A stretch of 64,000 bases of DNA from Acidimicrobiaceae bacterium (lineage in GTDB: Bacteria > Actinomycetota > Acidimicrobiia > Acidimicrobiales > Poriferisodalaceae): NCBI GenBank assembly GCA_026713105.1, contig JAPOPC010000049.1, forward strand, positions 1 through 64,000. Reading direction: 5' to 3'. Under the pieces are notes generated by a model. That model ran no database searches, had not been told where the DNA came from, and saw only the letters and a list, made by a program, of their open reading frames with translations. The position numbers and the translations under genes were made by a program. Below, piece after piece: positions 1 to 64,000 of this stretch. Numbering within the stretch: position 1 is the first letter of the stretch; each line of letters begins with the position of its first letter.

Positions 1-8311: not shown

Positions 8312-8551
8312 TCAGCTCGGTCGGCGGCTGTTGCGGCGGCTCTGGGACACGGCTGCAATTCCTGTGCACACCGGAACGATGAGGATGAATATGCCAATCG
8401 AGAGGATGGCGAGCCAGCCCGCCACTGCCAGCAACGCCGTCGACGCGAACAGTGCCCTTACTCGCGCTCGTGGGAACGCGACAGCCACGGCGAGCGAGCC
8501 CAGTCCCACGATGAGGGACCCGAAGAAGATGATCGACCCGAGCGTTGCCAT
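8312..8551 (-). CDS. Small two-helix membrane protein
   Basis: 79 residues from ATG 8551, chosen because an exact AGGAGG lies five bases upstream. Two hydrophobic segments are visible (IIFFGSLIVGLGSLAVAVAF and ASTALLAVAGWLAILSIGIFILIVPV), with Arg-rich connections and a basic tail. No family recognised. It diverges from the deazaflavin-type nitroreductase gene that begins about 90 bases away on the other strand. Confidence 0.65.
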   Translation of the reverse strand: MATLGSIIFFGSLIVGLGSLAVAVAFPRARVRALFASTALLAVAGWLAILSIGIFILIVPVCTGIAAVSQSRRNSRRPS

Positions 8552-8643
8552 GGGCGCCTCCTGAGGTGCACAGCGCACAGAGGGTCCACGCGCAGCCTAA
8601 GACGCGCACTACCGGTACCTGCACGATCGGCGAGAATGGCGGT

Positions 8644-9105
8644 GTGGCACTGAACGTGTGGTCCGATGTCACCTTCAAATTGGCGAACTGGGCGAACCGC
8701 ACAGCGATCCGCTGGAGCGGCGGGCGGGTCGGCTGGATACACAAGGGCACGCCCATCATTGAGCTGACCATGACCGGCCGGCGCAGCGGTCAACCTCGCA
8801 CGACACTGCTGTCCGCTGTCGCCGAGCGGGACGGCGCCTTCGTCGTCATCGGCTCGCGCGGCGGCGACTCGAAGCACCCTGCATGGTTTCTGAACGTGCG
8901 GCACAACCCCTCGGTCACGGTGCGCAACCGCGACGGCGTCCAGCAGATGACCGCCCGCCTCACTGAAGGCGACGAGCGCGCCGCACTGTGGGAACAGGTG
9001 ACAGCGAAGGGCGATCACTACCTGCGCTTCCAAGAACGAACCGATCGGGTCTTCCCGATTGTGATGCTCGAACCCGTCGACGGCATCTCAGCCGCAGACA
9101 CCTGA
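8644..9105 (+). CDS. Deazaflavin (F420)-dependent nitroreductase family protein (DDN-like)
   Basis: About 153 residues from GTG 8644; the open frame extends further upstream but without protein-like sequence. It carries the DDN/TIGR00026 signature: ELTMTGRRSGQPRTTLLSAV, then VVIGSRGGDSKHPAWFLNVRHNPSVTV, which binds F420 in mycobacterial homologues, and a C-terminal TDRVFPIVMLEPV. Enzymes of this family reduce quinones or nitro-compounds with F420H2. It fits the F420-synthesis genes cofD and cofE at 56462-58176. Confidence 0.85.
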   Translation: MALNVWSDVTFKLANWANRTAIRWSGGRVGWIHKGTPIIELTMTGRRSGQPRTTLLSAVAERDGAFVVIGSRGGDSKHPAWFLNVRHNPSVTVRNRDGVQQMTARLTEGDERAALWEQVTAKGDHYLRFQERTDRVFPIVMLEPVDGISAADT

Positions 9106-9134
9106 GATCGACCGAAGCCGAGGCCAGCAAAGGC

Positions 9135-10460
9135 TCAACCCCTCAATGAGTCGCAGCGCGCTCCACTGGGAACGATGTCGTAGGTCATGTCGATCTTTCG
9201 CCAGTCTGAAAGCGGAGCGGCCACCGATGCGGGAACCGGCACCGGCGGGAATCCGGGACTCGACCGGCGCGGCAGTCCGAGCGACGCGAACATGCCGACG
9301 ACGCCCAGCGCTGCCGACAGCAAGAACACCATCGTGAACGAGCCCGCGGCGTCGGCCACGAAGCCGCCGAGCTGCGGCGAGATCATCTGGGCCATGCCGA
9401 AGCAGAACGTCGTGGCGGCGAACGCCGGTCCGTAGTCGTCGGTGGTGGTGTTCTGGACGACGTAGACAGTCAGCACCGTCGGCATGGCTGAGAACAGCAG
9501 CCCGATCACCACGCACAACAACAGCGTCGGCACGAACCAGCCCGGCAGCACCAGCGTGGTCACGATCGACCAGCCCGCGAATGAGATCACCAGCGTGGCG
9601 CGGGTGCCGATGCGCACGGACAGCGCGATGAACAGCGGCCCGCCGAAGATCATCGCCATGCCGACGAGCGTGAAGGCCAGCGACGCTCGTGAGCTCGTCC
9701 AGCCGCTGTCGTCCTCCAGCCGAGTCGTCAAAAAGGCGATGACCAGCAGATACAGCAGCCCGAACGTCGTGAACGCACCCACCAAGGGCACCCATCCAGG
9801 CAGGCGCCTCAGCGTGGAGAACCCGCCGATGCCAGTCCCCGACGCCAAGCGCTCTTGGCGATGCCCGATGAGCAGCAGGACTGCGGCCGCAATGGCAGCG
9901 CCGATGAGCAGCTGGATCAAGTACACGTTGCGCCAGGCCGCATCGCCCATCGTCGACCGGACGAAGCCCGAGAGCTGGCCGCCGAACACGACGCCGAGCC
10001 CCATGCCGGCGCCGAGCGCAGCCACCGCGAACGCTCGCTTGTCGGGCGCGAGCGCATCAGCCGTCACCACAGGGGCGGGGATCCACGCAAGCGCTCCGCC
10101 CATGCCCATGGTCGCCAGACCGACCCCCAGCACCAGCGGCCCCGGGGCGATAGCGGCCAGCCCCTGACCGACGACCGCGAGCACCACGCCCACTCGCATC
10201 ACCCCAAGCAGCCGGAAACGGCTCGACGCCGCCGCGACAACCAGGCTGCCTGCCAAGTACGCCGCCATGTTCACGGTTGCGAGCGAGCCGGCGACGGTGT
10301 TCGACAAACCGAGGTCGTCCCGGACAGCGGGGAGCAGCACCCCGTAGGTGAACCGGCCGAAAGACTGCGCGACGGCCGCAATGAGCGACATGAGAGCGAC
10401 CGCTGCAACGCCGGTCAGCGTGCGCCGCCGGGTCTTCAGCTCGCTGTCGCCGTCGGTCAC
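9135..10460 (-). CDS. MFS transporter, YbfB-like
   Basis: 441 residues with about 12 membrane segments. The opening AAVAQSFGRFTYGVLLPAVRDDLGLSNTVAGSLATVNMAAYLAGSLV is characteristic of the YbfB/YjiJ-type branch of the major facilitator superfamily. A second member of the same branch is encoded at 25364. The substrate is unknown. GTG start at 10460. The proline-rich C-terminal tail (about 400-441) looks cytoplasmic and non-conserved. Confidence 0.85.
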   Translation of the reverse strand: MTDGDSELKTRRRTLTGVAAVALMSLIAAVAQSFGRFTYGVLLPAVRDDLGLSNTVAGSLATVNMAAYLAGSLVVAAASSRFRLLGVMRVGVVLAVVGQGLAAIAPGPLVLGVGLATMGMGGALAWIPAPVVTADALAPDKRAFAVAALGAGMGLGVVFGGQLSGFVRSTMGDAAWRNVYLIQLLIGAAIAAAVLLLIGHRQERLASGTGIGGFSTLRRLPGWVPLVGAFTTFGLLYLLVIAFLTTRLEDDSGWTSSRASLAFTLVGMAMIFGGPLFIALSVRIGTRATLVISFAGWSIVTTLVLPGWFVPTLLLCVVIGLLFSAMPTVLTVYVVQNTTTDDYGPAFAATTFCFGMAQMISPQLGGFVADAAGSFTMVFLLSAALGVVGMFASLGLPRRSSPGFPPVPVPASVAAPLSDWRKIDMTYDIVPSGARCDSLRG

Positions 10461-10621
10461 AAATGTCTATGCAACATGCATTCACTCCCCGATGCACGTT
10501 CGGGGCGTGGTCTGGGCGCCGGCGTCGGGTGCGAGACTCGAACGATGGCGAGGGCGCACACGGCTGACGGCGGTGCAGCGCGCCAGCCGGCGTCGAGCCG
10601 GAGCCGGCTGCGAGGCCATCG

Positions 10622-11236
10622 ATGACGCAGGATCAATTTGCTGTGCTGGTCGCCGGCGTAGCCACCGCAGTGACGTTTGTGCAGGTGCTGCCCCAGGTGG
10701 TGCGGCTCTTGCGCCTGAAGCGAACCGAAGGCGCCTCGCCCGCTTGGGCGGCGATCGGCATGGTGATCAACATCGGCTGGATCGCGTACGTGATCGCCGA
10801 GGAGTTCTGGGTCACGATCCCCGCAATCCTCGCGGCGATCATCAGCTTCGGAGTGGTGCTGTACCTGCTGTGGCGCAACGGCGCCGATGTGCGTGCTGCG
10901 GTGATCTCCGGCATCGCCGTGGGGGTGGCCTGCGTGGTCTTGCAGCGTGTCGCCGGCTGGAATGACCTGGGCACCGTGCTCGGATTGTCGAACGGTCTCT
11001 ACCTCGGGCCGTCGGTATATGCCGCGTGGCGGATGTATGCGCCGGTCGGCGTGGCCCCGCTGACGTGGGTGCTCACCGCGGGCGAGGGCCTGCTGTGGGG
11101 CTACTACGGGGTGCTCGTGGAGGCGGTCCCGATCATGGTCTACGGCAGCACGGCGTTCCTGCTCGCGGCGCTGATCCTCCTGCGACTGTGGATCACCCGG
11201 CACCGGATTCGGGCTGAGCTCGCGCCACCCGACTGA
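10622..11236 (+). CDS. PQ-loop/SemiSWEET-like membrane protein
   Basis: 204 residues, about seven hydrophobic segments. The N-terminal helix carries a PQ motif (VQVLPQVVRLLRLKRTEGASPAW), typical of PQ-loop proteins and bacterial SemiSWEET transporters. The protein appears to hold two PQ-like halves, the second beginning near LGLSNGLYLGPSVYAAWRMYAP. A transport role is a family-based inference. ATG start at 10622, divergent from the MFS gene with 161 bases between the starts. Confidence 0.75.
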   Translation: MTQDQFAVLVAGVATAVTFVQVLPQVVRLLRLKRTEGASPAWAAIGMVINIGWIAYVIAEEFWVTIPAILAAIISFGVVLYLLWRNGADVRAAVISGIAVGVACVVLQRVAGWNDLGTVLGLSNGLYLGPSVYAAWRMYAPVGVAPLTWVLTAGEGLLWGYYGVLVEAVPIMVYGSTAFLLAALILLRLWITRHRIRAELAPPD

Positions 11237-11273
11237 CCGAGCACTCGACGCTCGATGACGGCGCAGGCCTCGT

Positions 11274-11783
11274 CTACGGCGCGGGGAGGGGGCAGGCGAC
11301 GGCCCGATAGGTACGCAGCCGCTTGCGAAGCGTCCACACGAGGAGCGCAAGGGCGGCCAGCCCCACGACGGGCTGCACCGGCGCCCACCACGACAGCGCC
11401 CCCGAGATGCCCACGAGCGCAACGACTGCTTGGTTGCACACCGGACAGCCCACGGCGAGGAACGACACGAACCCGCCCCAGATGGTGGAGGTGCCCTGGC
11501 GTTCCACCGCCGCTTCGGTCACTGCGTCGTCGCTCGCGGCCGGGCGGATCGCAAAGATCAAGCCAATGAACGCCGACGTGACCACGAGGATCACGTAGTC
11601 GAGCCACCCCGTCTCGACAGGCCTGCCGAAGATCGGCGTGTCGATCACGTCCGACGGGATTCCGATGAGCAGCACAGCAATGGCGCCGAACACCGCGGCT
11701 CTGGGCCACACCGTACGAGGCAGCTCTCGCAGATCCCTCAGCACCAAGGCGACGCTACTCCGCCCCCTGTCCTGCCCGTCCAA
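11274..11783 (-). CDS. Membrane protein with a GCPVCN motif
   Basis: Up to 169 residues with four hydrophobic segments. The third begins with FLAVGCPVCNQAVVALVGISGALSWWAPVQP, a membrane-embedded CxxC that could be redox-active or metal-binding (as in MerT/VKOR-like small membrane proteins), but I do not recognise a defined family. The longest frame starts at a TTG; a GTG about 12 codons further in is a plausible true start. Convergent with the PQ-loop gene. Confidence 0.65.
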   Translation of the reverse strand: MDGQDRGRSSVALVLRDLRELPRTVWPRAAVFGAIAVLLIGIPSDVIDTPIFGRPVETGWLDYVILVVTSAFIGLIFAIRPAASDDAVTEAAVERQGTSTIWGGFVSFLAVGCPVCNQAVVALVGISGALSWWAPVQPVVGLAALALLVWTLRKRLRTYRAVACPLPAP

Positions 11784-11951
11784 ATTGCGTCGCCGACGTG
11801 AGGGCGCTGGTCAGAGCGCCACACCTCCTATGCGACGCTGCCGACCCAGATAATGAGTTCGAGGATTGCGGCGAACGGCACTCCGAACACTGCCGCGTAT
11901 ATGCCGGACCGAATCAACGCAGAATCGAACACAACTTGACACGGAACTAGC

Positions 11952-13145
11952 GTGATCCACATGTCGCCATCGGCACTTCGCGTTCGTGGACGCCGCACCG
12001 CTGCTGCACTCGTATTCTTCGGCCTCTTAGCGGTGACAACGTCGGCAACTCCAGCGTCGGCTCAGTCCGCCCCGGTGACGCCCGCCCCGCGCTGCCACGG
12101 CGAGACCGCCGTCGTGCTCGTGGACGCGTCGAACGAGCCCGATCTGTACGCCGCGTACCTGCTTGCAGGCGTGCTCAGTACGAACTGCATTGTGGACGCA
12201 GGGGACCGCCACGACGAGAAGCTGCCTGCCGCAACGCTTGCGCTGATGGACACGGCGACGCTCACTGAGGGATACGCGATTGGAGGGACGGCAGCAGTGC
12301 CTTCCGGCAAGCTCACGGTGAGACTGGTGTGGCGGCGCGCGGGAGGAGAGGACCGTTGGGCGACGCTGCGCATCGTGGGCGACGCTGCATCGAACCCGGC
12401 GAAACTTCCTAGAGTCGACCCGAAGCTGCTGCCCGAGACTCAGTCGCCGTCACAGTCGGGGGACTCGGCCGCCGACACATTCACTGACGTCTCCGCCGGC
12501 GGCTGGCATTCGTGCGGACTGCGCGTCGATGGGACCATTGAGTGCTGGGGCTATGAGGTCCCGAGGCGGACGGCACCGCCGAGCGGCACGTTCAGCGCAG
12601 TCTCCGCCGGCTCGTTGCATTCGTGTGGGCTGCGTGTTGAGGGCACAATCGACTGCTGGGGCATCAATCATCAAGGGCAGGCGACTCCGCCAGATGGCAC
12701 GTTTACCGCGGTTTCAGCCGGCGGCGGCCACTCGTGCGGGCTGCGCACCACGGGTGTGACGACCTGTTGGGGTAGCGACGACGACGGCGAGGCGACGGCG
12801 CCCGACGGCACGTTCATTGAGGTCTCCGCTGGTGGCTTTCACTCGTGCGGGCTGCGCACGGACGGCACGCTCGAGTGCTGGGGTGCCGACGACCAATTGG
12901 CGAGAACCTCGACAGATGAGATTGTCAGGGTTCGAGACGGACGGTCGTCGCCGCCGGATGGAGAGTTCGTCGCAATCTCGGCCGGCGGCGAGCACTCGTG
13001 TGGGCTGCGCAGAGACGGCACTGTCGCTTGCTGGGGCAACAACGGCTCCGGGCAGGCGACGCCACCAGGCGGCACGTTTACCTCGGCTGACATCGGTGGC
13101 AAGTACTCGTGCGGCGTGCTCCCTAGCGGACGAATCGCCTGCTAG
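11952..13145 (+). CDS. Secreted RCC1-like repeat protein
   Basis: 397 residues. A signal peptide (about 1-38, ending ATPASAQSA) is followed by a region (about 50-145) resembling half a cell-wall-binding unit (ETAVVLVDASNEPDLYAAYLLAGVL, YAIGGTAAVPSGK). After a linker there are six units (starting near 177, 215, 251, 288, 338 and 376) of the form VSAGG.HSCGLR.DGT..CWG, each with two Cys. These are RCC1/BNR-type propeller blades, seven of which normally close a propeller. The sixth unit stops right at its second Cys (SGRIAC), so the C-terminus may be shortened. GTG 11952 or ATG 11961 start. Confidence 0.8.
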   Translation: MIHMSPSALRVRGRRTAAALVFFGLLAVTTSATPASAQSAPVTPAPRCHGETAVVLVDASNEPDLYAAYLLAGVLSTNCIVDAGDRHDEKLPAATLALMDTATLTEGYAIGGTAAVPSGKLTVRLVWRRAGGEDRWATLRIVGDAASNPAKLPRVDPKLLPETQSPSQSGDSAADTFTDVSAGGWHSCGLRVDGTIECWGYEVPRRTAPPSGTFSAVSAGSLHSCGLRVEGTIDCWGINHQGQATPPDGTFTAVSAGGGHSCGLRTTGVTTCWGSDDDGEATAPDGTFIEVSAGGFHSCGLRTDGTLECWGADDQLARTSTDEIVRVRDGRSSPPDGEFVAISAGGEHSCGLRRDGTVACWGNNGSGQATPPGGTFTSADIGGKYSCGVLPSGRIAC

Positions 13146-13238
13146 TCGCATGCGAAGCAACGTTCGATGCGCGCGAGATTGCCGGAAACCTCAGCGAGGA
13201 CAGCCAACTCCGACCCCCGACTGGCATGAAAGCGCCTG

Positions 13239-14354
13239 ATGCGCGGACGCCGCCAGCATTTGACCCGATACGCGACGGCCGCCGCTCTCGTCGGAGCGAT
13301 GGCCTTAGGAGTTGCTGCAACTCCACTGGGAGCGACTGGAGACGCGACAGAGGAACCTCCAGTAGCTGACGTGATGGTCCTTAGGTTCGGCGGCGCCGAC
13401 CGGTTCGAGACTTCGGTGCTGACCACCGAGGCGTTCACCGACTTCAAGGGCGACCACCTCGAGCAGGTGATGATCGTGTCGGGTTACAAGTGGCACGATG
13501 CCGTTATCGCGGCTCCGTTCGACTCACCGGTGCTGCTGACACGACGACACGAAGTGCCTCAGGCGACCATGGACTACCTGAGACGCTTCGACGCCCCATG
13601 GCCCACAATCATCAGCACAAAGGCCATTTCGCCCGCTGTCGACCAACAACTCAAGGACATCGGCCTCGAGGTGATGCGCATCGAGGGGTCCGACCAATTC
13701 CGTACCAGCGTGGCAGTCGCCAATTTCTACGGATTCGTTGGCCAGTACAAGGGCAGGCGGACCGTGATTTTGGCGAGCGGCCAGGTGTTCGCCGATGCAC
13801 TCGTCGCCGGACAGCTCTCCGCTCGCGAGAACTTGCCAATCCTGCTCACCCCTCCGAATTCCTTGCACTCGGCCGTCCGTGAGCACCTGATGTCCTACGA
13901 CGTGCAGCAGGTGATCATCATGGGCGGCACTGCCGCGGTCTCCGAGCGGGTCGAGGAGTCGATCGAGAATATGGGCATCCGAGTGCTGCGATTCGCCGGC
14001 GAGACACGGTTTGAGACCGCAGTCCACACGGCTCGCGTCACGAGACCCCTCCAGTGCTGGCGCGATGGCGAGGGCATTGCGGTTGGTCTCACCCGAGCGT
14101 GGGTGCCGTATGACGCGTTCAGTGCGGCACCGATGCTGGCCCGCTACGGCGCTCCGTTGTTGCTCACGCATCCAGACGAACTACCGCAGGCAACGATGGA
14201 CTATCTCGACGAGCTTCGCATCGCTCAGGCGAAGTGCGACGACGCGCCGGTGAAGCTCATCGTGATCGGAGGAGAAGCTGCGGTGTCCCAGGCCGCCCTC
14301 GACGCCTACCTGCAACGAGACGCAAAGGTCATTTCGGCCGACGAGCAGTCCTGA
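13239..14354 (+). CDS. Secreted protein with three cell-wall-binding repeats
   Basis: 371 residues. Signal peptide about 1-33 (MRGRRQHLTRYATAAALVGAMALGVAATPLG), then three CW_binding_2 units starting near residues 46 (LRFGGADRFETSV), 146 (IEGSDQFRTSVAVA) and 247 (LRFAGETRFETAV), each ending in an I.GG.AAVS-type strand. No catalytic domain follows, so this may be a pure anchoring or adhesion module. It lies 93 bases after the RCC1-like gene on the same strand, so the two may be expressed together as surface proteins. Confidence 0.85.
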   Translation: MRGRRQHLTRYATAAALVGAMALGVAATPLGATGDATEEPPVADVMVLRFGGADRFETSVLTTEAFTDFKGDHLEQVMIVSGYKWHDAVIAAPFDSPVLLTRRHEVPQATMDYLRRFDAPWPTIISTKAISPAVDQQLKDIGLEVMRIEGSDQFRTSVAVANFYGFVGQYKGRRTVILASGQVFADALVAGQLSARENLPILLTPPNSLHSAVREHLMSYDVQQVIIMGGTAAVSERVEESIENMGIRVLRFAGETRFETAVHTARVTRPLQCWRDGEGIAVGLTRAWVPYDAFSAAPMLARYGAPLLLTHPDELPQATMDYLDELRIAQAKCDDAPVKLIVIGGEAAVSQAALDAYLQRDAKVISADEQS

Positions 14355-14566
14355 CCCAGACCAGACTGCCGATCGGCGCGAGTCAACCTCGGGCCAGTCC
14401 TGCCGTACTGCCTCACCAGCGCTGCAGCGGGAGGACAAGCCGAGGGCTGGCGGGAGGCCGTGCTCGGTCCGTTCAACGCACGCGACTGCAACGCCCGCAG
14501 CACTCGATCAAGCTCGGAGGACTCGGTGGAGTACACATCATTGAGCTATTCGGGCCGCGGGTATGT

Positions 14567-14821
14567 TCAGCGTTCGAGTTCGCGGATGGTCTCGAGCAGG
14601 GTTGCGGTGTCGCGCAGCCAGCTCACTACCCGGTCGATGCAGTCTGGGCGGGTCACGTCGAGCAGCACTGTGGCGACTGCGACCGTGTCACCAGATTCAT
14701 CGTCGGCAACCATCGTGGTGGTCGGCCGCAACCGGGCATCAGCCGCCACCAGCACACCGGCCGCACGGAGTTGGCGCCGCTGGATCTCACCGCCGTCGTC
14801 ATTCGTGAGGTCATTGTTCAT
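14567..14821 (-). CDS. Small hypothetical protein
   Basis: 84 residues from ATG 14821: MNNDLTNDDGG start, then a stretch like a sensor or regulatory fold (GVLVAADARLRPTTTMVADDESGDTVAVATVLLDVTRPDCIDRVVSWL) and a charged C-terminal helix. No family recognised and no strong ribosome-binding site (the upstream region is AT-rich). Real coding is supported only by composition, so moderate confidence. Confidence 0.45.
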   Translation of the reverse strand: MNNDLTNDDGGEIQRRQLRAAGVLVAADARLRPTTTMVADDESGDTVAVATVLLDVTRPDCIDRVVSWLRDTATLLETIRELER

Positions 14822-15066
14822 ATTATTTCAATGTATTTCTATGTCTTCCTTGGGACCAATCGATTTCCGCTACCAGCCGCTGGGGCGGAACGGTGCCGGT
14901 GACCGCTCCGACCGGCTCACGACTCGGCAGCGAACCTGACTTGGCGGCTTGCTTGCCCGAGAGCAACACTGACTGCTTGGAACTCTTCGTCTAGCTCTGT
15001 GTGGGACCCGTAGAGTCTCGAACCAACCAAGCCGACGCCATCGACTCGTGGAGGGTTTTCGTTCCT

Positions 15067-15828
15067 ATGGCTGCTGACAATCCGGCTGTCGACGACGCCG
15101 AGAACGGCTCGGTCGTCGCCGGACATCGATTCGCTGACGCGCTACGGGAAGAAGGGCTGTCAGTTATCGCCGAAATCAAGCGGCGGTCGCCTTCGCGGGG
15201 GGCGTTGCGAGCCGATGCTGACGCAGCGGATCTCGCATCGGAGTACAAGTCGGGCGGGGCGGCGTGCCTGTCGGTGCTGACCGAGCGCGAGCGGTTCGGC
15301 GGCTCCCCCGAAGACTTGCAGGCTGCGAAAGCCGTGACCGGTCTGCCGGTGCTTCGCAAGGACTTTCTGCGCACGCTCGACGACGTGCGTGACAGCCACG
15401 AGATGGGTGCCGATGCGATGCTCGTCATCCTGGCCGACATCGAGCCGGCACTGCTGCCGCCGATACAGGAACTGGCGCTGTCACTCGGTGTGGACGTGCT
15501 GACCGAGGTCCGAGACGAGGCTGAGTTCGAAGCGGCCATCGACCTCGGCGCCTACATGATCGCGATCAACCAGCGTGACAACCCCGAGTCGACCAAGTTC
15601 ACCGTGGACTACGACAAGGCGGTGCGGGTCAGCCGCTACTTCGACGGGTTCGCCAGGATCGACCAAGAGATCCTGGTCGTGGCAGCTTCTGGCATCGGCG
15701 TCCAAGGCGGAACACCGATGAGAGCGATTGCACAGGCCGGCTACGACGCCGCCCTAGTCGGGGAAGCACTGGTAGTGGCAGACGACCCCCCGGCGCTGCT
15801 GCGAGGACTGCTCGCCGACGCCGGTTGA
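15067..15828 (+). CDS. TrpC-like indole-3-glycerol-phosphate synthase paralogue
   Basis: 253 residues, a TIM-barrel clearly related to TrpC: AEIKRRSPSRG (E36, K38), VLTERERFGGS, VLRKDF (K98), LTEVRDEAEF (E147), AINQRDN (N168) and ASGIGVQGG (S208). Two changes stand out: the normal ESGI is ASGI (A207 in place of Glu), and INNR is INQR. Apart from the Glu, the catalytic set known from TrpC (two Lys, two Glu, Asn, Ser) is present. There is also an insertion (FDGFARIDQE) before strand 8. No other trp gene is close, so the gene is an orphan and may act on a different substrate. ATG 15067 is preferred over the upstream ATG 15001. Confidence 0.75.
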   Translation: MAADNPAVDDAENGSVVAGHRFADALREEGLSVIAEIKRRSPSRGALRADADAADLASEYKSGGAACLSVLTERERFGGSPEDLQAAKAVTGLPVLRKDFLRTLDDVRDSHEMGADAMLVILADIEPALLPPIQELALSLGVDVLTEVRDEAEFEAAIDLGAYMIAINQRDNPESTKFTVDYDKAVRVSRYFDGFARIDQEILVVAASGIGVQGGTPMRAIAQAGYDAALVGEALVVADDPPALLRGLLADAG

Positions 15829-16058
15829 ACGCTGCCGATACATAGACGAGCGCCCAAAGTGCGACGCCAAACTGCAGCGGCGTCAAGAAGTTGAGTTTCC
15901 GGAACAGGAATGCTCCGTTGACGCCCACCCACGGCGGCAACTGAGCACGCCAGAACGATGCGCCGAAGGTCCGTTGGGCTGTCATCGGCGTCGCATGCGA
16001 TCGGCTGTGCCTGCGGTGGATCGTCATGCGGCTGGTGACGGGCTGCTCGGGGCACACC

Positions 16059-16220
16059 GTCGAGCGCACTAACTCATGACTGTCCAACTGCCGACAGCCG
16101 CGCCACGACACCGACCGCCGAGCCAAGCACCGCCTCGCCCAGCTCGCCCTCGCCGCCGTCGTCGTGCTGATCATCACCGCCAAGCTCATCGACCGCCGCA
16201 ACAGCTGGCAACCACGCTGA
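16059..16220 (+). pseudogene. IS5-family transposase 3' remnant, copy 1
   Basis: 54 codons read VERTNS, then an in-frame TGA where the second copy has Trp, then a decayed stretch and TDRRAKHRLAQLALA...LIDRRNSWQPR before a stop. This is the C-terminal end of an IS5-type DDE transposase (VERTNSW...LRR.TDRR..HRLAQLAL). Only the 3' end remains and it carries a nonsense change. About 1.7 kb downstream a second remnant (17950-18105) has the same orientation. Both are followed by a TATCCGNTANCGCTC motif. Confidence 0.65.
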
Positions 16221-16315
16221 CCGCGTATCCGATAACGCTCTGAACAGAAGCGATGCCCCGCCAGCGGTGCCTGGCCCCCGTTTTGCTGTGACACGCCTCA
16301 CGTACGGTCGTTCCA

Positions 16316-17740
16316 ATGCTGAAAGACGCAGAGAGCGGGGCCAAGCAGACCAGCAGCACCCCGGCCCATGCCAGCCGCGGTGCGTCGTGGGGTGTGCACG
16401 GTCTGCGGCGGTTGGGCGCCGCCGAGCTCGCTGGGCTTTGCCGCGGCGAGCTCGAGTCTGTGCTGGGCGACATCGAGCGGGTCGTGAACCGGCTGGCCGG
16501 CTACCGCGTCGAGGTGCTCGGCGCGCTCGACGCGTTGAACGCCACAGGCGCCGGGCCCGATGGCGGTGTGCACCAGGCGCTGCGCGACGCGGCGGGGGTG
16601 TCACAGCGCGACGCACGCCGCATGGTGCGCATCGCGGCCAAGGCCCGCGAGCACGGCGAGGTGCTGGTGGCGATGTCCGATGGAGACATCACCCCCGATC
16701 AGGCCGAGGCGCTGTGCGACGCCCGCGTCCCCGAGGAGGTACGGGCCGAACTGGTGGGTACCGCGGCGGGCGAGGACACTGACGCGACACGTCGGCGCAT
16801 CCGTCGAGCCGAGGTCGATCACACCGTGGAGACCTCGATGGAGCGTTTCGAGCGGCAGCGCAAGGCCCGCGGGCCGGGCTGGCAGCGAGACTACGAGGGA
16901 ATGCTGCGGCTGTGGGCGAAGTTCGACCCCGCTGCGGGCGCGCAAATCGAGGCCGCGCTCGAGACGCTGCGCCGCGAGTACTGGGCTGATGACAAGCAGC
17001 TCTCCAGCGGGCGGCGCACCCCCGCCCAGCGAGACGCCGACGTACTGGCCTACGCGCTTGGGGGCATCACCGCCACCGACGCGGACGCCGCTGCGGTAGA
17101 CCGGCTGCGCGCCCGCGCCCGCCCAAACAGCCGAGCGCGAGGCGAAGCGGCCGACGGCGAGGGCTCCGACCAGTGGCCCGGCAGCGACGCTTGCTGCCAC
17201 CCAAACCACGGCGATTGCCTCGACGAGTTGACGGACGGCGACGGCCTCGAGCTGCGGCTGCCCCCAGCGCAGCTCAGCGTGCTGATCGGCCTCGACGCCC
17301 TGCGCGGCCGAACCGACGAGGTAGGCCTCACCGACGCCGGCACCGAACTGCCCCCCGAGATCGTGCGCAAGCTGGCATGCGACGCCGAGATCATCCCGGT
17401 AATCCTGGGCGACCCCGGCGGATCAGCCGACGTCGGCCGCGCCCGCCGCACCGTGCCACGACGGCTGCGACGCCTGCTCATCGCACGCGACCGACACTGC
17501 CGCTGGCCCGGATGCCACGCACCCCCGTCACGCTGCGACGCCCACCACATCTGGCACTGGTCCAAAGGCGGCCCCACCAACCTCGACAACCTCGTGCTGC
17601 TGTGCCACACCCACCACCACCACCTCCACGAACACGGCCTCGACATAGTCCCCCAACCCGACGGCACCTGGACCGTCATCCAACAGACTGAGCCAGACCC
17701 AGAGCCCCAACAAACCCCCGCACAAGCCCGAGCCCCCTAG
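16316..17740 (+). CDS. DUF222/HNH endonuclease protein (13E12-repeat type)
   Basis: 474 residues. The N-terminal and central part is the actinobacterial DUF222 (about 45-330: LESVLGDIERVVNRLAGYRVEVLGALD, GVSQRDARRMVRIAAKAREH, MLRLWAKFDPAAGAQIEAAL). The C-terminus is an HNH nuclease domain with zinc-binding Cys: RDRHCRWPGCHAPPSRC, DAHHIWHWSKGGPTNLDNLVLLCHTHHHHLHEHG. Such proteins are numerous in actinobacteria and are often linked to mobile elements. The gene sits between two remnants of the same transposase in direct orientation, so it may have been carried by, or acquired with, an IS-bounded unit. Confidence 0.9.
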   Translation: MLKDAESGAKQTSSTPAHASRGASWGVHGLRRLGAAELAGLCRGELESVLGDIERVVNRLAGYRVEVLGALDALNATGAGPDGGVHQALRDAAGVSQRDARRMVRIAAKAREHGEVLVAMSDGDITPDQAEALCDARVPEEVRAELVGTAAGEDTDATRRRIRRAEVDHTVETSMERFERQRKARGPGWQRDYEGMLRLWAKFDPAAGAQIEAALETLRREYWADDKQLSSGRRTPAQRDADVLAYALGGITATDADAAAVDRLRARARPNSRARGEAADGEGSDQWPGSDACCHPNHGDCLDELTDGDGLELRLPPAQLSVLIGLDALRGRTDEVGLTDAGTELPPEIVRKLACDAEIIPVILGDPGGSADVGRARRTVPRRLRRLLIARDRHCRWPGCHAPPSRCDAHHIWHWSKGGPTNLDNLVLLCHTHHHHLHEHGLDIVPQPDGTWTVIQQTEPDPEPQQTPAQARAP

Positions 17741-17949
17741 ACCAGACCCGGGCCCGCACTAGGAGGACCGCTAGCGGCAGCGGGATGCGGACTCGGAGCG
17801 GGGGCGGCGATCTGGCTGTCTCCGGCGGTCAGCTTGTTCGGGCCTCGTGGGTGCGGCAAGACCACCTCAGCGTTTCGCCACGCTCGCAGCGCCGACCCAA
17901 ACTCAACAGCCACGAACCAGCCGCGGTGCCCCTTGGGCTGGGCTGGACC

Positions 17950-18105
17950 GTCGAGCGCACCAACTCATGGCAGTCCAACTACGGACCGCTGCGCCGCGAC
18001 ACCGACCGCCGAACCGCGCATCGCCTCGCCCAGTTCGCCCTCGCCGTCGCGCCGATCATCACCGTCACACTCATCGACCACCGCAACCGCTGGCAACCAC
18101 ACTGA
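17950..18105 (+). pseudogene. IS5-family transposase 3' remnant, copy 2
   Basis: 52 codons: VERTNSWQSNYGPLRRDTDRR, then TAHRLAQFALAVAPIITVTLIDHRNRWQPH and a TGA. It is an intact C-terminal end of an IS5-type transposase without the rest. Copy 1 (16059-16220) differs by substitutions, a two-codon length difference and a stop codon, so the two are old or came from different relatives. Upstream sequence in frame (17785-17949) has no transposase character. Confidence 0.65.
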
Positions 18106-18138
18106 CCGCCTATCCGCTAGCGCTCCAGGAACCGGTGG

Positions 18139-18744
18139 TCATCGCCGACGACGTCGGGGTTCTAGTGCGAGAGTCATCCGCCGCCGCTCACGCCGACTGT
18201 TGCCTCTCTCGCTGGCCCGCTTCACGACCACCGTGCGCGTCCACTTGTCGTGCCAGCTACGTCGGTGGACGTCGAGGAGGGGCGACAGAACCACCACCGC
18301 CCACGTCGCTGCTCCATAGATGAACGGCCATCGAGCTGTGAACGCCGTCGCGATGCCATAGACACAAAGACAGGTCGCAGGCGGAATGGCCGTACGCGCA
18401 AACGATTCGAGGAGCGGCGGTGCTTGGCCGTCGCTGATCCGAAGGACCTTGAGGCCAACGTTGCGCTTGCCGAGCGATTGACCCCTCCAGTTCGTCGCCC
18501 ACGCCTCGTAGAGGATGAATAGCGATGCGACAGCGAGGGCCACGCCCACGAGGTAGGAGGCGGCAATTCCGTTTCCGAATTCCGGAAATACCACTAAATC
18601 GTACGAAATGGCGAGAACCGAGACCACGATTCCGATGGCCAAGAACATGACCACAAGGTCAACGAGTCGAGCCGCGACTCGGTCAAGGAACGGAGCAGGT
18701 GTGACAAGGTCACCGGTACCAAGTTGGTACCTCGAGGGCGCCAT
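18139..18744 (-). CDS. RDD-family membrane protein
   Basis: 201 residues. APFLDRVAARLVDLVVMFLAIGIVV gives the R-D pattern of the first RDD helix. Then come a second hydrophobic pair (ASYLVGVALAVASLFILYEAW), RGQSLGKRNVGLKVLR and the closing DVHRRSWHDKWTRTVVV, all typical of the family. The Arg-rich C-terminus is cytoplasmic. Its ATG is only 7 bases after the stop of the thioredoxin-lipoprotein gene, so it is probably co-transcribed; RDD proteins often accompany envelope or redox proteins but have no fixed function. Confidence 0.85.
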   Translation of the reverse strand: MAPSRYQLGTGDLVTPAPFLDRVAARLVDLVVMFLAIGIVVSVLAISYDLVVFPEFGNGIAASYLVGVALAVASLFILYEAWATNWRGQSLGKRNVGLKVLRISDGQAPPLLESFARTAIPPATCLCVYGIATAFTARWPFIYGAATWAVVVLSPLLDVHRRSWHDKWTRTVVVKRASERGNSRRERRRMTLALEPRRRRR

Positions 18745-18751
18745 TGGGGCA

Positions 18752-19894
18752 TCAACCGGGGGTGAGCGCGTCGGTCACGATCGAACCGGGAATCGCGCCG
18801 CTGCCTCGCTCCTCGGTCCCGTCGGCACGGATCAACACCCAGCGGGGGTGGTAGCTGATGCCGAGTGCTCTCGCAATCTGATTGTCCTCATCGGGCAAGT
18901 TCGTGAGGTGGCCGAGGCCGTAGGAACTCACGAAGCCTGAAATGGCCGAAGTTGTGTCATGTCCCCCGACGCTGACCAGAGCCAGATTGTCGCCGTGTTG
19001 AGTCTTCAGCGCTGCGACCGCAGGCGCTTCTCGCTGGCAGTTCGGTCACCACGGCGCCCAGAACCACATCAGCACATCCCGGCCGGCCAATGCCCCGACA
19101 TCGAGGGTCGCTCCGTTCAGTTGGGGGACTGCCAACGCCAGCACTTGGGGGCGATCTTCGGTCGGTTCGGCTTGCGTCGTGGTGCCTTCTTCTTCCTTGC
19201 CGGCTTCGCCGTCGTCGGACTCGTCTTTCTCCTGGTCGGCTTCGTCTACTCGGCCACCCTCGCCGTCATCACCCGACTCGCCGCCGTCCTCGTCTGCGTC
19301 GTCATCGCCCGATTCATGGCCGTCGCCGGCATCGTCGTCGCCCGATTCGTGGCCGGCGTCAGCATCGTCGTCGCGGCCTTCGTCTACGTCGTCGTCCCGA
19401 CCTTCGTCCTTGCCACCCGACTCGCCGTCGCTCTCTTCGCCTTCGTCGCCGTTGTCGCCGTCGCCTTCGCCTGCGGCGTCGTCCTCGTCGCTGCCTTCGT
19501 CTACGCCGTCGCCCGATTCGTGGCTGGCGTCGCCTTCGCCTGCGGCGCCGTCGTCGTCGCGGCCTTCGTCTACGCCGTCGCCCGATTCGTGGCCGGCGTC
19601 GCCGTCGCCCGATTCGTGGCCACCTTCGGCATCGTCATCGTCGGGGTGACGATCGTCTCCATCGACATCGCCCAGCTCACGGTTGTCGACTGCATCGTCG
19701 CTGGTCGTGGCACCCGTCGTCGGCGTGATCGCGACGGTGGTTGTCGCCGAATCCTGGACGAGCGTCTGCGGCGTCTCGTCGCTGTCACTGCTGCAACTGG
19801 CCACAAGACCTGCACTGGCGAGACAGCAGGCGAAGAGCACCGTCGAACGCTGCAGGAATCGGGCCACGTTGGCGAGCGTAATCCGCCTCGGCAT
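18752..19894 (-). CDS. Probable selenoprotein: lipoprotein with acidic repeat linker and UxxC thioredoxin domain
   Basis: A normal reading stops at TGA 19046-19048, but the frame stays open beyond it to a TGA at 18752-18754, giving 380 residues. Residues 1-34 are a lipoprotein signal (LVASC, Cys34). Residues 65-230 are an Asp/Glu/Gly/Ser-rich repetitive linker (GHESGD, VDEGRDDD). From about 240 the sequence is a TlpA/MPT53-type thioredoxin: VPQLNGATLDVGALAGRDVL, MWFWAPW, then the TGA at 283, PNCQREAPAVAAL, later TNLPDEDNQIARALG and a cis-Pro-like YHPRWVLIRADGT. The TGA exactly replaces the first Cys of CxxC, giving UPNC. A hairpin with a GGUC loop starts 17 bases after the TGA (19008-19028). 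A single nonsense mutation is the main alternative. The downstream RDD gene begins 7 bases after the stop. Confidence 0.7.
19008..19028 (-). promoter_or_regulatory. Candidate bacterial SECIS hairpin
   Basis: On the minus strand, 5 bp (AGCGC with GCGCT), a bulged C and 3 bp (TGC with GCA) close a GGTC loop. The loop begins 26 bases after the TGA at 19046-19048. Bacterial SECIS elements are short hairpins directly after the UGA with a G/U-containing loop; that of E. coli fdhF also has a GGUC loop and a bulged base. The hairpin lies inside coding sequence for the thioredoxin domain. Confidence 0.55.
19250..19642 (-). repeat. Repetitive acidic linker coding region
   Basis: Within the thioredoxin-lipoprotein gene, imperfect repeats encode GHESGD, ESGDGVDEG and DDDAAGEGD units (about residues 85-215). 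The DNA shows recurring GATTCGTGGC and GTCGTC blocks on the plus strand. Such a tract could change length by slippage. It is a linker between lipid anchor and thioredoxin domain, presumably extended and highly negatively charged. Confidence 0.7.
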
Positions 19895-19931
19895 GGACTT
19901 CGATCCCGCGACTGGCCATTAGTTTCACGCC

Positions 19932-20414
19932 GTGCCGCGCCTGTTTGTCGCCGTGTGGCCGCCCGCGACACTTGTCGACGACCTGGCGGTTCTGCCGCGC
20001 CCGCCTGCTCCGGGCGTCAGCTGGACGAAGCCGCACCGGTTGCACGTCACGCTTCGATTCCTCGGCGAGTGCGATCAGGACGAAGCACTGAGCACCCTGG
20101 AGGCTGTCTCATTTCCTGCCGCAGGGGTAACGCTCGGTCCAGCCCCCGAACGGCTGGGACGGGGCGTCATCATGCTGCCGGCCGCAGGCGTCGACCAGCT
20201 CGCTGCATCGGTCATCGATGCCACCCGGTTCATCGGCGAACCGCCCCCGGATCATCCCTTCGTCGGCCACATCACCGTCGCGCGGTTCCGGCGACGTCCG
20301 CCGTCGGTGGACTGGCCGCGCATCCACGAAACCTTCGACGTTTCCCGGGTCAGCCTCGTCGAATCGACACCCTGGGGCGAGTACGTGGACGTTGCCACCT
20401 TTCCGCTCACGTGA
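19932..20414 (+). CDS. thpR: RNA 2',3'-cyclic phosphodiesterase
   Basis: 160 residues of the 2H phosphoesterase superfamily. The two catalytic HxTx motifs are H38-V-T40 (LHVTLRFLGE) and H113-I-T115 (VGHITVARFR), spaced as in ThpR/LigT. The opening LFVAVWPP and the ending with VESTPWGEYVDVATFPL match the family. GTG start at 19932, with only 37 bases to the divergent thioredoxin-lipoprotein start, so the two promoters must overlap. Confidence 0.9.
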   Translation: MPRLFVAVWPPATLVDDLAVLPRPPAPGVSWTKPHRLHVTLRFLGECDQDEALSTLEAVSFPAAGVTLGPAPERLGRGVIMLPAAGVDQLAASVIDATRFIGEPPPDHPFVGHITVARFRRRPPSVDWPRIHETFDVSRVSLVESTPWGEYVDVATFPLT

Positions 20415-20544
20415 AGCGGGCATCGGAGGGCGCGAATCAGGCCATCGGAATGTGACAGCCTGAGACCGTGCGGCGCAGCGAAGACGCCCCACGAGCACCG
20501 AGACAACATCGCATGGGGCAGGGCCGGTCACAGCAGGGGGAACC

Positions 20545-21045
20545 ATGGGGCTTCATCACGTCGCATACGCAACGAGGGATCTCGAGGCGACACACCGCTT
20601 CTATGAGGAGCTGATGGGGTTCCCGCTGGTCCACGCGGAGCAGGCTGAGCGACCGCAGCCCGACGGCGGGCCGACGGGCCACATCAAGCACGTCTTCTAC
20701 GACATCGGCGATGGGGAGAGCATCGCGTTCTTCTCTATCCAGAACATGGGCGAGACCGACGACTACAGCACCGACCTCAGCGCGACGGTGGGGCTCCCAG
20801 TGTGGGTCAATCACGTCGCTGTGCGAGCGACTCCAGACAAGCAGGAAGCCGTGCGCGAGCGCATGGCCGTCGCTGACATCGAGCCGCTGATGGAAGTCGA
20901 CCACGGCTGGTGCCATTCGCTCTACTTCGTCGACCCGAACGGCATCATGGTCGAGCTGTGCCGAGACACCACCGGCATCGAACCCGATCCGTCGGGCGCG
21001 CTGGAAGTCATGCGCTCGCCGTTGCCTTCCAGCACGACTGCCTGA
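20545..21045 (+). CDS. VOC-family (glyoxalase/dioxygenase fold) protein
   Basis: 166 residues with two beta-alpha-beta-beta-beta units: GLHHVAYATRDLEATHRFYEELMGF and VWVNHVAVRATPDKQEAVRERM. Likely metal ligands are H5, H90 and E137 (GIMVELCRD). An AGGGGG lies a few bases before the ATG. First gene of a run of four same-strand genes (VOC, alpha/beta hydrolase, dienelactone-hydrolase-like, acyl-CoA dehydrogenase) with gaps of 3-21 bases, suggesting an operon for breakdown of an organic acid or ring compound. Confidence 0.85.
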   Translation: MGLHHVAYATRDLEATHRFYEELMGFPLVHAEQAERPQPDGGPTGHIKHVFYDIGDGESIAFFSIQNMGETDDYSTDLSATVGLPVWVNHVAVRATPDKQEAVRERMAVADIEPLMEVDHGWCHSLYFVDPNGIMVELCRDTTGIEPDPSGALEVMRSPLPSSTTA

Positions 21046-21063
21046 CCAGGAAGTTCTCCACCG

Positions 21064-22188
21064 ATGGGCATCATTCGCGAACTAGTCGCGCTGCCGAGCG
21101 CCAGCGCCCCCCGGTCCGGCGTGGGCGGGCACCCCTGCCAAGGCGTGTACCACCGGCCCAATGGCACTGAACCCCGCATTGCGCTGATCGCCACCCACTA
21201 CAACATCGATTTCAGCGAGCATTACCTCGCGACCTACATTGCCGAGCGCGGCATGGGATTCCTCGGCTGGAACACCCGCTTCCGGGGCGCCGAACCGTAC
21301 TTCTTGGCCGATCTGGCACTCGCCGACATCGATGTCGGTGTCAGGTGGCTGCGCAGCCAGGGCGTCGAGTGCGTGGTGCTGCTGGGCAACAGCGGCGGGG
21401 GCTCGCTCATGGCCACCTACCAGGCACAGGCCACCGCACCCAACCTGGTGCCCGAGTACAGCCGGCGAAGCCTGAGCCCGGCCATCGATGATCTGGCGGG
21501 CGGCGACCTCTACATCTCGATCGTGGCGCACACCGGGCGCGCCGAGGTGCTGACGAATTGGATGGACCCGTCGGTCACCGACGAGAATGATCCCCTCAGC
21601 GTCGACCCCGAACTTGACCCCTTCTCCCCCGACCGGCCGCCGCCCTTCGATGATGAGTTCATTGCTGCATACCGGAGTGCACAGCGTGCGCGCAACGAGC
21701 GCATCACTACCTGGTGCAAGGACGAGCTGGATCGGCTGGCGGCAGCAGGGCACCGCGAGCGCCTCTTCGTCGTGCCGCGGCTGTGGGCAGACCTGCGCAT
21801 GCTCGACAGCTCGATCGATCCCAGCCGGCGAGAGGTCCCCGGTTGCTATCTCGGCGACCCTCGCCGGGCCAACTACGGAATCTTCGGCGTCGGCACGGTC
21901 AGCTCACTGCGGACCTGGCTGTCGATGTGGAGCCTCAGCGACTCGCCGTGCAGCACCGAACAGGCGAGGAACATCGACCTCCCTGCCATGATCATCGACG
22001 CCGACGCCGACACCGGAATCTTCTCCTCCGACACCGCCAAGATCGTTGATGCTCTGCGCAACCGACCCGATTCGCCCGACGTGCCGGTGCACTCCATCGC
22101 CGGCGACCACTACCTGCGCGAGCCCTCCGGCGCCCGGGCCGAAGCCGCCGATCTCATCACCGACTGGGTCCGCGCCCACACCGCCTAG
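21064..22188 (+). CDS. Alpha/beta hydrolase-like protein
   Basis: 374 residues. The nucleophile elbow is VLLGNSGGGSLMATYQ (Ser near residue 118), with the strand IALIATHYNIDF before it and a late AGDHYLREPSG holding the probable catalytic His; the acid is probably in the IIDADADTGIFSS stretch. A long central insertion (about 150-270) forms a lid. No signal peptide. Substrate unknown; it lies 18 bases after the VOC gene and 3 bases before the dienelactone-hydrolase-like gene. Confidence 0.75.
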   Translation: MGIIRELVALPSASAPRSGVGGHPCQGVYHRPNGTEPRIALIATHYNIDFSEHYLATYIAERGMGFLGWNTRFRGAEPYFLADLALADIDVGVRWLRSQGVECVVLLGNSGGGSLMATYQAQATAPNLVPEYSRRSLSPAIDDLAGGDLYISIVAHTGRAEVLTNWMDPSVTDENDPLSVDPELDPFSPDRPPPFDDEFIAAYRSAQRARNERITTWCKDELDRLAAAGHRERLFVVPRLWADLRMLDSSIDPSRREVPGCYLGDPRRANYGIFGVGTVSSLRTWLSMWSLSDSPCSTEQARNIDLPAMIIDADADTGIFSSDTAKIVDALRNRPDSPDVPVHSIAGDHYLREPSGARAEAADLITDWVRAHTA

Positions 22189-22191
22189 AGG

Positions 22192-22968
22192 ATGAGCAAG
22201 ATGTCGAAGCAGAGCTACGCCACCACGGTCGCAGAAGTCGACCTGACCACTGCCGACGGCACCATGAATTGCCACGTGATCACGCCCGAGCGTGACGGGA
22301 CGCTGCGGGCCGTGATCGTGTACATGCCCGCATCGGGCATCCGGAGCGAACTGGTTGACATTGCGGGCCGCATCGCCGCGATGGGCTATGCCGTCGTTCT
22401 GCCCAACTCCTTCTACCGGCTGGCGCGACACGTCGACATCGACGCCAACCGGCTCGGCGACGACGACTATCTGCCCGTGCGCGAGTTCATGATGGGCCTG
22501 GCGGGCAACATCACCAATCCGCGCATCATCGCCGACACCGGCGTCATCCTCGATTGGTTGGGATCTCGCGAGGGCATCGACGCCGACCAGGTCGGCGGTG
22601 TCGGCTATTGCATGGGCGGGCGCCTCGTGATGGCGGCCGCAGGCGCCTACCCGGATCGTTTCGCCGCCGCTGCGTCGTTGTACGGAGCGGGCATCGTGAC
22701 CGATGAAGATGACTCGCCGCACCACAAGCTCGCAGACGTGTCGGGCGAGCTGTACTTCGGCATTGCCGAGAACGACATCTACGTCAGCGATGAGGAAACA
22801 GCAGCGCTGAAGGCTCACCTGCCCACGACCGGCGTAACGCACACCGTGGAGACCTATCCCGGAACGGAGCACGGCTTCGTCTTTCCCGAGCGCTACTGCT
22901 TCTCGCCCGAGGGCGCCGAACTGCACTACGAGCGGCTCGCTGATCTGTTCGCCCGCAACCTGGGCTGA
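22192..22968 (+). CDS. Dienelactone hydrolase family protein
   Basis: 258 residues. The nucleophile is a Cys in GGVGYCMGGRLV (C140), as in dienelactone hydrolase; the acid is in FGIAENDIYV and the base His in GTEHGFVFP. Dienelactone hydrolases open lactones in aromatic ring breakdown. The start may be ATG 22192 or 22201. Three bases after the preceding hydrolase gene. Confidence 0.88.
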   Translation: MSKMSKQSYATTVAEVDLTTADGTMNCHVITPERDGTLRAVIVYMPASGIRSELVDIAGRIAAMGYAVVLPNSFYRLARHVDIDANRLGDDDYLPVREFMMGLAGNITNPRIIADTGVILDWLGSREGIDADQVGGVGYCMGGRLVMAAAGAYPDRFAAAASLYGAGIVTDEDDSPHHKLADVSGELYFGIAENDIYVSDEETAALKAHLPTTGVTHTVETYPGTEHGFVFPERYCFSPEGAELHYERLADLFARNLG

Positions 22969-22989
22969 GCGCGGAAACCCTCGCCGGTC

Positions 22990-24108
22990 ATGCCTGACTT
23001 CCTCGACACGGAACACGCCGCGGTACTACGCACTGCCGAGCGCCTTGCCAGCGAGCTCACATCGCTGACCGATCAGGCGGTGCCAGCCGATCTCGGGGCG
23101 GCGGTCCGGCAGGCATCCAAAGCCGCAGGCGTGTTCGGCATGACGCAGCCAAAGGCGTTCGGCGGCAGCGAGGCCGGCTCGCTGGCGCTGGCCATCGTGC
23201 GCGACACGCTCGGCAGCCGCAATGTGGGTCACCTACCTGGAATCTTCGGCCCGTCGCCGGGAGTGCTCGCCAACGTCGACGAACCGTTGCGTTCGCAGTT
23301 CCTGCTGCCGTACCTGGCCGGAGAGATGCGCAGCGGCTTCGGCTTCACCGAGCCCGCCGACGCGCCACGGCACACCTGGGCGGTGCGCGACGGGGACGAA
23401 CTGGTGATCAACGGCCAGAAGTCGTACGTGACCGGCGGCGCGGATGCCGACTTCATCAACACGCTGGTCGAGGTCGACCCGATCGGCCCAGCGATGGTGC
23501 TCATCGAGACCAGCCGTCCAGGCGTGACGCTCGAAAGGCGATTCGGCACGCTCGACGGCAGCCACCACGCCGTGTTCACCTTCGCCGACGTTCGAGTACC
23601 GGCCGCCCACGTCATCGGCGAGGCAGGGCGCGGTCTGCGAAGAGCGCTCAGTCAGATCAGCGCCACCCGGATGGCCATCGCAGCCGACTGCATCGGCCAG
23701 TGCCGCTTCGCCATCGATCTTGTGGAGCAGTCGCTCGTCGAGCGAGCTGCACGCCGGGTCGGCGGCCCAGCAAAGATCGGGACCGACCTCGAGCGGGTGG
23801 CACTCGGCGACATGCGGATCGCTGCCTATGCAGCTCGAAGCGCGCTCTACCGCACAGCACGCCTGCTCGACGCCGGCGAGAACGCCGTCAACGAGGTGAT
23901 GGCCGCCAAGTCGCTGGCAACCGAGACGCTCAGCCGGATCTGTGACGACGCAGTGCAGCTCGTCGGCGGAACGGCGTTGGTAGAGGGCCATCCGCTCGCG
24001 GACATCCTGAGACGGGTACGGGCGCTGCGGCTCGCGGAGGGACCCACCGAGGTGCTCGCCACCAACGTTGCACGCGGCCGGCTCGACCTCGGCCTCGGCC
24101 GGGTGTGA
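22990..24108 (+). CDS. Acyl-CoA dehydrogenase
   Basis: 372 residues with the three-domain acyl-CoA dehydrogenase layout: N-terminal helices, a middle beta domain (SGFGFTEPADAPRHTWAVRDGDELVINGQKSYVTGG, VLIETSRPGVTLERR) and C-terminal helices with the Arg and Gly/Glu-rich end (VQLVGGTALVEGHPLADILRRVRALRLAEGPTEVLATNVAR). FAD-dependent alpha,beta-desaturation of an acyl-CoA thioester is the expected reaction. Fourth gene of the likely operon starting at 20545. Its last ~40 bases are echoed imperfectly about 40 bases downstream. Confidence 0.9.
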   Translation: MPDFLDTEHAAVLRTAERLASELTSLTDQAVPADLGAAVRQASKAAGVFGMTQPKAFGGSEAGSLALAIVRDTLGSRNVGHLPGIFGPSPGVLANVDEPLRSQFLLPYLAGEMRSGFGFTEPADAPRHTWAVRDGDELVINGQKSYVTGGADADFINTLVEVDPIGPAMVLIETSRPGVTLERRFGTLDGSHHAVFTFADVRVPAAHVIGEAGRGLRRALSQISATRMAIAADCIGQCRFAIDLVEQSLVERAARRVGGPAKIGTDLERVALGDMRIAAYAARSALYRTARLLDAGENAVNEVMAAKSLATETLSRICDDAVQLVGGTALVEGHPLADILRRVRALRLAEGPTEVLATNVARGRLDLGLGRV

Positions 24109-24245
24109 CGCCGTAGGTGTCGGGCTTGCGGCCCGCGATTCCGACGTGACCGGCTGGACCTGGGCCTCGGCCTCGGGCGGGTGTCACCGCTCGGTCGCTG
24201 CCGCTGCGGGCACAAGCGGTCACGCGGCCGACGAAGCGGTCGAAC

Positions 24246-24581
24246 TCAGTCCCACCCCAGTTCGTGCAGGCGGTCGTCGCCGATGCCGAAGTGGTGCGCT
24301 ATCTCGTGCACCACGGTCACCAGCACTTCTTCGACGACATCGTCGGGCGTCTCGCACATTTCCAGGATCGGCAGCCGGTAAATGATGATGCTGTCGGGCA
24401 TCACCAGCCCGCCGTAATCGTGGCGCTCGGTCAGCGGGATCCCCTCATAGACGCCGAGCAAGTCCGGGTCCTCGCCCCGGTCCTCCACGAAGATGGCGAC
24501 GTTGTCCATCAACGAGCGCAGCGCATCGGGAATCTCCTCAAGCGACTGCTCCACCAATTCGGCAAACGGCGCCTCGTCCAT
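24246..24581 (-). CDS. Zincin-like metallopeptidase family protein
   Basis: About 111 residues from ATG 24581 (longer upstream frames lack family similarity). The helix EEVLVTVVHEIAHHFGIGDDRLHELGW carries the HExxH zinc motif plus a downstream Asp/His/Glu, as in the small DUF1025-type metallopeptidases of actinobacteria. The N-terminal MDEAPFAELVEQSLEEIPDAL matches the family opening. Biological role unknown. It is convergent with the acyl-CoA dehydrogenase gene and divergent from the EthD-domain gene. Confidence 0.85.
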   Translation of the reverse strand: MDEAPFAELVEQSLEEIPDALRSLMDNVAIFVEDRGEDPDLLGVYEGIPLTERHDYGGLVMPDSIIIYRLPILEMCETPDDVVEEVLVTVVHEIAHHFGIGDDRLHELGWD

Positions 24582-24685
24582 CTCGAGCACACCCCCATCC
24601 TGCCCCCGAGACAAACCCGCAGGGCACCACTCGAGGCCAGCAGCCGGTCTCAACGGCGCCCCAAGGCCAGCACTAGGTTTCAGGC

Positions 24686-25297
24686 ATGCACGAGCTCGTC
24701 GTCACGGGGAACGATCCGGAGGCCGCCGCCGAGGTAGCGGCCAGCGTGGGCGGCGTGTGCTACACGGCCGACCCCGACGACGGCCGCGAACTGCCGTTTC
24801 GCACGCTGGTGCGCGCCATGACCGACTCCGCCGACGCGCTCACCCGCGCCGGGACAGTCGGCACCTACTTGGCGTTCTCACGCATCATCCGCGAGCGCCC
24901 CCTGGGGGCCGACCCCGGCGCGCCGTCGCCGGGCGTGACCGCAATCTTCCCGATAGTCCATCACCCCGACTTGACTCACGCGCAAGGTGACAGCCATTGG
25001 CGCGACACTCACGCCCCGCTTGCACTGCAGCATCATCCGGGCATGTGGGACTACACCCAGCTCAGCGTCGTCGCCACGCTCAACGGGCCGCCCTTCGACG
25101 GCTTCGCCCTGGTCTCGTTCGCCTCGCTGGAGGACATGCGGGAGCGGTTCTTCGGCGACGACCACGACCGAGAGGTCATCCGCGCCGACGTCGCGAAGTT
25201 CGCGGACATGCAGCGCTCGCCCCGCCGGGTGATCACCACCGAGACGATCCACCGCCAGCGCCCCCCGGTTCCCGCCGTCACCTGGCCGCACGACTAG
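24686..25297 (+). CDS. EthD-domain protein
   Basis: 203 residues. The C-terminal half carries an EthD/ferredoxin-like domain: AIFPIVHHPDLTHAQGDSHWRDTHAPLALQHHPGMWDYTQLSV, a region with the HW...TH..L pattern, then FDGFALVSFASLEDMRERFF. The N-terminal half looks like a degenerate second copy. EthD-like proteins accompany degradation systems (ethers, alkyl compounds) or form small barrel enzymes. Placed between the zincin gene and an MFS gene. Confidence 0.8.
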   Translation: MHELVVTGNDPEAAAEVAASVGGVCYTADPDDGRELPFRTLVRAMTDSADALTRAGTVGTYLAFSRIIRERPLGADPGAPSPGVTAIFPIVHHPDLTHAQGDSHWRDTHAPLALQHHPGMWDYTQLSVVATLNGPPFDGFALVSFASLEDMRERFFGDDHDREVIRADVAKFADMQRSPRRVITTETIHRQRPPVPAVTWPHD

Positions 25298-25363
25298 ATC
25301 GCTCGCATCCCCGCAAGTGCGATTCGGTCAGCTGCGCGCCATAGGCCAGCAAACGAGACCAAC

Positions 25364-26626
25364 GTGAGCCCTGCGTCCCATTCTGACTCGTTCAGTCGCG
25401 CACGGCGGATCGGCACCCTGCTGACGCTGGCAGCGGCAGCGGGAGTGTCGCAGTCATTCGGCCGCTTCACCTACTCGCTGCTCTTCGCCGACCTGCGAGA
25501 CGGATTCGGCTTGTCCAACACGGTCGCCGGCGCACTCGGCTCGCTGAATCTGCTGCTGTATGTCGTGGGCTCGCTGGTCGTGGCGCTGACCGTGGGACGC
25601 ACCGGCCTGAGCGGCGCCGTGCGCATCGGGGTCGCCGGGAACGTGGCCGGCCTGGCCCTGCTGGCATGGAGCCCGAACGTGGGCGTTGCGGCCTTCGCGC
25701 TGGCGCTGACGGGCTTCTGCGCGGCCGGCGTGTGGGTAGGAACCCCCGGGCTCGCCGCCGAGCTGCTGGGGCCCGAGCGCCGAGGCGCTGCGGCCGGCTG
25801 GATGACGGGCGGCGTCGGCAGCGGCATGGTCGCGGCAGCCGCCATCGACGGACTTCTGAACCGTCCCGACAGCGCTGAACCTGGGGAGGCCGTGCTCGCC
25901 GCCGCGGATCTCAGCCATGTGCGCAACGTGTACCGGATTGAGTTCATCATCGGCGCAGCGGTCTTGGTCGCCCTCGCCGTCGCTGTGCGCAGATGGTCAC
26001 GCACACCTGGTCGCACGGGATTCGGCGGCGCCCGCGCCGCACTCGCCAAAGTCCCACAGGCTGGGCGGCTGATCACCGCCTACACGCTGCACGCCTTCGT
26101 GGTCACGACGGTGCTCACGTTCATCGTGGACCACCTCGAGGGCTACGCGGATCTCTTCGAAGCTCGCGACGCTGCGATTGCCTTCTCGTCGATCGGCATC
26201 GGCAGCATCGCCGGCGGTCCGATCTTCGGGCGCTCAGCCGACCGTCTCGGCAGGCGGCGCACCGTCACCATCGGGTTCGCGGTGTCGTTGATCTCCGTCG
26301 TGTTCATGACGGCCTATCCCCTGCTCGCCGTAGGCGGGCAGGCACTGGCGTGGGTGTCGGCGTTCATCTTCGGCACGGCGTTCACCGGCATCATCGCCTC
26401 GATCGCAGCCCGGGTCAGCGACAACCTCTCGGGCGACGAATTCGGCTCCGCCTACGGGGTTGCCACAATCGTGTTCGGCCTCGGCTTGGCGGCGGGGCCG
26501 CAGCTCGGCGGCGCAACAGCCGACTGGTTCGACAGCTTCGGTCCCGCCTTCGGGCTCGCAGTCGGCGCCTGCGTCGCGGGCATCGCGCTCACCGGCTGGG
26601 GCGACGATCCCTCAGCCTCTAGCTGA
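25364..26626 (+). CDS. MFS transporter, YbfB-like
   Basis: 420 residues, about 12 membrane segments. AAGVSQSFGRFTYSLLFADLRDGFGLSNTVAGALGSLNLLLYVVGSLVVAL parallels the opening of the protein encoded at 9135, so the two belong to one branch. The motif-A-like loop is GRSADRLGRRRTVTIG. GTG start at 25364. The last 8 bases overlap the 3' end of the convergent enoyl-CoA hydratase gene. It may move the substrate of the neighbouring catabolic genes. Confidence 0.88.
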   Translation: MSPASHSDSFSRARRIGTLLTLAAAAGVSQSFGRFTYSLLFADLRDGFGLSNTVAGALGSLNLLLYVVGSLVVALTVGRTGLSGAVRIGVAGNVAGLALLAWSPNVGVAAFALALTGFCAAGVWVGTPGLAAELLGPERRGAAAGWMTGGVGSGMVAAAAIDGLLNRPDSAEPGEAVLAAADLSHVRNVYRIEFIIGAAVLVALAVAVRRWSRTPGRTGFGGARAALAKVPQAGRLITAYTLHAFVVTTVLTFIVDHLEGYADLFEARDAAIAFSSIGIGSIAGGPIFGRSADRLGRRRTVTIGFAVSLISVVFMTAYPLLAVGGQALAWVSAFIFGTAFTGIIASIAARVSDNLSGDEFGSAYGVATIVFGLGLAAGPQLGGATADWFDSFGPAFGLAVGACVAGIALTGWGDDPSASS

Positions 26627-27518
26627 ATTCGGGCTCGTCCCACCAGGGGAAGTACTCGGGCAAGTCCTGGGTCGGGCGCAGCGTGAATTCCGGCGGTCGC
26701 TTCTCGAGGAACGAGGCCACGCCTTCATGCGCGTCGGCGCCGCGTCCGAGGTGATAGATCCCCCGGGAGTCGATCTTGTGCGCCTCCATCGGATGATCGG
26801 CGGCCTGCATTCGCCACAGCATGTGGCGGATCACCGACACGGAGACCGCTGAGGTGTTCTGGGCGATCTCGGCCGCAATCGCCCGGGCCGCGGGCAGCAG
26901 ATCGTCAGGCTCGTGCAGGCTGCGCACGAGGCCGCCTTCGAGGGCTTCGTCTGCATCGAAGACGCGGCCGCTGAAGCACCACTCCAGCGCTTTCGACAGC
27001 CCGACCACGCGTGGCAAGAAATACGACGAGCAGGCCTCGGGCACCACGCCGCGCCGGGCGAACACAAAGCCGATGCGGGCCTTCGTCGACGCCAGCCGGA
27101 TGTCCATCGGCAGCGTCATCGTGACGCCCACGCCGACCGCAGGCCCATTGATCGCAGCGATCAGCGGCTTGTTGCACTCATAGAGGCGCAGCGTCAGCAA
27201 TCCCCCGCCGTCGCGCATCCATTCCATGTCGCCGCTGGAGCTGCGTTCCGACGCCCGCGCGGCCTTCTGCTCGTCGCTCTGTCTCTCGAAGTCGAAGGTG
27301 TTTGAACCGCCGCTGAGGTCCGCCCCAGCGCAGTACCCGCGACCCTCGCCGGTGAATATCACGGCGCGCACATTGTCGTCGGCATCGACCAGGTCGATGG
27401 CGTCCATCACGTCACGCAGCATCTGGCTGTTGAACGCGTTCAACCGCTCAGGGCGATTGAGCGTGATGGTCGCGACGCGGTCGTCTACGTCATACAGGAT
27501 CGTCTCGAACTCCGGCAC
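26619..27518 (-). CDS. Enoyl-CoA hydratase/isomerase
   Basis: 299 residues with the crotonase fold. TITLNRPERLNAFNSQM, GRGYCAGADLSGG (oxyanion hole 1) and AAINGPAVGVGVTMTLPMDIRLA (oxyanion hole 2) are clear. The region FARRGVVPEACSSYFLPRVVG holds the second catalytic Glu, and there is a C-terminal extension (SFLEKRPPEFTLRPTQDLPEYFPWWD). Hydration of an enoyl-CoA in fatty-acid or ring degradation is expected. It would follow the acyl-CoA dehydrogenase step biochemically although it is on the other strand. Confidence 0.92.
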   Translation of the reverse strand: MPEFETILYDVDDRVATITLNRPERLNAFNSQMLRDVMDAIDLVDADDNVRAVIFTGEGRGYCAGADLSGGSNTFDFERQSDEQKAARASERSSSGDMEWMRDGGGLLTLRLYECNKPLIAAINGPAVGVGVTMTLPMDIRLASTKARIGFVFARRGVVPEACSSYFLPRVVGLSKALEWCFSGRVFDADEALEGGLVRSLHEPDDLLPAARAIAAEIAQNTSAVSVSVIRHMLWRMQAADHPMEAHKIDSRGIYHLGRGADAHEGVASFLEKRPPEFTLRPTQDLPEYFPWWDEPEFS

Positions 27519-27575
27519 TTCGCCCCCTGTCCTTGCTGCCGCCCTTCGTGGCGGACGGCGGTGTCGGCGGCTTTT

Positions 27576-28469
27576 CTACACGTCGAGGAAGCGACTTGCT
27601 GCGAATGCCGAACCGAGAATCCCGACGACGACGCCGGCGATCACAGTGATGATCACCACGGTCGTGAACTGACTGGACGTGACCACGAACGACCGGAAGA
27701 AGGCCAAGATCTCCGAACGCGAGAACAGCCCCTCGACATGGCCTCGCAGCGCGCCCGCAGCAATCGCGCCGATGATGCCTCCGATGAGTCCGTGCAGCAT
27801 GCCCTCGAGCATGAACGGGAAGCGGATGAAGCTGTTCGTGGCCCCGACCAGCTTCATGACCTCGATCTCGCGCCGCCGGGCGAACATCGCCACCCGGATC
27901 GAGTTGAAGATGAGCATGACGCTGGCCCCAGACAGCACGATCGACAGCAGCAGCACGATGCCCTGGAACGAGGTGAACCACGTCCGGATGGCGTCCACCT
28001 CTTCTCGACCGGTCTGCACCGACATCACGCCCGGCCGCTGGCGGAATTGCGCAGCCAGCGACTCGATCAGTTCCGACTCGACTGAGCGGGGCACGACCCG
28101 GTAAGACGCGGGCAACGCCTCAGGCGACACCTGCGCGAGCAGCTCGGGCTGGTCGGCCATCTGCTGGGACACCAGCGCGTAGGCCTCTTCAGAGCTGAAG
28201 AACTCGATGCGATCGATCTCGGGATGATTCTGCAGCTCGATGCCGAGCGCATCGATCTGGCTGGGATCGATCTGGGGGTTCAGGAACACCTCGAATTGGA
28301 CGCCGCCCTCCCAACGGTCAAGCGCGTTGCCGCTGGCATAGCCCGCCATCAGCCCCATGCCGACCAGCATCACGCCGACAGCCACGGTGAGAATCGCGGC
28401 GAACGTCAGCGTGAGATTGCGCCGGATGTTGGTCCAGGTCTCCCGCGCGAAGTAGCGGATCCGGCTCAC
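27576..28469 (-). CDS. ftsX: Cell division ABC transporter permease FtsX
   Basis: 297 residues, four membrane segments. [33 protein letters not shown] is the first, an extracellular loop (about 45-165) follows, then three C-terminal segments with [35 protein letters not shown] typical of FtsX. With FtsE it forms the transporter-like complex that activates peptidoglycan hydrolysis at the septum. Its ATG overlaps the ftsE stop by 4 bases. Confidence 0.93.
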
Positions 28470-29224
28470 GGATTGTCCCCATCGGCAGGCTGGGACGCGG
28501 CAGCCTCCGCAGGCCCGGTCGCGGCAGCCTCGGCAGGCCCAGTCTCGCCGCCGTAGGCGCCACGCTGCTCATCACGCACGAGTTCGCCGTGCCGCAGCGC
28601 CACCACCCGGCGCCGCATGCGGTTCACAATCGCTTGATCGTGCGTGGCCATGACCACGGTGGTGCCGGTGCGATTGATCCGGTCCAGCAGCGACGTGAGT
28701 TCCTCTGAGGTGTCAGGGTCGAGGTTTCCGGTGGGCTCGTCGGCCAGCAAGATGAGCGGCCGGTTCACGAACGCCCGGGCAACGCTGACCCGCTGCTGCT
28801 CGCCGCCCGAGAGCTCATCGGGGAACCGCCGGTGCTTGTCCTCAAGGCCGACCAGCTCCAAGATGGCGGGAACTTGCGTGCGAATGACATTCTCGGGGCG
28901 ACCGATGACTTCGAGGGCGAAGGCCACGTTCTGGTAGACGGTCTTGTTCGGCAGCAGCTTGAAGTCCTGGAAGACCGAGCCGATGTTTCGTCGCAGGTAG
29001 GGCACGCGCCAGCTCGTCAGCTTGGACAAGTCTTTGCCTGCCACGTGAATATTGCCGTCGGTGACCTTCTCCTCACACGTCATCAGGCGCAGCATCGTGG
29101 ACTTGCCCGAGCCGGACGGTCCGACCAGGAAGACGAACTCGCCCTTTTCGATGTTGAGCGTCACGGCGTTGACCGCCCGCGTCTCGCCCTTGTAGATCTT
29201 CGTGACGTTGTCGAAGCGGATCAT
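28466..29224 (-). CDS. ftsE: Cell division ATP-binding protein FtsE
   Basis: About 252 residues from ATG 29224 (the start of [13 protein letters not shown], the conserved FtsE opening). Walker [10 protein letters not shown], signature [17 protein letters not shown], Walker [14 protein letters not shown] and switch ATHD are complete. An Ala/Pro-rich C-terminal extension has a duplicated TGPAEAAA. Operon order is prfB, ftsE, ftsX as in other actinobacteria. Confidence 0.95.
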
Positions 29225-29379
29225 GCGCGCCTTCAGATTGAGCAGCCAGCTTGCGCCCGCCGGCATCGCTGCGCTGGATGCCGACGAGTCGGATTCCAGC
29301 AGGGCCGTGTGAGAACAAGCTGAATCCAAGGTACGCCAGCAATCCGCCGAAACTCAGGCACCCCGAGAACTCCGGCAAC

Positions 29380-30513
29380 TCAGGCAGGACCGTCCGCTCC
29401 CCGCTGAGAGCGCTGCCAGCGCAGGCACGCCTCCATCAGACCGTCCAGCTCACCGTCAAGCACGGCATCCACGTTGCCGATTTCCATGCCCGTGCGCAGG
29501 TCCTTGACCTGCTGGTACGGGTGCAGCACGTAGGAACGAATCTGGCTGCCCCACGCCACGTCGCGCTGCTCGCCTGCCAGCGCGGCTACCTCGGCCTCGC
29601 GTTCGGTCCGCTGCAGGTCCGCGAGCTTCGCTGCCAGCATCTGCATGGCCCGATCCTTGTTCTGGTGCTGGCTGCGCTCGTTCTGGCACGCCACGACGAT
29701 GCCCGTCGGCAGGTGCGTGATGCGCACGGCGGAATCGGTGACGTTCACGTGCTGACCGCCCGCCCCAGACGAGCGGTACGTGTCGATGCGCAATTCGCTC
29801 TCGTCGATCGGCACCTCGTCGGAGACCTCGTCGAAGAACGGGACGACCTTCAGGGAGGCAAACGCCGTGTGCCGGCGGGACTGCGCATCGAATGGCGAGA
29901 TGCGCACCAGGCGGTGCACACCCCGCTCGGCTGCGAGGAACCCGAAGGCGTGCCGCCCCCTCACGAGAAAGGTTGCGGAGCTGATGCCGGCCTCCCCCCC
30001 GTCGGTTGCCTCGGTCAGCTCGACGCTGAAGTCGTTGCGCTCGGCCCAGCGCTGATACATGCGCAGCAGCATCTCGGCCCAGTCGCACGCGTCGGTGCCC
30101 CCAGCACCCGAGTTGATCTCGCACACCGCGTCGTTGTCATCGTGCTCGCCGCTGAACAGTGCCATCAGCTCGATGTCCGCGAGGCGGCGCTCAGCTCCTT
30201 CGACGACCTCGTCGATCTCGGGAAGCAGGTCGGCGTCGTCTTCCTCGGTTGCCAGCTCGGCCAGCGCTGCGGCGTCTTCGACGTCTGCCCGCGCCCGTTC
30301 CCATCGCTCGATGTCGTCGCGCACACGCGACAGCCGAGTAGTGACCGCACGGGCGCGGTTGGGGTCGTCCCACAGCGACGGCTCGGAGGCCTCAGCCTCC
30401 AGTCCATCTGCCACGGCGCGCGCCTCGTCGATCCCCAAGTATTGATGTGCCTCGTTCACGCGCCGATCGAGGTCGGCCAACGCGTCGGCAAGGTCGCTCA
30501 AGGTTCGGCTCAT
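29380..30513 (-). CDS. prfB: Peptide chain release factor 2
   Basis: 377 residues. The decoding tripeptide region reads [13 protein letters not shown], with SPF as in RF2, which reads UAA and UGA. The catalytic GGQ is in [17 protein letters not shown]. Unlike many prfB genes there is no in-frame UGA early in the gene, so no autoregulatory frameshift. RF2 competes at UGA, which matters for the candidate Sec codon at 19046. It lies just after secA (17 bases). Confidence 0.95.
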
Positions 30514-30530
30514 CGTGACGGCTCAGCCTC

Positions 30531-33350
<2,820 letters not shown>

Positions 33351-33412
33351 GAGCGCAGGCTACCGCTGCCCCCCGACACCAGAGCCGAGGATTTTCTGTC
33401 GCAGCCCGGCCC

Positions 33413-34012
33413 TCAGTCGTCGATCTCGATGAGGCCCGCGTCGCCGTCTGAGCGCAGATACACCACACCGGGCTTGCCGGTCTCCGCGTTCACGAAGAGG
33501 AAGAAATCGTGGTCCAGCAGCTGCATACGGGTCACGGCTTCGGCGGGATCCATCAGCTCCAAGTCGAATGTCTTGCGGCGGACGATGCGGGGCACCCACT
33601 CGGGATCATCAGGCCGTGGCGCCGCCTCGGGCGCAGCAGCACCGTTGACGAGGTCGTTCTCGAGCCGGGCGAGCGGATGATGGGCCTCGTCGCGGTGCAG
33701 ATTGGGACGGTGCCGGCGCACGACGCGGGTCTTGAGCTTGCGCAGCTGCTTGCCGAGCTTGCCCACTGCGAGATCGACCGCCTGGTGCTGATCGACACCA
33801 GCGACCGAGGCGCGCACATGGTGACCGTGGCCGAGCAGCGTCACCTCCACCTGCTCCCGCTCAGCGATGCGCGGATTCTTCTCCTCCCGGAATACCACTT
33901 CGGCACGATCCAGCCCAGCGACGAATCGATCTAGTGCCCCGATCTTCCGCTCTACCGCAGCCCGAACATCGTCGGGAACCTGAACTTTGCGACCCGTGAT
34001 GGTGATTTGCAT
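33413..34012 (-). CDS. hpf: Ribosome hibernation promoting factor, long form
   Basis: 199 residues. The N-terminal S30AE/YfiA domain (MQITITGRKVQVPDDVRAAVERKIGALDRF, VEVTLLGHGHHVRASV, VDLAVGKLGKQLRKLKTR) is followed by a linker and the C-terminal dimerisation domain (IVRRKTFDLELMDPAEAVTRMQLLDHDFFLFVNAETGKPGVVYLRSDGDAGLIE). The long form dimerises 70S ribosomes into 100S. It lies between comF and secA. Confidence 0.94.
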   Translation of the reverse strand: MQITITGRKVQVPDDVRAAVERKIGALDRFVAGLDRAEVVFREEKNPRIAEREQVEVTLLGHGHHVRASVAGVDQHQAVDLAVGKLGKQLRKLKTRVVRRHRPNLHRDEAHHPLARLENDLVNGAAAPEAAPRPDDPEWVPRIVRRKTFDLELMDPAEAVTRMQLLDHDFFLFVNAETGKPGVVYLRSDGDAGLIEIDD

Positions 34013-34077
34013 CGCCTCGGCTTTCTGAGCAGGCGTACGGCGGTTATCGCCCTGCTCGAACTGAAGGGAGTGCCATG

Positions 34078-34815
34078 TTAGGCAGCAGCGGGGACGCGGT
34101 CACGACCCCGTCGAGCACACGCTGCCACATGGACGGCTTGTGCCCCCGCACCCACCAGCGCAGCCGTTGCCGCTCGCAGCGTGGCGCCGGTGGTGACCAC
34201 GTCGTCCACGAGCAGGACCCGGCATCCGCCAGCGCGTGAGCGGCCTTCAAAGCGAGGACCTGCCAATCGCACTTCGCGGCTGGCACCTGACTGCGCTGCC
34301 GAGCCGACGCGCCGGAGCAGCTTCGCCGGACGCACTCCCAACGCCCGAGCCGTGCTGCGGGCCAGTGTCTCAGCTTGGTCGAAGCCACGCGCGCGGCGAT
34401 GCGCTGCAGTCGTAGGCGCCCAAGTGACCATGTCAATCGCTGCGGGGTCGATAGCGGCGGGGTCAATCGCGGCAGGGTCAATCGCCGCAGGGTCAATCGC
34501 TGCGGCGTCAATCGCGGTGGGGTCAATCGCTGCGGTGGCGTCACGCGCAGCAAGATGTGCCAACGCCAGCGAGTCGCCCAGCCAGCGGGCAATGGCCCGT
34601 TCGCCCCGGTACTTGAATGCATGCACAAACTCTCGGCCGACACCTTCGTGGGCAAACAGCAGCGCGACCGAGTCCGCGCCCTGGACCAGCGCAGGCTCAG
34701 GACCGGCGAGCGATGCGATGCACCCCGCGCAAGGACACCACCCGAGTGCCGCACAGCCGGGACAGCGCACCTCGAACAGCACCCGCGGGACCATACGGCT
34801 GCGGACTTCGCCCAC
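34078..34815 (-). CDS. ComF-like phosphoribosyltransferase with internal repeat insertion
   Basis: About 245 residues. N-terminal zinc-finger Cys (VRCPGCAALGWCPCAGC), then VHAFKYRGERAIARWLGDSLA, the ComF RARGFDQAETLARSTA region and a PRPP-binding loop RVLLVDDVVTTGATLRA. Between them (about residues 96-129) sits a run of seven AIDPA-type five-residue units not present in other ComF proteins I know. The start is uncertain: TTG 34818, GTG 34815 and ATG 34794 are possible. ComF proteins are linked to DNA uptake or salvage. Confidence 0.85.
   Translation of the reverse strand: MGEVRSRMVPRVLFEVRCPGCAALGWCPCAGCIASLAGPEPALVQGADSVALLFAHEGVGREFVHAFKYRGERAIARWLGDSLALAHLAARDATAAIDPTAIDAAAIDPAAIDPAAIDPAAIDPAAIDMVTWAPTTAAHRRARGFDQAETLARSTARALGVRPAKLLRRVGSAAQSGASREVRLAGPRFEGRSRAGGCRVLLVDDVVTTGATLRAATAALVGAGAQAVHVAACARRGRDRVPAAA
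34432..34533 (-). repeat. 15-bp tandem repeat inside the comF-like gene
   Basis: About seven tandem units of 15 bp (plus-strand unit GGTCAATCGC plus a variable GCGGC/CGCAG) encode AIDPA/AIDPT/AIDAA. The units differ by a few bases. As the unit is a multiple of three, copy number can change without breaking the frame, as in a variable-number repeat. Confidence 0.8.
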
Positions 34816-34858
34816 CAAGAGAATTAAGAGGCGAAGCGGTGAACGAACAGATCACCAA

Positions 34859-34937
34859 GCGGCGAGGGCGGCACGGGACTCTGCGACGTTGCGACCTGCC
34901 GGATCGCGGGAGCAGAGGTCACTGCCGCCCTCGCCGC
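34859..34937. repeat. Dispersed palindromic repeat, copy A (inverted orientation)
   Basis: 79 bp. The 15-bp arms at 34859-34873 and 34923-34937 are perfect complements. The core between them is the reverse complement of the core of copy C: CTCTGC and GCAGAG ends, with GCGATC, GGCAGG and TCGCAACG in between. It lies between the 3' end of ahcY and the 5' end of the comF-like gene, which are on the same strand. Confidence 0.85.
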
Positions 34938-34972
34938 GGGCGCGACGACGCTTGCTCGGCTGCAGCAATACC

Positions 34973-36427
34973 TCAGTAGCGGTAACGGTCTGCCTTGTAC
35001 GGACCGTCGACGTCCAGACCGAGGTACGAGGCCTGTCCCGACGTCAGGCGGGTGAGCTTGGCCCCAAGCTTGTCGAGGTGCAAGCGGGCCACTTCCTCAT
35101 CCAGGCGCTTCGGAAGCACATGAACATCGGTGGAAAGCTCTTCCGCGCGTGCATGCAATTCGAGCTGGGCGAGCACCTGATTAGTGAAGCTCATCGACAT
35201 CACAAAGCTCGGATGCCCGGTAGCGCAGCCAAGATTCACCAAGCGGCCCTCGGCCAGCACGATCACCGAGTTCCCGCCCGGGAACACGAACTCGTCGACC
35301 TGCGGCTTGATCGAACGTCGCTGGACATCGGACATCGCAGCCAGGCCCGCCATGTCGATCTCGTTGTCGAAATGCCCGATGTTGGCCACGACGGCTTGGT
35401 GCTTCATTCGCGACATGTGCTCAGCGGAAATGATGTCGCGGTTGCCCGTGGCAGTTACGTAGATGTCAGCAATGCCCAGCACATTTTCGAGTCGGTCGAC
35501 TTCGAAGCCTTCCATGGCGGCCTGCAGGGCATTGATCGGATCGATCTCGGAGACGATGACCCGGCAGCCCTGACCTCGCAGCGCCTGGGCGCACCCCTTG
35601 CCGACATCGCCGTAGCCCGCCACGAAGGCCACCTTTCCGCCCAGCATCACGTCAGTTGCCCGGTTGATGCCGTCGAGCAGCGAGTGCCGGCAGCCGTAGA
35701 GGTTGTCGAATTTGGACTTCGTCACCGAGTCGTTGACGCTGTAGGCGGGGAAGGTCAGCTCCCCGCGCGCTGCCATCTCGTAGAGCCGGTTCACCCCCGT
35801 CGTCGTCTCCTCGGAGACCCCGCGGACGCCGGCAGCGATTTCGGTCCACAGGCCTGAGTGGGTCTGTCGAAGGTCAGCAAGCAAGCCGTGCAACACCACC
35901 TCGTCGGGCGACGCTGCGTCGGGGCCTTCGGATGGGAGCTCGGGAACGTCGCCGTCGCTCTCGTAGCGGGCACCGAGCTGAACCATCAATGTGGCATCGC
36001 CGCCGTCATCGACAATCAGCGTGGGCCCGGGCCCGTCCGGCCAATGCAGCGCGCGGTAGTTGCAGTGCCAGTACTCAGCCAGAGTCTCGCCCTTCCAGGC
36101 GAAGACCGGCACGCCTCGCGGCTCGTCGGGCGTGCCCCCGTCCCGCCCGACGACGACGGCTGCGGCGGCCTCGTCCTGGGTCGAGAAGATGTTGCAGGAC
36201 GCCCAGCGCACCTGCGCACCGAGGTCGACCAAGGTCTCTATGAGCACAGCGGTCTGGACGGTCATGTGCAGCGAGCCGGTGATGCGTGCGCCGCGCAGCG
36301 GCTGGGCATCGAAGTGCTGCGCACGCAGGGCCATGAGGCCGGGCATCTCGGTCTCTGCCAAGTCGATCTGCAGGCGGCCTGCTGCCGCGAGGCTGAGATC
36401 AGCAACCTCGAAGTCAATGTCGGGCAA
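34973..36427 (-). CDS. ahcY: Adenosylhomocysteinase
   Basis: 484 residues. Substrate part: [33 protein letters not shown]-binding: [20 protein letters not shown] and [13 protein letters not shown], with [16 protein letters not shown]. The C-terminal YKADRYRY is the tail that completes the partner's NAD site. It splits S-adenosylhomocysteine to adenosine and homocysteine. It overlaps the SIS isomerase gene by 14 bases. Confidence 0.96.
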
Positions 36428-37499
36428 GGTAATCCTTCAGTTCGGTGAGCACGCCGATGGGCCCTGGGTCGCGCCGGGCTGCTGCGGCGACACGAAGGCT
36501 AAAGACGTCGACCTGGAAAATGAGGTCGAAGAGTTGCGCCATCTCGCCGTCGCCGTTCGCGTGCAATTCGCAGTACGGCACCGCTGTGCGGGCTCCTTCC
36601 AGGACGCGACGGGCAAAGTCGTAGCGTCGCCGGGTCTGGGGGTGCTCGAAGCCGTGCCGCAGCGCGATCACCGCCAGCGGCGAGCCGTCGTCGGGCGGGC
36701 CTGCCAGATCCCATCCTGCGAGCTCGTTGTGGCAGAGCTCGGGCATCGCGCTGGCGTAGGAAGGGATCTTGACGTTCTCGTTGATCTGGGCCTTGGCTCG
36801 ACCTGCAGCAACGGCCCCCAGCGCCCCTCCGCCGTAGAAGACCGGCAGCATCTCGCCCTCGCCGATCGCTCGCACGATGGCTTCGGGAGGGCCGGCATCG
36901 CTTCCGGCGCTGTCCCGGCGCACATGCAGCTGACTCGCCGCGGCGCGCACCCAGTCGGCGACGCCCGACAGCAGACCGGCTCGCTCGAGCGCCACGAGCG
37001 GCGCAACCGAGATGGCGCCCACCGCGGCCCGGGGCATCGGGATGCTGGCGTCCACCTCGTACAGCGGAGCCCCCCATTGCGCGGCCAGTTCAGCCAGCCG
37101 ACCGCCGGCAGTGACGGCGATCATCGAGGCACCGGCGTCGTGAGCAGTCGTGGCCGCCTCAAGCGTCTCTTCGGTGTTGCCGCTGAACGAAACCGCGATG
37201 GCCAGGGTCGATGGTCCGACGAACGCAGGGCACTCGTAACCCTTGGCGACAGCTACCGGGACGCGCATCTGGGGCGCCGCCAGCGCCGAGATGATGTCTC
37301 CGGCCACGCCCGATCCGCCCATGCCCATGACGATCACGTTCGAAATCAGCGCATCGTCGCTCGGGCCGCCGCGTGCTGGGCCCCTCACGTCTTCGGCCGC
37401 GGCCAAGGCGTCTTGCATCTGGGCCGGCAGTCCGGCCACCGCGGCCGCCATCCCCATCGTGTCGATGCCGGATTCCACTGGACCCGTCGTCGGAGTCAT
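36414..37499 (-). CDS. SIS-domain protein, phosphoglucose/phosphomannose isomerase type
   Basis: About 361 residues from ATG 37499, chosen for the GGGAGG eight bases upstream. SIS domain motifs: [39 protein letters not shown], and a later second SIS domain with the active-site [11 protein letters not shown] and LRHGFEHPQ. This is the bifunctional PGI/PMI family common beside manB in actinobacteria. It makes fructose-6-P from glucose-6-P or mannose-6-P and thus feeds the nucleotide-sugar genes. Confidence 0.85.
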
Positions 37500-37545
37500 C
37501 ACGGGCACCTCCCGGTGCCGGCAGTCGGCCCCTGCGAGCTGTCGG

Positions 37546-37848
37546 TCATTGGTCGAACGTCGGAGCGAGCTCGCCGCTGGCGATGCGCTCATCCAGCGCT
37601 GCGGCGGCGGCGGGATCGACGGCGGAAGCCTCGTCGATCAGCAGCACCGGAATCCCGTCGTTGATGGCGTAGGCACGCGCGAGGCGCGGGTTGTAGAGCA
37701 GATCCTCGCCCGCCACGAAGTAGAGCGGTCCCTTGTCCTGCGGGCAGGCCAGGAGTTGCGCCAGCGCGGGGTCAAGCCACATGCGGGTCCGCGAGGTGCT
37801 TGGAGAGCCAGCCGCGCGGCGTCGGTTGCGAATCCATGCGGCGATCAT
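37546..37848 (-). CDS. Trm112-like (UPF0434) small protein
   Basis: 100 residues, or about 78 from ATG 37782. LLACPQDKGPLYFVAGEDLLYNPRLARAYAINDGIPVLLIDEA is the UPF0434/Trm112 core, though only one of the usual Cys is left. Its ATG 37848 overlaps the stop of manB (ATGA). It is commonly found between manB and the SIS isomerase gene. Possible methyltransferase-activating or folding role. Confidence 0.8.
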   Translation of the reverse strand: MIAAWIRNRRRAAGSPSTSRTRMWLDPALAQLLACPQDKGPLYFVAGEDLLYNPRLARAYAINDGIPVLLIDEASAVDPAAAAALDERIASGELAPTFDQ

Positions 37849-39203
37849 GCCAGCAGCGTCTCGATCTCACTCACCCGTTCGTTCACCGCCGCAGTGTCGG
37901 GCGCTTCGAGATTCAACCGCAGCAGCGGCTCTGTGTTGGAAGGCCGCAGGTTGAACCACCAGTCGCCGCCGTCGACCGTCAGACCGTCGAGACGATCCTG
38001 CGCGAGACCGGCGAAGTGCTCCGACACCCGGCGCATCACCTCGTCGATATCGGCGACCGGGGTGTTGATCTCGCCCGAGGATGCATACCGGTCGAGAGGG
38101 GCCAGCAGTTCCGACAGCGGCACCGAGGCCACGCTCAGCTGCTCGAGCGCAATTAGCGCAGCGATCAGGCCGGAGTCGGCCCCAAAGTTGTCGGCGAAGT
38201 AGTAGTGGCCGCTGTGCTCGCCCCCGAAAGCCGCCCCCGTGCGAGCCATCTCGGCCTTGATGTAGCTGTGCCCGACGCGAGTCCGCAGCGGCTGACCGCC
38301 CGCTTCGGTGATCGCCTCTGGCACGGCGCGAGAGCAGATCAGGTTGTGCAGGATCGGCCCCGGCCCGCTGCGACGCAGCATCGCCTGGGCCACCAGCGCC
38401 GTGAGGAGCGATCCGCTGACAGCACGGCCGCGTTCGTCCACGAGAAAGACCCTGTCGGCATCGCCGTCTAACGCAAGTCCGACATCGGCGCCCGTGCTCA
38501 GCACGCGTTCGCTGAGATCGACGAGATTCTCAGGCTGGATGGGATCGGCGGGATGATTGGGAAACGTGCCGTCGAGTTCGCCGTACATCAGTTCCCAGTC
38601 CAACGGCAGCGGCTCGAACACCGCCGGCAGCACATAGCCCCCCATGCCATTGGCCGTATCTGCCACCACCCGCAAAGGTGCAAGCGATTCGACGTCGACG
38701 AACGAACGGACGTGTGCTGCAAAAGCGTCGAGCAGGTCACCCCTGCGGCGTCGGCCCCCGCCGCTGGGCGAGCGGGCACCCCGCGTCGACCGCGCGGCGA
38801 TCTCGGCAAGCCCGCTGTCGGCACCCACCGGAGCGGCTCGGGGTCCGCACAGCTTGATGCCGTTGTAGGCCGCCGGATTGTGCGAAGCGGTGAGCATCGC
38901 ACCGGGCATGTCCAGATGGCCGGACGCGAAGTAGAGCAGGTCTGTCGAGGCCAGTCCGATGTCTATGACATCGACCCCGGCCGCCATGACTCCCTCAGCG
39001 AACGCGTCGGCCAAGAAAACGCCGCTCGGTCGCATGTCGCGCCCCATCACGATCTGCTTGGCTGCGGACCATTCAGCGAAGGCGTGGCCGATTCCGCGCG
39101 CGGCCGACGGACTCAGCTCGTCGGGACAAATGCCACGTATGTCATATGCCTTGAAGATGCCACGCAATACGTCTTCTGGCACAGGATCGATACTGTCCGC
39201 CAT
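37845..39203 (-). CDS. manB: Phosphomannomutase/phosphoglucomutase
   Basis: About 452 residues from ATG 39203. FKAYDIRGICPDELS opening, catalytic phosphoserine MLTASHNPAAYNGIKL, metal-binding DGDADRVFLVDERG, substrate-specificity GGEHSGHYYFAD and phosphate-binding RPSNTEPLLRLNLE. It converts mannose-6-P to mannose-1-P (or glucose) for the nucleotide-sugar steps encoded at 58282 and 55485. First gene of the manB-Trm112-SIS-ahcY operon. Confidence 0.93.
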   Translation of the reverse strand: MADSIDPVPEDVLRGIFKAYDIRGICPDELSPSAARGIGHAFAEWSAAKQIVMGRDMRPSGVFLADAFAEGVMAAGVDVIDIGLASTDLLYFASGHLDMPGAMLTASHNPAAYNGIKLCGPRAAPVGADSGLAEIAARSTRGARSPSGGGRRRRGDLLDAFAAHVRSFVDVESLAPLRVVADTANGMGGYVLPAVFEPLPLDWELMYGELDGTFPNHPADPIQPENLVDLSERVLSTGADVGLALDGDADRVFLVDERGRAVSGSLLTALVAQAMLRRSGPGPILHNLICSRAVPEAITEAGGQPLRTRVGHSYIKAEMARTGAAFGGEHSGHYYFADNFGADSGLIAALIALEQLSVASVPLSELLAPLDRYASSGEINTPVADIDEVMRRVSEHFAGLAQDRLDGLTVDGGDWWFNLRPSNTEPLLRLNLEAPDTAAVNERVSEIETLLA

Positions 39204-39372
39204 AGTGCTGGGGAAGCCTAAGCCGTGCGTCTCGCAACGCCCTCTGCGGCCGCCGCGAGACCCCTGATTTCGCACGATTCCGCGGCAATCGAAGCTCAAA
39301 TTTCGCGCTCGATTTGGAGCCGCGAAGAGCGTAGTTCCGCGCAGCGGTGCGCGGCTGCTGCGGACAACGCCC

Positions 39373-39402
39373 TTGCAATTTGCACCCACGTTTCCCTAGG
39401 GT
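39373..39402 (+). promoter_or_regulatory. Candidate sigma-70-type promoter of kamA-like gene
   Basis: TTGCAA at 39373-39378 and TAGGGT at 39397-39402, with an 18-base spacer, lie about 50 bases upstream of ATG 39452. The spacing and hexamers fit a housekeeping actinobacterial promoter. The region between manB and this gene (39204-39451) is otherwise gene-free and AT-richer than the surroundings. Confidence 0.3.
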
Positions 39403-39451
39403 GGTCTCAGAGAGTGGGATACGAACCTGCCTGAAGCGAGCGAACGAGGCG

Positions 39452-41026
39452 ATGATCAAAAGGAAATATCAGCCAACAGAACGTGAACAATTGGTACTTG
39501 ACGAGGTCGAGAACCCCAGGTACGACCGTCAGATTGTCAATGGTCTAGAACCCTTCATGAGTGGCTCCGCGCCCGAGGAATTCCGTAACTTTTATAGCAA
39601 GGAAGAGCTCGACGACTTAGGCCAACTACGCGGAACTGAACGTGATGTTGAAGCAAGGATGCCCGTCAAGCTGACCCGCCACTATTTCGAAATGGCTACG
39701 TCAAGTTCAGCAATACAAAAACTGGTAAAGGCTTCACCAGACGAAACGACAGATCTCGAAGGCGATCCAGACCCGGCGAATCAACTTGACTACAGCCCAA
39801 TAGAAGGACTGCTACACAAGTATGAAATGGCGCTGCTCTACGTTATTTCCACTTGCTCAGCTCATTGCAGATTCTGTTATCGCGAGGAACTGATTGGGCG
39901 CAAAGAGATTGAACGCTCCGACGGCACAGTCAAGAAGAAGGGCCTCGCGCAAGTCGGTGAGATCACCGAGTACATCCGGTCACACAATGACGCCGTTGCG
40001 GCAAACGGGGGAACTCATCCCGAGACTGGCAGGCCGAAGCTGCGTGAGGTTCTCTTGTCAGGCGGCGACCCGATGGTGCTGCCGAACTCCAAGCTGGCAG
40101 CATGGTTCACGGCCTTGGCGGAGGCGGGCGCCGAAGCCATCCGCGTGGGCACCAAGGAGCTGGCCTTCTACCCGGACCGATTCGACGAAGCCTTCTTTGC
40201 GATGATCGATCGCTTTCACGAGATCTATCCGGATGTTTCGCTGCGGTTCATGATCCACTTCAACCATCCAGACGAATTCCTGCTGAAAGATCCCGATGGT
40301 CAGTACATCGCCGATGACAAGGGCTTCCTTCAGTGGCGTCAGAACACCCGGCGAGCGGTCGACTCGCTGGTTGAACGCGGCTGGATCAGCGTCGAGAACC
40401 AGACTCCGATCATCGCAGGCGTGAACGACGACGCCGACGCATTGCGGATCCTCCAGCGCACGCTCAAGAGCGTCGGTGTCGAGAACCACTACTTCTTCTG
40501 CGGAAGGAACATCGTCGCCTACAAGGCGTTCAACGTGCCCATCGAGACCGCATGGCAGCTTCTCAACGACTCCCAACGCGGGCTGTCGGGCGTGGAGTCG
40601 CACGCCCGTCTGACCATCGTGCACTACAAGGGCAAGACGGAAGTCTCCGCAGTGACCGATGGACCGATTGCCGGGCTGCGGGGTGCCGAGGACGGCGTGG
40701 TGATCTTCAAGGTCCTGCGCAATCCGGCCCATGCGCCAGACCGGGGCAAAGTCACCATCGTCGGCCGGAACCCCGAAGCACTGTGGTTCGACGAATACGA
40801 GGACCGGGTGCTGTTGGATGAAGCGGGCCTGTTCTCTCAGCAGCGCCCCAGTGGCGTGACGGTTCCACGATCTCGCTCTCGGCACCGTGCGGCTCCGAAG
40901 GAACGGACACCGGGCTCATCACGGCCCGCCCCGCTCATGGCCGTCGTCGCAAGCAACGAGCGAAGGCCGCACCCAAAGAGCCCGCCCAGCAGTCCGGCGG
41001 CTGAGGTTCAAGACGCCCAGGCCTAG
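39452..41026 (+). CDS. KamA-family radical SAM aminomutase-like protein
   Basis: 524 residues. The radical SAM cluster motif is C135-SAH-C139-RF-C142 followed by YREELIGRKEI, then VLLSGGDPMVLPNSKL, IRVGTKELAFYPDRFD, VSLRFMIHFNHPDEF and QTPIIAGVNDDADALRILQRTLKSVGVENHYFFCGRNIVAYKAFNVPIE, all of the lysine 2,3-aminomutase family. The PLP-lysine loop PGGGGK of classical KamA is not found; the nearest candidate is HYKGKTE (391-397). About 60 C-terminal residues (Ser/Arg/Pro-rich) are extra. Lysine 2,3-aminomutases make beta-lysine. The 5' part has lower GC than the 3' part. Alone on its strand in this part. Confidence 0.8.
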   Translation: MIKRKYQPTEREQLVLDEVENPRYDRQIVNGLEPFMSGSAPEEFRNFYSKEELDDLGQLRGTERDVEARMPVKLTRHYFEMATSSSAIQKLVKASPDETTDLEGDPDPANQLDYSPIEGLLHKYEMALLYVISTCSAHCRFCYREELIGRKEIERSDGTVKKKGLAQVGEITEYIRSHNDAVAANGGTHPETGRPKLREVLLSGGDPMVLPNSKLAAWFTALAEAGAEAIRVGTKELAFYPDRFDEAFFAMIDRFHEIYPDVSLRFMIHFNHPDEFLLKDPDGQYIADDKGFLQWRQNTRRAVDSLVERGWISVENQTPIIAGVNDDADALRILQRTLKSVGVENHYFFCGRNIVAYKAFNVPIETAWQLLNDSQRGLSGVESHARLTIVHYKGKTEVSAVTDGPIAGLRGAEDGVVIFKVLRNPAHAPDRGKVTIVGRNPEALWFDEYEDRVLLDEAGLFSQQRPSGVTVPRSRSRHRAAPKERTPGSSRPAPLMAVVASNERRPHPKSPPSSPAAEVQDAQA

Positions 41027-41076
41027 AGGCTGAGCCGATAGTCGAAGCCGGGGCCCGAGCGTCGAAGAGCGCGACC

Positions 41077-41155
41077 GCGGCGGAGGCGGCAGGACCCTCT
41101 GCTCCCGCGATCCAGCAGGTCGCAACGTCGCAGAGTTTCCTGCCGCCTCCGCCGC
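41077..41155. repeat. Dispersed palindromic repeat, copy B
   Basis: 79 bp with perfect 18-bp arms (41077-41094 and 41138-41155). Core has CTCTGC at its left end and GCAGAG at its right end around CCCGCGATCC, AGCAGG and TCGCAACG. It ends at the last base of the convergent glycosyltransferase stop codon and starts 51 bases after the kamA-like gene, so it lies between two 3' ends. Confidence 0.88.
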
Positions 41156-44100
41156 TATAGCGACTGTGCGTTTTGGTTCAGCTCTTGAAACTCTGGGGGT
41201 GTGTCGTATGCGCCTGCTGCGGCGCGGTGACGGATACGCCAGATATCGGTCACGACCTTGAGCGACTGGGCGACCAGCCGGACGGTGGTGTCCGCTGAAT
41301 GGTCCACGGCGACGGGCACCTCGACCGATGTCAGGTCGAGGTGCTCGACGAGGTAGAGCACTTCCACATCGAAGGTGAAGCCGTCGATGACGGCACGGCT
41401 GAAGATCTCCTGCGCAGCCTCAGCGGTGAAACCCTTGAAGCCGCATTGCGTATCGCGGTAGCGGCGGAGCAGCACGAGGCGGGTGAATGCGTTGAACATC
41501 CGGCTCGCGATCGCGCGAGCGGGCGCCGCCGGGCTGATGGTGCGCGCTTGGGCATGGCGCCGGTTCCCGAGCGCCACATCCGCCCCGCGGTCGAGTGCAT
41601 CGACGAGCTCGGTGAGCTGGCCGGGCGGATAGGCCAGGTCCACGTCGGTGAACAGACGCAAGCGACCGCTCGCCGCAAGCATTCCCGTGCGCACCGCCGC
41701 GCCCTTGCCGCGATTCGCCTCCAACGACACCACGACGTCGGCCCCGGCCCGCCGGGCCGCCTCTGCTGTGCCGTCGGTCGAACCGTCGTCGACCACGACA
41801 ATCTCGAGTCTGCCGTCTAGAGCCTCATTTCGACGCAGGGCTGCGCTGATCTCCGAGACGGCGGTACCGACGAGGTGCGCAGCTTGGTAGGCCGGCACAA
41901 CGACCGAGACCTCGGGCACCGCGCGGCCAAACTCTGCAGCCGGTCGTTCGGGATCGAAGCCGCGCACCGCAGGCGAGCGACCGAAACGGGCCGGGGGCCG
42001 CACGGCGACCAGCGCGAGCGCGACTGCGCCGAGCAGCGTTGCCAGCCAGGCGAGGTACTCGACCGCCGTGGCGCCATATCTGAGCTCGACGTGGGAATCG
42101 GTGGGAACCACCACCATCCAGTTGGGAGTCACCCGGTACGGGCCCTCGGCGCCGCTGACCGACCAGTTCGGGAAGTACGACACCTTCACCAGCACCGGCA
42201 CCCCGGTTCGATCCACCGAAAACGACAGCCAGTCGCGACCCATGGCTGTGTCCTCGATGTGCACCGGCGGCAGCGCTCGCCGTGGCGCCGCGCTGAATCT
42301 CGGCAACGAATCCCGCGCGCCGCCCGCACTGCCGGGTGACGGTAGCAGTGACACCCGCGACCAATGCTCGGCCCCCGCTGCCGCAATCGGCACGTCCCAT
42401 GCCGCGGGGTCATTCCACCAAATCGCGGCTGGGTCGGTCCATGCCCGCCCGGCGTGAGACACATCGGGTGCAACTGCGGGCTCGAAGGGCAGCGCAGACA
42501 CGACGTCGCTGTCGGCGACCAGGTAGATCGACCATGGCTCCGCCGAGGCAATGAACTGCAAATCAGCCGACTCCTGTGCCGCCGCAGTGGCCTCGGCGCT
42601 GAACGCTGCGTAGTAGCGCACGCCGGACATCTGCAGGTGGGGCACGCCGAGTGCGAAATTCAGGGCGTTGTAGGGCAGGCCGCGCATCGGACGCGACGGC
42701 GCCGCCGACAGCTCCGACTGCATGAGGAAGTGGAACGGCACCGTCGGTGACGATTCGAAATAGAGACCCTCCATCGAGGCGATGCAGCCGTCGGTCCAGT
42801 GCGGCAGCAGCATCGGTGCCATCGGGGTGCCGTACGCGCCCACGATGTCTCGGTCGTACTCCCACAGCAATCGCCCGCAGCCGTAACGATCGCCGACCTC
42901 GCTCATGGCGCTGACGAAGGAGTGGTACTCGGGATATGACGGGCGTCCCTCATAACCGCGAAAGTTCCAGCGCGCCCAGCCGCGGACGAAATTGCGGTCG
43001 TCCGCCGACACCGTCAACGGGCCCCAGCGGTAGTCCCCTTGTGCGTCCAGCCTGGTTCCGGGAATGTCGCCGAATCGCAATGCCAGCAGGCCTATTCCCC
43101 CAACCAGCGCGACAACCGGGGTCGCCATGCGCACCCAGCGCGCTGCTGCGGCGAGGTGAGCCCCGTTGCCGTCGGAGCGGTTCGAGCCTGGACGGGTCAG
43201 CCCCTCGATGATGAGCCACACACCCATCGCCGCCAGCAGGTACACGGCCAGGTACCAAAAGGGCAGGATCCGGGCATTCCACAGCCGGTGCTGGGGCCAG
43301 TGGACAAAACCCATGGCCATCGTGAAGGCGATGACAGTCCACGTGATCGCCGGGCGATACCAGCGTGCAAGACCGACCGCGGCACCGACTGCTGCCAGCA
43401 CGAGCAGCCAGGTGATGCTGTGGTGCGCCCCGTCGCCGACGATCTCGTCGGTGAAGAACAGGTGCTCCCGCACGGAGTCGAGCCGCTCCCAGCCCATGTC
43501 GTTCAAGAACGCCCGTCGCGCAACGAACGGCACGGTCCAGAACGCCGACAATGCTCCGCCGACGAGGCCGATGACGAGCGCATGCCACGACCGTCGCCAC
43601 TCCCCCACCACCAGCGCAATGACCGCCGCGACCGGTACGGCCAGCCGAGCCAGCGGAGACTCGGTGATATTCCAGACGGCGGCCCACAGCATGACCGCTG
43701 CGATCGAAGTACCCATCGCACCGACCCGGCCGATGCGATCGGGCAACGCATGCAGGCTGCGCACCGCGACCATCAAGATGCTGGCAGCCACCGCGAAGGC
43801 CAGAGGGATGGGGTGACACAGGGCCACGAAGGCCAGCACCAGGCTCGCCCGTGCGCGCCCAGTGCCCCGCTCGAGCGAGCGCCAGAGCATGCCGAGGTAC
43901 ACGAGCGTCGCCGACAGCGCGATCGAGAAGGCAAATTCCCCTGCCAATGTCGACGCCGCGTTCCCGCCGTAGATCGTGAAGTTCACGTCGAAGACGAACA
44001 GAAGCGCCGCCACCGGCGCCAGCATCCGCAGCAGGCGTGGCCAGCCCGCCAGCCGGCACATCAACCAAGCCGTGGCCGGCATCGAGACGACACCGCTGAT

Positions 44101-44439
44101 CGCGACGAGCTTGAAGGCCACTCCGAACGGCAGCACCAGGTCTGCGACCACGACCATCAGGTACGGCAGCACCATGTAGAACTGCATCGCCGGCATGCCC
44201 GCGTACCACTCGGGCGACCAGCCACGCAGCGAGCCCGCTGGCAGCAGTTCGTCCCGCAAGTACGCCGGGCCCCAGACATGGGCGCCCATGTCGCCGCCGG
44301 TCGGCGTCGCCGTCGAGACGACCCCGATCGGATCGAGCCAGAACACGACGGCCGCGCAACTCGTCACGACAACCGCGGCTTCGACCCACGCTCGCAGCAC
44401 CGCCCCCGAGCGCCACGGGCGCGTGGTCAGTGCCGCCAC
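41155..44439 (-). CDS. Large membrane protein (GT-C-like) fused to a GT2 glycosyltransferase
   Basis: 1094 residues. The first ~840 have about 11-13 membrane segments with a large extracellular part after residue 430 (YRWGPLTVSADDRNFV..., PSYPEYHSF), like GT-C or 6-pyruvoyl-tetrahydropterin-synthase-related membrane proteins. From about 843 there is a complete GT2 domain: EVSVVVPAYQAAHLVG, EIVVVDDGSTDGTAE, NRGKGAAVRTGM, FTDVDLAYPPGQL and CGFKGFTAEAAQEIF, related to ALG5/dolichyl-phosphate glucosyltransferases that make polyprenyl-phosphate sugars. The fusion suggests that the lipid-linked donor is made and used by one protein. GTG start. Confidence 0.85.
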   Translation of the reverse strand: MAALTTRPWRSGAVLRAWVEAAVVVTSCAAVVFWLDPIGVVSTATPTGGDMGAHVWGPAYLRDELLPAGSLRGWSPEWYAGMPAMQFYMVLPYLMVVVADLVLPFGVAFKLVAISGVVSMPATAWLMCRLAGWPRLLRMLAPVAALLFVFDVNFTIYGGNAASTLAGEFAFSIALSATLVYLGMLWRSLERGTGRARASLVLAFVALCHPIPLAFAVAASILMVAVRSLHALPDRIGRVGAMGTSIAAVMLWAAVWNITESPLARLAVPVAAVIALVVGEWRRSWHALVIGLVGGALSAFWTVPFVARRAFLNDMGWERLDSVREHLFFTDEIVGDGAHHSITWLLVLAAVGAAVGLARWYRPAITWTVIAFTMAMGFVHWPQHRLWNARILPFWYLAVYLLAAMGVWLIIEGLTRPGSNRSDGNGAHLAAAARWVRMATPVVALVGGIGLLALRFGDIPGTRLDAQGDYRWGPLTVSADDRNFVRGWARWNFRGYEGRPSYPEYHSFVSAMSEVGDRYGCGRLLWEYDRDIVGAYGTPMAPMLLPHWTDGCIASMEGLYFESSPTVPFHFLMQSELSAAPSRPMRGLPYNALNFALGVPHLQMSGVRYYAAFSAEATAAAQESADLQFIASAEPWSIYLVADSDVVSALPFEPAVAPDVSHAGRAWTDPAAIWWNDPAAWDVPIAAAGAEHWSRVSLLPSPGSAGGARDSLPRFSAAPRRALPPVHIEDTAMGRDWLSFSVDRTGVPVLVKVSYFPNWSVSGAEGPYRVTPNWMVVVPTDSHVELRYGATAVEYLAWLATLLGAVALALVAVRPPARFGRSPAVRGFDPERPAAEFGRAVPEVSVVVPAYQAAHLVGTAVSEISAALRRNEALDGRLEIVVVDDGSTDGTAEAARRAGADVVVSLEANRGKGAAVRTGMLAASGRLRLFTDVDLAYPPGQLTELVDALDRGADVALGNRRHAQARTISPAAPARAIASRMFNAFTRLVLLRRYRDTQCGFKGFTAEAAQEIFSRAVIDGFTFDVEVLYLVEHLDLTSVEVPVAVDHSADTTVRLVAQSLKVVTDIWRIRHRAAAGAYDTPPEFQELNQNAQSL

Positions 44440-44540
44440 CCGCGCAGGTTAGTGGCCGAAAGGGTCCTGATCGTCTGCGCTCAGGGGCTGTGCACACCTC
44501 GCGGCTACTGGTCACCGGAGCGCCGCCATAGCATGAACAC

Positions 44541-46619
44541 ATGGCATCTGAGGTGCCCTCGGGCGAGCGGCACTCCCGGGCGCGCAAGCCGCGCGCCAGC
44601 GAACCTCCCGACGCGCCACCCGAAGAGAACGCGAGCGACCACCCACCGCAGCCGAGCTCGTCCCCAACACCGGGGACGCGCCGGCGAAACGAACGCTGGC
44701 CCCGCTGGTCGATCTGGTTGCTCGCCATGGTGCTGCTGTCGGTGATGTTCCTGCCAGGCCTGCTGCGAAATGAAGATCGCGATCCCGTCGACTACAGCGG
44801 TCTGATCGCGCAGGTGTCGGAGGGACGCGTCGACAGCGTCACGATCACCAACGGCACCGGAGAGATCAGCGGCGAGTACATCGACGGCTCGACGTTCTCT
44901 TCCGAGGGTCCCCTCGAGCTGCCCGAGACCGATCTCGCCCTATTGCGCGAGCGCGGGGTGTCCATCGAGTTCCACACCGACCGGCCCAACCTGCTCGTCA
45001 GCCTGCTGCCTTTCCTGCTGCCTTTCGGCCTGATCTTCCTGCTCTTTTGGTGGATGCAGCGACGTGCTCAGGGGCAGATGTCGGGGATCATGTCGATCGG
45101 CCGCAGCAAGGCCAAGACCTACACCACCGAGCGCCCCTCGACGAAGTTCGACGACATCGCCGGGTACGACGGCGTGAAGCAGGAGATCACCGAGGTCGTC
45201 GACTTCCTCAAGACTCCGGAGCGCTTCACGGCGATCGGCGCCAAGGTCCCCAAGGGCGTGCTGCTGGTCGGTCCTCCCGGCACCGGCAAGACGCTCATTG
45301 CCCGGGCGGTGGCAGGAGAGGCCGGGGTGCCCTTCTTGTCGGTGACCGGCTCGGACTTCATGGAGATGTTCGTGGGCGTCGGCGCCAGCCGCGTGCGCGA
45401 CCTGTTCCAGAGTGCCCGCAAGATGGGCCGAGCGATCATCTTCATCGACGAGATCGACTCGATCGGCCGCAAACGTGGGGCAGGCCTCGGCGGCGGGCAT
45501 GACGAGCGCGAGCAGACGCTCAATCAGATGCTGGCCGAGATGGACGGATTCGAGGAAAGCGGCGGCATCGTGATGATGGCTGCAACCAACCGGCCAGACA
45601 TCTTGGATCCCGCGTTGCTGCGCCCCGGCCGGTTCGACCGCCAGGTCGTTGTGCCGCTGCCTGAGTACTCAGAGCGGCTGGCGATCCTGGCGGTGCACTC
45701 CAAAGACAAGAAGACCGACGACGACGTGTTGTTCGAGGCCTTGGCGAAGGGCACTCCGGGCATGAGCGGCGCCGACCTGGCCAATCTGGTCAACGAAGCG
45801 GCGCTGCACGCCGTGCGGCGCGACTCCGAAATGATCGCACAGGCAGACTTCGAGGCCGCGCGCGACAGAGTGCTGATGGGCCAGCGACGCGAGTCGGTGG
45901 CGCTCTCCGAGCGGGAGCGGGAAGTCACCGCCTATCACGAAGGCGGCCATGCACTGATCGCCACGCTGTTCACGCACGCCGACCCCGTTCACAAGGTGAC
46001 AATCCTGCCGACGGGCCAGGCGCTGGGCGTCACCATGCAGCTTCCTGAGGAACGTCACGCCTACAGCCAGGAATACATCGAAGACCGGTTGGCCGTGCTG
46101 TTCGGCGGCCGCATGGCCGAGGAGACGGTGTTCGGCGTGACCTCGACCGGAGCCGCAAATGACCTGGTGCAGGGCACAGAGCTGGCCCGCAAGATGGTCT
46201 CGGAGTGGGGCATGAGCGACCGTGTGGGGCCCATGGCGTGGGGATCACACGCACAGGTGTTCCTCGGCGAGGACCTCATGTCGGGGCGTGACTACTCCGA
46301 CGAGACCGCCCGGGTCATTGACGAGGAAGTCGAACGGATCCTGCGTACGCAGCAGGATCGTGCGCGCAGAGCGCTTGTCGATCACCGCCCCGCGCTGGAT
46401 CGGATCGCGGCTGCCCTGCTCGAACACGAGACCGTCACGGGCTCCCAGATCGGGGCGCTCGTGGCCGAGCCGACGCCCGACGGGTTAGACGGGGCCAGCA
46501 ACGGGAAGCTCGAGACCCCAGCCAAATCGGACGCAGACGATCCGGTCGCCGACGACGACGCTGCGCCCGACGTCCCGCTCATCGAGCGAACGGCTCCCCC
46601 GCCGCACGTAGCCGACTAA
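44541..46619 (+). CDS. ftsH: ATP-dependent zinc metalloprotease FtsH
   Basis: 692 residues. A Pro-rich N-terminal cytoplasmic part, first membrane segment ([15 protein letters not shown]), a periplasmic loop, second segment ([20 protein letters not shown]), AAA Walker A GPPGTGKT, Walker [29 protein letters not shown] (second region of homology) and the zinc site [13 protein letters not shown]. HExxH is HEGGH rather than the more common HEAGH. A long Asp/Pro-rich tail closes it. Degrades membrane proteins and stress regulators. Confidence 0.95.
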
Positions 46620-47047
46620 CCCGGCGAGGGTTCGGGGCCCTGCACCACCTGTGAGAGTGCCGCCGCCAGCCCGGACAGATCCACGCTGCCGACCCAGCCG
46701 TCGATGACCTGACCGGTGACATCGACCACCGCTGTCGTGGGCACGGTGTCAATGCCGTGGCGACGATGCAGCTCTCGATCATTGCCGTATGGCACCTCGG
46801 CGACGGGCAGGCCCGCACCCGCGGGGCCGCGCACCACGGCGAGCGCTGCCGCACACGTGCGGCAGGTCTCTTCGGTGAAGACCACCAACGCCGGGCCGAC
46901 CGCTATGCCCACCGCACCGAGGTCGACGGCCGAAGGCAGTTCGGACCGTGGCACCGCTGCGCCATGCGCGCCGCGGCGACGCTGGAGCAGCCAGGCAACT
47001 GCGATCGCGGCGACGATCAGCAGCGCAGCGATGATGAGACGCTCCAT
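46616..47047 (-). CDS. Membrane-anchored thioredoxin-like protein
   Basis: 143 residues. One N-terminal membrane segment (LIIAALLIVAAIAVAWLL), then a thioredoxin fold with ALVVFTEETCRTCAAALAVV (CxxC = CRTC) and the cis-Pro loop GIDTVPTTAVVDVTGQVIDGWVG. Outward-facing thiol oxidoreductase is likely. It overlaps ftsH at the 3' ends by 4 bases and precedes the DUF5719-like/glycosyltransferase genes on its strand. Confidence 0.85.
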   Translation of the reverse strand: MERLIIAALLIVAAIAVAWLLQRRRGAHGAAVPRSELPSAVDLGAVGIAVGPALVVFTEETCRTCAAALAVVRGPAGAGLPVAEVPYGNDRELHRRHGIDTVPTTAVVDVTGQVIDGWVGSVDLSGLAAALSQVVQGPEPSPG

Positions 47048-47054
47048 TAGCCCC

Positions 47055-48746
47055 TCACCACACCAGAGGGTGAGCCACGCTCAGCCCCTCGCTCCCGCTC
47101 CGTGCCTGCCACAGCAGCACTGCGAACGGCGTGTCGGAGACGAGCAGCCGGGTCGTGCCGCTCGCCAGCCGGTGCGTGACCACGCCCGTTTCTGGCACGT
47201 CGATGAGGGCGACGGTCTCGCGGCCCAGCGTTCCGACCACCACGCGGCGATCGCTGTTCGTCGAAACCGACGGATCACCGTCCTGCGAGCCATCCCCGTC
47301 GGCTGCCGCGAGTGGATCGGTCATGATCGTCAGGAATGCCTCGCCTCCCGATTCGGGAGCGATGACCACGAGCCACCGGTCGCTGGTGCGAACGATGCCG
47401 GGCACGAACGCCAGACCCGACTGTGCTCGGTGCACCGGGGGCACAATCTCGACTGGCGATTCGTCATCGCCTTCGTCGGATGCAGCATCGCCCACCGGCG
47501 CGTCGGCACCCTCAGTACCGCCCGTTTGCGCAACCACCGTGGTGGACTCGCCGCCGGAATCCGGAACTGCGGCGTCCCCAGCAGCGGAGACGCTGGCGGA
47601 CGCGGCACCGATGTCGGTCATTGGGCTGGCAGCGCTGCCGACCAGTGTCTCGGCCCACACGACGATGGGAACGCCGTTCTGTGATTCAACGGCGATTCCG
47701 AAGGGGGCACCGGCCGGCGCGAGCAGTGTCGCGAGTCCGGGTGCAAGTTCGCCTGGGGGTTCGACCTTCAGCTCCATGACATCGTGCGATGCAACGGCAA
47801 ACGCCACACGGTCGCTGCGAGCGTCGTGGGACGCGACCGACGCAGCGACTTCCGCAACGCCGTCAGAGGGATTGAAGACCCGCAACCACAGATGTGTCCG
47901 GTCATCGATGCCGGCCACGGGCACGAGCCACCGGTCGCCGGCGGCCACAGAGGCCAACTCCGCTGCCAGGCCGCGCCGCCCGACACTCCCGTCGTAGGCC
48001 ACGAACGAATCCACCGCGATGCGGCCGGTACGGGCCCTGACAGATGCGGCCACGACGTCTCGACGACGGACATGCTCGCCGACATCGACGGCAACCGTGC
48101 TCCACGCCGGCACCACCACGCCGGTCAACGCGGGCGCTACGAACGGTCCGAACTCCGCTTCCGACGCAAACGTGACGTCGACGATCGCATCGCGCGGCAG
48201 CGGATTCATGATTGCCAACACCCCCAACGCATCGGCCTGGGTGTCGCCGACGGGGACGAACCAGTTCGGGGCCAGAATGCTCGAACAGCGAGCCTCGTCG
48301 ACGCCCAGCGGGGAGATCAGTCGCCGCGTCACGGCCAGCCCGCCCGAAGTGGCTTCCACCAAGGCCCCGATGACCTCGTCACGCACGTAATCCGAAGTGG
48401 TGACCACCCCGGTGCTGTGAGGTGCCACGTCTGCGGTCACAAACTGCCGACCTGTCGTGCGACCGCGGAATTCGACCGATACCGATGCCGTCTCGGCGGT
48501 CATGTTCGTCAGCAGTACCTCTGAGGTGACCTCTCCAAAGCCCTGCACGGGTGCCCGCATGCCGACGACGGGGCAGAACCAGCTCGACGTCAACGCATCG
48601 GGGGGCGGGACCACAACCTGCGTCAGCGCTTCGGGGTCTTCGACGGCGGCTGACAGCGGCGTTCGGTCGTCGCGCCCGTCGATCACCAGTGCCGCCGCGA
48701 TTGCCAGCGGGATCAGCAGCCGAGGAAGCCAGCGCAGGACGCTCAC
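47055..48746 (-). CDS. DUF5719-like secreted or membrane-anchored protein
   Basis: 563 residues. An N-terminal membrane segment (LLIPLAIAAALVIDG) is followed by several beta-rich units (SWFCPVVG..., EVLLTNMTAETASVSVEFRG; WFVPVGDTQADALGVLAIMNPLPRDAIVDVTF; LWLRVFNPSDGVAEVAASVASHD), as in actinobacterial DUF5719 proteins, which are regularly encoded next to the large GT2. A low-complexity Ala/Glu/Asp stretch lies at about 395-450. GTG start overlapping the stop of the GT gene (GTGA). Role in glycopolymer export or attachment is inferred from neighbourhood. Confidence 0.7.
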   Translation of the reverse strand: MSVLRWLPRLLIPLAIAAALVIDGRDDRTPLSAAVEDPEALTQVVVPPPDALTSSWFCPVVGMRAPVQGFGEVTSEVLLTNMTAETASVSVEFRGRTTGRQFVTADVAPHSTGVVTTSDYVRDEVIGALVEATSGGLAVTRRLISPLGVDEARCSSILAPNWFVPVGDTQADALGVLAIMNPLPRDAIVDVTFASEAEFGPFVAPALTGVVVPAWSTVAVDVGEHVRRRDVVAASVRARTGRIAVDSFVAYDGSVGRRGLAAELASVAAGDRWLVPVAGIDDRTHLWLRVFNPSDGVAEVAASVASHDARSDRVAFAVASHDVMELKVEPPGELAPGLATLLAPAGAPFGIAVESQNGVPIVVWAETLVGSAASPMTDIGAASASVSAAGDAAVPDSGGESTTVVAQTGGTEGADAPVGDAASDEGDDESPVEIVPPVHRAQSGLAFVPGIVRTSDRWLVVIAPESGGEAFLTIMTDPLAAADGDGSQDGDPSVSTNSDRRVVVGTLGRETVALIDVPETGVVTHRLASGTTRLLVSDTPFAVLLWQARSGSEGLSVAHPLVW

Positions 48747-51700
48747 GGCCGCTTAGACCCCCGCACGAGTGCAGAGAAGCGGTCTGCGAGCGGGGTGGGC
48801 TGGCCGATCGCCACCCAGATCAGCGCCAGCCACATCAGCACCTGGGCGGTGATCCGGGAGGCCGCGGCACTCGATCGCTCGAAGTGCAATTCGGCCTGGC
48901 CGCCCTGAGGTGGGTCGAAGCGCATCGCCCAGCCCAGAGCCGGGGTCGGCTCAGTCCGCTCACCAGAAATCTCGAGGCGCCAGCCGGGGTCGTAGGACTC
49001 GGCTACCAACACCGGGCCGATGCCCACCGGTCCGAGCTGGCTTGTGGCGGACCGGTAATCGGTGAACACACCGATGCCGTCGGTCAAGTCGCTGACCACG
49101 AGGTCCACCGGGTCGGTGGCGAAGTCCGTCGGGATCGGCCTTTCGAACTGTGACCGCGAGGACCACCAGGCCTCATTGCGAAACACCTGGACCGACGGGT
49201 CTGCTGCCAGCGGGCGCAGATCGATCTGGGAAGCGAGCGCCTCAGACACCGCAGGCGGCACCGGCAGGTCCCAGCCGTCGGTATAGGAGGGTCCCGAGCG
49301 TTCCACCACCACGACATACCTGATGCCGAATGATCCCAGCAGCCGTCCCAGTCGCAGCGTGTCACCCGCCAGCCCGACCCGAACGGCGTCTGCCAAGCGT
49401 TCGCTGCCGGGGGTCTGCGGCGTCGCAAACGCATGCCGGACATCGGGATAGCCCCGCACTGACGTCGCAGCAGCGAGTCCAGAGACGCCGAGATCGGTAC
49501 CACGCAGCGGCAAGACCTCCGGAGCGCCGAGCCACAGGACCCGGTAGTCAGGTCCGACACCGCGGTCGTCGACGAGTCCCAGAGGCACTCGGTGGTCGAA
49601 ACTCGGTGCCGACCAGTTGCCATCGATCGATGCCCACGCCGTCGGCAGCACCATGGCGCCTACAGCAATGCCGCTCGCCAAGACCATCGCGCTGCGCGTC
49701 CGGGGTGGTACGTCGCCGCCGGCGGTTGCGAGAGCTGCGGGGCCCGTCGCCGCTGTCCAGCACAGGCCGACGGCGCCGAACGCCAGCGATACCTCCCCAA
49801 GCGAGTGTCCCAGCCCCACACCGTCCGCCAGGGTGTCCGCCCAACCGGCCACGATGACCCATCCAAAGGCGAAACCGACCAGCGCCACCGCCCAGCCGTG
49901 GACCGACGACCACAACCGCCCGCCGCGCGCAACCAGCAGAGGTATCGCCGCGGCAGCCATCAGACCCCAACTGAGCGGCAAATCGCCGAGTGGGCCCGTC
50001 TGGAAACGCAGCAGCTCGGCCAGCGACGACGGTGTCGACGGCGTGCGGCTGCCGAGTGAGACATCGAGGTATGCCCGCAACGATTCGAACTCAATCAGCC
50101 AGGGAAGGTGCGCAATCGCGGCGAGCGCCACCGCCACCGCGACCTGCAGCGAGCCGGCGACCGGCGCACCGAGCCGCTCGCGGCGTACCACGCGCCGCAG
50201 CAACTCGACGAGCGCGAGCGCCAGCCCCGCAGCCAACGCCAGCACCAGCATGAACGGCTCGAACGCTGCCGCCACGGCGAGGAGCAAGGCGAGCGAAGCC
50301 ACCCTGGCGACGGTGGCGCGCCGGCTTCCGTCGCGTGACTGCGGAGCTTGCGAAGCGCCGACCAGTCGGCTCGCGAGCAGCACGATCGCTGGCGCGGTTC
50401 CGTAGGCCAACAACACGTCCCAGCGGCCGCTGGCCAACGCGTTGTACGGCAAGGGGCATGCGGCGTACAGCACCAGAGCGACCAATCGGCCATTGCGGTT
50501 CGGTCCGTCTCCCTGCAACCCAGTGTCACAGAGCCTCCAGATGCCAATTAGGCCCGTGAGCACCAAACCCCAGATGGCAATGTTCCTCAACAGACCGACT
50601 GCGCCCAGGACCACGGTTCCGCCGAGGCCCAGCAAGCCCATCGCCGGATGACCGATCCCGGCTGCACCGACCCCGCTGTCGCGCCAGCCATCCAGGTACG
50701 CCCCGGCCATCGTGCCGACGTCGGCAAATGCCGTGAACTGGCCGTATGCGGGAATCCCGCCGGTCAGCAGGTGACGAGAACCGAACGTGATCAGGCCGAT
50801 CACTCCCAGCCAGACCACCCACACCGTTCGATGTGCGTTGCGTCGCCAGGTGCCCAGGATGCTCTCGTCGATTGTGGTCCGTGCGGCCAGTCCTCCTTCG
50901 GGACTCAAGCGGTAGCGGAACCAGTCGGCGACCCGTACCGAGCCGCCCTGTTGCAGTCGCCGCAGATCCACGTCTCGCACCCGCCGGTACCGCTTGGCGG
51001 CACCTCGCAGCGCGAAGGTGCCCCCGATGTGCCGCGCGTTCCACAGCCACGCCAGCGCAACGTCGGAGGCCTGAGCGAACCGTCCACGCAGCGCCCCGAA
51101 CAACACCTCGCCTGCCGCGAGCACGGCTGCGAGCGCCACCGCTGGCAGCAGGTGCACCCAGCCGTAGCACTTCGAGATGGTGCGCAGTCGGGCCCGGTGC
51201 TCGTGCTGACGTGCCGAGGGCCCGTGGTGTGGGGCGGTCGGACCGGTCCGCAGGGTCCCGGTCGCAGACGGCACGATCCGGACTCGTGCGCCCGAGAGCT
51301 GGATGCGCCAGCACAGATCGACCACGGCGCCGTCGCCTTCGAGCACGGGATCGAATCCGCCGACGATGCGGAAGATGTCTTCCCGCACGAGCATCGCCTC
51401 GGTGGGCGCCACAAACAGGTCACGGGCCTCGTTGTGCTGTTCTTGATCCAGCTCGTCGGCGCCGGCCACCGGAATCCGGACTCCAAGGCGATCCGCGGTG
51501 CCACCGAGATCGCGCAGCGTCAAGCCGTCCTCGGCGTCGAGCAGCTTGGGGCCGGCGACGCCGACGATCCGTCCCGAGACGTTCTCGGAATCTTCGATGA
51601 GCAGGCTGATGGCGTCGGGCGCGAGCGCGACGCGACCGGAGAGGAACAGGAGGTAGTCCGCTCCGCGGACCAGCGATGCCCCCCGATTGTTGGCCGCGCC

Positions 51701-51994
51701 CATTCGCCAGCGCTGGGCTCGCTGGCCGCGACCTGCCCGAGACGACACCGCATCGGCGACTGCGGCGGTGGGATACAGCTCTCGGATCCGCTCGCCCTGA
51801 ACACCGTCTGCGTCGCACAGCACCAGAACGGCGAGCCGCGGGTAGTCCTGAGCGGCCAATGCCCCCAAGGTGAACTCGGTGTCGGACCACTGCGAACCTG
51901 CCGTGACGATCGCCGCGACCGCAGGCGGGGGTGCGGGGGCCACCGGCTCGGTCACAGCGGATGCTGGTGGCTCTTCCGAGGTCGGCGAGCTCAT
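48743..51994 (-). CDS. Large GT2 glycosyltransferase with multi-span membrane domain
   Basis: 1083 residues. The N-terminal part (about 25-270) is a GT2 domain: PAVAAIVTAGSQWSDTEFTLGALAAQDYPRLAVLVLCDADG, ADYLLFLSGRVALAPDAI, and EDIFRIVGGFDPVLEGDGAVVDLCWRIQLSGARVRIVPSA. After it come about 10-12 membrane segments and a C-terminal extracellular part. This layout matches actinobacterial galactan/polysaccharide-type GTs always found with a DUF5719 gene. It overlaps the DUF5719-like gene by 4 bases and is 27 bases after the SpoIID-type gene. Confidence 0.85.
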   Translation of the reverse strand: MSSPTSEEPPASAVTEPVAPAPPPAVAAIVTAGSQWSDTEFTLGALAAQDYPRLAVLVLCDADGVQGERIRELYPTAAVADAVSSRAGRGQRAQRWRMGAANNRGASLVRGADYLLFLSGRVALAPDAISLLIEDSENVSGRIVGVAGPKLLDAEDGLTLRDLGGTADRLGVRIPVAGADELDQEQHNEARDLFVAPTEAMLVREDIFRIVGGFDPVLEGDGAVVDLCWRIQLSGARVRIVPSATGTLRTGPTAPHHGPSARQHEHRARLRTISKCYGWVHLLPAVALAAVLAAGEVLFGALRGRFAQASDVALAWLWNARHIGGTFALRGAAKRYRRVRDVDLRRLQQGGSVRVADWFRYRLSPEGGLAARTTIDESILGTWRRNAHRTVWVVWLGVIGLITFGSRHLLTGGIPAYGQFTAFADVGTMAGAYLDGWRDSGVGAAGIGHPAMGLLGLGGTVVLGAVGLLRNIAIWGLVLTGLIGIWRLCDTGLQGDGPNRNGRLVALVLYAACPLPYNALASGRWDVLLAYGTAPAIVLLASRLVGASQAPQSRDGSRRATVARVASLALLLAVAAAFEPFMLVLALAAGLALALVELLRRVVRRERLGAPVAGSLQVAVAVALAAIAHLPWLIEFESLRAYLDVSLGSRTPSTPSSLAELLRFQTGPLGDLPLSWGLMAAAAIPLLVARGGRLWSSVHGWAVALVGFAFGWVIVAGWADTLADGVGLGHSLGEVSLAFGAVGLCWTAATGPAALATAGGDVPPRTRSAMVLASGIAVGAMVLPTAWASIDGNWSAPSFDHRVPLGLVDDRGVGPDYRVLWLGAPEVLPLRGTDLGVSGLAAATSVRGYPDVRHAFATPQTPGSERLADAVRVGLAGDTLRLGRLLGSFGIRYVVVVERSGPSYTDGWDLPVPPAVSEALASQIDLRPLAADPSVQVFRNEAWWSSRSQFERPIPTDFATDPVDLVVSDLTDGIGVFTDYRSATSQLGPVGIGPVLVAESYDPGWRLEISGERTEPTPALGWAMRFDPPQGGQAELHFERSSAAASRITAQVLMWLALIWVAIGQPTPLADRFSALVRGSKRP

Positions 51995-52020
51995 GGGCGG
52001 GTCACATCTCCCACGATGCG

Positions 52021-55000
52021 CTACTGCACCGATTCAGCGGCTACGACTCCCGGACCGGCGAGGCTCGTGCGGTAGTCCGGGGCATCTCCGTAGTTGAAGC
52101 TGGTGCCGTCGGTCCACACCAGCCAATAGCCGTCGCCGGTGCCAGAGGACACCATTGACACCGAGTTCAGGCGGTTCGGCTCGTTGCCACGAGAGCCGAG
52201 CCAGGACGCCGAGCCGAAGGCTGCAATCTCGGTGGCCGAACTCAGGAGCCAGTAACCCGCACCATCAGGTGTGGCGGCCATGCTGACGGCGACCATCTCC
52301 GCGTCGCCCAGATCGGAGGCGCCTCCCAGCGCCGCCACGTTGCCGTCTGCGGCGAGCAGCCAATAGCCGTCGCCTGACGGGGTCGCCTCGATGTCAACGA
52401 TGACGGCTGCCCCGCTGAGGTCGGTGGCGTCGCCGTGATGGGGCGCGTCGCCGAAGTACAGCACGTCGCCGCCCGAGGTCGCCAGCCAGTACCCGCCGTC
52501 CGTCCGGTGTCGAGCCATAGCGACGACATCGCCCGCGAAGTCTGTCCCCGCTGTGTCGCCATAGTGCCGCGCATCGCCGTATGCATACACCGAGCCTGAT
52601 TCGGTGACCAGCCAATACCCCTTGCCGGTCGAGGTTGCCGCGATGTCGACAAAGTCCGCGTCAAGCTCAAGCTCCGACGCATCGCCGTAGTGGCGGGCCA
52701 GCCCATAGGCCCCGACAGTGCCGTCGGCCTTGAGCACCCACAGCGGCGCCTCGGCAATCGTCGGCGCCGGCTCACGCGGCGACTGGCCGCCGTCGAACTG
52801 CGGGAAGCGATACCAGTCCGACAGCACGAGCGCCGGGAAGGCCCTGCGGAACGGATCGCGCGCCCAGCGGTCGAACGAGAAGGTGTGCTCGTCGTTCGTG
52901 CCCACGACACGCAGCGCACGCACCCGGCCGCCCCACTCGCCGTATCCGTTGCGCTCGACCACATCGATGCTGACAAGCTGGCCGAGTTCCTTGCCTGCCG
53001 ATCGAAACAGCGGCGCGAAGGCCCGCTCGATGTCGACGCGCCGCAGCGACAGCGTCCACGCGTGGCCCCCGTTGCCGCGCTCCGCATACACCGCGTCGCC
53101 GAGGTCTTCGACCGCAGGAAACGTCGATGCTGGGGGTCCCGCAGTCCAACCGCCGCTGGCGCTGCTGAACTCCGTGAAGGCGTAATCGCCGTCGCGGTAG
53201 ACCAACGCCTCGCCGGCGGTATTGCGGATCGCTTCGTTCGAGTACGCCAGTTTCGCTCCGAAGTCGTTCGCCTGCAGCACGTTGCCGCGACCGTCGGCCG
53301 CGCCGTTGTAGAGCTGGCAATTGGGCCAGTCGCAGATGTCGGTGAACCGGCCACGCCCGACCTGATAGTCGGACCAGTAGAGCGCGTAGGTGCGCGCAGC
53401 GATGGCTTGGGCTTCGAGCGCCGCGAGGCCCGTGCCCGCAGGCCCCTGCGCGGCGCCCCACTCCGGGCGGGACTCCTGGGGCACCACACCGCGCAGGTAT
53501 TGCTCGAGCGGCAGCCGGTTGAATGAGTACGCCCGGCCGGACTGCTTGACGACACCCAGCACGCCCCGGTAGGCGATGCGCATGTTCTCGCTGCCGCCGC
53601 GCCCCGCCGAGCAGTAGATCATCGTGAGCATCTGCGCGAGATCGTCCGCCGCAGGATCGTCGTTCGCAGCCAGCACCTCGACGTAGCGGTCACCGTTGCG
53701 TCCGACGCTGCCGGCGATGCCTGCGGCCAACTCCACATCGCCCTCGGGCTCGCATCCGGTCGTGCGGTGGACAGCGAAGGCGTTGTCCCGGACGCTGACA
53801 CGGGCAATCTCGCCGGCCGCGAACGACTGCGATGCCACACTGAACGGCGCCGCCGAGGTCACCACCATGTCCTTGCGCGCGTTGCGCGCAAGATGAACGG
53901 TGATCTCGCTGCTGCCGGCGTCGACGAGTCGTGTGTTGCCGTAGTAGTGCAGTGCGATCTGCTCGCCGTTGCAGCCGTACTCGGTGGCGTAGCCGAACGC
54001 CCCCCATTGGCTCAGGCCGTTGCCGTGGCCGAAGCCGCGCCCCTCCACCACGATCAAGCCGGGTGCGACAGCGCCGCCGGGGGCGGCAGCCGATGGCGGG
54101 ATGTGCACATTCCGCCCAGCGCTCGTGGCATCTGTGGGCGCGTCGCCGATCGGGCACGTTTCCGAGGTCGGCGCCGCCGAAGGCTCCAGCGCGACAAGCG
54201 CCGCCCGCACGGAGGATTCCGAGACTGCCGCCGGGCCGCCCAGCACGGTCACCTTCACTGCGTCGGGATGCGGTGAAGGTCCCTCCAGGTAGCGGTGCGT
54301 GCTGGAGTCTCCGTCCGGGGCCGCCAGCAGCAACGGCGCCCTGCGATGCCCCAGCAGCGGCCCGGCCACGAGCGCATCTGGAAAGTTCCAAGCGTCCGCG
54401 AGGCCGAACTGGTCGGTGTCGAAGCAGCCCGGGGTCAGCGCTTCGGCAATCTCGACGGCCGTCTCGAACCGGTCGGCGCCCCACAGCCGCACAACCCTCA
54501 CACCGAGGTCGTGGCGCAGCGTGTCCTCGACATGCCGAGAGATCGCAGCCGTGCCGCCAGCGACGATCACCTGGGCAATGTCGAACTCGACCAGCACGCC
54601 GCGTGCCTCATCGGCGAGCGCGTCAGGCCCGGTCAGCAGCACCGGATGGGGACCTGCGTAGGCCAGCGGTGACAGCGCCAAAGCATCGGCGAACGTCGAC
54701 GACGTCGCCAGCAGCGCCGTACGCCTCCCGTCGCCGCAGTAGTCGCCGACGCTCTCGCGGCCCATGGCTCGAGCGGCTGCTGCAACTGTCGCGTGACCGT
54801 TCGCCCCGGCGTGCCGCTGCGGGACGACACCGGTAAGGGCAGCCAACTCGGTCTCCACGGCGAACGACACCGCCTCGGGGCCACCGATGATGACCACCTC
54901 GGACAGGCTGAGGCCGCCGATGAACTCGCGAGTGGGCGCTGCCAGCTCTTGGGGGGTTGTCAACAGGATCGGAGCGTGGAGCACCCGCGCCAACGGTGTA

Positions 55001-55278
55001 GCGGCCAGCGCATCCGCGAATCCAAGTCCCCCCGCGACGATCACTGTGTCGACCGAGCCGGCTTCGCTCACGTAGGCCTGTGCAATCTCGACTGCGGTGG
55101 CGTAACGGTCGGGCCCCCACAGGCGTTCGGTGGATGCACTTGTGGCGGCAGCGCTGGAGATGGGGGCGATCACTGCCAGCATTGCGCTGATCAGCAGCGC
55201 CGTCGAGAGGCCGGCGCCGAGGCGCCGCTTGCCCATGTGCCGACGCGCGCAACGACTCAGACGAACGCGATCATCCAC
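52021..55278 (-). CDS. Secreted cell-wall-binding and SpoIID-domain protein with C-terminal propeller-like repeats
   Basis: Up to 1085 residues (ATG 55236 is an alternative start, keeping the signal peptide [30 protein letters not shown]). Three CW_binding_2 units start near 52 ([14 protein letters not shown]), 155 (degenerate) and 265 ([14 protein letters not shown]). A SpoIID/LytB-like domain follows from about 408: [52 protein letters not shown] and [12 protein letters not shown]. The C-terminus has six YWL...DG...YGDARHYGD-type units (about 845-1075). SpoIID domains are lytic transglycosylases of denuded glycan, so this is a surface-anchored wall-modifying enzyme candidate. Confidence 0.88.
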
Positions 55279-55484
55279 CTATGGCACGGTACCGGTCACT
55301 GCGCCGGAGGCGAGGTCACCTGAGCCCGCCGGGACGGGCCGCACACTGTCGGGGCGACGTACCCTACGACGGTGCCGTGCGTCGGTGCGGCGTGGCAGAC
55401 GAGATTCGCGGCTGCTGCGGCGACGGCCGCGCCAAGCCGACACGCGCATCACCGAGAACGACACCAGATCCCGGAGCCGCCCCC

Positions 55485-56465
55485 GTGCCTACGGCGCTCA
55501 TCACTGGCATCACCGGTCAGGACGGTCAATATCTCGCAGAGGATCTGCACGCCAAGGGCTACCGGGTGGTGGGCGTGGTCACGGGCCAACGCAACCCGCA
55601 CGCGGAGACACTGGCCAGCGGCCTGCCTTTCGTGGAACTGGTGGGGGGCGACTTGGCCGACCTGCCGTCGCTCATCGCCGCCCTGGAGTACTCCCAGCCC
55701 GATGAGGTGTACAACCTCGGAGCGATCAGCTACGTGGCGCTCTCTTTCAAGCAGGCCGAGCTGACTGCCAACGTCAACGGCCTCGGCGTACTGCGCCTGC
55801 TCGAGGCGATCCGCCTCGTCGGCGGGCCGGACAACCCGATCCGCTTCTATCAGGCCTCGTCGAGCGAGATGTTCGGCAAGGTGCGAGAGACACCGCAGAA
55901 CGAGTTGACGCCGCTGCATCCGCGCAGCCCCTACGGCTCAGCGAAGGTGTTCGGTCATCACACAACGGTGAACTACCGCGAGAGCTATGGGCTCTATGCA
56001 TGCAGCGGCATCCTGTTCAACCACGAATCGCCCCGCCGCGGCCTCGAGTTCGTGACCCGAAAGGTCACGAACGCGGCTGCGCGCATCGCCCTTGGCCTCC
56101 AAGACGAGGTCGCCCTGGGCAACCTCGACGCCAAGCGTGACTGGGGCTTCGCAGGCGACTATGTGCGGGCGATGCATCTGATGCTCCAGCAGGACGAACC
56201 CGACGACTACGTCATCGCCACCGGCGAGGCGCGCTCTGTCCGAGAGTTCGTACGACTCGCCTTCTGTGCTGCCGGCATCGACGACTGGGAACGACACGTG
56301 CGCATCGACCCCCGGTTCTTCCGGCCCGCAGAAGTAGATCTGCTGGTCGGCGACGCCACGAAGGCGCGCCGGGTGCTCGGCTGGGCACCCGAAATGCCAT
56401 TTGAAGACCTGGTGACGGCGATGGTCGCCCACGATCTCGAAGTCGAACGACGCAAGCTGCGATGA
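55485..56465 (+). CDS. GDP-mannose 4,6-dehydratase-like NAD(P)-dependent epimerase/dehydratase
   Basis: 326 residues from GTG 55485, chosen because the Rossmann motif [18 protein letters not shown] begins at once and GGAG lies eight bases upstream. The active site has [30 protein letters not shown] (Ser/Glu/Tyr-x3-Lys), followed by [27 protein letters not shown] and [17 protein letters not shown], the typical Gmd sequence. GDP-mannose to the 4-keto-6-deoxy sugar is expected. Its stop overlaps the cofD start by 4 bases. Confidence 0.9.
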
Positions 56466-57469
56466 GAGAATCGAGCGCAATGCAGTCACATCACCCGATG
56501 ACAGTCGGCGAGAGAGCGACGATCGCCGTGCTCGCCGGCGGGGTGGGTGCAGCCCGGTTCCTGCACGGGCTGCTGCGCGTCCGCCAAGCGACCAACGTCA
56601 CAGCGATCGTCAACGTCGGCGACGACTTCACGCTGCATGGTCTGAACATCAGCCCCGACCTCGACACCGTCACCTACACGCTCGCCGACCAGATCAACCC
56701 TGAGACCGGCTGGGGACGGGCAGGCGAGACGTGGCGAGTGCTCACCGAGCTGGGGCGGCTGGGCGGACAGGACTGGTTCAAGCTCGGCGACTTGGACCTT
56801 GCGCTGCACTTGTTCCGCACCCAGCGCCGTAGCGAAGGCGCATCGCTGTCGCAGGTGACCGGCGAGATCGCTGCCAGATTCGGCCTCGAGCTGAGGCTGC
56901 TGCCGGTCAGCGACGACGCCATCGCGACCCGCATCACGCCGGCCGAGCCAGACGGGGCCGCCGAGATCGACTTCCAGGAGTACTTCGTCGCCCACCAGCA
57001 CGGCATCGCTGTGAGCTCGATTCGATTCGCTGGCATCGACGCCGCCAAGCCGGCGCCAGGCGTGCTCGATGCGCTGAGGGATGCCGAGACCGTGGTCGTG
57101 GCGCCATCGAACCCGTTCGTCTCGATCGGCCCGGTCATTGACGTGCCGCACGTGCGCGAGACGCTTGCCAGCCGCCGGGGCAGTGTCATCGCAGTGTCGC
57201 CCATCGTGGGCGGCGAAGCGATCAAAGGGCCTGCCGGCGCGATGATGCGCGAGCTGGGCCACGAGCCCAGCGTTGTCGGCGTCGCACGGCTCTACGCCGG
57301 GTTCGCCAGCACCCTGGTGATTGACCACGCTGATGCCGTGCTTGCTGGCGAAGTGGCGCAAGCAGGGATGACACCAGTCGTCACCGACACGATCATGGCC
57401 GACCCGGACCGTGCGGCCTCGCTGGCCCGGGTGACGCTGGACGCCGCAAGCGCGAGAGGAATCACATGA
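56462..57469 (+). CDS. cofD: 2-phospho-L-lactate (or PEP-type) transferase, F420 synthesis
   Basis: 335 residues (FbiA in mycobacteria). [18 protein letters not shown], the nucleotide-binding loop; [27 protein letters not shown]; and [26 protein letters not shown] are the family signatures. It attaches the phospho-lactyl-type unit from the activated nucleotide to Fo. ATG overlaps the gmd-like stop (ATGA) and its own stop overlaps the cofE start. Confidence 0.93.
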
Positions 57470-58176
57470 CTATCGAATTGCACCCCGTCGAAGGCATCGG
57501 CGAGATCACGCTCGGTGCCGATCTCGGAGCGGTCATTGCAAGTGCCTGCGAGACGTCACCCGCCGGTCTGGCTGATGGCGACGTGCTTGTCGTGACGCAG
57601 AAGATCGTCTCCAAGGCCGAGGGAGCAATGGAACAGATCGATCCCGACAACCCGCTGTCGCACAAGCCCCTGGTTGAGCGCGAGTCGGTTCGCATCCTGC
57701 GTCGGCGTGGCGACCTCATCATCAGCGAGACCAAGCACGGATTCATCTGTGCCAACGCAGGAATCGACCTGTCCAACGTCGAGCGGGGCTACGCCGCATT
57801 GTTGCCCGACGACAGCGACCGTTCCGCCAACAAGATCCGTGACCGCATCCAGGCATTGTCGGGCTGCACCGTCGGGGTGATCATCTCCGACACGTTCGGG
57901 CGCCCGTGGCGGCGCGGCGTCACCGACGTGGCCATCGGCTGCGCGGGCATCGCTGCGGTCGTCGATCTCAAAGGCACCAACGATGCGCTGGGCCGCGAGC
58001 TGATGGTCACCGAAGTGTGCGTGGCCGACGAGATTGCCTCTGCTGCCGATCTGGTGTGCGGCAAGGCTCGGGGTGTGCCCGTTGCGATCGTGCGGGGCGT
58101 CGATCCGAGCTGGCTGAGGCGTGCCTCGGTGCGTTCGGAGATCATCCGCGAGCCAGCCGAAGACCTGTTCCGGTAG
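57466..58176 (+). CDS. cofE: F420-0:gamma-glutamyl ligase
   Basis: 236 residues, the single CofE domain without the C-terminal nitroreductase part of the mycobacterial FbiB fusion. VTQKIVSKAEGAMEQIDPDN, SETKHGFICANAGIDLSNVERGYAALLPDDSDRSANKIRD, VIISDTFGRPWRRGVTDVAIGCAG and VADEIASAADLVCGKARGVPVAIVRG are typical. Adds gamma-linked glutamates to F420-0. ATG overlaps cofD. The two follow the dehydratase gene in one operon. Confidence 0.93.
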   Translation: MTIELHPVEGIGEITLGADLGAVIASACETSPAGLADGDVLVVTQKIVSKAEGAMEQIDPDNPLSHKPLVERESVRILRRRGDLIISETKHGFICANAGIDLSNVERGYAALLPDDSDRSANKIRDRIQALSGCTVGVIISDTFGRPWRRGVTDVAIGCAGIAAVVDLKGTNDALGRELMVTEVCVADEIASAADLVCGKARGVPVAIVRGVDPSWLRRASVRSEIIREPAEDLFR

Positions 58177-58188
58177 GTCAGCGAGCCC

Positions 58189-58267
58189 GCTGCGGAGGCG
58201 GCATGACCCTCTGCTCCCGCGATCCGGCAGGTCGCAACGTCGCAGAGTCTCCTGCCGCCTCCGCAGC
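58189..58267. repeat. Dispersed palindromic repeat, copy C
   Basis: 79 bp with perfect 15-bp arms (58189-58203, 58253-58267). Core as in copies A, B and D, with GGCAGG where B and D have AGCAGG. It begins 13 bases after the cofE stop and ends 15 bases before the stop of the convergent nucleotidyltransferase gene. Confidence 0.88.
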
Positions 58268-58281
58268 TATGACATCTGGTC

Positions 58282-59331
58282 CTATCCGTTATCGCTCCAG
58301 GCCGGGGGCGGTTGGCGTTGGGCGCGCAGTACGGCGCTCGGAGCGACCTGTTCGCCCTTGCCGACCACCGAGAACTCACAGAGCACGGCTCCAGCACCGA
58401 CGACGACGTCGGGGCCGAGCACGGAATCGACCACTACAGCTCCGGCGTCGAGGTGGCAGCCGTCTCCCAGGACCGAGCGCTGCACGACCGCATCGGGTCC
58501 GATCTGGCACCCAGATCCCATGACGGACGTCTGGATGCGCGAAGTCGGATGGACGCCCGCCGGCGCTGCGGCGGTACCGCTGGTCAGTCGGGCATGAGGG
58601 CGCCGGCCCTCGACGATGTCGAGATTTGCAGCCAGGTACTGCTGCGGTGTGCCCGTGTCGAGCCAGTACGTGTCGAACGCCAGCGCAGCCAATGCTGCGT
58701 CCGCAACGATCTGGGGGAAGACCTCCCGCTCGATGGAGACGGACCGGTCGGGCGCGATGCGATCGAGAACCGCTGGGTCGAGCACGTAGCTGCCAGCGCT
58801 GATCGTGGGTCGTTCGGAATGCGGCTGCGCGGCGGGCAGCGAGCCCTGGTCCGGTTTTTCGGAGAACGACAGCACCCGCCCTGACGTATCGGTCACCACA
58901 AGGCCGTAGGGCGTCGCATCGGCGACCGGCTGCAGCGCGATGGTGGCTTCGGCTCCCGAACTGCGGTGAAAGCTCGCGAGGGCACCCAAGTCCAGGTCGG
59001 TCAGGACGTCGCCGTTGAGCACGAAGAACGGTCCCGTCATGCCGCTCGCCTCGGCGGCGAATCGCACGGCGCCCGCCGTGCCGAGCGGCTCAGGCTCGAC
59101 TGCCACCTCATACGCGAGCTGGCCAATACGCCCGTGGGGGTAGGCAGTGGTGAACGCCTCAGCGCGGTAGCCCAGCGAGAGCACCACCTCGGAGACGCCA
59201 TGCCGGTACAAGTGCTCGCAGACCCACTCGATCATCGGACGCCCGCACACAGGCAGCATCTGCTTGGGGGTGTCGTTGGTCAGCGGACGCAGCCGGGTGC
59301 CGAATCCGCCCAGCAGCAGGATCGCCTTCAT
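58282..59331 (-). CDS. Sugar-1-phosphate nucleotidyltransferase (NDP-sugar synthase)
   Basis: 349 residues. AILLLGGFGTRLRPLTNDTPKQMLPVCGRPMIEW gives the nucleotidyltransferase GGxGTRLxPLT...K motif; VLNGDVLTDLDL is the metal-binding step; the C-terminal part (from about 255) shows hexapeptide-repeat (left-handed helix) spacing: VHPTSRIQTSVMGSGCQIGPDAVVQRSVLGDGCHLDAGAVVVDSVLG. Mannose-1-P guanylyltransferase or glucose-1-P uridylyltransferase are possible. The last codons lie in a TATCCGTTATCGCTC motif also found after the IS5 remnants. Confidence 0.88.
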   Translation of the reverse strand: MKAILLLGGFGTRLRPLTNDTPKQMLPVCGRPMIEWVCEHLYRHGVSEVVLSLGYRAEAFTTAYPHGRIGQLAYEVAVEPEPLGTAGAVRFAAEASGMTGPFFVLNGDVLTDLDLGALASFHRSSGAEATIALQPVADATPYGLVVTDTSGRVLSFSEKPDQGSLPAAQPHSERPTISAGSYVLDPAVLDRIAPDRSVSIEREVFPQIVADAALAALAFDTYWLDTGTPQQYLAANLDIVEGRRPHARLTSGTAAAPAGVHPTSRIQTSVMGSGCQIGPDAVVQRSVLGDGCHLDAGAVVVDSVLGPDVVVGAGAVLCEFSVVGKGEQVAPSAVLRAQRQPPPAWSDNG

Positions 59332-59354
59332 CTGCAGATCCCCGTGCCGGAGAC

Positions 59355-60254
59355 TCAGGATGCAGCGCTCGACTGTTTGTTGCCCATCGAGTTCTCTTCG
59401 GCAGCAGGTTCGGGGGGTTCGGCCGGCTCGGGGGGTTCGGCCGGCTCGGGGAGTTCGGCGGGCTCAGACGTTTCGGGAAGATCGCCCTCGGCTGGCTCGT
59501 TCTCGCCCCCGTCGAGAATCGGTCCCTCTTCGTTCGAGTCGTCGATCAACGGTTGATCTTCCGGAGGCAAATTCAGATAGGCGCGTAGGAAGGCGTCGTC
59601 GGGTCGTGGAATGTCAGCGTTGTCGACGCTCGGGTGGACGAAGGCGAACACGAAGATCTGGCCGTCGCCCAGGAAGCGCACGTCGCTCAGATCATCGGTG
59701 AATGCCAGCGCCTTCTCGGCCTGGAGAGTCTCCCAGCGCATGATGCGCAGCTCCGCTCCCGGCTCGGCAACAGCTGCGTCGTCGCTGTCGGGATCCGGTG
59801 AAGCACAGGCGTCGTCGGACTCGTCGAGAATGGTCCCGTCGGGCAGCTCGAGCGTCGAGTCGGTCAACTCGACCTCGATCTCACGCATGAACGCGCCCAT
59901 AGTGGCGAACTGGCCTGTCACGCCCGTGTGGAACGGATGAATGTGGATGAGCCCGTCACCATGTGTATGGATGCCCGATTGGTCATCGACGTCGTTGGGG
60001 TACAGGTCGAAGATGAACTCGTCGCAGTCGTAGATCGCGTAGAGCGAGTGCCAGTGATCTCCCAAGCGCGGCGGGCCCGCGGGAGCATTCGCAGAGCGTT
60101 CGTTGCGGGCCACCAAAATCAGCACGACGCCGAGTGCGACGACGAGGAGCATCGCCGCTGGAAACAGGATGTCGCGCCGGGGGCGAAAGCTCCTACCGCT
60201 TCCGCCAGCGCTCGCTGCTTTGGCAACCTTCTTGGCAGCGGCTGATCTCGCCAT
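59355..60254 (-). CDS. Membrane-anchored protein with His-rich extracellular region
   Basis: About 299 residues from ATG 60254 (numbering below from the longer TTG start at 60266). A basic N-terminus and one membrane segment (about 33-53). The outside part begins with GDHWHSLYAIYDCDEFIFDLY and SGIHTHGDGLIHIHPFHTG, seven His within about 45 residues (H71-H113), which suggests metal binding. A helical beta region and a Pro/Glu/Ala-rich tail (about 255-290, PAEPPE repeats) follow. No family recognised beyond actinobacterial hypothetical proteins. Located between the nucleotidyltransferase and UDP-glucose dehydrogenase genes. Confidence 0.7.
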   Translation of the reverse strand: MARSAAAKKVAKAASAGGSGRSFRPRRDILFPAAMLLVVALGVVLILVARNERSANAPAGPPRLGDHWHSLYAIYDCDEFIFDLYPNDVDDQSGIHTHGDGLIHIHPFHTGVTGQFATMGAFMREIEVELTDSTLELPDGTILDESDDACASPDPDSDDAAVAEPGAELRIMRWETLQAEKALAFTDDLSDVRFLGDGQIFVFAFVHPSVDNADIPRPDDAFLRAYLNLPPEDQPLIDDSNEEGPILDGGENEPAEGDLPETSEPAELPEPAEPPEPAEPPEPAAEENSMGNKQSSAAS

Positions 60255-60315
60255 ACGGGGCGACAAGCTACCGGCGCTTGGCGACTATGAGTGAGTACGC
60301 CGCGCAAGTGCCTCC

Positions 60316-60392
60316 GCTGCGGGGCGGCAGGGCCCTCTGCTCCCGCGATCCAGCAGGTCGCAACGTCGCAGAGTTCCCTGCCGCCCCACAGC
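60316..60392. repeat. Dispersed palindromic repeat, copy D
   Basis: 77 bp, arms 60316-60331 and 60377-60392 complementary with one C-A mismatch. It matches copies B and C except that one base pair is missing from the stem on both sides (the A of the left arm and the T of the right arm), so pairing is kept. It lies 31 bases before the UDP-glucose dehydrogenase stop, upstream of the His-rich protein gene. Confidence 0.85.
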
Positions 60393-60422
60393 TATGACGC
60401 GGGTGCCCTTTCGCTCTGGCGC

Positions 60423-61796
60423 TCAGCGCCGGCCGAGACCTTCGTAGACGAAGCCCGCTGCGCGCAGCTTGGTTGGATCCAGCAGGTTGCGTGCATCCAC
60501 GATGCGCGCTGCAGCCATCACCGACGCCGCCCGCCCCCAATCGAGGTTGGCGAACTCGGGCCACTCGGTGAGCACGACGGCCGCGTCGGCATCCTCAAGG
60601 GCGTCGTAGGGCGAGCCGCGCACGGTGAGCGCCGCTGGCAATTGCGCGGCGATGTCGGGACGATCGTCGAGATCGGCGAGCGCCGGGTCGTACGCCACGA
60701 GGAGCGCTCCGTCAGCTCTGAGCCGCTCGGCAACCCGCAGCGCCGGAGAGCCGCGCAGGTCATCGGTCCCGGCCTTGAAGGTCAGGCCCAGCACAGCCAC
60801 GGTGACTCCGTCGAGGTCAGAGGAGCGCTGCGCCACCTCATCAGCGCTGGGATCGGAAAGCTCGCTTGGTCGGTCGGTGACGATGCGGGCGACTTTGGCA
60901 GCCACACGCTCGAGCTGCTGCTCGTTGACCGTGATGACCCCCTCGAGCAAGTCGAAGACGTATCCCGCGTCATTGGCGACCGATACCAACGCGCGGGTGT
61001 CCTTCGGCAGGCATGAACCGCCCCAGCCGGGACCAGGCTGCAGGTACGCCGAGCCGATCCGGTGATCGGTGCCAACCCCAGCAAGAACGGTGTCGACGTC
61101 GGCGCCGACGGCTTCACAGACTGCAGCGAGGGCGTTCACGAATGAGACCTTGGCGGCCAGGAAAGCGTTTGCCGCGTACTTGACCGTCTCGGCCGATGTC
61201 GGATCGCTGAGGATCACCGGTGCCTCCACGCCGGCATACAGTGCCGCCACCCGGCGTGCCACTGAGGTGTCGTCGGCCCCGATGACGATGCGGTCAGGTG
61301 CCAGGAAGTCGTGGACTGCCGACCCCTCTCGCAGAAACTCGGGATTCGACGCCAGCGCCACATCGGTTCGCCCCAGCGCCGCAGCGATCTTGGGAGCGGT
61401 GCCCACCGGCACCGTCGACTTGGTCACCACGACGGAGCCGGGCTGCAGGCGGGATGCCACTGAATCGAGCGCTGCCAGCAAGTAGCTGAGCTCGGTCTCA
61501 CCGTCGTCTCGCAGCGGTGTTGGCACGCAGATGAAGGCGAAGTCGCACGTGGCCGCGACAGTCTCGGCAGAGATCACGAAGCGGAGGCGGCGCTCGGCGA
61601 TGCCTTCAGCAACGAGTCGATCAAGTTCGGCCTCGCGAATCGGCACGACACCCGCCGACAGCGACGCCACCTTGGCACGGTCGATGTCGGCACAGATGAC
61701 GTCGTGACCGAGGTGCGCGAAGCACGCAGCCGTCGTGAGGCCGACGTAGCCGGCGCCGACAACGAGGATGCGGTGCTGGGGCGATGCCGCGCTCAC
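60423..61796 (-). CDS. UDP-glucose 6-dehydrogenase
   Basis: 457 residues. NAD-binding HRILVVGAGYVGLTTAACFAHLGHDVICADID, VVVTKSTVPVGTAPKIAAAL, NPEFLREGSAVHDFLAPDRIVIGA, catalytic Cys in GPGWGGSCLPKDTRALVSV and C-terminal VLGLTFKAGTDDLRGSPALRVAERL. It makes UDP-glucuronate (or a similar uronic acid) for envelope polysaccharide. GTG start overlapping the LCP stop by 4 bases. Confidence 0.93.
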   Translation of the reverse strand: MSAASPQHRILVVGAGYVGLTTAACFAHLGHDVICADIDRAKVASLSAGVVPIREAELDRLVAEGIAERRLRFVISAETVAATCDFAFICVPTPLRDDGETELSYLLAALDSVASRLQPGSVVVTKSTVPVGTAPKIAAALGRTDVALASNPEFLREGSAVHDFLAPDRIVIGADDTSVARRVAALYAGVEAPVILSDPTSAETVKYAANAFLAAKVSFVNALAAVCEAVGADVDTVLAGVGTDHRIGSAYLQPGPGWGGSCLPKDTRALVSVANDAGYVFDLLEGVITVNEQQLERVAAKVARIVTDRPSELSDPSADEVAQRSSDLDGVTVAVLGLTFKAGTDDLRGSPALRVAERLRADGALLVAYDPALADLDDRPDIAAQLPAALTVRGSPYDALEDADAAVVLTEWPEFANLDWGRAASVMAAARIVDARNLLDPTKLRAAGFVYEGLGRR

Positions 61797-63394
61797 GGCA
61801 CCAGCTGTTCGGCGGCGGGCACGTCGACCCTCCGGTAACCGGGGTCAGTGCGAGGCGGCTCGTCGCCGATGTGCAGGATCACCGTGGTTGCGTCGAGCTC
61901 GGCATAGCCGGCGAATTCTGGCACAGGCAGCAGGTGACTGGCCAGCAGGCCCGCGGCAAGCCGTCCCACCGGGGCCAAGTAGACGACCGTGCGTCCCGGC
62001 GGTTCCGAAATGCCCTCTGGTAGCTCCCCCGCAGCCTGCGCGTCGAAGCCGATCTCAGCCAGCTCTGCTGCCAGCCGGTGCCGTCCGGTGCCGGTGACCT
62101 GCACTTTCACGCGCGACTCGACGATGTCGTCCCAGCCGATGCCCCCGAACACGTCCAGCACGCGCTGGTTGTGCTCGGCGCGCCCGGGGTCCAGCCCGAG
62201 CGACCACCTCACGGGTTCGTGAACGTCCACCAACTTCAGCTTGTAGTCCTCAACGTCAGCGTCGAAGTCAATGCCGGAGAACTCCGATGCGAGTCTGCGG
62301 CCGTCGCTCACAATGCCCAGCGTGTCCGACGCCGACACATGGTCAGCCGCTATGTCGAGCACGGAGAGCAGCTTGAGCGGGTTTGCAAACAAGGCGGGTG
62401 CAACCTGCCCAGCCGCGATGCGCATGAACGCCCGCTGGCGGTCGTTGCGGGCCAGATCGTTCCAGGCGCCGTAGCGCTGCCAGGATCCGTCACCCGACTG
62501 GGCTTCGAGGTGCCGACTGCGGACGTAGGCGAGCGCCTGCCTGCCGTCGAGGCGATGAGTGCCTGCGGGGGTGAAGAACCCGCTGCGGCTGTCCGCCGGA
62601 TCAGTGGCGTCTTCCTTGAGCTGGTCGCGCAGAGGCCGGTCGAAGCTCATTGTGACGCCGCCGACAGCATCGACCAGCCGCAGGAACGCTTGGAAGTCGA
62701 CTTCGACGTAGTGCTGCAGGGTGATGCCGAGGTTGTTCTCGACCGTGTCGATCAGACGGGCAGCGCGCGCCGCCGTGGTGGTGTCGCGGTTGTAGGCGCT
62801 GTTGATCTTGGCGACGACGCCGGTTCCGGCAATATCGCTCGTGCCCGCGATCTCCGCCGCCAGGTCGCGCGGGATCGACATCATCGCCACCGTGCCGTCG
62901 TCTCGCAGGCGAATCACCATGATCACGTCCGCCAGCCGGCTGAAATCCGAGTGGCCGTTGCGCAGCGGATCGTCGGGCGCGAGTCCCAGGGTGCTGTCGG
63001 TGCCGACCAGCAGGTAGTTCTCCCCAGTCGAGCCGCCCGGCAGAACGGGTTCACCGGCGGAGAGGTCGACGGCGTCAAGCGAGTCCGCATCTGAACTCGA
63101 GTCGACAACCGAAGTCATGCCGTCCCCCCGGGTGACCTCGCTGTTGCGGTCAGCGCCCGCGTCTGTCTCGCTGTCAGGATTCGCAGCGATCGAGGTCGGC
63201 TGGTCGATCACCACGTCGGCCGCAGTCACGGGCTGGCGGGGAGCGGAGGTCAGGACGCCGGCCAACTCGTGTCGCTCGATCCGTCCGAGCTGCAACAGTA
63301 CAAATGCAGATGCACCAGTCGCGACTGCCCCAATGAGGGTCAGCACTGCCAGCGCGACAAGGACGAGGCGAGTGCGCCGACTGCGGTGGCTCAC
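61793..63394 (-). CDS. LCP-family (LytR-CpsA-Psr) glycopolymer transferase with C-terminal LytR_C domain
   Basis: 533 residues. N-terminal membrane segment (LVLVALAVLTLIGAVATGASAFVLL), a linker, then the LCP domain with YLLVGTDSTLGLAPDDPLRNGHSDFSRLADVIMVIRL, VAMMSIPRDLAAEIAG, KINSAYNRDTTTAARAARLIDTVENNLGI and YVEVDFQAFLRLVDAVGGVTM, the usual Arg/Asp set. The C-terminal part (about 410-510) is like LytR_C. LCP proteins attach glycopolymers to peptidoglycan. GTG start overlapping the upstream oxidoreductase gene. Confidence 0.93.
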   Translation of the reverse strand: MSHRSRRTRLVLVALAVLTLIGAVATGASAFVLLQLGRIERHELAGVLTSAPRQPVTAADVVIDQPTSIAANPDSETDAGADRNSEVTRGDGMTSVVDSSSDADSLDAVDLSAGEPVLPGGSTGENYLLVGTDSTLGLAPDDPLRNGHSDFSRLADVIMVIRLRDDGTVAMMSIPRDLAAEIAGTSDIAGTGVVAKINSAYNRDTTTAARAARLIDTVENNLGITLQHYVEVDFQAFLRLVDAVGGVTMSFDRPLRDQLKEDATDPADSRSGFFTPAGTHRLDGRQALAYVRSRHLEAQSGDGSWQRYGAWNDLARNDRQRAFMRIAAGQVAPALFANPLKLLSVLDIAADHVSASDTLGIVSDGRRLASEFSGIDFDADVEDYKLKLVDVHEPVRWSLGLDPGRAEHNQRVLDVFGGIGWDDIVESRVKVQVTGTGRHRLAAELAEIGFDAQAAGELPEGISEPPGRTVVYLAPVGRLAAGLLASHLLPVPEFAGYAELDATTVILHIGDEPPRTDPGYRRVDVPAAEQLVP

Positions 63395-64000
63395 TCAGCT
63401 GCCTCGGAGAGGGCCTCGCTCAGGGACGGATACACGAACAGGCTCTCGGCGATGTCCTGGACCCGCAGGTTTGCGCTGACGGCGAGAGCCACCACCGAGA
63501 TCAGCTCAGCTGCGTGGCGGCCCACGATGGAGCCGCCCAACACCTGACCGGTCAGCGGGTCCGAGACGATCTTGACGAAGCCGCGGGGATTCTCCTCGAT
63601 CAGTGCCTTGGCATTGGCGCCGAAGGGCACCTTGGTGACGCGGATCTTGCGGCCCGTGGCAAATGCCTCGGCTTCCGCGAGCCCGACATCGGCGATCTCG
63701 GGTTCGGTGAAGATGGCCGATGCCGCCTTGTCGTAGTCGAGATGGCGGTGCGGGCGGGATTCGTGCAGACCCACCGCGTGCTCGACGATCTTGCGGCCCT
63801 GCATGGCGGCGACTGACGAGAGCGGCAGCTTGCCCGACAGGTCGCCCGCCGCGTAGATGCTGGGCACCGACGAGCACAGGTTGTGGTCGACCTCGACGTA
63901 CCCCTCGTCGTCGACGCGCACGTCGGTGTTCTCCAGGCCCAAGCCATCGCTATTGGGGATCGATCCGATCGCAATCAGCGCATGCGACGCCTGCACAGTC
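63391..64000 (-). CDS. Pyridine nucleotide-disulfide oxidoreductase, C-terminal part (runs off the window)
   Basis: About 202 residues of a class I flavoprotein (dihydrolipoamide dehydrogenase/mercuric reductase-like). SHALIAIGSIPNSDGLGLENTDVRVDD, SVPSIYAAGDLSGKLPLSSVAAMQGRKIVEH and the dimerisation domain IFTEPEIADVGLAEAEA, GFVKIVSDPLTGQVLGGSIVGRHAAELISVVALAV. The usual C-terminal HPT.SE is YPSLSE here, so the base His of lipoamide dehydrogenase is not in its normal context and the enzyme may be of a soluble-transhydrogenase type. The N-terminus lies outside. Confidence 0.85.
   Translation of the reverse strand, partial: TVQASHALIAIGSIPNSDGLGLENTDVRVDDEGYVEVDHNLCSSVPSIYAAGDLSGKLPLSSVAAMQGRKIVEHAVGLHESRPHRHLDYDKAASAIFTEPEIADVGLAEAEAFATGRKIRVTKVPFGANAKALIEENPRGFVKIVSDPLTGQVLGGSIVGRHAAELISVVALAVSANLRVQDIAESLFVYPSLSEALSEAAE

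Follow-up and report, generated by a model that had tools for sequence, protein, structure and literature searches.

DsbF and MPT53 (DsbE) of M. tuberculosis are Cys-x-x-Cys proteins that have been proposed to act as disulfide-forming oxidases, and DsbF is a lipoprotein. Thioredoxin-like proteins with UxxC or UxxU motifs, where U is selenocysteine (Sec), are an already known kind. The available parts of two reviews list Sec-containing Trx-like families with UxxC and Prx-like families with UxxC or UxxU (PMC9312934, PMC13188914), among them a 'Redoxin family protein' (PF08534, UxxC), a thiol-disulfide isomerase-like protein (PF13905, UxxC) and a Prx-like thiol:disulfide oxidoreductase (PF00578, UxxC/UxxU). 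Trx-like and Prx-like UxxC proteins and some UxxU forms are also described in the accessible text of a study of ocean metagenomes (PMC2398784). Actinobacteria are named, in the sections available, as holders of orphan SelD or as donors or recipients of the Sec trait and not for a DsbF-like family (PMC5029168), and excerpts from work on a sponge metagenome report that SelA and SelB co-occur in most symbiont bins but that most relatives of these symbionts lack them (PMC5649159). The titles of open-licence literature on selenoproteins of Acidimicrobiia and Actinomycetota revealed no description of a DsbF-like Sec lipoprotein family.

We analysed a window of 64,000 nucleotides from Acidimicrobiaceae bacterium (assembly GCA_026713105.1, contig JAPOPC010000049.1, positions 1 to 64,000), to which all positions refer unless another contig is named. 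The gene described here is almost certainly the Sec form of an actinobacterial DsbF/MPT53-like lipoprotein, in which an in-frame UGA would be read as Sec.

Gene structure and predicted lipoprotein architecture

The whole gene occupies 18752..19894 on the minus strand and would encode 380 residues including Sec283. It starts with an ATG at 19894; an alternative GTG start on the same strand (19867-19865) aligns with a GTG in the nine genus relatives compared. The frame reads GRDVLMWFWAPW, then TGA (19048-19046), then PNCQREAPAVAALK, and stays open until a second TGA (18754-18752), the true terminator. The original prediction had the frame open past the TGA at 19046-19048 to 18752 with a cis-Pro region, and re-reading bore this out: the cis-Pro region, YHPRWVLIRADGT, is present downstream of the in-frame TGA.

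The putative signal peptide (19793..19894) ends in a lipobox-like LVAS-C with Cys34, a motif read by eye. It is followed by a strongly acidic, partly tandem-repeated linker of about 205 residues (19166..19792; 42% D+E and 4% K+R in the 204 residues measured) and by a thioredoxin domain of the DsbF/MPT53/ResA type (18755..19165), which contains the in-frame TGA. Lipid anchor and acidic linker together had originally been called an unusual architecture. Lipobox-like leaders were seen by eye, uncounted, in many relatives across the family (LLAG-C or LLAS-C in the genus), and DsbF of M. tuberculosis, the nearest solved structure, is a lipoprotein too, so a lipid anchor would be no oddity and this part of the claim fell. 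By eye, the linkers of these relatives are mostly shorter, and those of the genus span 172-216 residues with 32-43% D+E (ten measurable genes including the window gene; one further gene was masked). The long acidic linker is a trait of the genus and not of the selenoprotein family.

A 498-codon open frame on the plus strand (18959-20455) runs antisense to the Sec gene and is probably no more than a side effect of the GC-rich acidic repeat.

Predicted fold and redox function

Prediction with 45 aligned rows yielded a domain structure with a pLDDT of 94.7 and a pTM of 0.90, which replaced a poor single-sequence prediction (pLDDT 40.5). The nearest solved structures, by sequence as well as by structure, were M. 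tuberculosis DsbF (3ios, TMq 0.82) and MPT53/DsbE (1lu4, TMq 0.78), with ResA next among the structure matches; sequence-profile matches in the PDB came in the same order (3ios 1.2e-36, 1lu4 1.5e-29). In the predicted domain the TGA (19046..19048) comes after a strand and before the first active-site helix, the place of the attacking Cys in thioredoxins, and comparison with homologues assigns it to Sec283, the first residue of a putative UxxC redox motif. Cys286 (TGC, 19037..19039) would be the resolving residue of U-P-N-C. The cis-Pro position is taken by Pro350 (18845..18847, in YHPRW), which is invariant in an alignment of 12 rows, all TGA genes; in the numbering of this alignment W39, residue 40 (the Sec, written as C), C43 and P107 are invariant.

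In the mechanism that we propose, SelB and Sec-tRNA would bind the hairpin downstream of the TGA, and Sec would be inserted at the UGA (19046-19048). The protein would be exported and lipidated at Cys34, with the long flexible acidic linker holding the domain at the outer face of the membrane. Sec283 may then attack a disulfide in the substrate or an oxidised sulfur, Cys286 would resolve the bond via a selenenylsulfide, and electrons would probably be delivered by a CcdA/DsbD-type membrane protein.

For the last step we give a reductase or repair role some preference over that of an oxidase. The host genome encodes a DsbD_TM family protein (31.3 bits, cut-off 27.1), and a search of this genome for VKOR gave nothing above the cut-off (27.5), which together lean towards a reductive role. 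A selenoprotein that works as a disulfide-forming oxidase would also be compatible with the Sec reading, and the nearest solved relatives, M. tuberculosis DsbF and MPT53, are weakly in favour of this; the DsbD_TM protein and the lack of a VKOR above cut-off in a 94% complete genome speak weakly against it, as does the lowering of the redox potential by Sec, and we regard it as the distinctly less probable direction. A short hydrophobic frame in the window (8345-8563) scored 22.4 bits against the VKOR cut-off of 27.5 and was taken as a chance match.

Among 150 loci compared, many of them with short flanks, no redox partner linked to the gene was found. An RDD-family membrane protein is encoded just downstream of the Sec gene (18139-18744, minus strand) and was rejected as an operon partner, since none of the other loci matched it; a LigT-like phosphoesterase upstream (19932-20414, plus strand, divergent) matched only in genus loci and was likewise rejected. 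Further genes in the window code for a protein with CWB2 cell-wall-binding repeats (13239-14354, plus strand) and a DUF222 protein (16316-17740, plus strand).

Conservation of the in-frame TGA

If the TGA were a real stop, only a short acidic lipoprotein would be made, and the thioredoxin half would be a relic or an error. The standard reading does stop there and gives a 282-residue protein, and the openness of the frame beyond it is, taken alone, unremarkable: the window is GC-rich, and 18 of its 58 long frames with a terminal TGA continue for at least 97 more codons. However, the thioredoxin domain needs parts from both sides of the TGA, which splits it as VLMWFWAPW-U-PNCQREAPAVAAL with the motif FWAPW-U-PNC. 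The piece after the TGA alone matched the Pfam family Thioredoxin_8 below threshold (E 8e-4), and the read-through protein matched four families of the thioredoxin clan above cut-off, with Redoxin (PF08534, E 4.7e-10) as the best and Thioredoxin_8, AhpC-TSA and Thioredoxin as the others. The frame after the TGA is also under purifying selection, with pN/pS values of 0.22-0.35 in nine genus comparisons (one indel-bearing relative left out). The same TGA occurs in different, separately assembled species, and in the host family 37 of 39 genomes retain the frame with a TGA, 36 with the single TGA only and one with a TAA as well; the two genomes that lack a TGA-bearing match are 77 and 93% complete. 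In all 30 family loci read, the TGA precedes xxC. Termination at this codon is therefore very improbable.

Beyond the family, 397 genomes of the order were examined. The family profile matched 206 of these at 1e-15, and for at least 97 a listed match contains a TGA. The original prediction had equated the TGA with the first, reactive Cys of thioredoxins, and the homologues agree: we collected 144 distinct regions, of which 66 were UxxC, 16 UxxU and 62 CxxC, all at the same residue, with TGA in 82 and TGC or TGT in 62. These numbers are neither frequencies nor a census, since the regions were partly hand-picked, with UxxU and Cys-only loci deliberately included. The region pattern permitted only TGA, TGC or TGT at the Sec position, TGG being outside its reach, and it missed six TGA loci with variants such as FWAPT-U and LWAPW-U (L163, L193, L194, L196-L198), which were examined in addition to the 144 regions. 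The regions from Lentzea, Nonomuraea and Mycolicibacter were Cys forms, further Cys homologues came from Mycobacteriaceae and other actinobacteria, and the closest named relatives of the window gene are Acidimicrobiia MAGs. In other classes of the phylum, a TGA stands before xxC in 20 of 20 loci, which were chosen among the listed matches because they bear a TGA (three were found only by a looser motif).

The genus carries a second, paralogous TGA gene, located in the host genome on contig 77 (34000-38000). This paralogue, a putative Sec DsbF-like lipoprotein, has FWAPW-U-PAC and the same hairpin and no long acidic linker. At one locus of another genome (L188, contig 154 of G243), CxxC and UxxC copies are adjacent, with their motifs 750 bases apart.

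The hairpin downstream of the TGA

The putative SECIS hairpin lies at 19008..19028 on the minus strand. A 25-nt region folds into AGCGC-(bulged C)-UGC-GGUC-GCA-GCGCU (19028-19008), with one bulged C and an apical GGUC loop (19019-19016) that begins 26 nt past the UGA, an exact match to the coordinates, bulged base and loop first predicted. The folding energy of the single sequence is not significant (z scores of -1.4 over 25 nt and +0.4 over 43 nt, the longer stretch favouring another fold). The loop sequence GGTC starts precisely at offset +29, counted from the T of the TGA, in 81 of 81 Sec regions (the 82 minus L169, whose flank is too short) versus 13 of 62 Cys regions, and all four apical pairs are formed in 76 of the former versus one of the latter; the Cys regions come largely from other actinobacterial families and thus differ from the Sec regions in more than the Cys.

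Among 54 distinct sequences, three of the four stem pairs showed changes on both sides (UA/CG/GC; GC/AU/UA; CG/GU/GC). The covariation score of 0.594 compares with an average of 0.169 after shuffling and a maximum of 0.203 when the partners were slid. Of the five covariation measures, two did not rise above shuffles (both-side pairs, 3 vs 2.7, with 342 of 500 shuffles as high; further pair types, 6 vs 5.9, with 344 of 500); these measures have little power with four pairs, yet are the least inflated by relatedness. The pS values in the nine hairpin codons (0.00-0.12) were low compared with the codons that follow (0.32-0.56; nine genus comparisons). Together, the TGA in relatives, the fixed, covarying hairpin and the Pfam match of the read-through protein take the observation beyond chance.

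Outside the order, 17 strict-motif TGA genes showed GGTC at +29 in eight cases and the four pairs in two; three loose-motif loci of other classes have GGTC at the hairpin position (by eye). TGA homologues from other classes (L222-L241) often display GGTT or a different stem at this position. As the hairpin is often not kept outside the order, other classes may use SECIS variants.

A covariance model built on the hairpin and run against the host genome scored the window gene, which is part of the model, at 52.9 bits and the paralogue at 56.8 bits, with the next match at 21.4 bits. As scoring covered 150 of the 6163 first-look candidates and did not recover the known hairpin of selD, this search is no census of selenoproteins. 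For six of 17 weaker matches (L203-L208), a simple TGA-to-GGTC test gave no real-looking protein.

The E. coli fdhF SECIS likewise has a GGUC apical loop downstream of its UGA. The GGTC offset is 21 in E. coli fdhF and 35 in the host selD (both by eye), compared with 29 in the window gene.

Selenocysteine machinery of the host genome

The host genome (3.96 Mb in 117 contigs, 94% complete) was searched for the Sec machinery, and selA, selB, selD and a tRNA-Sec were all found. On contig 37, selB (274 bits) adjoins selA (383 bits), and the same contig carries the tRNA-Sec, which scored 67 bits and has the anticodon tca according to ARAGORN. A second match above the tRNA-Sec cut-off, on contig 41, proved to be a tRNA-Ser. 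The selD gene (360 bits), located on contig 31, likewise contains an in-frame TGA (SHGAG-U-ACKLG), downstream of which lies a GGUC-loop hairpin; by this sequence pattern, it is itself a predicted selenoprotein gene.

In the order, selA was present in 237 of the 397 genomes examined. Among the 97 genomes for which a TGA homologue is listed, 94 have it and the other three are 83, 74 and 73% complete; it also occurs in three of the nine listed genomes with Cys forms only. A Fisher test of this co-occurrence gave a p of 2.7e-21, a value obtained by treating unlisted matches as non-TGA and without correction for relatedness.

A reading of the TGA as Trp or another ordinary residue, by genome recoding or a near-cognate tRNA, is hardly credible: the TGA lies within a frame and recoding of TGA exists in some bacteria, but the same gene terminates in TGA, so that TGA is not recoded wholesale, 62 homologue regions (from a pattern that allowed only TGA, TGC or TGT) have TGC or TGT, and tRNA-Sec, selA, selB and selD are present with the hairpin accompanying the TGA. 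The gene had been put forward as a probable selenoprotein; machinery, homologous TGAs and the fixed, covarying hairpin all support this Sec reading.

A UxxU group and the extent of the family

Within the order, a set of homologues (L162-L177) has a UxxU motif, mostly FWAPW-U-PF-U, with two in-frame TGAs nine bases apart and one hairpin. In one locus (L172), two UxxU copies stand in tandem. A quick tree of 147 regions placed 15 UxxU rows in one group (support 99) beside the UxxC rows, and the three states UxxC, UxxU and CxxC need seven changes on it compared with a shuffled mean of 58; this tree is unrooted, with 58 of 144 inner branches open and with L241 and 15 near-identical genus rows left out. 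As far as these sequences indicate, one hairpin would have to serve two UGAs nine bases apart, and the group therefore offers a natural test of one SECIS serving two nearby UGAs.

These results may outline a family of extracytoplasmic DsbF-like lipoproteins, as yet without a model of its own, that spans the phylum Actinomycetota, in which Sec (UxxC) would be the normal state, one derived group would have acquired a UxxU diselenide motif with two UGAs and one hairpin, and the acidic linker would belong to one genus of Acidimicrobiia. We see this wider scheme as evenly balanced between right and wrong.

Comparison with known systems

Ordinary gene calling stops before the active site and would do so in other members of the family, so that this widespread surface redox enzyme, whose hosts are mostly uncultured actinobacteria, is probably annotated wrongly. 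The family would give these bacteria one more reason to retain the Sec machinery. In the parts of the literature available to us, neither the breadth of Sec in a DsbF-like family (in the order, 97 or more of the 397 genomes; also in other classes) nor a UxxU group with one hairpin for two UGAs was found described.

Three NCBIfam families, NF041057, NF041054 and NF040769, are likewise of the thioredoxin fold with Sec members, and NF041057 is a lipoprotein family. We scanned three proteins, namely the window domain, the host paralogue and one UxxU relative, against NCBIfam, and all matches stayed far below cut-off: NF041054 (ResA-like WAxxUGC) matched the window protein with 34.8 (cut-off 300), NF041057 (Rcas_1661 family thioredoxin-like (seleno)lipoprotein) only the host paralogue with 17.8 (cut-off 190), and NF040769 (SelL-related) only the UxxU relative with 17.2 (cut-off 120).

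An actinobacterial DsbF-like lipoprotein is not named among the Sec families in the available text of the reviews and the metagenome study, and is set apart from them by their descriptions only (PMC9312934, PMC13188914, PMC2398784). The review families, as there described, share the fold and the UxxC or UxxU motif with the window protein, and PF08534 is its best Pfam match. Compared with DsbF and MPT53, its nearest solved relatives, the window protein differs in the predicted Sec at the first position of the motif and in its long acidic linker.
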